Made by a program: the position numbers and the translations under genes
Notes under the pieces: model-generated
Databases searched by the model: none
The model's input: the letters and a program-made list of their open reading frames with translations, nothing else
Told to the model about the DNA's origin: nothing
In this document: piece after piece, positions 1-64,000 of the stretch
Numbering within the stretch: the first letter of the stretch is position 1
How the letters are laid out: every line of letters begins with the position of its first letter
Source: Planctomycetota bacterium
GTDB lineage: Bacteria; Planctomycetota; MHYJ01; WSZJ01
Assembly: GCA_016190145.1 (NCBI GenBank)
Contig: JACPRD010000214.1
Span: forward strand, 53,306 to 117,305
Reading direction: 5' to 3'
DNA: 64,000 nucleotides

Positions 1-97
1 GGAACAAACCGGTCGAGTTCGTTCCTGGTTTCTGGTTACTGGTTTCTCGTTTCGTGAAACCGTTGCGTGGCGAGCGGCACTGTGGCTACCTGATGGC

Positions 98-721
98 GTG
101 AGGATTCTCCGACGGAAGAACCGCCCGAAAGACCTCCCCTGGAAGGCGGAGGGCGGACTGTCGCGCCGCGCGTACCCCGACTACGCGACATACGTCGCAC
201 ACCAGCAGGCGAAGCTCGCCCGCGCAGGATCGTTCGCCGACTACGAGCGCGACTACCGCGCCGCGCTGGCCGCGCGCCTCCCCGACGTCCGCGGGCGCAG
301 CGTCCTGTGCCTCGCCGCGCGCCTCGGCACCGAAGTCCGCGCGTTCCGCGACGCCGGCGCGCGGGCCGTCGGCGTCGACCTCAACCCCGGTTCGAAAAAC
401 ACCGACGTCCTCCCCGCCGACTTCCATCGCCTACCGTTCCGAAACGCCGCGTTCGACGCCGCCTTCTCCAATTCCCTGGACCACGCCCTCGACCTCGCCG
501 CTCTTGCCGCCGAAACGCGCCGGATCCTTTCGCCCGGCGGGATATTCATCGTCGAAGCGGTCGCAGGTTCGGAGGAAGGCCCGGGGCCGGGAAGCTACGA
601 GAGTTTCTTCTGGAAGCGCGTGGGCGATCTCGTCGGGGCGCTCGAGAAACTCGGGTGGAGACCCGGCCGGCGCGTCCCGTTCACCTTTCCCTGGGGCGGA
701 GACCAGATTGTCTTCGTTTAG
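98..721 (+). CDS. class I SAM-dependent methyltransferase-like protein
   Basis: ORF 207 aa with methyltransferase-like segments (VLCLAARLGTEVRAFRDAGARAVGVDLNPG; LSPGGIFIVEAV). Confidence 0.8.
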   Translation: MRILRRKNRPKDLPWKAEGGLSRRAYPDYATYVAHQQAKLARAGSFADYERDYRAALAARLPDVRGRSVLCLAARLGTEVRAFRDAGARAVGVDLNPGSKNTDVLPADFHRLPFRNAAFDAAFSNSLDHALDLAALAAETRRILSPGGIFIVEAVAGSEEGPGPGSYESFFWKRVGDLVGALEKLGWRPGRRVPFTFPWGGDQIVFV

Positions 722-1815
722 ATGAGCTTCGCGAGGCGCTTCAGCCCCTCCCCAAACGTCTCCTCCGGCGTCAGCAAACTCACAACCAGGAACGCCTCGC
801 GCGGAAAATTGAAGAAATACCCCGGCTGAACGAGCACGCCCGCGGACTCGAGCGACGTGAGCGCCCATTCCTCGTCCGTCCTCGAATCCGGCGCTTCGAT
901 GACCGCGTACCAGCCGCCGGCGGGCTCGAGGAGGCGCTTCCCCAGAGCGGCGCGGGCAGCCGAGAGATTGGCGCGGAGGCGCGCGGCGATGGAAGCCTGG
1001 AGGCGCGGGGCCAGAGCGAGGAGTTTCGGGGCCGCAGCCATCACGGGGGCGGATACGCTCAGGTACGCGTCGGCGACCGCGGCAAGCCGATCGAGAGAGC
1101 CGGCGGCGCCGGGGCCGGTGGCGAGGATCCATCCGAGCTTGAGCTGCGGCAGGCCCGCGGATTTGGACAGGCCGCCGAGCGTGAAGACGTCGAGGTCGCG
1201 GCGGCCGCGGGCGGGCGCGTGCGCGCCGGCGAAGGAATACGGGGCGAAGACCTAGTCGCTGATGAGAGGGAGGCCGAGCGCCGCGAAGCGGTCGAGGTCC
1301 GCGACGCGCAGAAACGACCCCGTCGGGTTGTTGGGGTTCACGGCGATCACCGCCTTCGCGTCTCTCGGCGCGCCCGACAGGTCCGCGGACCAGTCGTCAT
1401 CGAGGCGAAGCATGTACGGCTCGACGCGCACGCCCTCGAGCGCGGCGAGATGGTCGAACAGCGGGTAGGACGGCTGCGGCACGAGGACGGTATCGCCGGG
1501 GTCGCAGAGCATTTTGAAAAGCAGCGAGTAAGCCTCGCTTGTGCTGGCGGTCAGCAGGACGGACTCCGGCGCGACGCCGTGCGCCTGCGCCACCGCGAGG
1601 CGCGCCGCGGGATGGCCCAGCGGGTCGGGCTCCCAGACGAGCGCCGCCGGATCCGCGAGCGCCATGAGGATCTCCTCACGCGGATACGGAATCCCCGCCC
1701 GCGTGGGATTCGATTCCGTCAGGTCGAGCACCGGCGCCCCCGCGCGGCGCTTCTCCTCGAGCAGGAGCGTCAGCCGGTTCTTGGGCGAGTCCCAGGGCAG
1801 TCGGTTCGAGGGCAT
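718..1815 (-). pseudogene. PLP-dependent class I/II aminotransferase interrupted by an in-frame TAG
   Basis: ORFs 1252..1815 and 718..1044 are in the same frame; the intervening translation is open (VFAPYSFAG...TLGGLSKSAGLPQLKLGW with the PLP-lysine motif). The only interruption is TAG at 1252-1254 in LPLISD[*]VFAPY. Confidence 0.85.
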
Positions 1816-1849
1816 CCGCGCGGGATTCTAACCGGTATGATGCCCGGCC

Positions 1850-3628
1850 ATGCCGCGCCGAATCCTCTTCACCCAGTGCCTCCAGAACGACTTCGTCGCG
1901 CCGGTCCCGTCCGGCGCGTCGGTCCCGAACCAGCTGCACATCGGGCGCGAGGAATCGCGGCGGCTCGTCGGCGAAGACCCGAAGACGGGTCCGCTGGGGC
2001 GCTTCCTGCAGGCGTTCTACGCCGCGGCGACGCCCGATCACGCGGTGGTGCACGTTCGCGACTGGCACGACGCGGCGGATCCGGCGCAGGCGCACCACCT
2101 GGCGCATTTCGGGCCGCATTGCCTGCGGGGGACGAAGGGGGCGGAATTCGTGGAGCCGCTGGAGGGGCTGAAGGGGGCGGGCGTGCGGACGGTCACGGTG
2201 AATTCCACGGTGCTGAACGATTTCGAGGGGACGGACCTGCGGGAGCGGGTGCGGGAGCTGCTCGACGGCGAGGAGGCAGGCGAGGCGACGGCGGGGATCA
2301 TCGGGGTCTGGACTGACGTGAAAGTGCAGTACCTGGCGTACGACCTGCTGACGCGCGTCGGGATCCGCAACATCGTCCTGTGCAGCGCGCTCGCGGCCAG
2401 CCGGTCGCGCGTCCGCCACTTCCAGGCGCTCGATCTCCTGGCGCAGAACCTGGGTGTGCGCGTCGTGGACGGCATTCCCGGGTTTCTGGGCGCGCTGGGC
2501 ATCGGCGCGGAGCCGGCATTCGCGCCCGCCGCGGGTTACGGAGTGAAGCTCGCGGGCGCCGCCGTCGAGGGCGAGGACGCCGACCTCGTACGGCACCTGT
2601 TCCGGAACTGCCGCGAGGTCGAGCTGTCGTCGCTCTCGGGCGGATTCAGCGGAGCGCGCGTCTTCCGAACGAAGTCGGTGGACCAGGAGGGGCGGCGCGA
2701 AGTGCCGTTCGTGGTGAAGACGGACGCGCTGGAGAAGATCGCCCGCGAGCGGGCCGCCGTCGAGCGCGTCGAGAACGTCCTCGGCACGAGCGCGCCCGCG
2801 ATGGCGGACTTCGCCGACCTCCGCACGCGCGGAGCCATCAAGTACTTCTACGCGTCGATGCACCACTCCCCCGTCGCCACGCTGCAGGCGCGCGTGAGGA
2901 AGGCCGCCTCCCCGGCGGAAGTCGACGGGCTTTTCGGGCAGCTCTGGGAGGACATCCTCGTCCGGCTGTCGCAGTCCCCGATGCGCGACCGGCTCCAGCT
3001 TTTCGCGCACTATGGATTCAAACCCGAGTACGCGGAACACACGCTCCGGCGCGCGGCGGATCTCGGCGCGGCGTCGCTGCGTCTGCCGGACATGAGGCCG
3101 TTCTACGACCGTGTCCCTCGGTACCTCGCCCGTGATCCAATGGACGCGTCCGTGAGCTGGGTCCACGGCGACCTCAACCTCGCCAACGTCCTCGTGGACG
3201 ACGCCGGCAACTCGTGGCTCATCGATTACTTCCACACCGGCCTCGCCCACTCGCTCAAGGACTGCGCGAAGCTCGAGAACGACCTCAAGTTCATCCTGCT
3301 GCCGGTGCCCGACGAGGCGGCGCTCGCGCGGGCACGCCGCTACGAGGAGTTCCTGCTGGAACAGCCTACCCTGCTGGATCCGCCGGGGCCCCTTCCCGCG
3401 GACCTCTCCGCCGACGCGCCGCTCGCGAAAATCCACGCCGGCGTCGCGCGCGTCCGCGCGTGGGCGCGCGAGCTGTGCGCCGGGCTGCCGTCGATGGCCC
3501 CCTGGCGGATCGCGCTCCTCCGCTACTCGGCCCACACCATGGCGTTCGACGAGTGCGACCTGCTCCAGAAAAGGCACGCCCTGATCGCGACGGCGCTCAC
3601 CGCCGAGAATCTCGCGCGCTCACTTTGA
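1850..3628 (+). CDS. isochorismatase-like domain fused to an aminoglycoside-phosphotransferase/kinase-like domain
   Basis: N-terminal cysteine-hydrolase-like fold segments (LFTQCLQNDFV; GIIGVWTDVKVQYLAYDLLTR); C-terminal HGDLNLANVLVDDAGNSWLIDYFHTG kinase-like motif. Confidence 0.75.
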   Translation: MPRRILFTQCLQNDFVAPVPSGASVPNQLHIGREESRRLVGEDPKTGPLGRFLQAFYAAATPDHAVVHVRDWHDAADPAQAHHLAHFGPHCLRGTKGAEFVEPLEGLKGAGVRTVTVNSTVLNDFEGTDLRERVRELLDGEEAGEATAGIIGVWTDVKVQYLAYDLLTRVGIRNIVLCSALAASRSRVRHFQALDLLAQNLGVRVVDGIPGFLGALGIGAEPAFAPAAGYGVKLAGAAVEGEDADLVRHLFRNCREVELSSLSGGFSGARVFRTKSVDQEGRREVPFVVKTDALEKIARERAAVERVENVLGTSAPAMADFADLRTRGAIKYFYASMHHSPVATLQARVRKAASPAEVDGLFGQLWEDILVRLSQSPMRDRLQLFAHYGFKPEYAEHTLRRAADLGAASLRLPDMRPFYDRVPRYLARDPMDASVSWVHGDLNLANVLVDDAGNSWLIDYFHTGLAHSLKDCAKLENDLKFILLPVPDEAALARARRYEEFLLEQPTLLDPPGPLPADLSADAPLAKIHAGVARVRAWARELCAGLPSMAPWRIALLRYSAHTMAFDECDLLQKRHALIATALTAENLARSL

Positions 3629-6073
3629 GTCGACCCAGACGGGACTCGCCCAGGCCATCTCGTCGTCCGCCTGGATTACGCGCGCGTAATACCAGGTCGT
3701 GCCACCGGCCAGCGACTCCGGCCTCCACACGACGCGCGCCTCCTTCGTCCCGATCGGTTTCTTCACGCCGCCCACCGTGTGCACGCACTTCCCCCCGCCG
3801 AAGATGTCGATCTGCCGGACCGGCGCCGTTCCGCGCGCGTACACGGTGATCTCCGGCGGCCCCGACGCCTCGACCTCGCTTCCCATCATGTGCCCGTCGA
3901 CCCGGAAATCGAGCACGATCCCGTACGCCGTCGAGCCGTAGCACCGCCGCGCCCACACCGCCTCGAACGCCGCCTCGCGCGTGTTCTCCTTCGCCCACGC
4001 CACGGCGTACGCGACGCCCCAGCCGTGGTCGCTCGAGCACACGATCCCCATCCGGTAGTCCTTCGCCAGCCCGTCCTGGTAAAAACCGCCCTTCGACGTC
4101 GCATTCGAATGCTGCCGCGGACAGCCGTCGTATTCGTAGGAGCCGCGGCAGGACTGGAAGATTTCGCAGACTCTCTGGAAGCGGTCGTCGTTCTCGATCC
4201 AGTCGGTGCCCATGCGCGGATCGGCGGTCGTGTGCGGGATCGTGAGCGCCTTGACGCCCGCCTTGTCGAGCGACGCCCAGAGCTCGGCCGTCGTGCGCGC
4301 GCCCTCGAGGTTTGAACGGAGGATCGGCGCCGGACGGTCCGGGAAGATCACGTTGTGGTGCCCGATCGGGTGCTTCGCCGACCACTCGTACCCGTAGAGC
4401 ACCGAGAACGAACCCGGCACGTTGTAGAGATCCGCCAGCTTCTGGATCCGCCACCAGTTCGCGTTCGACGTGTGCTCCGAATGGTCCGTCATCGCGACGA
4501 AGTCGTACCGGCAGACGTCGTGCGCGTACTTGTAGTGGTCGTCCGGCCCGGGCTCGTTTCCGCTCGAGCACCGCGAGATGTTCGAGTGCTTGTGGAAGTC
4601 GCCCCAGAGCAGCACGTACTTCTCCCCGCCCGCCTCAATGCCGGCCCGCGCCGCTTCACGCGGCACGCGCGCCGCCACGTTCAGGTCGGGCCGGACCGGC
4701 CGCTTCGACAATTGCAGCCAGCTCTCGCCCCTCACCTCCGGCTCCAGCAGGGCCGCATAGACGTCCCCGTTGCTCCCCAGCACCCGCCCGTAGTCCGCGT
4801 GGTGGTCGTCGCCGTCCTCCTCTTCCTTCCCCACCTTCTTCTTCCAGCCCGGCCCCGCTCCCTCGATCCGGTGCTCCATCTGCCACGCCGCCCACAACCC
4901 CTCCGCCCCCGCCGTAATCGCGGGCTCCTCCAGCGTTCCGTCGCTCGACGGCAGCTTCACCGCCGCCCCCCACCCGCGCTCCCCGCACGCCACGACGAAC
5001 ACCTCCCACCAGTACGGGCCCTTCACCTTTCCCTTGCCCTTCACCTTGCCCCCCTCCGCATGACCCAGCGCGCGGTACGCGACCCACAACGTACCGTCGG
5101 GGGCGAAGGCGATCTTGGGAAGCGCCGTGTGCGCCAGGCGGTAGCCCTCCGGCGGAGTCAGCGCGCCCGCGGTCCCGGAAAGTTCGAACAGCTTCCCTCC
5201 TTCGAGGCAGACAAGGCGGATGCCGGTCTGCAGCTTTCCGTGCCCGTGGTCACCTTCCGAATCGTCCTCGAGATTTGCGCCCGTGATCGTCGATCGGCCG
5301 GAGTCGGCGTGATGCGGGAGGCGAAGCGAATCCCAGGCGACCCAGACGCCGCCGCTCTCGTCGGCGGCGACCCATGGGTGCAGGTCGTATTCGCCGCGCG
5401 CGCTCAGCCGGCGCTCCTTCGAATCCGCTCCGTCCGCGCATTTCAGGAACACGTCGTAGTCGTCGTCGCGGTAGCTGGTCCAGGCGATCCAGAAGCGGCC
5501 TTCGGAGTCCGCGGCGACGCTGGGGTCCCAGTCGTCGGAGCTGTCGGCCGTGAACGCCCGTGTCCGGGACCACTCTCCGCCCGCGTGGACGGCGAGCGCG
5601 ATGTCGTACTGCCCGCCGCGCATTTCCTGCCACGCGACGGCGATCCTTCCGGCGGCGTCGGAAGCGGCCTCCGGGTTCTGCGCGGCCACCCCATCCGTGC
5701 TGAGGCGCCGCGGCCGACTCCAGCCCTCGGCGTCCCGGCTCGCGGACCAGACGGCGGCGAGCTGGTCTCCCGACTGCGTCCAGAAGACCCACACGCGCCC
5801 TCCGGTCTCGCAGATTGCCGGCCGCAGGAACTGCCCCGGCTCCGGCGTCACGCGCTCCGCCCGCGACCATTCCCCGTTCCGGCACGCGGCGGTCATCACC
5901 GCGTCGCCCTCCGGGTGCGAGTAGGCCACCCAGGCGGCCCAGATCGTTCCGTCCGCGGCACGGCAGATCGCCGGCTGTCCGTCGAAGGTCCGCTCGCCGG
6001 TGAGCAGACGGGGATCGGCCGCGAGGCTCGAAGCGAGGACGAAGAAGAGTGCCGACGGACGCAGAATCTGCAT
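3620..6073 (-). CDS. secreted beta-propeller-like plus PHP/DUF3604-like metal-dependent hydrolase
   Basis: signal peptide; repeated W/D-rich propeller-like blades; LLWGDFHKHSNISRC, YDFVAMTDHSEH and CSSDHGWG PHP-type His motifs. Confidence 0.7.
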   Translation of the reverse strand: MQILRPSALFFVLASSLAADPRLLTGERTFDGQPAICRAADGTIWAAWVAYSHPEGDAVMTAACRNGEWSRAERVTPEPGQFLRPAICETGGRVWVFWTQSGDQLAAVWSASRDAEGWSRPRRLSTDGVAAQNPEAASDAAGRIAVAWQEMRGGQYDIALAVHAGGEWSRTRAFTADSSDDWDPSVAADSEGRFWIAWTSYRDDDYDVFLKCADGADSKERRLSARGEYDLHPWVAADESGGVWVAWDSLRLPHHADSGRSTITGANLEDDSEGDHGHGKLQTGIRLVCLEGGKLFELSGTAGALTPPEGYRLAHTALPKIAFAPDGTLWVAYRALGHAEGGKVKGKGKVKGPYWWEVFVVACGERGWGAAVKLPSSDGTLEEPAITAGAEGLWAAWQMEHRIEGAGPGWKKKVGKEEEDGDDHHADYGRVLGSNGDVYAALLEPEVRGESWLQLSKRPVRPDLNVAARVPREAARAGIEAGGEKYVLLWGDFHKHSNISRCSSGNEPGPDDHYKYAHDVCRYDFVAMTDHSEHTSNANWWRIQKLADLYNVPGSFSVLYGYEWSAKHPIGHHNVIFPDRPAPILRSNLEGARTTAELWASLDKAGVKALTIPHTTADPRMGTDWIENDDRFQRVCEIFQSCRGSYEYDGCPRQHSNATSKGGFYQDGLAKDYRMGIVCSSDHGWGVAYAVAWAKENTREAAFEAVWARRCYGSTAYGIVLDFRVDGHMMGSEVEASGPPEITVYARGTAPVRQIDIFGGGKCVHTVGGVKKPIGTKEARVVWRPESLAGGTTWYYARVIQADDEMAWASPVWVDSK

Positions 6074-6141
6074 GAGGCCTCCGGATCGGAAGTTCCTCAG
6101 CGTTCAACCCGCGGCCGCGCGATGGGTTGCGCCCGATCTCC

Positions 6142-7395
6142 CTACCAGTTCCTGCCCTCGGCCATCTTCTGCCCCGTCGTGAAATCCCACTCCTTCACGT
6201 ACGCCTCCCCGTTCACCATCGCCGTCACCTTGACGTGGTGCTTCACATTCGCATCCAGCGGATCCGAAGGGATGAACGTGATCGAGTGCTCGTTCGTGAA
6301 ATCCGAACGCGCCGGCTTCTCCTGCGACGACAGATAGCCGTCCACCGACACGCCCCCCTTCCCCGTCACCTCGACCGCCGCGTCCTTCACCTCCGGCTCG
6401 TCGAAGAACGTCAGCGTGATCGCGATCCCGGCCTCTTCGTCGCCGCGGGGAAGCGGATCGGGATTCTCGTTGTCGAAAGCCCTCTGCACGTTCGTCTGGC
6501 CCTCCGCGGGGTACGCCACGATTCGCGGGGCCTTCTCGTCCTTCACGTCCGACACGCCGCTGTAGTCGATCACGCACCGCCCGCCGCCCCACCCTCCCCG
6601 CTCGCCGCTGAACTTCGCGAACCCGATCCCGACTTCCTTCAGGTCGGGGTGCAGAAGCGGGATCCGGTGGTAGAACGTCCCCAGCATGCCCGACATCGCC
6701 TGCGGCGGCTGCGCCATGCCGATGTCGCTCTGGTGCCCCGCTTTCGCGCCTTCCTCGGTGTACCCGGGAAGCGACGGATCCTCGTTGTGCGCCCCCAGGC
6801 CCTTCGTCGACGGATGCGCGTCGTTCTTGACCAGGTAGTCGGCATGCTTCTGCGCGCCGTCGGAGAGCTTCTCGGAAAGCACGACCGGCTTCAGCCTGCA
6901 CTTGCGCCGCACGCGATTGAGCGCGTCGATCGCCCGCTGCTTCGGATCGTTCGACACCTTCTTCACCGAGTCGAACTCGTCCGCCATCGCCTCGGCGTCC
7001 TCCGCCTCGCCCTCCAGCCCCTTCGACTTCGCCCACGCCGCGAGGTCGCGGTACTTCTTCCCCATGGATTTCCGCAGCGCCGCCAGGCCCTGCGTGTACT
7101 TCGCCGCGTCCGCGTCGGTGGGCCGGCTGGCGACCAGGTCGGCTCGCTCCTGCGCCTTCGTCAGGTGCTCCGTTCCTTCCTTGTTCTCCGGAAACACCTC
7201 GAGCACGCGCGACCACTCTTCCACCGCCTCCTTCCACATCTTCGTCGTCTCGCAGTGCTTCGCGAGCGCCACCCGCCCGAGCCCCTCCTCCTGCTCGAGC
7301 TTCTTCAGCCGCTTCCCGAATTCGACCGCGGCGTCCTCTGCGAACAGCACGAGCGGCGTCAACGCGAGCGCGACGGCGACCCCGAGTTTCTTCAT
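6142..7395 (-). CDS. secreted CAP/SCP-domain protein (paralogue 1)
   Basis: signal peptide; GAQKHADYL...HNEDPSLPGYT...[25 protein letters not shown]-like. Confidence 0.75.
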   Translation of the reverse strand: MKKLGVAVALALTPLVLFAEDAAVEFGKRLKKLEQEEGLGRVALAKHCETTKMWKEAVEEWSRVLEVFPENKEGTEHLTKAQERADLVASRPTDADAAKYTQGLAALRKSMGKKYRDLAAWAKSKGLEGEAEDAEAMADEFDSVKKVSNDPKQRAIDALNRVRRKCRLKPVVLSEKLSDGAQKHADYLVKNDAHPSTKGLGAHNEDPSLPGYTEEGAKAGHQSDIGMAQPPQAMSGMLGTFYHRIPLLHPDLKEVGIGFAKFSGERGGWGGGRCVIDYSGVSDVKDEKAPRIVAYPAEGQTNVQRAFDNENPDPLPRGDEEAGIAITLTFFDEPEVKDAAVEVTGKGGVSVDGYLSSQEKPARSDFTNEHSITFIPSDPLDANVKHHVKVTAMVNGEAYVKEWDFTTGQKMAEGRNW

Positions 7396-7575
7396 GCTCC
7401 CACCTCCGATGGGAGTATAGACGTGCCGGGGGGTGCCGGTGTTAGGGGGATTCGGGTGGGACAGTCCCGATGAGCCGACTCACGCTCGCCTGCTTCCCGC
7501 GCGCTTCCGAAACCCTCGCTATCCCTCAAACCGCAGCGCGGGTTCGCCAGAACCGGCTGCTCGCAAAGCCCTTAC

Positions 7576-7718
7576 ATGAGAGTCTGAGAAAAAAGCGAGC
7601 GCAGGAGCGGTGGCCGGGACGGCGCGGGCACGAAGACACCCCGACGAGCAAATCCACCCAAGTGCCCGCGCCGGCCCGTGCCACCGCGACAGAGCTCGAT
7701 TTTTTCTCAGACTCTCAT
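7576..7718. repeat. nested inverted repeat (about 143 nt) between the two CAP paralogues
   Basis: outer arms 7576-7600 / 7694-7718 (24/25 complementary) and inner arms 7609-7631 / 7662-7685; the right arm reaches the stop codon of the 7715..9055 gene. Confidence 0.9.
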
Positions 7719-9055
7719 TTCCAGGCGTCGTGCTCCTGCGCGCCGGTCGTGAACTCCCACTTCTTCGAGAACGGCTTTCCGTCGACCGTGGCCTTCGCCG
7801 TCACCTCGACCTTCGCCTTCGCAGGCAGCGGGAATTTCGGGATGAAGCAGAGCGACGTGCCGTTCGAGAAATCGGCCCGCGCGGGCTTTTCGGGCGTCGA
7901 CAGGTAGCCCTCGACGACCTCCCCGTTGACGCGGACCTCCAGCGTGCCGCCGGCCGGTTTCCCCGCGCGAAACCACGTGATCGTCACGCACTCGCCGCAC
8001 TCGCGGTCGGCCCCGGGCGGCACGGGATCCGGCATCTCGTTGTCGAACTTCCGCTGCACCTCGGCCATTCCCGCCGGCGGATACGCCACCACGCGCGGCA
8101 GCTTCGGATCCGCCTCGGGCGCCACCGCGCTCATGCAGTCGATCACGCACCAGCCGAACCCCTCCTTCGTCTCGTCCGCCGTCCAGCCGATGCCGACCTT
8201 TTTCAAATCCGGGTGCAGAAGCGGAATTCGGTGATAGAAGGTCCCCAGCATGTTGATCATGCTCGGCACCGGAGGCACGAAGCCTATGTCGCTCGACTTC
8301 CCCGCGACTTCGCCTTCCGGGGTGTAGCCCGGGAGGCTGCTATCCTCGTTGTGCGCCCCCAGCCCTGCCGTCGAGGGATGGTCCTTGTTCGTCCGCAGGT
8401 ATTCCGTGTGCCGCTGCGCCCCCGCCGAGAGCCGCGCGCTGAACACCACCGGCGGCAACCCGCACTTCTTGCGGTACCCGTTCAGCGCGTCGACCGCCTT
8501 CCGCCTCTCGTCCCCCGCCGGATACAGAGTGTCGTAGAATTTCTTCGCCTGCGCCGAAGGCACCCCGAGCGCCTCGTCCATCTTCTCGGCCGCCTCCGCC
8601 ACCCGCTCCGCCTCCACGCGGAGCCCCTTCCCGCTCGCCCAGACCGCCAGCTCCCAGTACTTCTTCGACATGTCGCGCGACAGCGCCTGCGATCCCGCCC
8701 TCCAGGCGTCCTCGTCCGCCTTCGTCGGCCGGCTCGCCGTCACCTCCGCGCGCTGCGCCGCCTTCGCCGCCTTCTCCTGAATCTCCGGCTTGTCCGGAAA
8801 CAGCTCCACCAGCCGCTTGTACTCGGCGTCCGCCTCCTTCCACATCTTGCACTTCTCGCAGTGCTCCGCCAGCGCCAGGCGCCGCTGCGCTTCCTCCGCG
8901 CCGAGCTTCTTCAGGCGGTCCTGCAGCTCCGCCGGATCGTCGGCGAGAACGGGAAGGGCGAGCAGGGCGAGCACGGCGATGTAGAGTGGGCGCATGAGAG
9001 CGGTCCATGCTATCGAGCGGCCGCGATTGCCAGAAGCGGGAACTCCCGTTGACAA
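7715..9055 (-). CDS. secreted CAP/SCP-domain protein (paralogue 2)
   Basis: co-linear with the 6142..7395 product; [34 protein letters not shown]...[19 protein letters not shown]. Confidence 0.75.
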
Positions 9056-9084
9056 GTCCCGGCCGGGGGAGGAGCCTTAACCGG

Positions 9085-11208
9085 ATGAGGCGCATCCTGA
9101 AAGCCGTCGCCCTGTGCGCCGCGGCCCTCGCCGGCTGCGAGCCGCCGCCGCAGCCCGGCCCCGCCGCCGGCGAGCCGCCCCCCGAGGAGAAACCCGTGGC
9201 CCACACGAACCGCCTGGCGAAGGAAAAGAGCCCGTACCTCCTCCAGCACGCGCACAATCCCGTCGACTGGTTTCCGTGGGGCGACGAGGCGTTCGAGAAG
9301 GCGAAGAAAGAGGGCAAGCCCGTCTTCCTGTCCGTGGGCTACTCCACCTGCCACTGGTGCCACGTCATGGAGCGAGAATCGTTCGAGAACGAGGAGATCG
9401 CGAAGATCCTCAACGAGCACTTCGTGGCCATAAAGGTCGATCGCGAAGAGCGCCCGGACGTCGACGAGATTTACATGGAAGCGGTGCAGGCGCTGAACAA
9501 CGGGCAGGGCGGGTGGCCCATGAGCGTCTGGCTCACGCCCGACCGGAAGCCCTTCTTCGCGGGCACCTACTTCCCCGCCACCGATCGCCACGGGCGGCCG
9601 GCGTTCGGCGCGCTTCTCGAGAAGATCGCGGAGGCCTGGCGCGAGAACCGCGCGGACATCGAGAAGCAGGGGGACATGCTGGCCGGGCACCTCTCGGCGG
9701 CCGGCTCCCCCGAACCGGGCGGCGCCGCGCTGGGACGCGAGCTTCTCGCCGGCGCCGTGCGGCAGATGACCGCCCGCTACGACGTGCAGTACGGCGGGTT
9801 CGGCGGCGCGCCCAAGTTCCCGCCTTCCATGACCCTCCAGTTCCTCATGCGCGAGGCCGCCGGCAACAAGGGCGTCATGCAGGCGGTGACCCACACGCTC
9901 GACAGGATGGCCCGCGGCGGCATGTACGACCAGGTCGGCGGCGGGTTCGCCCGTTACTCGACCGACGAAATGTGGCTCGTGCCCCACTTCGAAAAGATGC
10001 TCTACGACAACGCGCTCCTGTCCCGCACGTACGCCGAAGCGTTCGCCCTCACCCGCGACCCGTACTACGAACGCGTCGCGCGCGAGATTCTCGACTACGT
10101 TCTCCGCGAAATGACCGCCCCCGGCGGCGCGTTCTGGTCCGCCACCGACGCCGACAGCGAAGGCGAGGAGGGGAAGTTCTTCGTCTGGACGCCGGCGCAG
10201 ATCGAAGAGGTGCTCGGCAAGGTCGAGGCGCCCGGCTTCTGCGAGTACTTCGGCGTCACGAAAGAGGGAAACTTCGAGCACGGCGCGTCGGTCCTTCACG
10301 TCGAGGAATATGACGCGGAAAAGGAGACGCGGTTCAAGCCGGCGAAGGCCAGGCTGTACGAAGCGCGCAGGAAGCGGATCCCGCCGCACCTCGACGACAA
10401 GATCCTGGTCGCGTGGAACGGGATGATGATCTCCTCCCTCGCGTACGCCTCGGGCGTCTTCACCGAGCCGCGCTTTCGCGACGCGGCGGAGCGGGCCGCG
10501 AAGTTCCTGCTGGAGAACTGCGTCGTCGACGGGCGCCTCCGTCGCGGGTTCCGCGAGGGAGTGATGGCGGTCAAAGGGTTCCTCGAGGACTACGCGCTGT
10601 TCTCTGGGGCGCTGCTCGACCTCTACGAGGCGACAGGGCGGCTCGAGTACTTCACGCGGGCTCGCGCGTTCGCCGCCGACATGCAGCGGCTGTTCGAGGA
10701 CGGCGCTCAGGGCGCGTTCTTTTCGACGGGGACGGATCAGGAGACCGTGATCGCCCGGCGCAAGGACCCGTACGACGGCGCGACGCCCTCGGGGATCTCT
10801 TCCGCCGCACACCTGCTCCTTCGACTGTCGGAATTCACCGGCGACGGGAAGCTCCGCGAGTCCGCCCAGCTCAGCTTCCTCGTCTTCCGCGACCGCCTCG
10901 AGAAGATCGCGCCCGCGCAGCCGGAGATGCTGAAAGGGGTGTCGTTCCTCCTCGGGGAGCCGCGGGGGATCGTGATTTCGGGTGTGCCGGGGGAAGCGGG
11001 ATTTGAGGGGCTGTGCGCGGCGGCGCGCCGGGCGTGGGTGCCGCACAGGGCGCTGGCGTTCGCGACGGGTGCGGAGGGGGAGGAGAAGGAGATCGTGCTG
11101 CTCGAGGGCCGGGCGCCCGGAGCGAAGGCGACGGCGTACGTCTGCATCGGGACGACGTGCCGGCAGCCCGTGACGACGCCGGAGGAGCTCCTGGAGCTTT
11201 TGAAGTAG
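9085..11208 (+). CDS. thioredoxin-domain (DUF255/YyaL-like) lipoprotein
   Basis: lipobox-like [64 protein letters not shown] is diagnostic of this family. Confidence 0.93.
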
Positions 11209-11265
11209 CTTGTGTTCCCTCAAGGCGTGGCTAACATCCTCCAGCGACCCGTGGGAGGACCGGAC

Positions 11266-11964
11266 GTGATCAACAAGCTCGTGGCCTCGGCGGACGAGGC
11301 GATCAGGGACATCCAGGACGGAATGACGCTCGTGGTCGGCGGCTTCGGCCTCTGCGGCATTCCCGAGAACCTGATCGCGGCGCTCGTGCGCAAGAAGGTG
11401 AAGGGGCTCACCTGCGTTTCGAACAACGCGGGCGTGGACGACTGGGGGCTGGGTCTGCTGCTCCAGACGAAGCAGATCCGCAAGATGGTGTCTTCCTACG
11501 TCGGCGAGAACGCGGAATTCGAGCGGCAGTTCCTGTCGGGCGAGCTCGAGGTCGAGTTCGCGCCGCAGGGGACGCTGGCGGAGCGGATGCGCGCCGGGGG
11601 CGCGGGGATTCCGGCCTTCTACACGCCGGCGGGGTACGGGACGAAGATCGCCGAAGGGAAGGAAACGCGGGAGTTCGGCGGGAAGCACTACGTGATGGAG
11701 CGCGGCATCGTCGGCGACTTCTCCCTGGTGGCGGCGTGGAAGGCCGACCGCACGGGCAATCTCGTCTTCCGCAAGACCGCGCGCAATTTCAACCCGATGG
11801 CCGCGACGGCGGGAAAGATCTGCGTTGCGGAGGTCGAGGAGCTGGTGGAAACCGGCGCGCTCGACCCCGACCAGATTCACACGCCCGGCGTCTTCGTCCA
11901 CCGCCTCATCGTCGCGCCTCGCGTCAAGCGCATCGAACAACGGACCGTCCGCAAGCCGGTCTAA
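11266..11964 (+). CDS. scoA: 3-oxoacid CoA-transferase subunit A
   Basis: [15 protein letters not shown]...[19 protein letters not shown] start; followed by the B subunit. Confidence 0.93.
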
Positions 11965-11974
11965 GGGAGCCACC

Positions 11975-12631
<657 letters not shown>

Positions 12632-12656
12632 CCCCAACCCACGGCATTCGCATGAG

Positions 12657-12752
12657 CGAAGTTCGGCGTTCGGTGTTCGGCGTTCGGCGTTACGCCCAGC
12701 CGCTTGTCCTCAACGCCAAACACCGAACTCCGAACGCCGAACTCCAATCGCG
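12657..12752. repeat. heptad (GTTCGGN) inverted repeat, copy A1
   Basis: agttcggcgttcggtgttcggcgttcggcgtt ... aacgccaaacaccgaactccgaacgccgaact. Confidence 0.9.
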
Positions 12753-12823
12753 CGCCCCCCGCGCGGCAGTGATCCAACCGTCTTTTCCTTGAACGCGCGC
12801 ACTCCTTGCGCAACGCTTCCGGC

Positions 12824-13933
12824 ATGCTCGAGCTCGTCGTCCAGAACATCATCAGCCTCCACGGCCGGGGGCTCGAGCTGGGCATTCTCCCGGACGGCAA
12901 TCTGCAGGCAACGACCGGCGACCTCGAGCGGACAGCGGCGGCGCCCACGGGCTGTAACTGGACCGCGTTCGACCTCGCCGGAGCCGTCATCGGCGAACGC
13001 CGCTTCAGCGGCCCCGCCTGGCTCCCGATCTTCTGGAAGAACCACCAGCTCACCGCGATCACGGAGAGCCGGGAGGAGGAGAGGGGGCACTGGCAACACC
13101 GCTCGCGCCTCGTGCTGCTCGACGAGGGCCAGCCGAAGACCCTCGACGAATTCGACTGGGAGTGCTACGCGGACCGGCCGAACATCATCGGCGACCACCT
13201 CTGGATCGGCGTCTCGCGCGGCGTGGGCCGCCAGATCCCGTCCTTCGCCTGGCGCTGGGACGGCGAGAACATCAAGCGATTCCCCATCGGCCGCAAGATG
13301 GACTGGGTCTCGACGCCGGTGAACCTCTCGGCGGGAGTGATCGCGTGCGAAGTCGAGTCGTTTCTCGCGAAGGAGGAACAGGCGGGGGCGGTGTGCTTTC
13401 TCGCGGACGGCCAGCCGGTGGCGAGGACGCCGTGGATCCCGAACTCGGGAGGGGAATTCGCCGGAAAGCTCTTCTGGATCCGCGACAAGCTCTGGATCTA
13501 CACGAGCCGCGGAGTGCTCCGGTGCTTCTCGTTCCAGGGAAGCAAGATCGTGGACGCGCCGCTGCCGGCGTTCCTCGGGCCGGCGTCGGGCCTCTCGAAG
13601 GACGCTCCGGCACGCCTCGCACTCTACGAATACCTCGGAGAGCGCGCCGCGGCGGAGTTCGAGCCCGAAGCGAAGATCGAATGGGTGCTCCCCGTGGACC
13701 GCGGAGCCCTGGTCGGATACTGGACGTTCCGCCGGTTCGTCGTCCGGCGCGTGCGCCCCGACGGCACCGCCGAGGCCGAGGTCCAGCTTCCTTCGGGCGG
13801 CATCTCGATGCGCCGCCCGATCCGCCATCCCCTCGGGGGAATCCTCACCATCCAGACCGACGGAACCGTGGTCGTGATCCGCGACGCGACCGGCTCCTCC
13901 ACGCAGGTCATGCCCGCCCTCGGCTCTAAATAG
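12824..13933 (+). CDS. hypothetical protein
   Basis: long ORF with clean coding character; no family recognised. Confidence 0.6.
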   Translation: MLELVVQNIISLHGRGLELGILPDGNLQATTGDLERTAAAPTGCNWTAFDLAGAVIGERRFSGPAWLPIFWKNHQLTAITESREEERGHWQHRSRLVLLDEGQPKTLDEFDWECYADRPNIIGDHLWIGVSRGVGRQIPSFAWRWDGENIKRFPIGRKMDWVSTPVNLSAGVIACEVESFLAKEEQAGAVCFLADGQPVARTPWIPNSGGEFAGKLFWIRDKLWIYTSRGVLRCFSFQGSKIVDAPLPAFLGPASGLSKDAPARLALYEYLGERAAAEFEPEAKIEWVLPVDRGALVGYWTFRRFVVRRVRPDGTAEAEVQLPSGGISMRRPIRHPLGGILTIQTDGTVVVIRDATGSSTQVMPALGSK

Positions 13934-14525
13934 CCGGGCCGAGGATCGATCCCAGATTCTCCACCAGGAACCTCGACCACGTCTCCATCCGATCCGCCAG
14001 GCCCGGAAGCTCCTCCGCCCCCCGGAACCCCCCTTCCATCAGCTCCGTCTCCCGCACCGCCACGTCCTCGCTCGACGCTTCGACGTCGAACACGAGGCCG
14101 AAGTGCACCGAGCCCACGGGCGTCGAGTCGTCGTTGATGTACCCGACCGGCCGCACGCGCACGTCCGCGCGGATGTGCAACTCCTCCTCCAGCTCGCGCC
14201 GGAGCCCCCGGTCCACGATTCCCTCCATCCCCCCATCGGGGTTGATGTGCCCGCCGACGCCGATGGACATCTTGTTGTGAAGCCTCTTCTCCGTCTGCTT
14301 CGCCAGCCGCGTCAGCGTGAGGACCCGACGGCCGCGGCGCACCAGGGCGTAGGGGATGATCTGCTTGAGCGAGGAATCCTCCTCCGCCGCCGGACGATCG
14401 ACGAATCTCGCGTGCTCCGCGATCCGACCGCGGTAGAAGCCGAGGCTCCGCGTGCCGAAACCGTGCGGGTTGTGATCGTTGCCGAACAGCTGCACGCGCG
14501 GAACGACGAGGACCTGCTCGACCAT
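13926..14525 (-). CDS. NUDIX hydrolase-like protein
   Basis: GVGGHINPDGGMEGIVDRGLRRELEEEL fits the Nudix box. Confidence 0.85.
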   Translation of the reverse strand: MVEQVLVVPRVQLFGNDHNPHGFGTRSLGFYRGRIAEHARFVDRPAAEEDSSLKQIIPYALVRRGRRVLTLTRLAKQTEKRLHNKMSIGVGGHINPDGGMEGIVDRGLRRELEEELHIRADVRVRPVGYINDDSTPVGSVHFGLVFDVEASSEDVAVRETELMEGGFRGAEELPGLADRMETWSRFLVENLGSILGPAI

Positions 14526-14549
14526 GGGGCCTCCATCCGGAGTTGCCTG

Positions 14550-16253
14550 CTACTTGAGAAGCCACTCGCCCAGCGCGTCGAGCACCGCCGGCGCGATCTT
14601 CCGCTCCGGCACCGCCGAATCGCCCGGCTCGCCGTTCACCGACGGCATCAGGAAATGGTCCAGCCCCTCCACGTCGAGAAACGTCGCGCTTTTCTTCGAA
14701 TCCGTCAGCGCCTTCTTCAACGCCTCGAAGTTCGCCATCGGAATCTGCCGGTCGTCCCGGCCGTGCACCACCAGGATCCGCCCCTGGATTCCCTGGGAAA
14801 GCTGGATCGGGTCGAACCGCATCAGGTCCTTGAACCACGGCCGCTGCCCGCCGATGAGAAGGAAGCGCTCCGGAACCGCGGGGGCCTTCCATTCCTTGAT
14901 GGCGGGGTCCATGAAGAGCTTCTGGACCGCCTGCATCTCGGCGAGCTCCCGCGCGATTTCGGCCTTGTCCGCGCCCTGGCGGGCCATCATCGTCGTGAGC
15001 TGCTCTTCCATGATCTTGTCCAGCGTCATCCCGTGCCCCGCCAGCAGCGCTATGAACGGAAGCTCGCCGTTGACCGCGAGTTGAAGGGCGATGAGGCTGC
15101 CCTCGCCGTGGGCGATGGCTCCGACGCGCGCCGGATCGATCAGCTTCTCGGCCTTCGCGTGCTTGATCACGGCCCGGACCCAGGCGATCCAGTCGGTGAT
15201 CGTCGTGAAGTCCAGGGAGGTGAACGACAGGCCCGTCCCGGGATCGTCCCAGCGCAGGGAAGCGACTCCCCGGGCGGCCAGCGCGTCGGCGATGTCGCGG
15301 TACAGGTTCCAGTCGACCGTCCTGGGAACGGGATTCCCGTCCCGGTCCTGCGGGCCCGAATCGCCGATGATCAGCACCGCGGGAAACGGCCCCTGGCCGG
15401 CGGGAATCGTGAGCGTCCCGCTGAGCAGCGTCCGGTTGTCCTGCACGTTGAACTCCACGGTTTTGAACGCCGGCGCGGCCGCGGCGTCGGCCACGCGCAG
15501 GCGCGGCGTCCCGTAGTACCCGCGCCTTATCATCGAAATCGCGTAATGCGGAACCTCGACGCGCAGGAGCTTCCCGTCCGCGTCGTGCCAGAGAAGCGCC
15601 GCGAAGGCGCCGATCGTGACGAGCGTCCGCTCGCAGAGAACGGACCGCGTCGGCGTCTCGATCGCCGCCGGAACCGGATCGGAGAGTCGCGCCTCCGTCA
15701 CGCGGCCGGATTCGGGGTCGAGGAAGAGCCTGGACTTCCCCATCGCGGCGCGCCGGGCCGCCACGATCGCCCAGTGATGCGCGTTGTTCTTATCGATGAG
15801 AAGGCCGTCCAGGGGAAGGGTGACGGGCTCGGGCTGTCCCGGGTTCTGGTTGGGAAGGGTCCGGACCACGAAGGTGTCGGCGCCATTGCGATTGACCGCG
15901 ATCTGCCCGGGCCCGACCGGGTACTTGCAGCGCACGAAGTACTTCTGGAAGCCGCGGACGCCGTACTGCAGGTCGGGGTAGAACTGCCAGATGTCGGAGC
16001 CGTTTTCGGCGTTCTGGAAGGCGATCAGCGTCTCCCCCCGCAGCGAAATCGTCCCGCCGTCGCTCTTCGTGATCCAGAAATGCTCGTATCCGCGCCGGCG
16101 GCCGCCCTGGAAATGGTCGAAGAAACCGGTGTCGAAGAGCGTCTCGCGCGCCTTCGGGGGTTCGGGAGCGGGTTCGGGGCCTTCCGGGTCCTGGGCGCAG
16201 GCGTAAAGCGCGAGGATCGAGACGAGCGCGCACGGTCTGAGGATCTGGTTCAT
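14550..16253 (-). CDS. secreted alpha/beta-hydrolase-like protein
   Basis: signal peptide; FPAVLIIGDSGPQDRDGN, elbow-like IAHGEGS, VVHGRDDRQIP, GLDHFLMP. Confidence 0.8.
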   Translation of the reverse strand: MNQILRPCALVSILALYACAQDPEGPEPAPEPPKARETLFDTGFFDHFQGGRRRGYEHFWITKSDGGTISLRGETLIAFQNAENGSDIWQFYPDLQYGVRGFQKYFVRCKYPVGPGQIAVNRNGADTFVVRTLPNQNPGQPEPVTLPLDGLLIDKNNAHHWAIVAARRAAMGKSRLFLDPESGRVTEARLSDPVPAAIETPTRSVLCERTLVTIGAFAALLWHDADGKLLRVEVPHYAISMIRRGYYGTPRLRVADAAAAPAFKTVEFNVQDNRTLLSGTLTIPAGQGPFPAVLIIGDSGPQDRDGNPVPRTVDWNLYRDIADALAARGVASLRWDDPGTGLSFTSLDFTTITDWIAWVRAVIKHAKAEKLIDPARVGAIAHGEGSLIALQLAVNGELPFIALLAGHGMTLDKIMEEQLTTMMARQGADKAEIARELAEMQAVQKLFMDPAIKEWKAPAVPERFLLIGGQRPWFKDLMRFDPIQLSQGIQGRILVVHGRDDRQIPMANFEALKKALTDSKKSATFLDVEGLDHFLMPSVNGEPGDSAVPERKIAPAVLDALGEWLLK

Positions 16254-16415
16254 CGCGTCAGGCTAGCATCCGCGCGGGGAGCGGGTCAATCGGAGCGAGG
16301 GCGGGGGTTTCCGAAGTTCGTGGCGCAATAGCGTTCACGCTGAAACGCGCGGGAAACGACGCGGAGAAGACATGGAACCAGCATCTCCCGCGTCGAGCGA
16401 ACCCGGGGTAAAACT

Positions 16416-16443
16416 TGCCGCTCCAACCCCTTCACCTATAATC
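16416..16443 (+). promoter_or_regulatory. sigma70-like promoter upstream of nuoA
   Basis: TTGCCG, 16 nt spacer, TATAAT. Confidence 0.55.
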
Positions 16444-16478
16444 CGCAAACCTGAAAGCGACCTGCCCCGAGGCCCACG

Positions 16479-16835
16479 ATGCTCAAAGACTACGGTCCGC
16501 TTGCGGTGTACGCGCTGCTCGTCCTCGGGACGGGCGCCGGGGCGCTCGCGCTCTCCGCGCTGCTGGGTCCGAGCCGGCGGCGGAAGGGCAAGCTGGACAC
16601 GTACGAGTGCGGCGTGCCGGTGCTGGACTCATCGCGCGGGCGGATGAACGTCCGGTTCTACCTCGTGGCGCTGTTCTTCATCCTGTTCGACATCGAAACC
16701 GTGTTCCTGATTCCGTGGGCGATGGTGCACAAGTCGCTGGGGACGGCCGGGCTCGTGGAGATGGTGATCTTCGTGGGCGTGCTGGCGGCGGGGCTGGGGT
16801 ACGTCTGGAAGCGGGGGGCGCTCGAGTGGGACTAG
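16479..16835 (+). CDS. nuoA: NADH-quinone oxidoreductase subunit A
   Basis: [40 protein letters not shown]. Confidence 0.97.
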
Positions 16836-17314
16836 AGAAGCTTCTCGGCGACGGCATCCTGGCGACCCGCGTGTCGGCCCTGGTCAACTGGGCGCGGCAG
16901 AACGCGCTCTGGCCGATGCCGTTCGGGACCGCGTGCTGCGCGATCGAGATGATGGCGACGCTCTCGTCGCGGTTCGACCTCTCGCGGTTCGGCGCCGAGG
17001 TCATCCGTTTCTCCCCGCGACAGGCCGACCTCATGATCGTGTCGGGACGCATCTCGATCAAGATGATGCCGGTGCTGCTCAAGATCTGGGAGCAGATGCC
17101 GGAGCCGAAATGGTGCATTTCGATGGGCGCCTGCGCCTCCTCGGGCGGCGTCTTCGACACTTACACGCTGATCCAGGGCGTCGACCAGTTCATCCCGGTC
17201 GACGTGTACATCCCCGGATGTCCCCCGCGCCCCGAGAACCTGATCGACGGAATCCGCAAGATCCAGGAAATCGTCTCCAAGGAGCGGCTGTGGGACGCCA
17301 AACACGGGAACTAG
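16826..17314 (+). CDS. nuoB: NADH-quinone oxidoreductase subunit B
   Basis: [36 protein letters not shown] start overlapping the nuoA end. Confidence 0.97.
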
Positions 17315-17315
17315 C

Positions 17316-17828
17316 GTGAACGCCAACCACCCGGTCGTCGCACGGTTCCGGGAGAGATTCGCCGCGGATGTCCTCTCGGTGGAGGAGTTCCGCGGACAGA
17401 CCGTGATATCGGTCAAGGCGCCGCGCGCGGTGGAGATGCTCAAGTCGCTTCGCGACGACGCCGAGTGCCCGTTCGACATGCTCACCGACCTGACCGCCGC
17501 GGACTACCTGCGGCTCGACGCCCCGGAGAGGTTTGCCGTCGTCTACCAGCTGCTCTCGATGCTCCGGAACGAGCGCCTGCGCGTGAAGGCGTACGTGAGC
17601 GAGGCGCGGCCCGAGATCGGCTCGGTGTCCTCCCTCTGGGGAAACGCGAACTGGCTGGAGCGCGAGGTCTGGGACCTCTACGGCATCCGCTTTCTCGGGC
17701 ACCCCGACCCGCGCCGCATCCTCATGCCCGACGATTACGAGGGGCACCCGCTCCGGAAGGACTACCCGCTCAAGGGCCGCGGCGAACGCTCGCACTTCCC
17801 GAAATACACCGCCGAGGAGGCGCCGTGA
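17316..17828 (+). CDS. nuoC: NADH-quinone oxidoreductase subunit C
   Basis: WLEREVWDLYGIRFLGHPDPRRILMPDDYEGHPLRKDYPL. Confidence 0.97.
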   Translation: MNANHPVVARFRERFAADVLSVEEFRGQTVISVKAPRAVEMLKSLRDDAECPFDMLTDLTAADYLRLDAPERFAVVYQLLSMLRNERLRVKAYVSEARPEIGSVSSLWGNANWLEREVWDLYGIRFLGHPDPRRILMPDDYEGHPLRKDYPLKGRGERSHFPKYTAEEAP

Positions 17829-19030
17829 CGACGACGGCCGCGGGAAAGGGCACGCTCGGGACCCGGACGATGCGCATGAACATCGGCCCTCAGCACCCCG
17901 CCACGCACGGGACGCTTCACCTCGAAGTCGAAGTCGACGGCGAGATCGTGACGAACTGCCGGCCGCACATCGGGTACCTGCACACGGGGTTCGAGAAGCT
18001 GGCGGAGTACCGGTCGTACAACCAGTTCATCCCGCTCTCGGACCGGCTGAACTACCTGTCGTCGCTCAACAACAACATCGGGTTCGCGCTCGCGGTCGAG
18101 GAGCTGCTCGGCATCGAGATCACTCCGCGCTGCCGCGTGCTGCGCGTCCTGCTCGCGGAGCTCGGGCGGATCGGCGACCACGTGATCTCGGTCGGGCTCC
18201 AGGCCATGGACCTCGGCGCGTTCTCGATCATGCTCTGGACGTTCGTCGAGCGCGAAAAACTCTACGACATCTTCGAAACAGTCTCCGGCGGGCGCCTCAC
18301 CACGTCGTGGACGCGGATCGGCGGCCTGTCGCGCGACATCACCGACGACTTCGTCCCCCTCGTCCGTAAGTTCGTCGAGTACTTCCCCGGCGTGCTCGAC
18401 GAGATCGAGAAGATGCTGAACCGGAACCGCATCTTCACGAAGCGCACCATCGGCGTCGGGAGGATGTCGAAGGAGGAAGCGGTCTCGCACGGCGTCACGG
18501 GTCCGCTCCTGCGCGCGAGCGGGGTCGCGTACGACGTGCGCCGCGCGCGCCCGTACCTGGGGTACGACAAGTACGACTTCGAGATCCCGACGCACCCGGA
18601 CGGCGACGTCTGGGCGCGGTACAGGGTCCGCATGGCCGAGATGCGGCAGTCGATCCGCATCATCGAGCAGGCCCTCGAGAACATCCCGGCCGGCCCCGTG
18701 ACCGCGCTCGACACGAAGTTCGCGCTTCCCGACAAGTTCAGCGTCTACAACGACATGGAAGCGCTGATCCACCATTTCAAGCTGATCATGCACGGGCACG
18801 GGTTCCAGCCGGTGCCGGGAGAGATCTACTCGTGCACGGAGAGCCCGAACGGCGAGCTGGGGTGGTTCATCGTGTCGGACGGGACGCGCAATCCGTACCG
18901 GCTGCGCTGCCGGCCGCCGTCGTTCATCAACTACACGGCGTTTCCGAAGATGGTCGAAGGCGCGATGATCAGCGACATGGTGGCGGTGATGGCGAGCATG
19001 AACGTCATCGCCGGGGAGCTCGACCGATGA
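17825..19030 (+). CDS. nuoD: NADH-quinone oxidoreductase subunit D
   Basis: MNIGPQHPATHGTLHLEVEVDGEIV; RIGDHV; GTG start. Confidence 0.97.
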   Translation: MTTTAAGKGTLGTRTMRMNIGPQHPATHGTLHLEVEVDGEIVTNCRPHIGYLHTGFEKLAEYRSYNQFIPLSDRLNYLSSLNNNIGFALAVEELLGIEITPRCRVLRVLLAELGRIGDHVISVGLQAMDLGAFSIMLWTFVEREKLYDIFETVSGGRLTTSWTRIGGLSRDITDDFVPLVRKFVEYFPGVLDEIEKMLNRNRIFTKRTIGVGRMSKEEAVSHGVTGPLLRASGVAYDVRRARPYLGYDKYDFEIPTHPDGDVWARYRVRMAEMRQSIRIIEQALENIPAGPVTALDTKFALPDKFSVYNDMEALIHHFKLIMHGHGFQPVPGEIYSCTESPNGELGWFIVSDGTRNPYRLRCRPPSFINYTAFPKMVEGAMISDMVAVMASMNVIAGELDR

Positions 19031-19509
19031 GCTTTACGTTCACGCCGGAGCGGCGAGCGAGGCTCGACGAGGTGATCGGGCGGTATCCGCGGAAGGAGGC
19101 GGCCCTGCTGCCGGCGCTTCGGATGGCAGAGGAGCAGGCGGGGTGCGTCGACTACGACGCGATGGAGCACGTCGCGGAGATTCTCGGCGTCTCTCCGGCG
19201 AAGGTGCTGGGCGTCTTCACCTTCTACACGCACTATCGCCGGCCCGGCACGGGCAGGCACCTCGTCCAGGTCTGCGCGACGCTCCCGTGCGCGCTGCGCG
19301 GCGCCGAAGGCGTGTTCGACGCGTTCGCGAAGGAGCTCGGGATCGGGAAGGACGAGACGACGAAGGACGGGCTGTTCACGCTCAAGAAGGTCGAGTGCCT
19401 CGCGTCGTGCGGCACGGCGGTCTGCGTGCAGATCAACGACGACTACGTTGAAAACGTCACGCCGGACAAGGTCGCGGGAATCGTGAAGGACCTGAGGGAA
19501 AAGAAATAG
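19027..19509 (+). CDS. nuoE: NADH-quinone oxidoreductase subunit E
   Basis: VCATLPCALRGAEGV ... VECLASCGTAVCVQIN thioredoxin-like 2Fe-2S motif. Confidence 0.96.
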   Translation: MSFTFTPERRARLDEVIGRYPRKEAALLPALRMAEEQAGCVDYDAMEHVAEILGVSPAKVLGVFTFYTHYRRPGTGRHLVQVCATLPCALRGAEGVFDAFAKELGIGKDETTKDGLFTLKKVECLASCGTAVCVQINDDYVENVTPDKVAGIVKDLREKK

Positions 19510-19511
19510 CC

Positions 19512-20876
19512 ATGGCCGCCTACGAACCCGTCCTCCTCAAGTACGCCAACCAGCCGGGGATGCACACCCTGGAGGCGTACCTGTCGCACGGCGGCTACGG
19601 GGCGGCGAAGAAGGCCCTCGGGATGAAGCCGGTCGAGCTGATCCAGGCCGTGAAGGACTCCGGCCTGCGCGGCCGCGGCGGCGCCGGGTTTCCCACCGGG
19701 TTGAAATGGGGCTTCGTGCCGCCGGTCGAGAAGGTCCCGGGCCCCCGGTACCTCTGCGTCAACGCCGACGAATCCGAGCCGGGCACGTTTAAGGACCGCT
19801 ACATCATGGAGGGCGACCCCCACGAGCTCCTCGAGGGGATCGTCATCACGTGCTGGGCCATCGGCGCGAACACCGCGTACATCTACATCCGCGGGGAGTT
19901 CGTGAAAAGCGCGCGCATCCTCGAGAGGGCCGTCGAGGAGGCGTACCGCCACGGCGCGTTCGGCCCGAACGTCCTTGGAAGCGGATTCAAGCTCGAGTGC
20001 TCCGTCCACCGCGGCGCCGGCGCCTACATCTGCGGCGAGGAAACGGGACTGCTGACCTCGCTCGAGGGCGGCCGCGGCTACCCGCGCATCAAGCCCCCCT
20101 TCCCCGCCGTCGTCGGCCTCTTCGGCCAGCCCACAATCATCAACAACGTCGAGACGATCGCGAACGTCCCGCACATCGTCGAGCGTGGCGCCGCGTGGTT
20201 CAAGTCGATCGGGCCGGCGGAGGACCCGGGGCCGAAGCTCTACTGCATTTCCGGCCACGTGAAGAAGCCTGGATACTACGAGGGACCGATGGGCGTCACC
20301 ATCCGCTCGCTCATCCACGACTACGCGGGCGGCATGATCGACGAGCGCCCGCTCAAAGCCATCATCGCCGGCGGCTCCTCCTGCCCCTGGATCGCCCCCG
20401 ACAAGATCGACACCTGCCTCGGCTTCGAGAGCCTGAAGAAGGTCAAGACGATGTTCGGAAGCGCGGGGACGATCATCCTGAACGATTCCGTGTGCGTGGT
20501 CGACGCGATGTGGAACATCCTGCGCTTTTACGCCCACGAATCCTGCGGCCAGTGCACCCCCTGCCGCGAGGGAACGGGCTGGCTCGCAAAGATCTTCGAG
20601 CGGATCGAGCTCGGCGGCGGCCGCGAGGACGACATCGCGACGATCCTGGACATCTGCGACAACATGCGCGGCAAAACCATCTGCGTGCTCTCGGACGCGG
20701 CGGCCTGGCCGGTGCAGTCGATCCTCGACGTGAAGAACTATCCCGACGCGGCGTGTTTCCGGCCCGAGGTGGAAGCGCACATCAGGGAAAAGCGGTGCCC
20801 GATGGGAAAGCACGCGCCGACGCGGGCCGAGGGAGTGAAGCAGCACGGCCGGATCAGTCCGAGGCTCGTGACCTGA
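19512..20876 (+). CDS. nuoF: NADH-quinone oxidoreductase subunit F
   Basis: LRGRGGAGFPTGLKW; ESCGQCTPCREGTGW. Confidence 0.97.
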   Translation: MAAYEPVLLKYANQPGMHTLEAYLSHGGYGAAKKALGMKPVELIQAVKDSGLRGRGGAGFPTGLKWGFVPPVEKVPGPRYLCVNADESEPGTFKDRYIMEGDPHELLEGIVITCWAIGANTAYIYIRGEFVKSARILERAVEEAYRHGAFGPNVLGSGFKLECSVHRGAGAYICGEETGLLTSLEGGRGYPRIKPPFPAVVGLFGQPTIINNVETIANVPHIVERGAAWFKSIGPAEDPGPKLYCISGHVKKPGYYEGPMGVTIRSLIHDYAGGMIDERPLKAIIAGGSSCPWIAPDKIDTCLGFESLKKVKTMFGSAGTIILNDSVCVVDAMWNILRFYAHESCGQCTPCREGTGWLAKIFERIELGGGREDDIATILDICDNMRGKTICVLSDAAAWPVQSILDVKNYPDAACFRPEVEAHIREKRCPMGKHAPTRAEGVKQHGRISPRLVT

Positions 20877-21025
20877 CCGGCGGCGCGGGGCGCCGCCGGA
20901 AAAGACAAACCCAAAGGGCAACTTTCAACAGAACGACAACGGCCAAGGGACAAATGAAAACGACGGGTTTGGGGCAGCAAGCGGGTGACGTGGGCGGAAT
21001 CGAGGGGCGCGGAGTTCCACTGTAG

Positions 21026-22666
21026 ATGCCGATAAACCTCACGATCGACGGGAAGCCGGTCACGGGCGAGAAGGGCGAAACCGTCCTTCCGGTCGCGCTG
21101 CGCAACGGCGTCGAGGTTCCATACTTCTGCTACCACCCGGGGCTCTCGCTGTCGGGAAACTGCCGCATGTGCCTCGTGCGCATGACGCCCCCGCCCCCCC
21201 CGCCGCAGAAGCCGGGGCCCGACGGGAAGGTGCCGCCAGGGCCGCCGCCGCCGCGGCCGATGCTCGTGATCGCGTGCATGACGCAGATCGCAGAAGGCAT
21301 GGTCGTCGAGACGAAGACGCCCGACGTCCTCAAGGCGCGCGAAGGCGTCATGGAGTTCGAACTCGTCAACCACCCGCTCGACTGCCCGACCTGCGACCAG
21401 GCCGGCGAGTGCTACCTCCAGGATCACTCGTACGACCACGGGCGGGCGCATGGCCGCATGTACGAAGAGCGGCACATGAAGCACACGAAGTCGCTCGGCC
21501 CGAATATCTCGATCTGGGGCAGCCGCTGCATCGTTTGCTCGCGCTGCGTGCGCTTCTGCGACGAGGTCTCGGGCACCGGCGAGCTCTGCATCGTGAATCG
21601 CGGCGACCACAGCGTCGTCGACGTCTTCCCGGGGCACCCGCTCGACAACGGCCTGTCGATGTGCACCGAGGACGTCTGCCCGGTCGGCGCGCTCATTTCC
21701 GAGGACTTCAAGTTCAAGGCGCGCGTCTGGTTCACGCGCACCACGAAGACGCTCTGCGCCTCCTGCTCGCTCGGCTGCAACGTCGACGCCGACACGATGG
21801 CGGAGGCGATCGTGCGGGTGAAGCCGCGCGAGAACCGCGAAGTCAACGACTGGTGGATGTGCGACCAGGGACGCATGTCGTACAAGCAGCAGGGTTCGCC
21901 GGAGCGGCTGGTCGAGGCCCGCGTGGACGGCAAGACGGCGACGCGGGCGGAAGGTGTGAAGGAGGCGTACCGTAGGTTCGCGGGCGCGGGCGCCGGGATT
22001 GCGGGCCTCGTGAGCCTCTGGAACACGAACGAAGAGATCTTCCTGTTCCGGCGGCTCCTGCGCGTGCTCGAGGCGGCCGCGCCGGCGGGGACGATCGCCA
22101 GGCCGGACGCGGCGCCGGTGAAGTTCCGCGCGTTCGAGATCCAGGGCGACCGCAACCCGAACCGGGCGGGCGCGCGGCTCGTGCTCGGAACCGAGGTCGC
22201 CGACGGCGGCGCGGCGGCCGTCGTGAAGGCGATCGAAGCGGGCAAAGTCACGGCGCTGCTCGTCGTCAACGCTGCGCCGGAATACGCGATGCCGGCCGGC
22301 CTCGAGGCCGCGCTCGGCAAGCTCCGGACGCTCGTCGTCGCCGACGTCTTCCAGGGCTCGCCGCTCGCCGCGAAAGCCCACGTCGTCCTGCCCGCCACCC
22401 TTCACTGGGAACAGGACGGCACGTTCGTAAACGTCGACGGCCGCGTCCAGCGCGCGCGGCCGGCCGTGGCGCCCCCTGGCGACGCGGCGCCCGCGCTCGA
22501 TATGCTCCAGGAAATGATCAACCAGCACCCACCCGGCGGCGCCGGCGTGCTGTCGGGTGACGGCGTCTTCCGCCAGTTGGGGGCGGAGGTCGCCGCGTTC
22601 AGGGAAATGACCTACAAGGACCTCGGGGAGTCGGGACTCGCCGTCAGGCAGACCGCGGCGAAGTAA
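21026..22666 (+). CDS. nuoG: NADH-quinone oxidoreductase subunit G with a Pro-rich insertion
   Basis: N-terminal 2Fe-2S, HPLDCPTCDQAGEC, CIVCSRCVRFCDEVSG and an N7-like CASCSLGC...C motif. Confidence 0.95.
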   Translation: MPINLTIDGKPVTGEKGETVLPVALRNGVEVPYFCYHPGLSLSGNCRMCLVRMTPPPPPPQKPGPDGKVPPGPPPPRPMLVIACMTQIAEGMVVETKTPDVLKAREGVMEFELVNHPLDCPTCDQAGECYLQDHSYDHGRAHGRMYEERHMKHTKSLGPNISIWGSRCIVCSRCVRFCDEVSGTGELCIVNRGDHSVVDVFPGHPLDNGLSMCTEDVCPVGALISEDFKFKARVWFTRTTKTLCASCSLGCNVDADTMAEAIVRVKPRENREVNDWWMCDQGRMSYKQQGSPERLVEARVDGKTATRAEGVKEAYRRFAGAGAGIAGLVSLWNTNEEIFLFRRLLRVLEAAAPAGTIARPDAAPVKFRAFEIQGDRNPNRAGARLVLGTEVADGGAAAVVKAIEAGKVTALLVVNAAPEYAMPAGLEAALGKLRTLVVADVFQGSPLAAKAHVVLPATLHWEQDGTFVNVDGRVQRARPAVAPPGDAAPALDMLQEMINQHPPGGAGVLSGDGVFRQLGAEVAAFREMTYKDLGESGLAVRQTAAK

Positions 22667-22682
22667 GAGGGGGTAAACAGCC

Positions 22683-23705
22683 ATCCGTATCTGGGACCTG
22701 GTCGTCGTGGTGGCGGTGTTCGGGACCGTCATGAACGCCGTCCCCATCCTCGTGTGGGCCGAGCGGAGAGTCTCCGCATGGGTCCAGGATCGCGTCGGCC
22801 CCAACCGCGTCGGCCCGTGGGGACTTTTCCAGCCCATCGCCGATGCCCTCAAGCTCCTCTTCAAGGAAGACATCGTCCCCGACGGCGTCGACCGCGTCCT
22901 CTTCGTCCTCGCCCCCGCCTTCGCCTTCATCCCCGCCGCCCTCATCGTCACCGTCATCCCGTTCGGCGCCCCCATGATGGTGCAGGGCGAACCCCTCCAG
23001 CTCCAGGTCTGCCGCGGCAACGTCGGCATCCTCCTCTTCCTCGCCTTGACAGGCCTCGGCGTCTACGGCATCGCCTTCGCCGGCTACGCCTCCAACAACA
23101 AGTTCGCCCTCCTCGGCGGCCTCCGCGCCTCCGCGCAGGTCGTGAGCTACGAAATCGCCATGGGCCTCGCCATCGTCTCCATCCTCATGAGCTCCCAGTC
23201 CGTCGACATGAACGCCATCGTCGCCGACCAGACCGGCACGTGGATGGGCTTCGTCCCCCGCTGGAACGTCCTCCGCCAGCCGATCGCCTTCGTCGTTTTC
23301 CTCGTCGCCGCATTCGCCGAATCGAACCGCCTGCCGTTCGACCTCCCCGAGTGCGAGGCCGAGCTCGTCGGCGGCTACCACACCGAGTACTCCTCCATGA
23401 AGTTCTCCCTGTTCTTCCTCGGCGAATACACCGCCATGTTCGCCTCGTGCTGCATGATCACCACCCTGTTCCTCGGCGGCTGGTCCCTCCCCGGCATGAA
23501 CCTCGCCAGCACGTCCATCCCCTTCTCCCTCCTCACCGTCGGCGTCTTCTTCGCCAAGGTCTCCCTCCTCCTCTTCTTCTACATCATCATCCGCTGGACC
23601 CTCCCGCGCTTCCGGTTCGACCAGCTCATGCAGCTCGGCTGGAAAACCCTCATCCCGCTCGCCCTCGCCAACATCATCCTCACGGGGGTCCTCGCCCAGC
23701 GATGA
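22683..23705 (+). CDS. nuoH: NADH-quinone oxidoreductase subunit H
   Basis: VWAERRVSAWVQDRVGPNRVGPWGLFQPIADALKLLFKED. Start uncertain: ATC at 22683 fits the RBS and TM1; GTG at 22707 is the alternative. Confidence 0.93.
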   Translation: MRIWDLVVVVAVFGTVMNAVPILVWAERRVSAWVQDRVGPNRVGPWGLFQPIADALKLLFKEDIVPDGVDRVLFVLAPAFAFIPAALIVTVIPFGAPMMVQGEPLQLQVCRGNVGILLFLALTGLGVYGIAFAGYASNNKFALLGGLRASAQVVSYEIAMGLAIVSILMSSQSVDMNAIVADQTGTWMGFVPRWNVLRQPIAFVVFLVAAFAESNRLPFDLPECEAELVGGYHTEYSSMKFSLFFLGEYTAMFASCCMITTLFLGGWSLPGMNLASTSIPFSLLTVGVFFAKVSLLLFFYIIIRWTLPRFRFDQLMQLGWKTLIPLALANIILTGVLAQR

Positions 23706-24259
23706 ACCTCCGCGACTTCTTCTTCGTCCTGTTCTCCTTCCTCGCCGTCTTCGGCGCGTTCCTCACCGTCACGCGCCGCAGCCCCATGTACTCCGCCATG
23801 TCCCTCCTCGTCTTCTTCGGCGCCATCTCCGGCGTCATGATGATCCTCGCCGCGCCGTTCCTCGCCCTCATGCAGATGATGGTCTACGCCGGCGCCATCC
23901 TCGTCCTGTTCCTGTTCGTCATCATGCTGCTGTCCCTGCGCAAGGAAGAGCTCGGCGGCGAGCGGCCGTGGCCGCTTCAGCTGCTCGCCGGATGCGGCTG
24001 CGCCGTGCTGTTCGGCCTCCTGGCCGTCGCCATCCTCCGCGCGGAACTCCCCAGGACCGCCCCCGCACTCGGGCCGGAGTTCGGCTCGCCCGAAGCCGTC
24101 GGCCGGGCGATGTTCTCGGAGTACGTCCTGGCGTTCGAAATCGTCTCCGTGCTCATCCTCGCGGCCACGCTCGGAGCGGTCGTCCTCGCCAAGAAGCACC
24201 TCGAACCGCCCGCCGCCGAGGAAACGCCGGCGCCGCCGCACGGGGAGGCCCATCACTAG
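23702..24259 (+). CDS. nuoJ: NADH-quinone oxidoreductase subunit J
   Basis: MQMMVYAGAILVLFLFVIMLL; overlaps the nuoH stop. Confidence 0.95.
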   Translation: MNLRDFFFVLFSFLAVFGAFLTVTRRSPMYSAMSLLVFFGAISGVMMILAAPFLALMQMMVYAGAILVLFLFVIMLLSLRKEELGGERPWPLQLLAGCGCAVLFGLLAVAILRAELPRTAPALGPEFGSPEAVGRAMFSEYVLAFEIVSVLILAATLGAVVLAKKHLEPPAAEETPAPPHGEAHH

Positions 24260-24574
24260 ATGATCACCCTCCCCAACTGCCTCCTCCTCTCGGCCCTCCT
24301 CTTCGCAACCGGCGTCTTCGGCGTCGTCGCCCGCCGGAACGCTCTCATCGTCCTCATGTCCGTCGAGCTCATGCTCAACGGCGTCAACGTGGCCTTCGTC
24401 GCCTTCGCCCGGTTCTACCCCGGCGGCGCGGGCGCCCCCGCCGGACACGTCTTCGTCCTCCTGACCATGGCCGTCGCCGCCGCGGAAGCGGCCGTCGGCC
24501 TCGCGATCGTGCTCGCCTGGTTCCGCAACCGCAAGACCACCGACACCGATGAGATGAGGACGATGCGCTGGTGA
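24260..24574 (+). CDS. nuoK: NADH-quinone oxidoreductase subunit K
   Basis: GVVARRNALIVLMSVELMLNGVNVAFVAF. Confidence 0.97.
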   Translation: MITLPNCLLLSALLFATGVFGVVARRNALIVLMSVELMLNGVNVAFVAFARFYPGGAGAPAGHVFVLLTMAVAAAEAAVGLAIVLAWFRNRKTTDTDEMRTMRW

Positions 24575-26541
24575 ACGACGCCTCCCGCTGCCTGGAACTG
24601 GTCCCCCTCCTCTGCCTCGCGGGCTTCCTCGCGAACGGCCTCTTCGGCCGCCGCTGGAGCCGCGATACCGCGGGCGTCGTCGGCACCGCCGCTTCCGTCG
24701 CGTCCTTCCTCTGCGCCGTGGTCGTCGCGCGCGAGCTCCTGCGCACCGACCTCCCGGTCCGCGCCGACCTCTGGTCGTGGATCGACATCGGCGAGCTCAA
24801 CGTCAGGTTCGGATTCGTCGCCGACCGCCTCTCCGTCGTCATGCTCCTCGTCGTCACCGGCGTCGGGTCGCTCATCCACCTTTACTCCGTGGGCTACATG
24901 TCCCACGACAGCTCCCCCGCGCGGTACTTCGCCTATCTCAACCTGTTCATGTTCTCCATGCTCGTCCTCGTCCTCGCCGACAACCTGCTCGTCATGTTCG
25001 TCGGCTGGGAAGGCGTCGGCCTGTGCTCCTACCTCCTCATCGGGTTCTGGTTCGAGGACCCCGAAAAGGCCAGCGCCGGGAAAAAGGCCTTCATCGTCAA
25101 CCGCATCGGCGACTTCGGTTTCCTCCTCGGCCTCTTCGGCATCTTCATCGTCTTCCACAGCCTCGACTTCGACACCATCAACAACATGATCCCGGCCGTC
25201 CAGGACCGCCTCACCGGGAACATCCCCGTCTTCCCCTTCACCATGGTCACCGCCATCACCCTGTGCCTCTTCGTCGGCGCCACCGGCAAGTCCGCCCAGA
25301 TCCCCCTCTACGTCTGGCTCCCCGACGCCATGGCCGGCCCGACGCCGGTGTCCGCCCTCATCCACGCCGCCACCATGGTCACCGCGGGCGTCTACATGAT
25401 CGCCCGCCTCTCGCACCTGTTCGTCCTCGCCCCCGCAACCCTCGCCGTCGTGGCCGGCGTCGGCGCCGCCACCGCCGTCTTCGCCGCTCTCATGGGCCTC
25501 GCCCAGAACGACATCAAGAAAGTCCTCGCCTACTCCACCGTCTCCCAGCTCGGCCTCATGTTCGTCGCCATGGGCACCGCCGCCTTCTCCGCCGGCATCT
25601 TCCACCTCTTCACGCACGCCTTCTTCAAGGCCCTCCTCTTCCTCGGCGCCGGCTCCGTCATCCACGCGATGAGCGGCGAGCAGGACATGCGCCGCATGGG
25701 CGGACTCCGGGGACGCATGCCGGCCACCTTCGGCACGATGTTCATCGGCGCCCTCGCCATCGCCGGCATCCCCCCGTTCGCGGGCTTCTTCTCGAAGGAC
25801 GAAATCATCTGGAGCGCCTGGAACGCCCCCGGCCCCCAGCGCATCGTCCTCGGCGTCCTCGCCAGCCTCGCCAGCGTCATGACCGCCTTCTACATGTTCA
25901 GGCTGATCGCGATGACCTTCCTGGGAAGCGGCCGCGGCTCGGCCGAGGCCCACTCGCACGCGCACGAGTCGCCGTGGACGATGACGCTGCCTCTCGCGGT
26001 CCTCGCGACGCTCTCGTGCGTCGCGGGGTTCCTGAACGTTCCCGAACTGCTGCACGGCGGCGCGCGGTTCTCGAAGTTCCTCGAGCCCGTCCTCGCCGCG
26101 GCGCCCGCCCACGCCGGGGAGCACGCGTCCCACGGCGCGGAGGCGGGAGTCATGGTGCTCTCCACGATCCTGGCCTTCGCCGCCGGCGGCGCCGCGCTCT
26201 GGATCTACGTGAAGCACCCCGGCCTGCCCGCGGCGTTCTTCCGCCGCTCCCCCGCGCTCGCGGGCCTGCACGCGATCGTGCGCGACAAGTTCTACATCGA
26301 CGAGTTCTACGACCGCGCCGTGGTCCGCCCGATCCGCACGACCGCCCTCCTCCTCTGGATCTTCGTCGACGTCCTCGTCATCGACATGACCGTCAACGTC
26401 GCGGCGCTCGTCGCCGAACTGCTCTCCGAAAGCCTGCGCCGCCTCCAGGACGGACTCATCGGCACCTACGCCGTCTGGTTCCTCGCCGGCAGCATGCTCG
26501 TCCTCGGATACTTCCTCTGGCAGCTGGGAGGCGCCGGATGA
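24571..26541 (+). CDS. nuoL: NADH-quinone oxidoreductase subunit L
   Basis: LPDAMAGPTPVSALIHAATMVTAGVYMIARLSHLF; position in the operon. Confidence 0.97.
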   Translation: MNDASRCLELVPLLCLAGFLANGLFGRRWSRDTAGVVGTAASVASFLCAVVVARELLRTDLPVRADLWSWIDIGELNVRFGFVADRLSVVMLLVVTGVGSLIHLYSVGYMSHDSSPARYFAYLNLFMFSMLVLVLADNLLVMFVGWEGVGLCSYLLIGFWFEDPEKASAGKKAFIVNRIGDFGFLLGLFGIFIVFHSLDFDTINNMIPAVQDRLTGNIPVFPFTMVTAITLCLFVGATGKSAQIPLYVWLPDAMAGPTPVSALIHAATMVTAGVYMIARLSHLFVLAPATLAVVAGVGAATAVFAALMGLAQNDIKKVLAYSTVSQLGLMFVAMGTAAFSAGIFHLFTHAFFKALLFLGAGSVIHAMSGEQDMRRMGGLRGRMPATFGTMFIGALAIAGIPPFAGFFSKDEIIWSAWNAPGPQRIVLGVLASLASVMTAFYMFRLIAMTFLGSGRGSAEAHSHAHESPWTMTLPLAVLATLSCVAGFLNVPELLHGGARFSKFLEPVLAAAPAHAGEHASHGAEAGVMVLSTILAFAAGGAALWIYVKHPGLPAAFFRRSPALAGLHAIVRDKFYIDEFYDRAVVRPIRTTALLLWIFVDVLVIDMTVNVAALVAELLSESLRRLQDGLIGTYAVWFLAGSMLVLGYFLWQLGGAG

Positions 26542-28052
26542 ACTACCCCGTCCTCACCACCCTCATCCTCGCGCCCCTCGCGGGCGCCGCCCTGCTCGCG
26601 TTCCTCCCCCGCGAGAACCGGAAAGAACTCCGCCTCGGCGCCCTGTTCGTCACCGTGTTCGTCTTCCTCCTCTCCATCCCCCTCTGGACACGCTTCCGCA
26701 CCGGCTCCGCCGAAATGCAGTTCGTCGAAAGCCGCGCGTGGATCCCGGCCCTCGGCGTCACCTACAAACTCGGCGTCGACGGCATCTCCGTCCTCCTCGT
26801 CCTCCTCACCACCCTCCTCATGCCCGTCTGCGTCCTCGCCTCCTGGAACATCACCGACCGCGCCCGCGAGTACTTCGCCTCCTTCCTCGTCCTCGAAAGC
26901 GCCATGATCGGCGCGTTCTCGGCCCTGGACCTGCTGCTGTTCTACGTTTTCTGGGAAGCGATGCTCATCCCGATGCTGCTGCTGATCGGGGTGTGGGGCG
27001 GCCCGCGGCGCGTCTACGCGGCGCTCAAGTTCTTCCTCTATACGGTCGTCGGCTCGCTGCCCATGTTCATCGCGATCCTGTACCTCTACTTCGCCGCGGG
27101 CGTGAACTCCTTCGACGCGGAGAAGATCTCCGCCGCGCTCCAGACCTCGCCCCTCGAGTCCGGCCCCGCGCGCCTCTGCTTCCTCGCCTTCGCCCTCGCC
27201 TTCGCCGTCAAGGTCCCCCTCTTCCCCCTCCACACATGGCTCCCCGACGCGCACGTCGAGGCCCCGACCGCAGGCTCCGTCATCCTCGCGGGCGTCCTGC
27301 TCAAGATGGGCACCTACGGCTTCCTCCGCTTCGCCGTCCCCCTCTTCCCGGACGCCGCCGCCCATTACCTCCCGTGGATCGTGGCGCTCGCGGTGATCGG
27401 CATCATCTACGGCTCGCTCATGTGCCTCGCGCAGGAGGACATGAAGAAGCTCATCGCGTACTCCTCCGTCGCCCACCTCGGCTTCGTCGTCCTCGGCATG
27501 TTCTCGTTCACCGAGATGGGCGTCTCCGGCGCCGTCCTCCAGATGGTCAACCACGGCGTCTCCACCGGCGCCCTGTTCCTCTGCGTCGGCGTCCTCTACG
27601 AACGCCGCCACACCCGCCTCCTCGACGACTTCGGCGGCATCGCGAAGATCATGCCGGGGTTCGCCGTAGTCCTCGTCCTCGTCACCCTCTCTTCGATCGG
27701 CCTCCCCGGCACCAACGGGTTCGTCGGCGAGTTCCTCATCCTGCTCGGCTCGTTCGAGGCCAGCAAGTGGCCCGCAATCCTCGCCGCCACCGGCGTCGTC
27801 CTCGGCGCCGCCTACATGCTCTGGATGGTCCAGAAAGTCCTCTTCGGAAAAATCCTCCACGAGGAAAACGAACACCTCGGCGACATGCACGGCCGTGAAT
27901 GGGCCGCCCTCGTCCCCCTCCTCTTCCTCGTCTTCGCCATCGGCCTCTTCCCCAACGCCTTCCTCAGCCGCGTCGCCCCCAGCGTGCGCAAACTTAACTC
28001 GCAGGTCCATGAAGCCCTGCTGAAGTCGCGGGCCGTTGAGGAGCCGCGCTGA
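26538..28052 (+). CDS. nuoM: NADH-quinone oxidoreductase subunit M
   Basis: FPLHTWLPDAHVEAPTAGSVILAGVLLKMGTYGFLRF. Confidence 0.97.
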   Translation: MNYPVLTTLILAPLAGAALLAFLPRENRKELRLGALFVTVFVFLLSIPLWTRFRTGSAEMQFVESRAWIPALGVTYKLGVDGISVLLVLLTTLLMPVCVLASWNITDRAREYFASFLVLESAMIGAFSALDLLLFYVFWEAMLIPMLLLIGVWGGPRRVYAALKFFLYTVVGSLPMFIAILYLYFAAGVNSFDAEKISAALQTSPLESGPARLCFLAFALAFAVKVPLFPLHTWLPDAHVEAPTAGSVILAGVLLKMGTYGFLRFAVPLFPDAAAHYLPWIVALAVIGIIYGSLMCLAQEDMKKLIAYSSVAHLGFVVLGMFSFTEMGVSGAVLQMVNHGVSTGALFLCVGVLYERRHTRLLDDFGGIAKIMPGFAVVLVLVTLSSIGLPGTNGFVGEFLILLGSFEASKWPAILAATGVVLGAAYMLWMVQKVLFGKILHEENEHLGDMHGREWAALVPLLFLVFAIGLFPNAFLSRVAPSVRKLNSQVHEALLKSRAVEEPR

Positions 28053-29569
28053 TGCCGGTCACCGCCCACGACGTCCTCCTCCTCTCCCCGTTCCTCGCCA
28101 TCCTCGGCGCCGCGGCCCTCGCCGTCGCCGCCGACCTGTTCATCGGCCGCCTCGAGCGCGCCGCCCTCCCGTTCCTCTCCGTCGCCGGCCTCGGCGCGGC
28201 CGCGATGGCGTTCGTGAATCTGTGGGGGCGCAACGAAGAGGCGTTCGCGGGGGCGATCCGGACGGACGATCTCTCCATCGTGCTCGGGCTCACCGCGGTC
28301 GGCGCCACCGCGATATCGGTGCTCATGTCCGCCACCTACGTCCGCCCCGCCGCCGTCGACTTCGGCGAGTTCTACGGCCTCATGCTCACCGCCTGCGCCG
28401 GCGCCGTCCTCCTCGCCCAGGCCAACGACCTCATGATGGTCTTCCTCGGCATCGAAATCCTCTCCATCTCCATCTACTGCCTCACCGGCATCACCCGCGA
28501 CCGCGAAAAATCCGCCGAAGCCGCCATGAAGTACTTCATCATGGGCGCCTTCTCCACCGGCTTCCTCCTGTTCGGCTTCGCCTTCCTCTACGGCGCCGCC
28601 GCCTCCCAGCCGGCCTCCCCTGGCGCCCTCTCCTCCGCCTGCCTCCGCCTCGACTCCCTCGCCGCCATCCCCGCCGATAACCCCCTCCTCCTCGCCGGCC
28701 TCGCTCTCTTCCTCGTCGGCTTCTCCTTCAAACTCGGCGCCGTCCCGTTCCACGCCTGGACCCCCGACGCCTACGAAGGCGCCCCCGCCCCCGTCACCGG
28801 CTTCATGTCCGCCGTCGTCAAGGCCGGCGCCGTCGGCGCCCTCCTCCGCGCCGCCACGATCGCCTTCCCCCACCTCGCCTACGAATGGGGCACCCTCCTC
28901 GCCCTCCTCGCCGCCGCCACCATGATCGTCGGCAACCTCTTCGCCCTCGCCCAGACCAACCTCAAACGCCTCCTCGCCTACTCCTCCATCGGCCACACCG
29001 GCTACATCCTCGTCGGCGTCGCCACCTCCGCGCTCGCCTCCGACGGCGCCGGCCGCCTTCAGCCCGAATCCCTCACCGCCGTCGTGTTCTACGTCGCCGC
29101 CTACGCCGTCACCACCGTCGGCTCCTTCGGCATCATCTCCCTCCTCTCGCGCCCCGGCGCCGAACTCGAAGACGTCTCCCATTTCGCCGGCCTCGCCTCC
29201 CGCCGCCCCCTGGCCGCCGCCGCCATGACCCTCTTCATGGCCTCCCTCGCCGGCATCCCCCCCACCGCCGGGTTCATCGGGAAGTTTCTGATCTTCAAGG
29301 AAGCGGTCTCCAGCCCCGAGACCCTCTGGCTCGCCCTGATCGGCATTGCGACCTCGATGCTGTCCGCGTACTACTACCTGAAGATCGTCGTGGCGATGTA
29401 CATGCGCGCGCCGGAAAAGGGCGAAGAATTCGGCCTGACCTCCGAGCGCTGGGGCGCGGGATTCGCCCTTGCGCTCTCCGCCGCGGGCACCGTGCTGCTG
29501 GGAGTCGTCCCCATGCGGCTCATCGAGTGGAGCGCCGCGGCGATCAGGGAGCTGGGGCATTTGCTATAG
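28052..29569 (+). CDS. nuoN: NADH-quinone oxidoreductase subunit N
   Basis: GAVPFHAWTPDAYEGAPAPVTGFMS; LLAYSSIGHTGYILVG. Confidence 0.97.
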   Translation: MPVTAHDVLLLSPFLAILGAAALAVAADLFIGRLERAALPFLSVAGLGAAAMAFVNLWGRNEEAFAGAIRTDDLSIVLGLTAVGATAISVLMSATYVRPAAVDFGEFYGLMLTACAGAVLLAQANDLMMVFLGIEILSISIYCLTGITRDREKSAEAAMKYFIMGAFSTGFLLFGFAFLYGAAASQPASPGALSSACLRLDSLAAIPADNPLLLAGLALFLVGFSFKLGAVPFHAWTPDAYEGAPAPVTGFMSAVVKAGAVGALLRAATIAFPHLAYEWGTLLALLAAATMIVGNLFALAQTNLKRLLAYSSIGHTGYILVGVATSALASDGAGRLQPESLTAVVFYVAAYAVTTVGSFGIISLLSRPGAELEDVSHFAGLASRRPLAAAAMTLFMASLAGIPPTAGFIGKFLIFKEAVSSPETLWLALIGIATSMLSAYYYLKIVVAMYMRAPEKGEEFGLTSERWGAGFALALSAAGTVLLGVVPMRLIEWSAAAIRELGHLL

Positions 29570-29578
29570 TCTGGCCTT

Positions 29579-30217
29579 GTGAGATCTTTCTGGCGGTTCT
29601 TCCTGGCGGCCCTCGTGTGCGGCTGCGCGCCGGACCCCCCGGCTCCGGCGCCGCCTCCACCCGTCGCCTGGCCCCCGGTCAAGGGGCAGCCGTTTCCTGA
29701 TCTCCAACTCGTCGACCAGACGGGCGCCCGCGTGTCCCTGTCCTCCTTCAAGGGGAAGGTCCTCCTCGTCGAGCCGGTCGGAATGAACTGCGCCGGCTGC
29801 CAGGCTTTCTGCGGCGCGCATCGCCCGGGGATCGGGGCGTTCGAAGGCGTGACGCCCCAGCCCGGCCTGATGTCCGTCGACGAGTGCGTCGCCCGGCTCG
29901 GCCAGGGGGCGACCCTCGACGACCCCGATGTCGTGCACGTCCAGCTGCTTCTCTACAGCATGAACATGGACGCGCCGACGCCGGCGGACGCGAAACGATG
30001 GGCGGACCACTTCAAGATGGACAGGAACCGCAACCGGGTGGTTCTCGCCGGGGAACCGTGGCTGGTCAACTCGGCCAGCTACGAAATGATCCCCGGCTTC
30101 TTCCTCGTCGACCGCGCGTTCGTGGTCGTCTCCGACAGTACCGGCCATCACCCGAAGGACGACCTGTATCGCTTCCTGATTCCAGCACTGTCCAAACTGC
30201 TGCACGAGAAGCGCTGA
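29579..30217 (+). CDS. redoxin/SCO-like thioredoxin-fold lipoprotein
   Basis: lipobox-like LVCGC; KGQPFPDLQLVDQTGARVSLSSFKGKVLLVEPVGMNCAGCQAFC. Confidence 0.7.
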   Translation: MRSFWRFFLAALVCGCAPDPPAPAPPPPVAWPPVKGQPFPDLQLVDQTGARVSLSSFKGKVLLVEPVGMNCAGCQAFCGAHRPGIGAFEGVTPQPGLMSVDECVARLGQGATLDDPDVVHVQLLLYSMNMDAPTPADAKRWADHFKMDRNRNRVVLAGEPWLVNSASYEMIPGFFLVDRAFVVVSDSTGHHPKDDLYRFLIPALSKLLHEKR

Positions 30218-30257
30218 ATCGGTTGGGTTCTGATGGGAGGAGGCGGTATCAAAAGAA

Positions 30258-30287
30258 AGGACCCGGCGGCGAAGCCGGGTCCTGTTT
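30258..30287. terminator. hairpin terminator between convergent genes
   Basis: AGGACCCGGC-ggcgaa-GCCGGGTCCT followed by GTTT. Confidence 0.75.
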
Positions 30288-30305
30288 AAATCTCTCTTCG
30301 GGCGG

Positions 30306-30875
30306 CTAGCTCTTTTCGTCCTCGTGTCCGTCTTCGTCGTGACCTTCGTCGCCCTTGTGTTCCTTCTTGTCCCCGCCCTCGCACTTTCCTTCCTTCTTCT
30401 CCCCGCATCCGCCTTCCTTCGGCTCGCACTTCCCATCCGGACCCGCGCCCAGGCCCGGGCCTTCCTTCTTCTCATCGCCGCCCGGCCGCTTCACGTCGAC
30501 GCCTTCCTTCTTCCCTTCGCCCTTCCGGCGGATTTCGTCGCAGGCGTCCTTGCATTTCCGGCGGGCTTCCTCCTTGCACTTCTTGTGGCCGCCCTTTTCG
30601 CAGTCCTTGTGGCCCTCTTTCTTGCAGCGCTTGTAAGCTTCGCGCTGGCAGTCCGCGTGGCCTTCCTTCTCGCACTTGCGCCTGGCCTCCTCGAACTTCT
30701 TCTTCCACGCCAGTTCCTCAGCCTTGCGGCGGGCGGCTTCCTTCGCGTCGAGCTTCTCACCGCCGTCCGGCCTCTTCTCCTTGACCTCGGGTTTCTTGTC
30801 GCCGCCGTCTTCGGCGCGCGCGGTGGTGGCCAGGGCGAAGGTGGCGCCGATCAGAATTGCGAGCAGGCGTTTCAT
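30306..30875 (-). CDS. secreted Lys/Glu/Cys/His-rich low-complexity protein
   Basis: signal peptide MKRLLAILIGATFALATTARA, then a repetitive CEKEGHADC...CKKEGHKDCEKGGHKKCKEE region. Confidence 0.75.
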   Translation of the reverse strand: MKRLLAILIGATFALATTARAEDGGDKKPEVKEKRPDGGEKLDAKEAARRKAEELAWKKKFEEARRKCEKEGHADCQREAYKRCKKEGHKDCEKGGHKKCKEEARRKCKDACDEIRRKGEGKKEGVDVKRPGGDEKKEGPGLGAGPDGKCEPKEGGCGEKKEGKCEGGDKKEHKGDEGHDEDGHEDEKS

Positions 30876-31021
30876 GCGTATCCTCGCGAAAAGGTTCCTG
30901 TTTCCCCCCGCTCGGAGACTTCCCGTGCGGCTGAGAAAAGGACGGCGGCCGGGGCCTGGCGTTACAGGAGGTTGCCGAAATCCACAAACCTTTATATCAA
31001 AAGCGGTTGGGCCACAACAAA

Positions 31022-31050
31022 CCGGGCCCGGCGGATTCCGCCGGGCCCGG
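31022..31050. terminator. GC-rich hairpin, possible terminator
   Basis: ccgggcccggcggattccgccgggcccgg directly downstream of the 31072..31785 gene. Confidence 0.5.
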
Positions 31051-31071
31051 AAGGTGTCTCTCAGGCGGGAG

Positions 31072-31785
31072 CTAGCTGCCCTTCTTCCCTCCGCCCCTCT
31101 CGTCGTCGTCGTGCCCGTCATCGTCGTGGCCCGGATCGGCACCGTGGCCGCCCTTGCCCTTGCCGGGATTGTCTTCGTCATCGTGATCGTCGTTGTTCCC
31201 GTGGCCGCGGTTGCCTTTCGGCCCCTTGCCCCGGCCGCGGTCGCCGTCCGATCCGCCGTCGCGGTCGCCACCTTCGTGCGCGCCGCCGTCACGGTCGTCG
31301 CCATCGTGGTCGTGCCCGTCGCCGTCATGGTCGCCGCCGCACTTGTGCCCGCCTCTCCGGTCCTTCGGCGGCATCGGGGGCTTCGGCGGACGCGGATGAT
31401 CCCCGCCAGCGCCATCCTTCGGCGGACGCGGATGCTCGCCGTCGCACTTCCCTTCCCCATCCTTGGGCGGCGGGGGCCGACGGCCCGGACCGCACTTGTC
31501 ATCCTTCGGCGGCGGAGGCGGCTTGCGCCCCGGACCGCACTTGTCATCCTTCGGCGGCGGAGGCGGCTTGTGGCCCGGACCGCACTTGTCCTTGTCCTTG
31601 TGCTTCTCCTTGTCATGGTCCCCACCCGCATCCTTCGGCGGAGCCTTCTTGTCACGCGCCCCAGGCGGCGGCTTTCCAGGTCCCTTGCCAGGCTTCCCAC
31701 CGTCCCCGCACGGCTTGCCATCCGCGGAAGCGATTCCCGCGGCGAGCACAGCGGCGGCGACGGCCATTCCCAGGATGCGGCTCAT
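31072..31785 (-). CDS. secreted Pro/Gly/Asp/His-rich repeat protein
   Basis: signal peptide; 15-aa repeats DDKCGPGxKPPPPPK; His/Asp-rich tail. Confidence 0.75.
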   Translation of the reverse strand: MSRILGMAVAAAVLAAGIASADGKPCGDGGKPGKGPGKPPPGARDKKAPPKDAGGDHDKEKHKDKDKCGPGHKPPPPPKDDKCGPGRKPPPPPKDDKCGPGRRPPPPKDGEGKCDGEHPRPPKDGAGGDHPRPPKPPMPPKDRRGGHKCGGDHDGDGHDHDGDDRDGGAHEGGDRDGGSDGDRGRGKGPKGNRGHGNNDDHDDEDNPGKGKGGHGADPGHDDDGHDDDERGGGKKGS

Positions 31786-31904
31786 TTCGATCTCCCGAAG
31801 ATTGTGGGCGATTCTCGCCCCCCGATTAAACCAACCCGGAGACCTGCAAAAAATTGTAAAAATCTCAGAAAATCGTCAAGAAATGCTCAAAGAGTAAAAC
31901 GATC

Positions 31905-33169
31905 TCATTCCAGCGTTTTCAGCAGACGGGCCGCTTCCTCCGCCTCCGGCGTCCCGGGATGCCCGTCGATCACCTTCTGAAGCCACGTCCGCGCGTTCTC
32001 AGGCTTCTTGTTCTCGATCAGCATCCGCGCCCGCTCGATCCAGCCGCGGGCCTGCCGCCGCGCCTCCGCCTTCTTGACGATGTCCGGCCACTCCGCACTT
32101 CCCGTCAGCTCGTCGATCCGCGCCTGCGCCTTCCGCGCGCATTCCGTCCCCGCATGCCGCGCCACCACCTCGCGATATACCTCCACCGCCTCAGGCATGT
32201 CCCGTGCCTCCGTCTCCTGCGCCTTCTCGAACAGCGGCGTCGCCTTCGCCTCCAGCCGCCGCGCCTCCGCCTCCTTCTCCGCCTTCTCCACGTTCGTGTC
32301 GAGAATCAGCCCGAACGTCGCCACGAAGTAGATCCGCCGGATGTGGAATCCGCCCTCGTTCGCCTCGTATTTCTGCACGCCGACGCCGAGGAGGTTCACG
32401 TACTTATTGATGAAGGGCGCCCGGTGCCCCGGCTGCCGAGCCAGGCGTCCACGGCGGCCTGGGGGTTGTTGTCGTACGCGAGATCCTCGCCCACGAAAAT
32501 CACCCCGTCCGGCCGCGCCTCATACTTCCGGTCAGGCAGCCCCCACGTCACGTTCTTCCACCCATACTTCACCTTCGCCCGCGCCGCCATGTCCCCCGCT
32601 TTCGGCGACAGGTGCGCGAAGTACCGGTTCTCGATCATGTCCGCACAGTGGTCGCGGCCGATCGCCGCCAGCCGCTCCTCCCACTGCAGTTCCGACAGGC
32701 CACGCCCTTTGCGGAACGCGTTGATCCGGTCGAAGACGTCCCGCTCGATCTCCCCCGCCGGCCGCCGGTCCCACTCGTAGTTCGGCTCGGGCTCCACTTC
32801 CTTCGGCACGCCCGCATAAATGTTGAAGATCGCCCCTACCGCCGGCCCCAGGTCCCCCTGCACCATGAACTCCACGTCGTACCGGCCTTTCCCCTTGTCG
32901 AACACCAGCCGCTGCGCGAACTTCCCGCCCGTGATCTCCGCGTCGTGCAGCTCCTTGGTCGTGCCGTCGGGAAGCGTGATCGCGCACCAGCCGTACTTCC
33001 ACTTTCCCTGCGGCACGCCGCGGATGGTGAGCGCTGCGCCTTCCTCGATTTCGCGCGGGAAGTCCTCGATGCGGACGCGGTCTTTGTAGTACGTCTCTCC
33101 TGCCGGCGCGGGAAGCGCGGCGAGCGCGAGGAGGAAAAGGACGTTACAGGTCGCGATCTTTTTTGACAT
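31905..33169 (-). pseudogene. CAP/SCP-domain protein gene with a single-base frameshift
   Basis: frame 1 ends ...AVDAWLGSRGTGRPSSIST*. Restoring one C near 32431 gives AVDAWLGSPGHRAPFINKYVNLLGVGVQKYEANEGGFHIRRIYFVATFG, which continues into ORF 31905..32399. Confidence 0.85.
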
Positions 33170-33849
33170 CAGGCCTTTCGTGACAGGGCGTGGCGGAAGA
33201 TGGTCCACAGGATCTTATACCCAGCACGTACCGTGCCGGAAACGGTCCCCGTGATTTTCGAGACGCCGACGCGCCGGCGGTAGCTCACGGGGACCTCGCA
33301 GACGCGCAGCCCGTGCCGGAGCGCCCGGATCTGCATCTCCACCGTCCACCCGAAATTCCGGTCGCGCATGCCGAGTTTTTTCAGCGATTCGAACCGGATC
33401 GCGCGGAACGGGCCCAGGTCCGTGTAGCGGTGCCCGTAAATCAGCCTCATCAGGAAGCACGCGAGCGCGTTTCCGAACCGCGCCTGCGGCAGGAGCGCAC
33501 CTGCCTCGCGCTCCCCCAGCGCGCGCGACCCGATCACCATGTCCGCCCGCCCGGCCTCGATCGGCTCCACCAGCCGCGGCAGCTCGTCGGGATGGTCGCT
33601 GAAATCCGCGTCCACGAAAACGACCACCTCGGGCTCACGAAGCGCCGCAATCCCCGCCAGGCACGCGCTTCCGTACCCGCGCCGCGGCTCCGACACAACC
33701 CGCGCGCCGCCCGCGACCGCGACCTCCGCCGTGCGATCCTTCGACCCGTTGTCCACGACCACGACGTCGTCGACTTTGGGAAGCGCCGCGAGCACGAGCG
33801 GCAGGCTTTTCTCCTCGTTCAGCGCAGGGATCACGACCGCGACCCTCAT
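33169..33849 (-). CDS. family 2 glycosyltransferase
   Basis: VVIPALNEEKSLPLVLAALPKVDDVVVVDNGSKDRTAEVA...VDADFSDHPDELPRL. Confidence 0.9.
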   Translation of the reverse strand: MRVAVVIPALNEEKSLPLVLAALPKVDDVVVVDNGSKDRTAEVAVAGGARVVSEPRRGYGSACLAGIAALREPEVVVFVDADFSDHPDELPRLVEPIEAGRADMVIGSRALGEREAGALLPQARFGNALACFLMRLIYGHRYTDLGPFRAIRFESLKKLGMRDRNFGWTVEMQIRALRHGLRVCEVPVSYRRRVGVSKITGTVSGTVRAGYKILWTIFRHALSRKA

Positions 33850-34442
33850 CGGCCGCGCTTCCAGCGCTCGAAGTCCGCCTTCGTGTCGACGTCGTACCAC
33901 CCGGGCAGGAGCGAGATCTTGAGTCCTTTCGCGCGTTCGAGCGTCGCAGCCATGACGCCCGGGGTCGACCAGGGGATGTCGCGGAAGATTTCGGGAAGCG
34001 GCTCCCGCATGCCGACGAGCACGTATCCTCCATCCTCCGCGGGGCCGAGGACGAGGTCGTGCGTCTCGATGTCCGCGAACGCGCGTTCGAGGTGGGCATC
34101 GGGAAGGTCGGGCGCGTCCGTCCCGATGAGCACCGCCGGAGCCGCCCGCCGGAACGCGCGGAGCATGCGCTCGCCGAGGTCGCCCTCGCCCTGGTCGAGG
34201 AACGCGCTCCACCGCGGAAAGTACGCCGCGAGATCGTTGACCGACCCTTCCGGCGTGCCGAAGACCATGAGCCCGCGCAGTTCCCCCTGCGGGCACACCC
34301 GCGCGCACTGCGCCGACACGGCGCGCAGGCAATCGCGGTACGCCGCGAGCGCCGCTTCGGGGCCGATCTCCGCCGCGAGCCGCGTCTTCACTTTCCCCCG
34401 TTCGGGTCGACGCGCGAACACGCAGAGGGAGGCGGGCGTCAT
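33846..34442 (-). CDS. DUF2064-like nucleotidyl/glycosyltransferase
   Basis: LCVFARRPERGKVKTRLAAEIG; IGTDAPDLPDAHLERAF; LGPAEDGGYVLVGM. Confidence 0.85.
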   Translation of the reverse strand: MTPASLCVFARRPERGKVKTRLAAEIGPEAALAAYRDCLRAVSAQCARVCPQGELRGLMVFGTPEGSVNDLAAYFPRWSAFLDQGEGDLGERMLRAFRRAAPAVLIGTDAPDLPDAHLERAFADIETHDLVLGPAEDGGYVLVGMREPLPEIFRDIPWSTPGVMAATLERAKGLKISLLPGWYDVDTKADFERWKRGR

Positions 34443-34461
34443 GGGCCGACAGTATAGCGGC

Positions 34462-34661
34462 GGGGGGCGGAAGGACGGGGCGGAAGGGCGGAAGTGCAGG
34501 GCGGAAGGGCGACAGGGCGCAAGGGCGGAAGGGAAGACCTGCGAATCGAATGACTCACACCGGTCCGGGTCGCCCTGAGCCAGGAGGAAGGCACTGTCCT
34601 GCACTCCGCCCTTCCGCCCTCCAGCCCTTCCGCCCTGCCCTTAGCCCTCTCGCCCTCCGGT
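34462..34661. repeat. octad (GGGCGGAA) inverted repeat
   Basis: left arm gggcggaagggcggaagtgcagggcggaagggcgacagggcgcaagggcgg; right arm ccgcccttccgccctccagcccttccgccctgcccttagccctctcgccct. Confidence 0.85.
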
Positions 34662-34709
34662 CCACCGCTCGCATATAATCAACTCCGATCTCCAATCGAG
34701 GCTCAGCCC

Positions 34710-34937
34710 ATGTCCTCCAGTTCCTCCGGCGCCAGCCGCATCCGCTGGTTCCTGTTCGGCGTGATCGCCGCCGCCGTCGCGGGCGCGTTCCTCGTCCCGG
34801 TGCGCGACTGCAAGAGCTGCATCGGCACGGGCGGCCTGAAGATCGGGACGGCCGTGGATCTCTCGTGCAAGAAGTGTGGCGGCGACGGCAAGCAGACCGT
34901 CTTCGACATCGTGAGGGCAGCGATCAAGGGCAATTAG
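34710..34937 (+). CDS. small membrane-anchored CxxCxGxG (DnaJ zinc-finger-like) protein
   Basis: one TM segment followed by CKSCIGTGG...CKKCGGDGK. Confidence 0.65.
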   Translation: MSSSSSGASRIRWFLFGVIAAAVAGAFLVPVRDCKSCIGTGGLKIGTAVDLSCKKCGGDGKQTVFDIVRAAIKGN

Positions 34938-35251
34938 GCAGGAGGCGGGATTGCGGGAAGGAAGTCAGCGACTCCCCTTACCGCCGGGATACCCGGCAGG
35001 CTGGCCCATCGTTTCCCCCGCAACCCGCACGAAACTGCGTTGGGCGCTGGCGCTAGCCGTCGTCGCGCTGGCGCGTCTATGGCCGCCCACACCGGACCAA
35101 GCTGTTCCGATGGAGATTTGCGAGATCCGCACTCCACAGTTCCTTCCACCTAGAGCCAGCGCTGGAATGGACACTCTGGAAACTCACGAGCCGACCTTAG
35201 CGCGAAACGAGTAACGAGGAACGAAGCACGCGCCGCGCATCCGGCGCCGCC

Positions 35252-36718
35252 CTACTTCCCCTGCGCGGTGACATATTCCAGCAGCGTCCTGACCGCGAAC
35301 CCCACCCCTCCCGGCGGGCAGAACGGCAGCCCCTTCTCCGAAAACGCCGGCCCCGCGATGTCGAGATGGGCCCACGGCTGCTCTCCCGCCCACTCCTGCA
35401 GGAACAGCGCCCCCTGGATCGCGCCGCCCCAGCGGCCGCCGCTGTTCTTGATGTCGGCGATCTCGGATTTCAGCAGTTCGCGGTACTCGGGCACGATCGG
35501 CATCCGCCAGAACCTCTCGCCCGCGCGCTTCGAGGCCGCCTCGATCCCGGCCGCGAGGTTGTCGTCGTTCGAGAAGAGGCCCGCCACCTGGTCGCCCAGC
35601 GCCACGACGCACGCGCCGGTCAGCGTCGCCAGGTCGAGGATCTCGTCGGGCTTGTCCTCGCGCGCGATCGTGAGCGCGTCGGCGAGCACCACGCGCCCCT
35701 CGGCGTCCGTGTTGTTCACCTCGATCGTGCGTCCGCTCGCGGTGCGCAGCACGTCGCCGGTCTTGACTGCGCTGCCGCCCGTCATGTTCTCGGCCGCAGG
35801 GATGTAGCCGTAGACCGTGCACTCCGGCTTGAGCTCGGAAATCACGCTGAACATCCCCAGCACCGCCGCCGCCCCGGACATGTCGCACTTCATCGTCCCC
35901 ATCCCGTCCGCAGGCTTGATGCACAGGCCGCCCGAGTCGAACGTGATTCCCTTGCCGCAGACCGCGATCTTCTTCGCCCCTTTCTTCCCCTCCCATTTCA
36001 GCATGATGAACTGGTAGGGCTCGTCGCTTCCCTTCCCGATCCCGATCAGCCCGCCCATCGCCTTCTTCTCGATTTCCTTCGGGCCCCAGACGGTCACCTT
36101 GACGTTGGCCCCCGCGAGCTTGCGCGCCGTTTCCGCCAGGTGTCGCGGCGCGCAGTCGCCGGCGGGCGTATTCACGAGGTCGCGCGCCAGGATCGTGCCG
36201 CGCGCGTAGATCTCCGCCGTCTTGAGCGCCCGGTCCGGCGCCCCCAGCACCTCCACCCCGTCGAACGCGCGCGCATGCTCCTTTGACTGCCGGTACTTGT
36301 CGAACTCGTACGAGCCCAGGAGGATTCCCAGCGCCACCGACTGCGCGTTGCGCTCCTCGCCAAGTTTGCCGGGGGCGGGAAGCGTGCACACGACGCGGGT
36401 CGCGCCGATTTCCTTCGCCTTCTTCGCGGCCGCGCCCGCCGAGCGGATCGTGATGTCCACGTCGCGTGCCGCGGCCCTGCCGAGACCCGCGACCAGGACC
36501 CGTTCCGCGTGGGAGTCGCCGGCGTGCCACACGAACGTCTGCCCGACGCGGCCGCGGAAGTTTTCTTTTTCAAGCGCGGCGGCGAGGCGGCGCGAGGCGT
36601 CGCCGGAGAGGGAGTCCCATTTATGGAGGGGGCGGGCGTCCTTGGAAGCGGGTTCTTCGGCGAAGACGATGAGGACGTCGGTGCGGTCGAGTTTGCGGGC
36701 GGAGGTGAGTCGGATCAT
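35252..36718 (-). CDS. pepA: leucyl aminopeptidase
   Basis: GKGITFDSGGLCIKPADGMGTMKCDMSGAAAV; NNTDAEGRVVLADAL. Confidence 0.97.
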   Translation of the reverse strand: MIRLTSARKLDRTDVLIVFAEEPASKDARPLHKWDSLSGDASRRLAAALEKENFRGRVGQTFVWHAGDSHAERVLVAGLGRAAARDVDITIRSAGAAAKKAKEIGATRVVCTLPAPGKLGEERNAQSVALGILLGSYEFDKYRQSKEHARAFDGVEVLGAPDRALKTAEIYARGTILARDLVNTPAGDCAPRHLAETARKLAGANVKVTVWGPKEIEKKAMGGLIGIGKGSDEPYQFIMLKWEGKKGAKKIAVCGKGITFDSGGLCIKPADGMGTMKCDMSGAAAVLGMFSVISELKPECTVYGYIPAAENMTGGSAVKTGDVLRTASGRTIEVNNTDAEGRVVLADALTIAREDKPDEILDLATLTGACVVALGDQVAGLFSNDDNLAAGIEAASKRAGERFWRMPIVPEYRELLKSEIADIKNSGGRWGGAIQGALFLQEWAGEQPWAHLDIAGPAFSEKGLPFCPPGGVGFAVRTLLEYVTAQGK

Positions 36719-37013
36719 GCAGGTCTCCTGCGAATGGGGGTGAGGTCGGCGGGATATTACTGGGATGGGTTGCGGGCTGTCCAGAATCCGGCGCAATGAT
36801 GCGCGCCGGATGCAGGATTCGCTGCGATGTAACTATTTATCGCATATATGCTTACGTAGAGATAATTCAGCCCAAGCAGCCTCGTTTCCTCCCGGGCTTC
36901 CTTCCGGTCTGCACCGGCCCGGTCGGCCTTCCCCAAGGGGAACCCGGGGATTGAGCGCAGGTGAAGCAACTTGCGTCTCACCCTGTCTTGCAGGAGAATA
37001 TGAAACCGTCGAG

Positions 37014-37256
37014 ATGAAAAAGACACGCCAACTTTTTACCGTCACGGATGGCCGCTTGGTTCTCGAATTGGAACCCGCTGAGGAGGGCGGCTACGTCGTC
37101 ACATCTCCCATCAATCCCGAGTTGATTACGGAAGCAGAATCCGTTGAAGAGGCATTCGAAATGGCGCGGGACGCGTTGCAGGCGCTCGCCCAGTCGCGGG
37201 CCAAGCTGATACGATCAAGACAAAAACCTGGTCGCGGCGGTCGCGCCCGGGTTTGA
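37014..37256 (+). CDS. hicB: HicB-family antitoxin
   Basis: LVLELEPAEEGGYVVTSPINPELITEAESVEEAFEMARDAL; overlaps hicA by 4 nt. Confidence 0.8.
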   Translation: MKKTRQLFTVTDGRLVLELEPAEEGGYVVTSPINPELITEAESVEEAFEMARDALQALAQSRAKLIRSRQKPGRGGRARV

Positions 37257-37441
37257 AGAAGCGCGACTTGGAGCGTCATCTCCGGCAGCACTGTTGCCGA
37301 CTGCACCATCAGGGTGGCCATCACGAGATCTGGGTGAACATCCTGTCCGATGCGCAGGCTCCCGTACCCAGGCATCGCTCGATCAAGCGGCGAACGGTTG
37401 TGAGCATTTGCCTGCAACTCGGTGTGCCTTCTCCCTGGTAA
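37253..37441 (+). CDS. hicA: HicA-family mRNA interferase toxin
   Basis: MKKRDLERHLRQHCCRLHHQGGHHEIWVNILSDAQAPVPRHRSIKRRTVVSICLQLG. Confidence 0.85.
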   Translation: MKKRDLERHLRQHCCRLHHQGGHHEIWVNILSDAQAPVPRHRSIKRRTVVSICLQLGVPSPW

Positions 37442-37496
37442 CCGATGGCCCTGGCCCGAGGCTCGATCGCGCTCCGCCGATCCCCTCCCCCCGCGC

Positions 37497-37529
37497 GAAA
37501 CGAGAAACGAAGAACGAGAAACGAGGAAC
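37497..37529. repeat. heptad (GTTYCTC) repeat, copy B3
   Basis: gaaacgagaaacgaagaacgagaaacgaggaac. Confidence 0.9.
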
Positions 37530-37538
37530 CCCCTTCCC

Positions 37539-39881
<2,343 letters not shown>

Positions 39882-40106
39882 GGCGGCCATGGTATCCAGA
39901 CTGGCGGAATTCTGCCCCTTCAACGGACCGGCACGACCCGCGCTTCCCGAAACTTACGTCGCGCGTCCGAAATGCTGTTGAGAGCGGGGGTTTCGTCGAA
40001 TTACGGCATGTACCCTGGGGGTGGCTCCGGCCCCGGTTATTCTCAGAATCCTTCGCCCCCCAATGACTTGCGAAAAGTCAGCACTGGCGGGGCTTCCGGA
40101 ATGCGC

Positions 40107-40135
40107 TTGACTTACGCTCACCCTCGCCGTATGGT
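40107..40135 (+). promoter_or_regulatory. sigma70-like promoter upstream of the HU gene
   Basis: TTGACT, 17 nt spacer, TATGGT. Confidence 0.6.
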
Positions 40136-40194
40136 CAGAGTATCCACATAACTCTTTTCTGACCTAAACCTTACAGAGAGCGGGAGAGCAAGCC

Positions 40195-40482
40195 ATGGAG
40201 GGGACACCCGTGACGAAGAAGGACATCGTCAAAACCCTCGCGGAAAGATTCGGCCTCTCCCAAGTGGACGCCAAGAAGGTCGTCCAGGGGACCTTCGACG
40301 CCATCGTCGAAACGCTCGTCGGCAACGGCCGCATCGAACTCCGGAATTTCGGCGTCTTCGAAGTCAAAGTCCGCAAGCCCCGGAAAGCCAGGAATCCCAG
40401 GACGGGGGAAGAGGTCTTCGTGGCGGAAAAGCGGGTCGTGACCTTCAAGCCCGGGCGGCTGATGGAAGAGAAGATCAAATAG
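40195..40482 (+). CDS. hup: HU-family DNA-binding protein
   Basis: [66 protein letters not shown]. Confidence 0.95.
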
Positions 40483-40489
40483 GGAGTGG

Positions 40490-41356
40490 CTACTCCCCGA
40501 CGCCGCAGCTGTAGATTCTCCTGACAAACATGGGCCGGTCCTTGGGCAACCCGGCCGCCCGCGCTTCCTTCAGCCGCTCGATCAACGGCAACCCGGACCC
40601 TGCTTCGATTACCGTCCCGGAAAACCGCAGCACGCCGTACTTCTGGAGGACAAGCATCGCCCGCAGGACCTCCCGCGCGTCCGACTCGCTTGCAATCTCC
40701 TTCAGCGATTTCCGCCCGTCGCAAAGACGCAGCGTCGCGACGGCGGTGGCGTCGCAATCGACGAGTCGATAGAAATGCGAGTCCGCGTTTTCGACCTTGA
40801 ACATGAGTTCGCCGTCTCGCGGCGTAACGCCACGGCCTCCGCCCGCAATCTTGCGGGCGTCCTTCCCGACTTCCGACTCGCTCTGCGACCACTCCACGCG
40901 CCCCCAGTCTCCGAGCCACGCTTCTTCGCCAGGCAGGCTCATTTCCACCGGGACCGGGAGAGCCGGGTCCGACTGGAGGACCGGGTATCGTCCCTCGAAC
41001 CATCGTGCGATCGTGACCGACTGGCGGGTCCAGTACACCTCCAGCAGCGCGTCCGCGCGCACGCTCTCCAGGCAACCGATGAGGCCGTCGTTGAGGACCG
41101 TGGTGACGCGCGCCGCGATTTCCGCATCCGGGTTCTTTGCGCCCTCCGCGAGCAGGTCTTTTCTCTCCGGTCCGACCTCCATCAGCCGGGCCTGAGCGCG
41201 ATCCCGGATCGCGGGGTCTTCGGCGCCAAGATCGAGAATCCACTGCCGGATGTCCTCGGGTCCCGGCGCGGCGGCTTCCTCTGCAAACAAGGCGGTCCCC
41301 AGGAAGCCGGCGAGGACGAGGGCTCGAGCGACGGTCCTAGCCGGGAGACAGCCCAA
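40490..41356 (-). CDS. secreted protein with PqqD/winged-helix-like C-terminal segment
   Basis: TTG start gives a signal peptide MGCLPARTVARALVLAGFLGTALFAEE; LRLCDGRKSLKEIASESDAREVLRAMLVLQKYGVLRFSG. Confidence 0.6.
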   Translation of the reverse strand: MGCLPARTVARALVLAGFLGTALFAEEAAAPGPEDIRQWILDLGAEDPAIRDRAQARLMEVGPERKDLLAEGAKNPDAEIAARVTTVLNDGLIGCLESVRADALLEVYWTRQSVTIARWFEGRYPVLQSDPALPVPVEMSLPGEEAWLGDWGRVEWSQSESEVGKDARKIAGGGRGVTPRDGELMFKVENADSHFYRLVDCDATAVATLRLCDGRKSLKEIASESDAREVLRAMLVLQKYGVLRFSGTVIEAGSGLPLIERLKEARAAGLPKDRPMFVRRIYSCGVGE

Positions 41357-42176
41357 GCGCCACCTCGATCGTATGAATCCCTGGTTTCGCCCGCGCGAGC
41401 CACGCAGCCGCCCGCACGGCGCCGCGCGCGAACGTGTCGCGCGTGCTCGCGCGGTGCGTGATCTCGATGCGCTCGCCGAGGCCGGCGAACCAGACCGTGT
41501 GCTCGCCGACGACGTCCCCCGCGCGCACCGCGTGCATTCCGATCTCCGTCGGCGTCCGAGCGCCCACGTCGCCCCGCCTGCCGTCTCGCCGCTCCTTCTC
41601 AAAATCCCGGCCGAGCGCCCCCGCGACGCGCTGCGCGAGCGTCAGCGCCGTCCCCGACGGCGCGTCCTTCTTCAACCGATGGTGCGCCTCCACGATCTCC
41701 ACGTCGTACGCGTCCCCCAGCACCTTCGCCGCCTCCGCCGCAAGCCGGAACATGAGATTTGCGCCCAGCGAAACGTTCGACGTCACACACACCGGAATCC
41801 GCTTCCCCGCCCCTTCGATCGCCTTGCGCGACTCGGGCTTGAGCGCCGTCGTGCCCACCAGAAGCGCCGTCCCGAGCTTCGCGCACTCCGCCGCGCGCGC
41901 CTCCGCGGCCTCGGCGCTCGAGAAGTCGATCAGCACGTCCGCCTTCCGCGTCAGCCCCGTTTCGAGCTTCACGCCCACCGGCCGCCCGCCCAGCGCCTCC
42001 CCCACGTCCCGCCCGATCGCCGGATGCCCCGCGCGCTCGATCGCCGACACGAGACGCATCCCGCCCTCCCCCGCGAGCACCGCGAGGATCCGCTCCCCCA
42101 TCTTCCCGCACGCCCCCGAAACCGCCACGCCGATGACCGGGGAGGCGGCCGCCTTACTCGCCTTTCCGCTCGCCAC
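41337..42176 (-). CDS. dapB: 4-hydroxy-tetrahydrodipicolinate reductase
   Basis: VAVSGACGKMGERI; VEAHHRLKKDAPSGTAL. Confidence 0.96.
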   Translation of the reverse strand: MASGKASKAAASPVIGVAVSGACGKMGERILAVLAGEGGMRLVSAIERAGHPAIGRDVGEALGGRPVGVKLETGLTRKADVLIDFSSAEAAEARAAECAKLGTALLVGTTALKPESRKAIEGAGKRIPVCVTSNVSLGANLMFRLAAEAAKVLGDAYDVEIVEAHHRLKKDAPSGTALTLAQRVAGALGRDFEKERRDGRRGDVGARTPTEIGMHAVRAGDVVGEHTVWFAGLGERIEITHRASTRDTFARGAVRAAAWLARAKPGIHTIEVALGLSPG

Positions 42177-43305
42177 TCTTCACCTTCTTCCCCACCCCCC
42201 CCTCCACCACTTCCAGCCGCTTCAGTATCTCGTCCACGTTCACGTACTTCCCCACGAGATCCACGATGTAATTGATCTTCTGCGCGTCCCACGGAGAAAT
42301 CTTCACCACCAGGTTCTGTACCCGGCTCGCCGTCGTGTACGAGTCGCTCTTCACCACCATCACCGGCACCGTCGTCCGCCGGATGATCTCGAGGATGTTC
42401 TTGCGCGGGTACAGATCGCCGGTGAGGACGAGGCCGGCGAGGGAGAAGCGGTTTTTCTGGTCGACGAGGGTCATGGAGAGGGCGGCGAGGATCATGTCCT
42501 CGCGGTCGCCGGGAGTGATGAGGAGGGTGGAGCCCGAGAACTTGTCCATGGCGTTGTGGGGCGTCATGGCACCGATCATCACGTGGCCGATGCGCGTGTT
42601 GAGGGCGGACTCGCCGTTCAGGAGATCGCCGCGGAGATCCTCGAGGATCTGGAGGACGGTGGGCGTGTAGAGGTCCTTCTCGTAGGGGATGGCGCCCAGG
42701 AGCTGGACGCCGTTCTCCTCGAGGATCTTGCGGGCGACCTTGTCGACCTTCTCGGTCTCGTGCGGGAAGACCTTGTTGATGACGACGCCGACGAGCCCGA
42801 CGCCCGCGGCCTCGAAGTACTTCTTGTTGAGCAGGATGTCGTCGATCGGTTGCCCGACCCCGCCGCTCGAAACCAGGAGCACCTTCGCGTTGAGCAGCCT
42901 CGCCATGTCGCAGTTCGACACGCCCCAGGCGCTTCCCACTGCCGCGTGCCCGGTCCCCTCGATGACGACGAATTCCTTGTCTTCGGCGACGCGGTCGTAG
43001 GCCTTGCGGACGCGGTCGACGAGTCCCTGCCGCGCGAGCGCGCCCGAAAACGTCTCGGGGAATCCCGGCTTGAGCGTCACGGGGTTCATGTCCTCGATAT
43101 TGCAGTGCACACGGCAGGCGCGTTCGATGAGAAGGGTATCCTCGTCGATGGAGCGCTTGTTGCCGGCGTCGAGGTCGGCCTGGCCGACGGGCTTGATGAA
43201 GCCGATCCGCTTGCCCTTCTTGACGAAGGCAGCCGTCAGGCCGAGGGTGATGGCGGTTTTTCCCTCGTTGGGCCGCGTGGCGGTGATGAAAATGTTCCGG
43301 GACAT
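42154..43305 (-). CDS. DRTGG-domain / dethiobiotin-synthetase-like AAA ATPase
   Basis: ITATRPNEGKTAITLGLTAAFVKKGKRIGFIKPVGQ P-loop; GDREDMILAAL near a DRTGG-like region. Confidence 0.8.
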   Translation of the reverse strand: MSRNIFITATRPNEGKTAITLGLTAAFVKKGKRIGFIKPVGQADLDAGNKRSIDEDTLLIERACRVHCNIEDMNPVTLKPGFPETFSGALARQGLVDRVRKAYDRVAEDKEFVVIEGTGHAAVGSAWGVSNCDMARLLNAKVLLVSSGGVGQPIDDILLNKKYFEAAGVGLVGVVINKVFPHETEKVDKVARKILEENGVQLLGAIPYEKDLYTPTVLQILEDLRGDLLNGESALNTRIGHVMIGAMTPHNAMDKFSGSTLLITPGDREDMILAALSMTLVDQKNRFSLAGLVLTGDLYPRKNILEIIRRTTVPVMVVKSDSYTTASRVQNLVVKISPWDAQKINYIVDLVGKYVNVDEILKRLEVVEGGVGKKVKSGERKGE

Positions 43306-43382
43306 GGCGCCTCCTCTTGTGGGGGGGGCAAAGGTAGCAAAGGGGTGTTGGCGATGCAACAGACGGGCTGGGCCTCTGCACC

Positions 43383-43415
43383 GTTCCTCGTTTCTCGTTC
43401 CTCGTTTCTCGTTCC
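43383..43415. repeat. heptad (GTTYCTC) repeat, copy B4
   Basis: GTTCCTC GTTTCTC GTTCCTC GTTTCTC GTTCC. Confidence 0.9.
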
Positions 43416-43515
43416 GGCGGGGCGGCGCCCGGCGGCACAACGAACCTCGGGATCCCGGGACGTGTTAACATCTTGCGGCTGCGCGGGAGCCTGACTAGAC
43501 TCTCCGCGCCGCGAC

Positions 43516-43588
43516 GCTGGGTTAGCTCAATTGGCAGAGCTCCTGTTTTGTAAACAGGGGGTTGCGGGTTCAAGTCCCGCACCCAGCT
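43516..43588 (+). tRNA. tRNA-Thr(TGT)
   Basis: full cloverleaf; acceptor GCTGGGT/ACCCAGC; anticodon stem CCTGT-TTTGTAA-ACAGG. Confidence 0.96.
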
Positions 43589-43714
43589 TCAATTCGCGGA
43601 GGAAGAGTCGGAGGAGGCTGCGTCGGGCGGCGGCGGTTGCTGGAAGCGACGGCGGCGCGATATCGGCGCCGCCCGACTCCGCCTCCCCACGACTCTTCCT
43701 CCGCGAATTGAAGG
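43587..43714. repeat. nested inverted repeat IR-1 downstream of tRNA-Thr
   Basis: perfect 24-nt arms 43587-43610 / 43691-43714. Confidence 0.95.
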
Positions 43715-43744
43715 TCCTCGACCGTTTTGAAAACAGAGCCGTTC

Positions 43745-43867
43745 TGGAATTGAAGAGCGGGTTGTGGGAATCGCGCAGGGTCGAGCGGCCGGGGCGAAGC
43801 GGTGCGAAGCACCGCGAGGTCCGGCCGCCGACCCGGAGCGATTCACGCAACCCGCTCTTCAAATCCA
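43745..43867. repeat. nested inverted repeat IR-2 abutting tRNA-Tyr
   Basis: 30-nt arms 43745-43774 / 43838-43867 (27/30); conserved core 43783-43829. Confidence 0.95.
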
Positions 43868-43949
43868 GGGCAGATACCCAAGTGGCTAAAGGGGCCAGAC
43901 TGTAAATCTGGTGGCTATGCCTTCGGGGGTTCGAATCCCTCTCTGCCCA
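43868..43949 (+). tRNA. tRNA-Tyr(GTA)
   Basis: class II tRNA; acceptor GGGCAGA/TCTGCCC; anticodon stem CCAGA-CTGTAAA-TCTGG; variable arm. Confidence 0.95.
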
Positions 43950-43987
43950 TCGCCTGAAGAACGGAGGGCGCGGGCCTTCTCAGCCCG

Positions 43988-44028
43988 GGACCGGACCGCC
44001 CGCGGCTCCGCCGCGGTCGCCCCGGCCC
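43988..44028 (-). repeat. IR-5, core-motif copy downstream of tRNA-Tyr (minus orientation)
   Basis: minus strand gggCCGGGGCGACCGCGGCGGAGCCGCGGGCGGTCCGGTCC. Confidence 0.7.
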
Positions 44029-44133
44029 TCGGGCTTCGGCGGCCCACGTCTTCCCTGTTACCGGCGATCCATTGACGGCGAAGTCGAGTGCTTTTCGCAG
44101 GGAGAAGGGCCTGCTCGACACGCTGTTCCGACT

Positions 44134-44233
44134 CAATTTAATCGAGGGGGTCGAGACCGGCGAGCGCCGGGGCGAGGGCGCCAGAGGCGCCCGAGGTCCG
44201 GTGCCGCCGGGCACGACCCCCTCGATTAAATTG
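44134..44233. repeat. nested inverted repeat IR-3 immediately upstream of tRNA-Gly
   Basis: perfect 20-nt arms 44134-44153 / 44214-44233; conserved core 44162-44208. Confidence 0.95.
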
Positions 44234-44235
44234 AT

Positions 44236-44308
44236 GCGGGTGTAGCTCAATTGGCAGAGCGCCAGCCTTCCAAGCTGGCCGTTGTGGGTTCGAGCCCCAT
44301 CACCCGCT
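44236..44308 (+). tRNA. tRNA-Gly(TCC)
   Basis: acceptor GCGGGTG/CACCCGC; anticodon stem CCAGC-CTTCCAA-GCTGG. Confidence 0.96.
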
Positions 44309-44409
44309 TGCGAATCGGGCTCCTCGGCTTCGGGGCGGTCGGACCTCGGGCCGCTTCGCGGCCCTCGCCCCGACCGCGCCCTTCGCTCGTCGCCCGATTC
44401 GCAAGCGGG
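44303..44409. repeat. nested inverted repeat IR-4 overlapping the tRNA-Gly 3' end
   Basis: perfect 18-nt arms 44303-44320 / 44392-44409; conserved core on the minus strand 44331-44380. Confidence 0.95.
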
Positions 44410-44413
44410 CGCG

Positions 44414-45847
44414 TTAGTGGGTCTTCCGCATGAAAGAGGTATTCCCGCCGGTTCTCCGGAAACCGCGCAGGAACCTCCCCTGGTCGGCGCGGCTGAGGTC
44501 GAAGCGTCGTGCGAGGGGTTCGGCGAAGGCGGCGAGGCGGCCTTCGACGCCGGGGCGACGCGCGCCGGTGGCTTCGCCGAGGGGGCCGAGGCAGGTGAAG
44601 AGGGCGCGGCGGTCGTGGATGAAGACGGTGAGGGGGTCGGGGGGCCAGGGGCCGGGGACGTCGAGGCCGAGGCGTTCGAAATGGCCGAGCGAACGGCCGA
44701 CGGATTCGAGGATGGAGCGCCATTCGAGGCGGCCGCGGTGGGAGCCCAGGGCGTCGGCGAGGTCGCGGCCGATCGGGGCGAAGGCGATCCAGCCGGGGCC
44801 GAAGGCGAGCGGCGGGAGGACGGGGAGGCCGGCGCGGAGGCAGGCGTTGGCGGCGCGCCAGATCGCGCCCTCGTCGCCGGGCGTGACGCGGGCGACGCGG
44901 ATCCCGCCCGGCCCCTTCCCCAGCGGAGTCCCGTACACGTTCGCGGCAGCGCGGGCGAGATCCCGGGCCTGGTCGTCGTTCAGGCCGTCGCCGGTTTCGC
45001 GGCCGATCTTCTTGCGGTAGTAGCCGGTTTCCATGCGGCCGATGTTGCGCGATTCCTCGGTCGCGTTGCGCGCGCCGCGGGCGAGGTCGCGCAGGGTGAC
45101 GCGGCGCTGTTCGTCAAGGACGGCCTCGGCGAGGCCGTTGCGGTCCATGGGCGGCGAGCCTTCGGCGTAGCCGGCGAGAAACCGCATGCGGTCGGTGAGG
45201 GAGGCGCCGTCGAAACGGTTCATCTTGGCGAGCAGCCAGATGCGGCGCGGGAGGTCGAGGGGGGGGCCGAGGGAGGCCCGCTCGAAGTCGACGATGAAGA
45301 ACGTGAGATTTCCGTCGGGGGAGACGCGGAACAGGACGTTGTTGGGATCGAAGTCGTCCTGGTCGAGCCCGGCGTCATGGATGCGGCGCGCGAAACGGCC
45401 GTAGGCGCGAATGACCCGCTTCCGGGGTTCGCCGGTGGAGGGAATGTCGTTGCGGCGGTGGCGGAGGTACTTGTCGACGGGAACGAGGTCGGGGTATTCG
45501 ACGAAGGCGACCCAGGAGTCCTGGCCGCGTTCGCCGAAAAGAGTCGGCGGGATGGTGGGGATGCCGCGCTCGACCGCCTTCGTGACGAGCTCGCACTCCT
45601 CAAACGCGGGCGATCCGCGCCAGAAGTTCTTGAGCGAGTCGAGGAACGACCGGCCGCGGTAGTGCTTCACCAGGTAGCTGCGATTCCCGGCGCGGATCCG
45701 CAGGAGGCGCTTGATGCGGACCTCTTTCAGCACGTCGCCGGCGCCGTCGAGGACGCGCTGGAGGAACAGGGGGGAAGCGGCGTCGGGGTCGTCGCGGCGG
45801 ACGGACCAGGCGGCGCCTCCGATGTCGACCGAGATCCAGTCTTTCAT
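44414..45847 (-). CDS. lipopolysaccharide (Kdo/WaaP-like) kinase family protein
   Basis: SYLVKHYRGRSFLDSLKNFWRGSPAFEECELVTKAVERGIPTIPP; DDFDPNNVLFR...FFIVDFERASLG. Confidence 0.8.
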   Translation of the reverse strand: MKDWISVDIGGAAWSVRRDDPDAASPLFLQRVLDGAGDVLKEVRIKRLLRIRAGNRSYLVKHYRGRSFLDSLKNFWRGSPAFEECELVTKAVERGIPTIPPTLFGERGQDSWVAFVEYPDLVPVDKYLRHRRNDIPSTGEPRKRVIRAYGRFARRIHDAGLDQDDFDPNNVLFRVSPDGNLTFFIVDFERASLGPPLDLPRRIWLLAKMNRFDGASLTDRMRFLAGYAEGSPPMDRNGLAEAVLDEQRRVTLRDLARGARNATEESRNIGRMETGYYRKKIGRETGDGLNDDQARDLARAAANVYGTPLGKGPGGIRVARVTPGDEGAIWRAANACLRAGLPVLPPLAFGPGWIAFAPIGRDLADALGSHRGRLEWRSILESVGRSLGHFERLGLDVPGPWPPDPLTVFIHDRRALFTCLGPLGEATGARRPGVEGRLAAFAEPLARRFDLSRADQGRFLRGFRRTGGNTSFMRKTH

Positions 45848-46845
45848 GGGCGGGCTCCGGCGAGGGTTCCCGGGGCCCGCAGGGGGCGCGCGGGAGGAAG
45901 ATCCGGCGGACGGAGTCCGATGGAATCGGGGCAGCCCATGAGCTGCCAGCCGAAGAGGCCGGCGTGGATGGCGGCGCGGCGTCGGACGGCGCCGGAGAGG
46001 CCGAGCGTGAGGATCAGGGCGAGCGACGTGCCGAGCGCGTTGAGGAAGGACTTGGCGAAGCGGGCGGCGTGCAGGAGGGCCCAGGCGGCGGGGCCGCGGT
46101 TCTTGCGGAAGTAAAGGAAGAGAGAGCGCAGGTACTCGATGCGGGCGAGGACGGGTCGGACGGCCTTCGACTTGCCCTGCCGGTGGAAGACCCGCGCCGC
46201 GGGGACGTGGACCACGCGGAGGCCGGCGCGCCGCATGCGGAGGCACCAGTCGGTTTCCTCGAGGAAGACGAAGTAGGCCTCATCGAGGGGTCCGAGGCGG
46301 TCGACGGTTTCCTTCCGCACGGCGAGGCAGGCGCCGATCACGCTCTCGACGTCGGTGACGGCGTCGAGCGCGCGGGACTTGTCGGGAAACCGGCCGGGAA
46401 ACAGGGCGCGCACGAGCCACTTGTTGAGGCACTCGGTGGCGAGCGTCGGGAAGTTGTCGAAGGAGTGCTGCCGGCGGCCGTCCGCGTCGAGCAGCTGGGC
46501 GCCGGCGATGCCGATGCCGGGGTCCGCTTCCATCGCCCTCAGGAGCTCCTCCAGGGCGCCATCCGAGAGCGTGGCGTCGGGATTGAGGAGGACCGCGACG
46601 GGCCGCGCGGCGCGGTCGAGCCCCTGATTGACGGCGCGCGCGAAGCCGCGGTTCGAGGCATTTTCGAGGAGCGTCGCCTCCGGGAACTTCGCGCGCACCA
46701 TGGCCGCGGAGCCGTCGGCGCTGTCGTTGTCCACCACGATCGTCTCCGCTCCGGGCGCCCGGTCGCGAACGCTCGCGAGGCACGCCTCGAGGAGGTCGCG
46801 GGTGTTCCAGGACACGACGATCACGGAGCAGTCGGCGGGAGTCAT
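45844..46845 (-). CDS. family 2 glycosyltransferase (rhamnosyltransferase-like)
   Basis: CSVIVVSWNTRDLLEACLASVRDRAPGAETIVVDNDSADGSAAMV; LLNPDATLSDGAL. Confidence 0.92.
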   Translation of the reverse strand: MTPADCSVIVVSWNTRDLLEACLASVRDRAPGAETIVVDNDSADGSAAMVRAKFPEATLLENASNRGFARAVNQGLDRAARPVAVLLNPDATLSDGALEELLRAMEADPGIGIAGAQLLDADGRRQHSFDNFPTLATECLNKWLVRALFPGRFPDKSRALDAVTDVESVIGACLAVRKETVDRLGPLDEAYFVFLEETDWCLRMRRAGLRVVHVPAARVFHRQGKSKAVRPVLARIEYLRSLFLYFRKNRGPAAWALLHAARFAKSFLNALGTSLALILTLGLSGAVRRRAAIHAGLFGWQLMGCPDSIGLRPPDLPPARPLRAPGTLAGARP

Positions 46846-47906
46846 GGGGCCGGCGCCCCCTCCAGCGCGCGCTGGTACGCCTCCAGCGTCTCGGAGGCCA
46901 TGCGTTCGGCGGTGAACTGCTGCTCGACGACGAGCCGCGCGGCATGCCCGATGCGCCGCGCCTTCGCGCGGTCCCGGAGAAGCTTGAGCGCCGCTTCGCA
47001 GAATGCCGGCGCGTCGCCTTTCGGCCGCAGGAGTCCCGTTTCGTCCTCCTTGATCACGTAATAGATCCCGCCGACCGAGCTGGCGATCACCGGCTTGCCG
47101 CACGCCATCGCCTCGAGCACCGTGTTGCCCAGGCCGATCTGCTGGAACGGCATGAGGAAGACGTCGACCTTGGAGATGATGTTGTAGTAGTCCTCGACGT
47201 CGGGGAGGAAGGTCACGTTCTTCTGGATGCCCGTCTCCGCCGTCTTCTTGCGCAGGCGGTCCTCGTCGGTCCCCTCCCCCACCACGAGGAACTGCGCGTC
47301 CGGCACCACCGCGAGAATCAGTTTCGCCGCGTCGAGGAACACCTCGTGCCCGCGCGCCGCCTCGAGCGGCCCCAGGATCCCGAACACCGGAGCCCCGTCG
47401 CCCGGAAACGGCGGCGCCTCCTTCAGCCGCTTCACGTCGACCCCCGGCATCACCACCCGGATGAGGTCCTTCTTCACGCGCGTCTCGTTGACGAGGCTCT
47501 CGCGCACGGACTCGCTGGCGACCAGGATGCCCCGGAGCCATTTCGCTGACGTCGTGAGGGCGCCTTCGATGGGCGAGTGGACGCTGAGGAAGTACGGCAC
47601 GCCGGCGGCCTTGGCGACGTTCGCGGCGACGGCGGCGGCTGAGGGATTCATGGCGTGAAGAACCGCCGGCAGGCGCTCCCGGGCGCGGCGGGCGAGGCGG
47701 CGGGTCAGGAAGAGGTCCGAGGCGTCGCCGAGGCCCGGGAAGACGACGGTCGTCACGCCCGCGCGTTCGAACTGGGAGAGCATGCGGCCGCCGCCGCAGA
47801 AAAGGCGGACGCTCTGGCCGCGCGCGGCGAGCTGCGTGGCGAGGTTGAGCGTGTAGATGGTGGAGCCGCGGAGTTCGAGACCGCGGCCGATGAGGAGGAT
47901 CTCCAT
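46842..47906 (-). CDS. family 4 (GT-B) glycosyltransferase
   Basis: FGILGPLEAARGHEVFLDAAKLI; GLGNTVLEAMACGKPVIASSVGG. Confidence 0.92.
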   Translation of the reverse strand: MEILLIGRGLELRGSTIYTLNLATQLAARGQSVRLFCGGGRMLSQFERAGVTTVVFPGLGDASDLFLTRRLARRARERLPAVLHAMNPSAAAVAANVAKAAGVPYFLSVHSPIEGALTTSAKWLRGILVASESVRESLVNETRVKKDLIRVVMPGVDVKRLKEAPPFPGDGAPVFGILGPLEAARGHEVFLDAAKLILAVVPDAQFLVVGEGTDEDRLRKKTAETGIQKNVTFLPDVEDYYNIISKVDVFLMPFQQIGLGNTVLEAMACGKPVIASSVGGIYYVIKEDETGLLRPKGDAPAFCEAALKLLRDRAKARRIGHAARLVVEQQFTAERMASETLEAYQRALEGAPAP

Positions 47907-48904
47907 CAGGGCGCCTCCGTCGCGGCGTACGCGCGCGAGAGCGTCTTGACCGCGCCGAACTCCTCGACGGCCGCGAGAGAGAAGGAGCGGAAGAACACGT
48001 TGAACGGCGTCGCAAGGAGGTTGATCGCCAGCGCGTAGGCGAGGAAGACGACGAGCCCCAGCGGGATCAGAACCGCGAGCACGACCGGGGAGGTCCACCC
48101 CAGCCCGCCGCCCTTCGTGAGCCCCATGCCGACCAGGACGAACAGGCCGACGAAAAGCCCGAAGACGCCGCCGATGACGCAGCCGGCCATTCCCATGACG
48201 CTGGCGGCGATCATGGCCGTGGCCATCTTGAGGAGCCAGAAGAGGAGGAAGTAGACGGGATTGGAGAAGACGAGGCGCGCCGACTCGCGGAGGCCCGCCG
48301 CGACGGAGGGTTGCTCGCGGTACATCGCGAGCGGGAGACCGACGTCTTCGACGAGAATCGTCAGGAGGACCGCCGCCGCCAGGAATGCCAGCACCCCGGG
48401 CACGAGCCAGAAGAGGATTTCGAACGGGAATTGAAATCCGCCGGGCGCCGCGATGGCGCGCGTCACGGCGAAATACGTCGGCACGCCGAGCGCGACGAGC
48501 CACCCCGCCGCGAGCAGACGCACTCCGAGCCGGACGAAAAACCAGCGCAGGCCGATGCCGCTCAACCGCTTCCACGGCTCACGGATGCGCGCGTGGTTGC
48601 CGCACATGTTGTCGACGAAGACGGGTTCGAAGCGCGCCGTGAGGTAGGTGGCGAGAAGGAAAAGGAACCCGACGGACAGTCCGACCGGAAGGTAGAGGCC
48701 CTTCACCGCCTCAGGGTTTGCCTTGACCCACTTGTAGCCCTCCTCGAAGACCTGTCCGGGCATGTTGAGGTTTCCGCCGATGCCGTTGACGAACACGGCG
48801 ACGATCGCGAGTTTCACCCACTTCCAGAATCTGAAGGGTTCGAACAGCATCCACTTGGTGTGGGCGACGGCCCTGCGGAGGGCGGACATGACGCTGGGGT
48901 TCAT
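47906..48904 (-). CDS. polytopic membrane protein
   Basis: multiple hydrophobic TM segments; coupled to the glycosyltransferase genes. Confidence 0.7.
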   Translation of the reverse strand: MNPSVMSALRRAVAHTKWMLFEPFRFWKWVKLAIVAVFVNGIGGNLNMPGQVFEEGYKWVKANPEAVKGLYLPVGLSVGFLFLLATYLTARFEPVFVDNMCGNHARIREPWKRLSGIGLRWFFVRLGVRLLAAGWLVALGVPTYFAVTRAIAAPGGFQFPFEILFWLVPGVLAFLAAAVLLTILVEDVGLPLAMYREQPSVAAGLRESARLVFSNPVYFLLFWLLKMATAMIAASVMGMAGCVIGGVFGLFVGLFVLVGMGLTKGGGLGWTSPVVLAVLIPLGLVVFLAYALAINLLATPFNVFFRSFSLAAVEEFGAVKTLSRAYAATEAP

Positions 48905-48976
48905 CGGGGGGCCGCCGAAAATCCGTCCGGCTCCGCGAGGATTCGTTCCGTCGGGGAGGAGCCGGCGATGGCGCGG

Positions 48977-49207
48977 TTATTCCTTCTTATCTTTCGCCGC
49001 AGCCTCAGGTTGCGACGGGGCATCCTTCTTTTCCCCCTCCGCCTCCGTGTCGCCACGCGCCCCTTCCGACATCCCCTTCTTGAACTCGTTGATGCTCTTG
49101 CCCACGCTCCTCGCGAGCGCGGGAATCTTCGCGGCTCCGAAGAGCAGCACGAACAGCCCCATGATCACGATGAGTTCGGTGGAGCCCAGCCCGGCGATCG
49201 CAAGCAT
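48977..49207 (-). CDS. tatA: Sec-independent translocase TatA/TatE-like
   Basis: LGSTELIVIMGLFVLLFGAAKIPALARSVGKSINEFKKGM. Confidence 0.92.
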   Translation of the reverse strand: MLAIAGLGSTELIVIMGLFVLLFGAAKIPALARSVGKSINEFKKGMSEGARGDTEAEGEKKDAPSQPEAAAKDKKE

Positions 49208-49305
49208 GAAATGAGCGTACCCGAAGCGTCGTTTTGGGGCGAGGAATTTCGCAGCCGGCCGGACCTCCCCGCCCCGGAGGCGTCGTGATATGCTGAGATG
49301 CTCTG

Positions 49306-50958
49306 ATGAAGCGGTTCCTCCTGGCGGCCCTTCTGCTCGCCGGCGCGACTCCCGCGCCCGCGCACGACCTCACGGATCCGACCGTGCGGGGGCACTCGAC
49401 CTCGGTCGAGCTGCAGGTCTGGCACGACCGGCTGGTGCTGGACGTCTGGGTGCAGATGACGGACATCGCGGCGATCACGTGGCGGCGGGAGGCGGACGAC
49501 AACGAGGACGGAACCGTGTCCGAGGACGAGGCGAAGATGAAGCTCGCGCTCGACCGGGCCATCTACGTGGAATGGGGCGCGCTGCTGGAGATCGCGTCGG
49601 CGGACGGGTCGCTGGGCGTGACGCCGCTGAAGCTGGAGCGGGAGTCGGTCGACCTCAAGAGCGACCCCAGGGTGGGCGACTCTCCGGTCAAGATGAACTG
49701 GTTCTTCGCAGTACCCGCCTGGACGCCGCGGCCCGGCGTGCGGCAGGAGGCGAAGCTCACGGTGGTCAACCCGTTCCAGTCGACGCTTCTCAAGGCGCGC
49801 GTCATCCACGAGGGAAACATCGTCGTCGAGCAGCCGACCGACGGTCTCTTCCCGTTTCCGAAGGTCATGGCCGGAATCGAGGCGCCGACCGGCAAGAACA
49901 GTCCGGTGCTGCCCATGGTCCTGCAGGTCCCCGCGAAATTCGAGGGACCTGGGAAGTTCTGGACCACGGACGGCCAGTGGGTCGACATGACCACGGGGCG
50001 CGTCAGCCCGCGCAAGCCGCCGGAGGGTTGGTTCGAGAAGGCGAACGCGCTCTACGAGGAACGGATCCGGGCGTTCCTGCGGAGCGACCAGGCGCCGCCG
50101 ATCGGCGTGAGCCTCGCGATCTGCCTGATCGCGCTTCTCTACGGAGCGGCGCACGCCGTCGGGCCGGGGCACGGCAAGACGCTGGTCGCGGCGTACCTCG
50201 TCGGCTCGCATGGGCGGATCGGCCACGCGTTCCTGCTCGGCCTCGTGGTGACGATCTCCCACGTCGGCGTGATCGTCGTCGTGGGGCTCGCGCTGTGGTT
50301 CTTCAGGATCAACGACGAGGTTGTGAAGCGGTGGATTTCGCTCGTGAGCGGGCTGACGATCGTCGCGATGGGGGTGTGGCTGTTCTACTCGCGGTGGCGT
50401 TACGGGCTGGCGCACGTGCACGGGCCGGGGGGGCACACGCACCTGCCGGGCGGACACGATCACGACCACGGGCACACCCACGACCACGATCACGCCCATT
50501 CCCACGACCACGATCACGCGCACAGCCACGATCACGGCCATTCGCACGACCACGCCCACCCGCACGCTCACCCCGCCGCGACCGCCGCCCGCCCGGAGAC
50601 GCAGGACATCGAAGAACTCGCGCCGATCGACGCGCCGCGCATCACCCCCTGGGACCTCATCACCACCGGAATTCTCGGGGGCATGGTCCCCTGCCCCGCC
50701 GCGTTCGTCATCCTCCTCATGTCCCTCGCCGTCGGCAAGGTCGCTTGGGGCCTCGTTCTCATCTGCGCCTTTTCCCTGGGCCTCGGCGGCGTCCTCACCG
50801 CGATCGGCGTCATCCTCCTCGGCGCCAAGAAGTTCATGGCGGACCGGATGGAAGGAAGCGGTCCCTGGCTGCGCCGGCTGGCGATCGCCTCGAGCGCCTT
50901 CATTGTTCTTCTGGGGACGCTTCTGACGGTTCAGGCGATCCGGGATCTGGCGGGCTAA
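49306..50958 (+). CDS. NicO/RcnA-like nickel/cobalt transporter with periplasmic N-terminal domain
   Basis: GAAHAVGPGHGKTLVAAYLVGSHGRIGHAFLLGLVVTISH; long His-rich cytoplasmic loop. Confidence 0.85.
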   Translation: MKRFLLAALLLAGATPAPAHDLTDPTVRGHSTSVELQVWHDRLVLDVWVQMTDIAAITWRREADDNEDGTVSEDEAKMKLALDRAIYVEWGALLEIASADGSLGVTPLKLERESVDLKSDPRVGDSPVKMNWFFAVPAWTPRPGVRQEAKLTVVNPFQSTLLKARVIHEGNIVVEQPTDGLFPFPKVMAGIEAPTGKNSPVLPMVLQVPAKFEGPGKFWTTDGQWVDMTTGRVSPRKPPEGWFEKANALYEERIRAFLRSDQAPPIGVSLAICLIALLYGAAHAVGPGHGKTLVAAYLVGSHGRIGHAFLLGLVVTISHVGVIVVVGLALWFFRINDEVVKRWISLVSGLTIVAMGVWLFYSRWRYGLAHVHGPGGHTHLPGGHDHDHGHTHDHDHAHSHDHDHAHSHDHGHSHDHAHPHAHPAATAARPETQDIEELAPIDAPRITPWDLITTGILGGMVPCPAAFVILLMSLAVGKVAWGLVLICAFSLGLGGVLTAIGVILLGAKKFMADRMEGSGPWLRRLAIASSAFIVLLGTLLTVQAIRDLAG

Positions 50959-52213
50959 GCTCCGCCTCTTCGCCCATCCGCAGCCGGTCGGCGTCCTGCT
51001 CCGGCTCGTACGATTCGGGCGCCTCCTCACCCATCGCCAACCGGTCGGGATCGGGTTCCGGCTCGAGGGGCAGGGGGGGAAGCGGATCCGCGTCTGCCCA
51101 GGCGTCCCCGAAGACATTTGCGTAGGCGTAGTACCTCTCGAGGGAGAGCGTTCCGAGCGCGTTACGGACCACGGCGGAGGTACCGCCGGCGTCGCCGTCC
51201 CAGCCGCCGCGCGGCCGGACGCTGCGGGCGAGGGCGCGGTCGAGAGCGGCGACCCAGCGTTTGTCCACTTCTCCGCCCGGGCCGTCGTACCGGAAGGCGG
51301 CCAGCGACCCCAGGTAGGCGTCGGTAAAGGAGAGGTTCTCGGCGGAGGGAAGTGAGTGGGTGGAGGCGCGCATGAGGCGCCTCACGTCGTAGCGCGTGTG
51401 GCACCGGGCGAGGAGCATCCAGCCCAGCGCGTCGGCCGGCGAGCCGTTCGCTTCCATTCTGAGAGCGAACCAGTTCCGGGCGCGGATCCCGGCGATTTCC
51501 GGGACGTCGATTCCGCTTATCTGTGCGGAGACGAGGGCCATGGCGCCCCACGGGGCGACGGCGGGATCGCCCCAGGATCCGTCCTCGATCTGCCGGCGCA
51601 CCAGGTCTTCCAGAGCCGCCTCGGCGCGGGGGCGGAACTCGCTCCTGCCGGTGAGGCCAAAGTGCTCCGAGAGGGCGAGGGCGGTCAGCGCCACGGACTG
51701 CGAATCCCCTGCAGGGCGATCCGCCAGCCACCGGAGTCCCCGCCCGACGACCGGGCCGATCTCCGTGGAGTCCCAGGTCTCGCGGGTCATGTCCGTGTAG
51801 CCGGCGCCGAGGAAGGCCAGCAGAGCGAGCGCGGTGGCGGTTTCGGGCGTCCAGACCCCGCCGTCGACGACCTCGGCCACCATTCCCCACGATCCGTCGG
51901 CGTTCGCGTGGCGGGCCAGCCACACCAGCGTTTCGCTCACGGCGCTGAGGGGCGCCCGGGCGGGGGCGGATTTCGGGACGGCCGCATTCCGGCGGATCTG
52001 CCTCCGCCCTCCGGGCTCCGGGACCGGCGCTTCCGCTCCCTCCGCCCCCTCGCGGCCGGTCGCATGGGAAGTCCCGGGATCCGCGGCCGGTGACGCCTGC
52101 TGCGCGGCCGTTTCCGACCGCTTCCGCTCGGTCCGCTGCTTCAGGGGAACGCCCGCCAGCGCGGCGAGCAGGAGGAGGATCGTCAGGCAGGCGAGGGTGC
52201 GGCGCACGGGCAT
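50900..52213 (-). CDS. prenyltransferase/squalene-oxidase-repeat-like secreted protein
   Basis: N-terminal hydrophobic segment; repeats HANADGSWGM..., QIEDGSWGDPAVAPWGAMAL. Confidence 0.65.
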   Translation of the reverse strand: MPVRRTLACLTILLLLAALAGVPLKQRTERKRSETAAQQASPAADPGTSHATGREGAEGAEAPVPEPGGRRQIRRNAAVPKSAPARAPLSAVSETLVWLARHANADGSWGMVAEVVDGGVWTPETATALALLAFLGAGYTDMTRETWDSTEIGPVVGRGLRWLADRPAGDSQSVALTALALSEHFGLTGRSEFRPRAEAALEDLVRRQIEDGSWGDPAVAPWGAMALVSAQISGIDVPEIAGIRARNWFALRMEANGSPADALGWMLLARCHTRYDVRRLMRASTHSLPSAENLSFTDAYLGSLAAFRYDGPGGEVDKRWVAALDRALARSVRPRGGWDGDAGGTSAVVRNALGTLSLERYYAYANVFGDAWADADPLPPLPLEPEPDPDRLAMGEEAPESYEPEQDADRLRMGEEAELSPPDPGSPEPSEASPEEQ

Positions 52214-52293
52214 GCAAACGCGGGCGCGCGCCCCGGGATCAAGAAAATCGGCCCGCCTGTTGGGGGGCCGACGTGTCGCCATCCGGACCTGAC

Positions 52294-53328
52294 CTACACC
52301 GCGACCGCCCGCTTCGAGAGCGTCAGGATGTTCCCGCCCCGCGGATGCGCCTTGAGATCGAAGACGTCCATCGACTGGCGCGTCAGGCTGAACACCGGCT
52401 TGCCGTTGCCGTCCGTCGTCTCCGGGTCGATCTTCTTGCCGTAGTCGCTGAACTTGATCGAGACCTCGTTGTCGCTGGCGACCATCAGGACCTGGTAAGT
52501 GCACTGCTCGTTGGAGGAGTAGGCCTTCTCGATGATCGTGCCGGCGCTCTCGCGGACGCTCTGCTCCATCGAGCGCATCATGTCGGGGGTGAACCCCGCG
52601 CGCTTGGCGAGCAGGCCCGCCATCGTCACGAGCCCCTCGGTGCACTCGTGCGAGCAGGTCAGCGTCATCTGGATCGGCGTCAGGCGGCGCCGGGGCAGGA
52701 AGTTCGCCTTGCCGTCGCGGGTGTAGGTGAAGATGCCGCTGCACCGCGGACACTTGTAGTTCCCGGGCTCGGGCACGAGGAGGGTGGCCTTGCACGAGGC
52801 GCATTCGAGCTGCTGCCCCACGACTTCGGCGGTTTCGCCCGCAGGAATCGGCGCGAACGTCCCCGTCGTCCCCGCGGCGGGCGCGAGGCGCGCGGGCGCC
52901 GGCTGCGCCGGCGGGGCGCCGACCGACACGGGCTGCGGCGCGTGCTCCGCGGGCGCCGCCACCTTCGTTCCAGGGCCCGCCATCGAGTTCAGCGCGTCGT
53001 TGCGGTTGCCGAAAATCTTGAAGAACGCGTTCAGCCCCAGCATGTCGAACACGACCTTCACCTTCGGATGCAGCTTCACCAGCGCGATCCCGCCACCCTT
53101 CGGATCCAGGGAGTCCGCCAGGTTCACCAGGAACCCCAGCCCCGTCGAGTTGACGTACTTGATCCCTTCCATGTCGAGCACGAACTTGATCGCCCCGTCG
53201 TCCTTGACGCGGTTCATCTGCTCCTGGAATCCCGGCACCGTCTTCGCGTCGATCGACCCCGCCATCACCACCAGGGCCGCGTTCGAAGCGTTCGGAACTT
53301 TCTGCACGTCCAAGGTGAGGTCGGGCAT
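52294..53328 (-). CDS. STAS domain - zinc ribbon - RsbW-like HATPase fusion
   Basis: FVLDMEGIKYVNSTGLGFLVN (STAS); CASCK...CPRCSG (ribbon); MRSMEQSVRESAGTIIEKAY...IKFSDYGKKID (RsbW-like). Confidence 0.75.
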   Translation of the reverse strand: MPDLTLDVQKVPNASNAALVVMAGSIDAKTVPGFQEQMNRVKDDGAIKFVLDMEGIKYVNSTGLGFLVNLADSLDPKGGGIALVKLHPKVKVVFDMLGLNAFFKIFGNRNDALNSMAGPGTKVAAPAEHAPQPVSVGAPPAQPAPARLAPAAGTTGTFAPIPAGETAEVVGQQLECASCKATLLVPEPGNYKCPRCSGIFTYTRDGKANFLPRRRLTPIQMTLTCSHECTEGLVTMAGLLAKRAGFTPDMMRSMEQSVRESAGTIIEKAYSSNEQCTYQVLMVASDNEVSIKFSDYGKKIDPETTDGNGKPVFSLTRQSMDVFDLKAHPRGGNILTLSKRAVAV

Positions 53329-53530
53329 GCACCCTCCGTTAACAGGTTTGCTCGGGCTCCCGGACCGGCCGGCCCCGTCTGCCGGCGGCCCGCCGAAAAG
53401 ATCGTCGGGTCAGCTTAGCAGCGCCCCAAGCCAGGGTCAAGGCCCCGAAATCCCGTTGAAAGCCCGACACCCACCGCTATAATTCGGATTCCGGCTGCGA
53501 CCTTCCACCTCCTCCACACCGGAGAAATGC

Positions 53531-54289
53531 ATGGCCAGTGACGAACTTCAGCGGGTCGGCGAAATCCTGATCGAGGAAGGGGCCGTCCTCGCGGAAGACA
53601 TCGCCCGGGCGGGCGACGAGAAGCAGACTTCCCTGATCCTCTCCGCCCTGGTGGGCGCCGGGGCCCCTTCGCGGCTCGATCTCGCGCGTTTTCTGGCGGC
53701 GACCTACCAGATCCCGCACGTCTCGCTCTCCGGCGTGAATATCCCGCCCGACGTGCTGAACTGCGTCCCGCGCGAGCTCATCGAGCGCCACGAGATCATC
53801 CCCGTCGAAAAGGCCGCGGGCATCGTGTTCATCGCCAAGGCCAATTTCTTCAACCGCGCCGCGGTCTCCGACGTCCGCAAGGCCACGGGTTTCAGGGTCA
53901 AGATCGTGGTCGCGCCGGAATACGAGATTCAGGATGCTCTGAAGCGCCTCTACGGAGTGACCGCGGGCGAGGGCGTACAGGTTGCGGCGCCGGTCGCGGA
54001 CCTGCCGCCGGAAATCGCCCGCAGCACCGGCGGAACGAAAAAGTACACCGCACCCCCGGGCCGGACCGCCGCGCTCGCCCCGACGGACCGCATCGCCATG
54101 CTCTTCACCGAAGACTGGACCCCCGCGCGCCGCAACGGAAACGCGCCGACCCAGCCGCTCAGGGCCATTCCCATCAGCAAGGAAGACTTCTCGCTCGCCG
54201 AACGGTCGCTCCACATCGACCACATCCGCCAGTGGGAGCGGTACTACGCCGGGCCGGATCCGCTTCCCGCCATCAAGATGTCGAAATAG
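53531..54289 (+). CDS. stand-alone GspE/PilB N-terminal (MshEN-like) domain protein
   Basis: RVGEILIEEGAVLAEDIARAG...YQIPHVSLSGVNIPPDVLNCVPRELIERHEIIPVEKAAGIVFIA; no Walker motifs. Confidence 0.65.
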   Translation: MASDELQRVGEILIEEGAVLAEDIARAGDEKQTSLILSALVGAGAPSRLDLARFLAATYQIPHVSLSGVNIPPDVLNCVPRELIERHEIIPVEKAAGIVFIAKANFFNRAAVSDVRKATGFRVKIVVAPEYEIQDALKRLYGVTAGEGVQVAAPVADLPPEIARSTGGTKKYTAPPGRTAALAPTDRIAMLFTEDWTPARRNGNAPTQPLRAIPISKEDFSLAERSLHIDHIRQWERYYAGPDPLPAIKMSK

Positions 54290-54376
54290 CGTAGCCCGGG
54301 GGGGCGCACAGGAAGGCCGGGAAGCGGTGGATGCGTCTCCAGGGTCTTCGCGCGTTCCGCGCGCACGGCCGAGCCC

Positions 54377-54470
54377 GTTCGGCGTTGGGCGTTCGGAGTT
54401 CGGCGTTCACGCCGCCACGCAAGCGCGTTCGGCGACAACGCCGAACTCCGAACGCCGAACACCGAACTCG
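54377..54470. repeat. heptad (GTTCGGN) inverted repeat, copy A2
   Basis: gttcggcgttgggcgttcggagttcggcgtt ... aacgccgaactccgaacgccgaacaccgaac. Confidence 0.9.
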
Positions 54471-54574
54471 CCGGCTCTCGGCATCCGGAACCACCGCGGC
54501 CGGCTCGCGCGCGGATTCTCAGCTAAACCTTTGACGTCCGGGCGGCGTTCCACGGGCAGCCGGGGGGCAGCCTG

Positions 54575-55108
54575 ATGGGGACCATGGACGAGGCGATCGT
54601 GCTCGCCGCCGTTCAACGGGGGGCCCCGGAGGCCCTGGCGCTGCTCTACGGGCGGTTCCGGCCGCTCGTCTTCAGCGCCGCCTTCCGCATCACGGGAGAC
54701 GCGAACGTGGCCGAAGACGTGGTCCAGGAGACGTTCCTGCAGGTCCGCGAGGCCCTTCCCCGCTGGCGCCCCCAGGCCCGCCTCTCCACGTGGATCTACC
54801 GCATCGCCGTGAACGAAGCGCTGGACGAGAAACGGCGGTCGCGCCGGCGCCCCGTGCCCGAAAGCGGATGCGCCGAGCCCATCCCTGAACGCGCGGCGGC
54901 CCCCTCGGACCCCGGCGTGTCCGACCGCATCCACGACGCCGTCGCCCAGCTCCCCGCCCGCGAAAAGGCCGTGTTCGTGCTCCGCCACTACGAAGGAATG
55001 GCGCTGGCGGAGATCGCGGAAGTGCTGGACGTCGCGCTCGGCACCGTGAAGGCCACACTTCACCACGCCCTCTCGAAACTGGCCGACCGCCTGAGGGACC
55101 TGCGATGA
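54575..55108 (+). CDS. ECF-type RNA polymerase sigma factor
   Basis: DANVAEDVVQETFLQVREALPRWRPQARLSTWIYRIAVNEALDEKRR; REKAVFVLRHYEGMALAEIAEVLDVALGTVKATLHHALSKL. Confidence 0.95.
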   Translation: MGTMDEAIVLAAVQRGAPEALALLYGRFRPLVFSAAFRITGDANVAEDVVQETFLQVREALPRWRPQARLSTWIYRIAVNEALDEKRRSRRRPVPESGCAEPIPERAAAPSDPGVSDRIHDAVAQLPAREKAVFVLRHYEGMALAEIAEVLDVALGTVKATLHHALSKLADRLRDLR

Positions 55109-56607
55109 CCTGCGCGCGCTACCAGGAATGGGCGACGCTTTCGCTCTACGGCGAGCTGGAGCCGGGGGAGGAGCGCGCTCTGGAGGCGCACCTGCGCGAG
55201 TGCGGCGCGTGCCGGGAGGTGCGGGAGGCGCTGGCCGGGACGGTGCGGCTTCTGAAGCGCCGGTCGGCGCCGCTGCCGGGTGCGCGGCGCGCGTGGCGGC
55301 GCTGGGCGGCGGCGGCGGCGCTGCTGCTGGGCGCGGCGGTGGCGAGGTTCGCGGGACGGACGGAGAGCCAGGCGCCCCCCGAGCCGGTCCGGACCGCGGC
55401 CGCTCCCCTTCCCACGACCGCACTTCCCGGAATCCTCGAAACCGAAGACCGGCTGTGCGCGCTCATGGCGGGGACGGACCCGTTCCTCGCGCTGGAGGCG
55501 ACGGAGAGCCTGGGCCGCGCGGGCACGCGGCGGTCGACGCCGGCTCTGCGCGCGGCGCTCGGGCGGCCGGTGACACGGCTGGCGGCGTTCCGGGCGCTGC
55601 GGGCGCGCGGCGAGCTCGACCTCGCGCGAGACGTGGTGCCGGCGCTGGGCGACCCCACGCTGCGGCGCGACGCCGCGGCGATCCTCACCGCCCGGAGGAC
55701 GGCGGCCGCGCTCGCGGCGCTGTTCGCCGCGGCCGTGAGAGGCGACGAAACGTGCCTCGCGGCTTGCCGGTCGTTCCCCGCGTCCGTCGCGGGACCGTTT
55801 CTGGCGGAAGCGGCGGGGCGCGAGGACGGACGCGGCACGGCGATCGGGCTGCTGCTGTCCACCGACGGGGACGACGTGCGCGAGGTCCTCGTCCGGCTGG
55901 CGCGCGCGGACGGGTGGATCCGCGCCGAGGCCCTGGCCCGCGCCGCCGCCGCGCGCGAGGCGCGCTCCGACCGGTTCCTCGTGCTCGCCCTCGCCGACGC
56001 CGAGCTGGGAACCTCGGCGCGCGACGCGCTCGCGGACGTCCCCGTCCGCCGCCTGCGCGCGCCGCTTCAGGCCGCCCTCCGCGAAGACCGCCTGCGCGCG
56101 CCGCTCGCCGCGTTCCTGCAGGACCGCGCCGGCGAGGAGGCCGCGCGCGACCTGCTCGCCGGGCTCCTGGGCGACACCTCCCTGCGGCCCGCCGCCGCGC
56201 GCGCCCTGCTCGCGCACGCCGATCTGCGGGCCGTCGAGCCGCTGCTCCTGGCGGGCGACGACCTCGAGGCGCTGGATGCCCTGCCCGCGGCCGTCCGCCG
56301 CCGCGAGATCGCCCGCGCCCTTCGCTCGCCCCGCCTCCGCGCCGGCGCCGTCGCCGCCGTCTCGGCCGCCGACGCCTCGGTCTGGCGCGACCTCGTCCCG
56401 CTCCTGCGCGTCGAGTCCCTCCGCGCACCCGTCGCCGCCGCCCTCTCGCGCAGCGGCGCGACCCGCGCCATCCCCTTCCTCATCCCCCTCGTCTCCCCCG
56501 AAGGCCGCGACGTGCGCGAAGCGCTGGTCGCGCTGGCCGGTGTGGACGCGGGCGAGACCGCCGATGCCTGGAACCGCTGGTGGAACGATCGCCACCTCAA
56601 CCCGTAA
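55105..56607 (+). CDS. zf-HC2 anti-sigma factor with HEAT-like repeat C-terminus
   Basis: MTCARYQEWATLSLYGELEPGEERALEAHLRECGACREV; TM segment; Ala/Arg/Leu HEAT-like repeats. Confidence 0.8.
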   Translation: MTCARYQEWATLSLYGELEPGEERALEAHLRECGACREVREALAGTVRLLKRRSAPLPGARRAWRRWAAAAALLLGAAVARFAGRTESQAPPEPVRTAAAPLPTTALPGILETEDRLCALMAGTDPFLALEATESLGRAGTRRSTPALRAALGRPVTRLAAFRALRARGELDLARDVVPALGDPTLRRDAAAILTARRTAAALAALFAAAVRGDETCLAACRSFPASVAGPFLAEAAGREDGRGTAIGLLLSTDGDDVREVLVRLARADGWIRAEALARAAAAREARSDRFLVLALADAELGTSARDALADVPVRRLRAPLQAALREDRLRAPLAAFLQDRAGEEAARDLLAGLLGDTSLRPAAARALLAHADLRAVEPLLLAGDDLEALDALPAAVRRREIARALRSPRLRAGAVAAVSAADASVWRDLVPLLRVESLRAPVAAALSRSGATRAIPFLIPLVSPEGRDVREALVALAGVDAGETADAWNRWWNDRHLNP

Positions 56608-56620
56608 GCCGGAGGCCGAC

Positions 56621-58954
56621 ATGAAATCCGCCCGCCTGCCCGTGCTCTTCCTCGCCATCGCCCTTCCCCTCGCCGCCCAGACCGGCGACGCCGACCGCCT
56701 GGCGCGCGCGAAGCTGGAGGAGACGCGGATGGACGTGAACTTCGAGGGAAGCGACTTCGTGGACGCCGTGCATCTCATGCGCGAGTTCACGGGCCTGAAC
56801 ATCCTGATCGACACGCGGGTGGCCGAAGAGGTTCAGGGGACGACGGTGACGCTCAAGCTGTCGAAGGTGCGCGCGATCAACGCGCTGCGCTGGCTGGTGC
56901 GGCAGCGCGAGCTGGAATTCAGGATCGTGGACGGCGTGGTGCTGATCACGAACCGCGAGGGCGCGACCGGCCTTCCGGAGCTCCGCCTCTACGACGTGGC
57001 CGACATTCTCTCCGCGCCGCGCGACTTCCCGGCCGAGGGCACGGCGGAGTCGATGTCGCTCAGCGTCGAGGACATGATGGATCTGGTGAAGGGCGTGGTG
57101 GCGCCGGACACGTGGGATTCCTATCCGAACTCCATCCAGGCCGCGGGAAACACGCTCGTCGTCTCCGCCGACCCCGCGACGCTCGCCCAGATCGAGCGCC
57201 TCCTCGGCGCGTTCCGCGTCATGGCCCATTTCACCGTGACTTTCGACGCCCGCGTCGTCGATCTCGTCCCCCAGGCCCTGCCGGGCGCGCCCACGATCGA
57301 CGCGCTCGCGCCGGGGAAAGTCCTCCTCACGCGCGACGAGGCGGCCGCGCTTCTCGCCCGCGGCGGCAACGACGTCTCGCTCGTCGAAGCCGCGCGGTTC
57401 ACCTGCATGAACGGCCAGCGGACGCACGTGCGGCTGGACCGCGAGGAGCGCACGGCGCGCGGCCTGCAGTCGAACGAACCGGCCGCGGCGCCGTTCCTCG
57501 ACACGGTCGCGAACGACCGCCGGACGATTCTCGAGGTGAGCCCGATCCTCGTCGTCGGGCGCGACCAGTTCGTGGTCGACCTGACGGCGTCGATCGCCGA
57601 CCCCGCCCTGACGCCCGCGGTCCTCTCAACCCAGCGCGGCCCGATCCACTGCGCCCGCGCCTCCGGCCGACAGGTCCGCACCAGCTTCCGGGTCCCCAAC
57701 GGCGGCGCCTGCCTCTTCGTCCTCGGCACCTCCGCCGACCGCGTGCGGGCGCTCCTCGTGCGCACCTCCTCGACCTCCCCCGCCAGCTCCACGTCGACGC
57801 CGATCGCGGAACTCCAGCCGAAGGACGATCTCGCGGAAGCGGCCTTCCGGGAGTTCCTGAACCGCAAGGTCGTGTTCGACTTCAACGGGACGAAGTTCGC
57901 GGACGTCGTGGCGTACCTGCGGGACGTGACAGGGATGAACTGCGTGATCGACCCTTCGCTGGTCGCCGAAGGCTGCGACCAGGAGTGGCTGGTCACGCTC
58001 AAGATCAAGGACCTCGACATGAAGGCCGCGCTCGGCCTCCTGACCGGCATGTTCGAGATCACGTGTGTGCTGCGCGACGAGGCCGCGGTCTTCACGCGCA
58101 CGGGAAGAGCCGAGACGGCGCGGGTCGAGGTGTACGACGTGCGCGATCTGCTCCGGGGCCGGTCGGACTGGCCGGGGCCGAGGCAGGAGAGCGCGACGAC
58201 CTGGCCCGTCCAGGAGGAGGCGCGGGAGCCCTTTTCGGCTTACGACCCGGACAGCCTCGAAGACCTGATCCGCGGGACGATCGCCCCGGGCACCTGGGAC
58301 GGCACGTTGACGCATGTCTTCAACGGAATGCTCATCGTCCGCCACAATCCCTCGGTCCACTCGGCCCTCGCCGGGTTCCTCGACCGCCTGCGCGAGGCCA
58401 AACCGCTTCAGATCCACGTGGACGCCCGCATCCTCGAAGTCGAAGCCGCTCTCCACGATACGCTCGACGCGGGCGGCGACGGACCTCTTCCGGAATCCTC
58501 CCGCTCCACCCTGGAACGCGCGATCCGCGAAGGCCGCGCCCGCGTGACCGCCCAGTGGTCGATCCTCGGCCTCAACGCCCAGCGCTTCCACGCCCTCCAG
58601 TCCGCCACGCGCGCCTACGTGGCCGGCTACGAGTCCTCTTCGGGCTTCGCCACGCCGCGCTACGACATGCTTCACGGCGCCCACATTCTCGACGTCCGCC
58701 CGACGCTCATCCCGAACGAGCCCGGGCAGATCCTGGTGGACGTCCGCGTGACCGCGTGCGACCTGCCGTCCGAGCTCGCGACCGCCTCCGCCGGTCTGTC
58801 GCCCGTCGAGCTTCCCTCCGCCAGCCGCGGCCAGGTCGCCACGATGGTGTTCACGAAGAGCGGCGACACGCGCCTCATCTCGCTGGGCAACGTCACGCGC
58901 GGAAAGACCGAGGTGCGGCGCGTCGTCGTCTGGACCGTCAGGATCATCGAGTAG
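56621..58954 (+). CDS. secreted protein with duplicated STN/secretin-like domains
   Basis: signal peptide; two related units (FEGSDFVDAVHLMREFTGLNILIDTRV; FNGTKFADVVAYLRDVTGMNCVIDPSL) and a secretin-like C-terminus. Confidence 0.7.
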   Translation: MKSARLPVLFLAIALPLAAQTGDADRLARAKLEETRMDVNFEGSDFVDAVHLMREFTGLNILIDTRVAEEVQGTTVTLKLSKVRAINALRWLVRQRELEFRIVDGVVLITNREGATGLPELRLYDVADILSAPRDFPAEGTAESMSLSVEDMMDLVKGVVAPDTWDSYPNSIQAAGNTLVVSADPATLAQIERLLGAFRVMAHFTVTFDARVVDLVPQALPGAPTIDALAPGKVLLTRDEAAALLARGGNDVSLVEAARFTCMNGQRTHVRLDREERTARGLQSNEPAAAPFLDTVANDRRTILEVSPILVVGRDQFVVDLTASIADPALTPAVLSTQRGPIHCARASGRQVRTSFRVPNGGACLFVLGTSADRVRALLVRTSSTSPASSTSTPIAELQPKDDLAEAAFREFLNRKVVFDFNGTKFADVVAYLRDVTGMNCVIDPSLVAEGCDQEWLVTLKIKDLDMKAALGLLTGMFEITCVLRDEAAVFTRTGRAETARVEVYDVRDLLRGRSDWPGPRQESATTWPVQEEAREPFSAYDPDSLEDLIRGTIAPGTWDGTLTHVFNGMLIVRHNPSVHSALAGFLDRLREAKPLQIHVDARILEVEAALHDTLDAGGDGPLPESSRSTLERAIREGRARVTAQWSILGLNAQRFHALQSATRAYVAGYESSSGFATPRYDMLHGAHILDVRPTLIPNEPGQILVDVRVTACDLPSELATASAGLSPVELPSASRGQVATMVFTKSGDTRLISLGNVTRGKTEVRRVVVWTVRIIE

Positions 58955-58973
58955 CCAGGCCCACGGGTCCGGC

Positions 58974-59023
58974 CGGAGTTCGGCGTCTCCAACGCCGAAC
59001 TCCGAACTCCAAACGCCGAACGC
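58974..59023. repeat. heptad (GTTCGGN) repeat, copy A3
   Basis: ggagttcggcgtctccaacgccgaactccgaactccaaacgccgaacg. Confidence 0.85.
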
Positions 59024-59068
59024 CCGTACCTTGTAAGCCGCGCCCCGCGCCCTATAATGTCCAGGCCC

Positions 59069-59596
59069 ATGCCAGGATTTACCAAGCTGACGAAGCTGGC
59101 CGCGCTGACCGGCTTCGCCATCCCCGGCGCGGGTCACGTGTTCCTCGGCCGCTGCTGCCGGGGACTCGTCCTGTTCTTCTGGTTCGCGTTCTTCCTCAAC
59201 GGGTCCGCCGTCGCCCCCGTCTTCGAATCCCTGGGAGCCCGGATCGACCCGAGGGGGTTCCTCGCCGCCGCCGGCCTGATCTGGTTGTATTCCGTCCTCG
59301 ACCTCCTCAGGATCCTCATCTGGCGGAACCGGAAGGCGCTCGAAGAAAAAAAGCGCGAACGCTTCCTCAGCGCGTTCAGCTTCTACCTGAAAGGCGAGTA
59401 CGGACGCGCCCGAGCGAAGCTGCGAAACGTGCTCGGGATGGACCGGGACGACCCCGACGCGCATTTCCACATTGCGATGACGTACAAACGGGAGGGAATG
59501 AAGCGGCTGGCGCGGCGGCACTTCCGGCGGGCGCTGTCGGTGGATCCGTTCCGGAAGTGGGGCGAGGAAGTGAAGCGGGAGTTGCGGGACGTTTAG
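59069..59596 (+). CDS. membrane protein with C-terminal TPR-like segment
   Basis: hydrophobic N-terminus; YGRARAKLRNVLGMDRDDPDAHFHIAMTYKREGMKRLARRHFRRALSVDP. Confidence 0.65.
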   Translation: MPGFTKLTKLAALTGFAIPGAGHVFLGRCCRGLVLFFWFAFFLNGSAVAPVFESLGARIDPRGFLAAAGLIWLYSVLDLLRILIWRNRKALEEKKRERFLSAFSFYLKGEYGRARAKLRNVLGMDRDDPDAHFHIAMTYKREGMKRLARRHFRRALSVDPFRKWGEEVKRELRDV

Positions 59597-59605
59597 GGAT
59601 CATCG

Positions 59606-61006
59606 ATGTCACGAGAGGCGCGCGAGTTCTGCGGGTTGTTCGGGATCTACGGCCACCCGGAGGCGGTCCACAAGACGTTCTACGGGATGTACTCTCTCCA
59701 GCACCGCGGCCAGGAGAGCGCGGGGATGTGCACGACCGCGGGGCAGACGCTGCTCGCCCATCGCGGCATGGGACTGGTCGGGGAGATCTTCACGCGCGAC
59801 GTGCTCGAGGGCCTGCGCAACCCGGTCGCGATCGGCCACGTGCGGTACAGCACGACCGGCTCGAGCACGATCCAGAACGCCCAGCCGCTTCTTTTCAATT
59901 ATGCCGCCGGCCCGCTCGCGATCGCGCACAACGGCAACCTCGTGAACAGCGGCCATCTGCGGAAGCAGTTCGAAGCGCGGGGATCGATTTTCCAGACGTC
60001 GACGGACAGCGAGATCATAATGCACCTGCTCGCGCAGCCGGCCGAGCGCGGGGCGGACGAGCACCTGATCTGGGCGCTGCGCCAGCTGCGCGGCGCGTTT
60101 TCGCTCCTGATTCTCACGCCGTCGCGCATGATCGCCGTGCGTGACGCGCACGGATTCCGGCCGCTCTGCGTGGGCGTCCTCGACGGCGCCCCCGTCGCGG
60201 CGAGCGAGTCGTGCGCGCTCGACATCGTCGGGGCGAAGTACCTGCGCGAGGTGAAGCCCGGCGAGGTCGTGGAGTGGTCGGCGAACGGGGAACGGTCGTT
60301 CCTCTTCCCCGAAAAACCGGAGGTGCCCGCGCACTGCATCTTCGAGCACGTCTACTTCGCCCGCCCGGATTCGCTGGTTTTCGGCGAGAGCGTCCACCGG
60401 GTGCGCATGAGCCTCGGAGAGCGGCTGGCGCGGGAGCATCCGGTGCCGGCGGACCTGGTGATCCCGATCCCGGACAGCGGCAACGATGCGGCCCTCGGGT
60501 ACTCGCACGCGTCGAAGATCCCGATGGAGCACGGCTTCGTGCGCAACCACTACGTCGGCCGGACCTTCATCCAGCCCACGCAGGGCGCGCGCGTCTCGGG
60601 CGTCGGGCTCAAACTGAACGTGATCGGGGAGGTCGTGCGGGGGAAGCGGCTGGTGGTGGTGGACGATTCGATCATCCGCGGCACGACGAGCCGCGGGCGC
60701 GTGCGGCTGCTGCGGCAGGCGGGAGCGAAGGAGATCCACATGCGCATCTCCTGCCCGCCGATCGCGCACCCGTGCTTCTACGGGATCGACTTTCCGAATC
60801 CGGAGGAGCTGGTCGCGGCGCGCATGAGCGTGGAGGAGATCCGCCGTCACCTGGACCTCGATTCCCTCGCCTACCTCTCGCTCGACGGGCTGCTCTCGTC
60901 CGTGTCCAACCCGAAGGACCACTACTGCACCGCGTGCTACAGCGGCCAGTACCGCGTGCCGGTGACCGAGAAATTCACCAAGCTCCTTCACGAGTCGAAA
61001 TGCTGA
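59606..61006 (+). CDS. purF: amidophosphoribosyltransferase
   Basis: FCGLFGIYGH...MYSLQHRGQESAGM; VVVDDSIIRGTTSRGRVRLLRQAGAKEIHMRISCPP. Confidence 0.97.
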   Translation: MSREAREFCGLFGIYGHPEAVHKTFYGMYSLQHRGQESAGMCTTAGQTLLAHRGMGLVGEIFTRDVLEGLRNPVAIGHVRYSTTGSSTIQNAQPLLFNYAAGPLAIAHNGNLVNSGHLRKQFEARGSIFQTSTDSEIIMHLLAQPAERGADEHLIWALRQLRGAFSLLILTPSRMIAVRDAHGFRPLCVGVLDGAPVAASESCALDIVGAKYLREVKPGEVVEWSANGERSFLFPEKPEVPAHCIFEHVYFARPDSLVFGESVHRVRMSLGERLAREHPVPADLVIPIPDSGNDAALGYSHASKIPMEHGFVRNHYVGRTFIQPTQGARVSGVGLKLNVIGEVVRGKRLVVVDDSIIRGTTSRGRVRLLRQAGAKEIHMRISCPPIAHPCFYGIDFPNPEELVAARMSVEEIRRHLDLDSLAYLSLDGLLSSVSNPKDHYCTACYSGQYRVPVTEKFTKLLHESKC

Positions 61007-61125
61007 ACGCCCCATTCGGCGTTGTCTGCCGACCCTGACCCGGTCCTCCGGACTGCCTGCCGGCCATCGGGCTCCGGTCTCTCCCCCGCCAGACCGGAAC
61101 GCCGAACTCCGAACGCCGAACTCGC
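61006..61125. repeat. heptad (GTTCGGN) inverted repeat, copy A4 (degenerate left arm)
   Basis: attcggcgttgtc ... ggaacgccgaactccgaacgccgaactcg. Confidence 0.75.
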
Positions 61126-61201
61126 AGCCTCACTGGTGCTGGTCTATTGAAGACCAACCGCCTACAATCACCCGCTTCCCCGAACCGGAGACCCCCGGAC
61201 C

Positions 61202-62266
61202 TTGCCCACCCTGACCTACAAGGACGCCGGCGTCGACACCGTCGCGAAGGACCGCTTCATCGACAAGCTTTTCGGAATGATGAAACGGACCTACGGCCCG
61301 CGGGTCATCGAGAACGAGTGGGGCTACGCCGGATTCTTCGCCCTGAACGGGCCTGAAAACCTCTTCCGCAAACAGTACAAGCACCCCGTTCTCGTCGGCT
61401 GCGCGGACGGCGTCGGGACGAAGCTCAAGATCGCGCGGATGACGGGGAAGCAGGACACGGTCGGGATCGACCTCGTGGCGATGTGCGTGAACGACCTGCT
61501 GGTGACGGGCGCGGAGCCGCTGTTTTTCCTCGATTACATCGCGGTGGGGCCGATGGACGAGGAGGCGATGCTGGACGTGATGAAGGGCATCGTGCGGGGG
61601 TGCGAGCAGGCGGACTGCGCGCTGCTGGGAGGCGAGACGGCGCAGCATCCGGACCAGTATGCGAAGGGCGAGTACGAGATGGGCGGATTCTGCGTCGGGA
61701 TCGTGGACCGCGAGCGGATCATCGACGGGAAATCGGTGGTGCCGGGGGACGCGGTGATCGGCGTCGCGTCGAGCGGCCTCCACTCGAACGGATTCACGCT
61801 GGTGCGGAAGATCCTGTTCGAGACGGCGGGGCTCAAGCCGTCCGACCGGATCGAGGGGCTGCGCGGGACGCTGGGCGAGGAGCTGCTGACGCCGACGCGG
61901 ATCTACACGCGGGCCGCGCGGCACGCGTGGGCGCCGTACCGCCGCAAGAAGGCGATCAAGGCCATCGCGCACATCACGGGCGGCGGGCTCGTCGAGAACA
62001 TCCCGCGCGTCATCCCGGCGACGTGCGACGTCGAACTCAAGCTCGGCATCCTCCCCGTCCACCCGGTCTTCCGCTTCATCCAGGAAAAAGGCGGAGTCCC
62101 CGACGAAGAAATGGTCCGGGTGTTTAATATGGGGCTCGGGCTGGTGGTCGTCGTGGACCCCTACTACGCCGGGCCGGTCGTGCGCCGGCTGAGGGAGGCG
62201 GGGGAAGCGGCGGCCGTCGTGGGGAAGGTGAAGGACGGGAATCGCGAGGTGCACGTGAAGTTCTGA
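61202..62266 (+). CDS. purM: phosphoribosylformylglycinamidine cyclo-ligase
   Basis: GCADGVGTKLKIA; GIDLVAMCVNDLLVTGAEPLFFLDYIAVG; LLGGETAQHPDQY; TTG start. Confidence 0.96.
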   Translation: MPTLTYKDAGVDTVAKDRFIDKLFGMMKRTYGPRVIENEWGYAGFFALNGPENLFRKQYKHPVLVGCADGVGTKLKIARMTGKQDTVGIDLVAMCVNDLLVTGAEPLFFLDYIAVGPMDEEAMLDVMKGIVRGCEQADCALLGGETAQHPDQYAKGEYEMGGFCVGIVDRERIIDGKSVVPGDAVIGVASSGLHSNGFTLVRKILFETAGLKPSDRIEGLRGTLGEELLTPTRIYTRAARHAWAPYRRKKAIKAIAHITGGGLVENIPRVIPATCDVELKLGILPVHPVFRFIQEKGGVPDEEMVRVFNMGLGLVVVVDPYYAGPVVRRLREAGEAAAVVGKVKDGNREVHVKF

Positions 62267-62267
62267 C

Positions 62268-63155
62268 GTGGGGGGTTTCGAGGAGACTTCGGTGAAGAAA
62301 CTGCTGGCGTTGGTTCTGTCGGGCGCGTGCGCGGGCTGCGCGACGCAGGGCAGCGTGGACGACCTCGAGAGCCAGGTCAAGAGCCTCGACGAGATCTCCA
62401 GGACCGCGGACGAGTCCATGGGCGAAATCGTCGTGCGCCTCGAACGCGTCGAGCGCGACCTCAAGGCCCTGGAATTCCGGCTCACGATGCAGCAGAAGAA
62501 ACTGGACGAGATCCAGCCGAAGACCGTCACCCCGAGCGTCGACGACATCTGGGACAAGCTGCGCAACGATCCCGCCGTCACGCCGGAAGTCCGCGACCGG
62601 GCGCTCCAGTACGTGAAAGACCTCGCGACGCTCGCGCCTGAGAAGGCGCTGGAGGAGGCGGTGAGCATCGGGGCGCTGCTCGTGCCGCGGCTCGTGGGGT
62701 TCCTCCGGGAGAAGGAGGGCCCGGCGCGGAACAATGCCGTCTTCGTCCTTTCGCGCTGGAACCCGGCCGAGGCCGCCAACCTCTTCGAACCCTACCTGGC
62801 CGACGGGTCCGTGCGGACCGAGCTGATCCGGATCCTGAAGACCATGCCGCCGTGCGAAGAGATCCGGAAGGCCCTTCTCGCCCACCTCGCCGACACTCCC
62901 GACTCCTGGCGCGTGACGGTGGCGGACGCGCTGGTGCGCGCGAAAGGGCGCGAGGGGGTGAAGGAGCTGATCGCTTACCTGTACCACGAGCAGGTGAGCG
63001 TGCGATCGGTGGCGATCGAGGGGTTGAAGGACCTGACGGGATTCGATCTGGGGTACAAGTACCATTCCTCGACGGAAGAGCGCCGTGCGGCGGCCGAGAA
63101 GTGGGAGCTCTGGTGGAAGGAAAACGAGGCGAAATTTGTCTTCCCCCGGCGATAG
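62268..63155 (+). CDS. HEAT-repeat-like lipoprotein
   Basis: lipobox-like CAGCATQ; coiled coil, then HEAT-like repeats. Confidence 0.6.
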   Translation: MGGFEETSVKKLLALVLSGACAGCATQGSVDDLESQVKSLDEISRTADESMGEIVVRLERVERDLKALEFRLTMQQKKLDEIQPKTVTPSVDDIWDKLRNDPAVTPEVRDRALQYVKDLATLAPEKALEEAVSIGALLVPRLVGFLREKEGPARNNAVFVLSRWNPAEAANLFEPYLADGSVRTELIRILKTMPPCEEIRKALLAHLADTPDSWRVTVADALVRAKGREGVKELIAYLYHEQVSVRSVAIEGLKDLTGFDLGYKYHSSTEERRAAAEKWELWWKENEAKFVFPRR

Positions 63156-63156
63156 G

Positions 63157-63414
63157 GTGGTCGTGCGGATCCTCTCGCGGCCGGGTTGCCCGCTGTGCGA
63201 CGAGATGAAGGCGGCGGTCGAGGTGTTCCTGATGTGGTACGGGTTCGAGGTCAAGGTGGTCAACGTGCTGGAGGATGCGGCGCTGGCGGCGGAGTACGCC
63301 GAGACCGTGCCGCAGGCCTTCGTGGACGGGAGGCTGGCGTGCAAGTACCGGATGGAGCCCGCGAGGTTCGCACGGATGCTCGAGGAAGCCGGCGCAGGGA
63401 GGCCGCGTGACTGA
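63157..63414 (+). CDS. glutaredoxin-like protein
   Basis: VRILSRPGCPLCDEMKAAVEVFLMWYGFEVKVVNV; VPQAFVDGRLA. Confidence 0.75.
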   Translation: MVVRILSRPGCPLCDEMKAAVEVFLMWYGFEVKVVNVLEDAALAAEYAETVPQAFVDGRLACKYRMEPARFARMLEEAGAGRPRD

Positions 63415-63775
63415 AGACCCGAAACCGGAAGGTAAGGCGGACGCGAGCGTCCACTACTCATACCTCGGACTCGCGCTCCTCCTCTACGGCGTGCTCGCCG
63501 CCTGGAGCTTCTACCACGTGCGCGAACTGATCCGCGTCCTGGAATTCCGCAAGGGCGAGCTGCCCGTGATCTCGAAGCCGCTCTTCCTGGTCATCGACCG
63601 GCTGGGCCCCATGGTCTTCGTCCCCATGGCCGTCTTCGTCCTGGTCGAACTCTTCTCCCCCCGCAATCCGAAACTGACCCGCGTCTACCTCGCCGCGACG
63701 CTCCTCCTCGTGCTCGGCGGCATCTACGTCGGCGTGGCGCTGTACCTGCCCGCGAAGGGGCTGGCGACGCCCTGA
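63407..63775 (+). CDS. small integral membrane protein
   Basis: three predicted TM segments; GTG start overlapping the upstream gene. Confidence 0.6.
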   Translation: MTEDPKPEGKADASVHYSYLGLALLLYGVLAAWSFYHVRELIRVLEFRKGELPVISKPLFLVIDRLGPMVFVPMAVFVLVELFSPRNPKLTRVYLAATLLLVLGGIYVGVALYLPAKGLATP

Positions 63776-64000
63776 TGAAGCCTCTGAACATCTCCGTCAG
63801 CCGGATCCTGAACTCTTCGGCGACGCGCCTGGTGGTGCTCAGGGGATCGGCGGACGCGCACGCGACCCCGGTGCTCCACGAGACGTTCGACCGGCTCCGG
63901 GGGGAGGGGGTGACGGGGTTCATCGTGGACATGGAAGAGGTGGACTTCCTGAACTCCACGGCGATGGGAGTGCTGGTGTCGCTGGCGGACGACCTGGAGG
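63775..64000 (+). CDS. STAS-domain protein (truncated by the window edge)
   Basis: LVVLRGSADAHATPVLHETFDRLRGEGVTGFIVDMEEVDFLNSTAMGVLVSLADDLE. Confidence 0.8.
   Translation, partial: MKPLNISVSRILNSSATRLVVLRGSADAHATPVLHETFDRLRGEGVTGFIVDMEEVDFLNSTAMGVLVSLADDLE

Follow-up and report, generated by a model that had tools for sequence, protein, structure and literature searches.

Exported low-complexity proteins in a Planctomycetota genus and a candidate selenoprotein among them

Animal selenoprotein P is an extracellular protein with His-rich, disordered stretches and Cys/Sec content. In bacteria, 25 families of selenoproteins with Cys homologues have been described (PMC1794560), and the bSECIS constraints comprise a hairpin 16-37 nt downstream, G in the first two loop positions and an MFE <= -7.5 (PMC13188914). 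A text search of the review that gives these constraints had no hits for Planctomycetes, "secreted" or "disordered", and searching the literature for planctomycete selenoproteins turned up no direct precedent.

Here we describe two genes in a window of 64,000 nucleotides (the whole stretch of DNA analysed) from the MAG of an uncultured planctomycete (G000; 5.35 Mb in 217 contigs, 85% complete). Our overall reading, to which we give a little under an even chance, is that they encode an exported pair: gene 2 would be a cation-held tether presenting a thiol, or a selenol where UGA is read as selenocysteine (Sec), and gene 1, with its Cys octads, would be its partner. The strongest features, both missed by the first-pass annotation of this locus, are the C-terminal module of gene 2 and the exchange of TGA for Cys in two congeners.

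The two genes and their setting

The translations of both minus-strand ORFs (Table 1) match those quoted in the first-pass annotation, and the secreted, low-complexity, Cys/His/Asp-rich character that it gave them was borne out. The signal peptides that it had called can be read on both proteins as AxA-type starts with an n-region and a hydrophobic core (TARA/ED, ASA/DG). Homologues were identified in congeners for gene 1 (E 6e-23 and 4e-8) and gene 2 (E 4e-18, 1e-8 and 4e-4), and the frames are therefore supported as coding. As far as searched, both genes are restricted to one Planctomycetota genus.

Table 1. Features of the locus, by position in the window
Feature	Position	Strand	Description
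Hairpin 3' of gene 1	30258..30283	-	terminator-like; 10 pairs
Gene 1	30306..30875	-	189-aa exported Lys/Glu-rich protein; 10 Cys, 6 His; start 30875; predicted helical Cys/His octad array at residues 68-115; acidic/His C-terminus predicted disordered
Cys octad array of gene 1	30531..30674	-	C-x7-C-x7-C-x7-C-x7-C-x7-C-x3-C; octads CEKEGHAD, CQREAYKR, CKKEGHKD, CEKGGHKK, CKEEARRK, CKDACDEI
Hairpin 3' of gene 2	31022..31050	-	terminator-like; 13 pairs, all G-C
Gene 2	31072..31785	-	237-aa exported Gly/Pro/Asp/Lys-rich protein, predicted disordered
C-terminal module of gene 2	31096..31209	-	NRGHGNNDDHDDEDNPGKGKGGHGADPGHDDDGHDDDE; recurs in unrelated exported proteins
45-bp (15-aa) repeat of gene 2	31481..31590	-	KCGPG[HR]KPPPPPKDD

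The earlier statement that no family is recognised also holds: neither gene matched Pfam, NCBIfam or PHROGs. Weak matches of gene 1 to PtrA, TolA, Asr and FliH (E 0.02-0.2) fall far under the cut-offs of those families and were rejected as evidence of kinship; they are apparently matches to the signal peptide or to charge composition. A sequence search of the PDB with both genes and a Foldseek search with the AF2 model of gene 1 gave no match, and no paralogues of either gene were found in their own genome. A paralogous relation between the two was rejected, as blastp gave no match and the C-terminal tail alone is common to them. No RNA families were found at the locus.

The GC hairpins reported downstream of each gene were both found, and in G001 terminator-like hairpins likewise follow both genes (L003, L005). 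Because each gene has its own downstream hairpin, here and in G001, the two look like separate transcription units; the spacing between them is 196 bp. Terminator-like hairpin sites overall number 5 in 4 kb against 3.6 expected, which is not significant.

The description of the genes as a tandem pair is accurate for the adjacency in this species, but it does not extend to G001 and G002, where they lie on different contigs and well inside them. We rejected a conserved tandem operon, since genes 1 and 2 are apart in congeners. The order nuoN, gene 1, CAP/TPR is found in four species (G000, G001, G002 and G004), to which the window adds a redoxin-like gene and gene 2 around gene 1. Gene 2 has a different genomic neighbourhood in each of the four species.

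The added neighbour is a redoxin/TlpA-like protein with CAGC (29579-30217, plus strand); only in this species does it stand between nuoN and gene 1, and G003 has a weak relative. It was rejected as a component of the system as it does not adjoin gene 1 in congeners. The CAP-domain ORF (32396-33208) and the TPR ORF (31905-32399, minus strand) are a single ORF of about 424 aa in G001, G002 and G004. In the window the reading frame seems to shift near 32420-32430, which may be genuine or come from misassembly.

In G001, genes 1 and 2 have the same C-terminal tail, DDGMxDLK*, which occurs nowhere else in that genome. Among 25 genomes, DDxMxDLK* was found only on these two proteins and on gene 1 of G002; gene 2 of G002 ends in DDLK. 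We regard genes 1 and 2 as linked despite their separate positions because this tail is common to both in G001. It suggests a shared partner, an anchoring, sorting or processing step, or gene conversion.

The tether and C-terminal module of gene 2

AF2 models gene 2 as disordered except for the signal helix, and we describe the protein as a predicted disordered Gly/Pro/Lys/Asp tether with a thiol site and a constrained C-terminal module. Outside the signal peptide and the module, congeners agree mainly in composition. The tether contains a tandem repeat (45 bp, 2.4 copies, 95% matches). Three 15-aa DDKCGPGxKPPPPPK units had been annotated here; the tandem repeat is present, but the units are uneven, the first beginning KDKCGPG and the third having four prolines, not five. 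Neither the DDKCGPG repeats nor the GGDHDGDG run is conserved outside this species, and the repeats are a recent 45-bp duplication. The counterpart of the Cys repeat region is CCC in G001; in G002 and G004 it is the in-frame TGA.

The module is about 38 aa long, with the conserved form GHGNNxDHDDEDNPGxGxGxHGAxPGxDDDGxDDDE. Its dN/dS is well below 1 in nearly all comparisons with measurable dS (dN 0.08 and dS 1.9 for G002-G004). Outside the genus, the gene 2 query matched through its C-terminal end only: in G082 it matched pseudopilin-like proteins, in G006 a very large protein with Cys/His repeats, and in G010 the C-terminus of one protein. A degenerate DNA pattern for the module core was found in 11 of the 392 Planctomycetota genomes (26 copies in G180 alone), and the reversed pattern had no matches. 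Hosts include pseudopilin/prepilin-like, PilX-like and lipoprotein-like proteins; in other phyla they are prepilin-like (a Chlamydiae MAG), YD-repeat (Lindowbacteria) and RCC1-like (Gammaproteobacteria) proteins, and the module also occurs in proteins on IMG/VR contigs. Most hosts with a visible N-terminus carry an export signal, as read from their sequences.

Searches of Pfam and NCBIfam with module members gave a single match at chance level (E 2.1, UBE2O SH3-A), a sequence search of the PDB gave none, and no direct precedent for the module was found in the literature. There was also no tblastn match to plasmids (to E = 10) or phages (to E = 0.01), perhaps due to low-complexity masking. Because of the repeated D/N/H pattern, we read the module as a site that probably binds a divalent cation, with Ca2+ favored. 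The GHGNNxDxxDxxNPG module provides a handle on a so far unnamed component of numerous exported proteins, both in Planctomycetota and outside this phylum.

The protein of G006 (G006:C93; L007/L012) is striking for its Cys/His repeats: the motifs GHCGSHCGHxHxCC / CxHxCxHxHxGHC recur dozens of times, and there are also FG-GAP-like stretches and two GHGNN modules. G180 (L064-L066) has GHGN[DN]DDxxDxDNPG, often in tandem, at the C-termini of exported proteins; copies also occur at contig ends, where the assembly breaks inside repeats.

In-frame TGA codons in two congeners

The window carries the Cys form of gene 2, with no TGA. The TGA forms are known from two species only, G002 and G004, each with one in-frame TGA in a gene whose product is otherwise free of Cys and has fewer His. 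The two share the context GGC-TGA-CCC-G-x-x-ATG-GAx-GGC-GGC-GAC, which occurs nowhere else among 392 genomes. As the aligner receives C for U, we repeated the alignment with this residue set as X. The G002 residue still aligns with the Cys of G000 and G001; the X of G004 falls a few columns off that of G002 in default alignments, and its homology rests on the string XP[GD]M[ED]GGD.

We identified tRNA-Sec with a UCA anticodon in G000, G001, G002, G004 and G005, and SelB above the cut-off in G001-G006; none above the cut-off was found in the window's own incomplete MAG. SelD with one in-frame TGA is present in all seven genomes searched, including that of the window. G004 has two different SelD (G004:C109 and G004:C136; L095, L100), with an in-frame TGA in each, and G001 has two tRNA-Sec loci.

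Both gene 2 UGAs fit the bSECIS model with a spacing of 18 nt. The model is permissive and the test weak, as 7-23% of codons pass it by chance in the genes examined. The loops are GACAA and GACACGCC, both beginning GACA, in hairpins of -9.7 and -12.0 kcal/mol. The strict bSECIS test fails at 5 of 8 SelD sites. Synonymous resampling of the gene 2 hairpins was not significant (255/1000 and 66/1000; p about 0.26 and 0.07).

It is rather unlikely that the TGA of G002 and G004 is an ordinary stop, followed by a separate coupled ORF that starts at the ATG six bases on, or by an ancestral pseudogene. Such a reading draws on TGA-CCC-GRY-ATG in both species, with ATG two codons downstream of the TGA. 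UGA followed by C can also leak. However, strong purifying selection on the module 3' of the TGA excludes a pseudogene. A separate ORF would have no signal peptide, yet module hosts are generally exported, and re-initiation at the ATG would leave the module cytoplasmic. There is no clear Shine-Dalgarno sequence at the right distance. Also at odds with a stop are the otherwise Cys-free proteins, the Cys at the aligned site in G000 and G001, and the Sec machinery and Sec-SelD of these genomes.

We consider decoding of the UGA as selenocysteine in G002 and G004 to have a somewhat better than even chance. With about the same leaning, gene 2 would found an unusual bacterial selenoprotein family: exported, predicted to be disordered and without a catalytic domain, its Sec forms Cys-free, with a single Sec on a tether that ends in an undescribed but widely shared Asp/Asn/His module. 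If UGA is Sec, selenium would be placed in an exported, apparently unfolded protein. A chemical role (metal or metalloid capture, oxidant quenching or matrix cross-linking) would then be favored over classic enzyme catalysis, and there would be selenoproteins that searches based on folded oxidoreductases may miss.

Gene 1, possible joint roles and known systems

Gene 1 has Cys at every eighth residue, six in succession, plus a CxxxC (spacing 7,7,7,7,7,3), and none of 100,000 shuffles matched the length of this run. The array is conserved in three of the four species, with seven Cys in G001 and G002 arranged as C7C7C4C7C7C3C. Gene 1 of G004 retains the signal peptide and the Lys/Glu-rich helical repeats; it has lost the array. 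Because it has one Cys only, the array is a non-obligatory part of the family. In the AF2 model, made from a three-sequence alignment, residues 39-122 are helical (pLDDT mostly 70-80), with breaks at the Gly-His pairs, and the tail is disordered. The gene evolves fast (dN 0.47 and dS 0.77 for G000-G001).

Possibly, if improbably, both proteins are fast-evolving envelope filler, that is, short exported disordered polyelectrolytes that act as spacers or charge buffers. The module would be a retention tag and not a metal site; Cys, His and repeats would drift, and export and the module alone would matter. The mainly compositional conservation of gene 2 beyond its signal peptide and module, its changing neighborhood in every species seen, and the fast evolution of gene 1 with the loss of its array in G004 are all consistent with filler. 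Left unexplained are the seven gene 1 Cys in register in three species, and the Cys/TGA site present in all four gene 2 proteins, including one each in the two that are Cys-free. Much less probable is a metallothionein-like sequestration pair, along the lines of the metal sequestration raised in the first-pass annotation, in which gene 1 would bind Zn, Cu or Hg through Cys/His and gene 2 would bind metal through His/Asp: the octad spacing of Cys/His in gene 1 is highly non-random, gene 2 has His/Asp runs and a Sec site would also suit soft-metal chemistry, but the Cys array is missing in G004, gene 2 of G002 and G004 lacks Cys and is poorer in His, no metal transporter or regulator immediately adjoins the genes, and neither gene matches a solved structure by sequence.

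For the exported, cation-held pair that we prefer, export (read from the sequence), predicted disorder, the shared module and the exchange of Cys and TGA are shown, and we infer the binding, the chemistry and the partnership of genes 1 and 2. The module would bind Ca2+ or another divalent ion and so hold the gene 2 protein in a cell-surface matrix. The tether would present a reactive thiol outside the cytoplasm, or a selenol in the UGA species, where UGA would be read through the species' own SelB/tRNA-Sec machinery. This group may capture soft metals or metalloids, or quench oxidants. Gene 1 would be the tether's helical Cys/His partner at the same place, with octads whose Cys would make disulfides or a metal site. 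Metal binding by the two proteins is plausible, as is an envelope or matrix role.

Gene 1 resembles metallothioneins and other Cys-rich metal-binding peptides in its high content of Cys and His. Metallothioneins have CxC/CxxC clusters, whereas gene 1 has Cys at every eighth residue of a predicted helix, is exported and does not conserve the array in G004. No metallothionein sequence (Pfam, NCBIfam, PDB) and, from the spacing, no CxC/CxxC clusters were found in it. The module is similar to TSP3 and EF-hand-like Ca2+ loops (DxDxDG) in its Asp-dense runs (DDDGxDDDE, DHDDEDN), which are sometimes in tandem, and in its exported hosts. Its spacing, however, differs from the canonical one, and it matches no profile of a known Ca2+-binding repeat. 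PHROG 23810, a family of unknown function, aligns at its C-terminal positions 118-155 with the module region of an IMG/VR contig protein (E 9e-5), although the N-terminal protein differs.

By analogy only, gene 2 is comparable to animal selenoprotein P, being likewise His-rich and predicted to be extracellular and disordered, with Cys or putative Sec. Selenoprotein P has multiple Sec and a thioredoxin-like domain, and gene 2 has no sequence relation to it. The bacterial selenoproteins in PMC1794560 and PMC13188914 are mostly folded oxidoreductases, whereas gene 2 is predicted to be disordered, is exported and has no catalytic fold. Gene 2 of G002 and G004 is like them in a TGA that faces Cys, in G004 by way of the string after it, and in a SECIS-like downstream hairpin that fits the permissive bSECIS constraints, and the two genomes likewise encode tRNA-Sec, SelB and a Sec-SelD.
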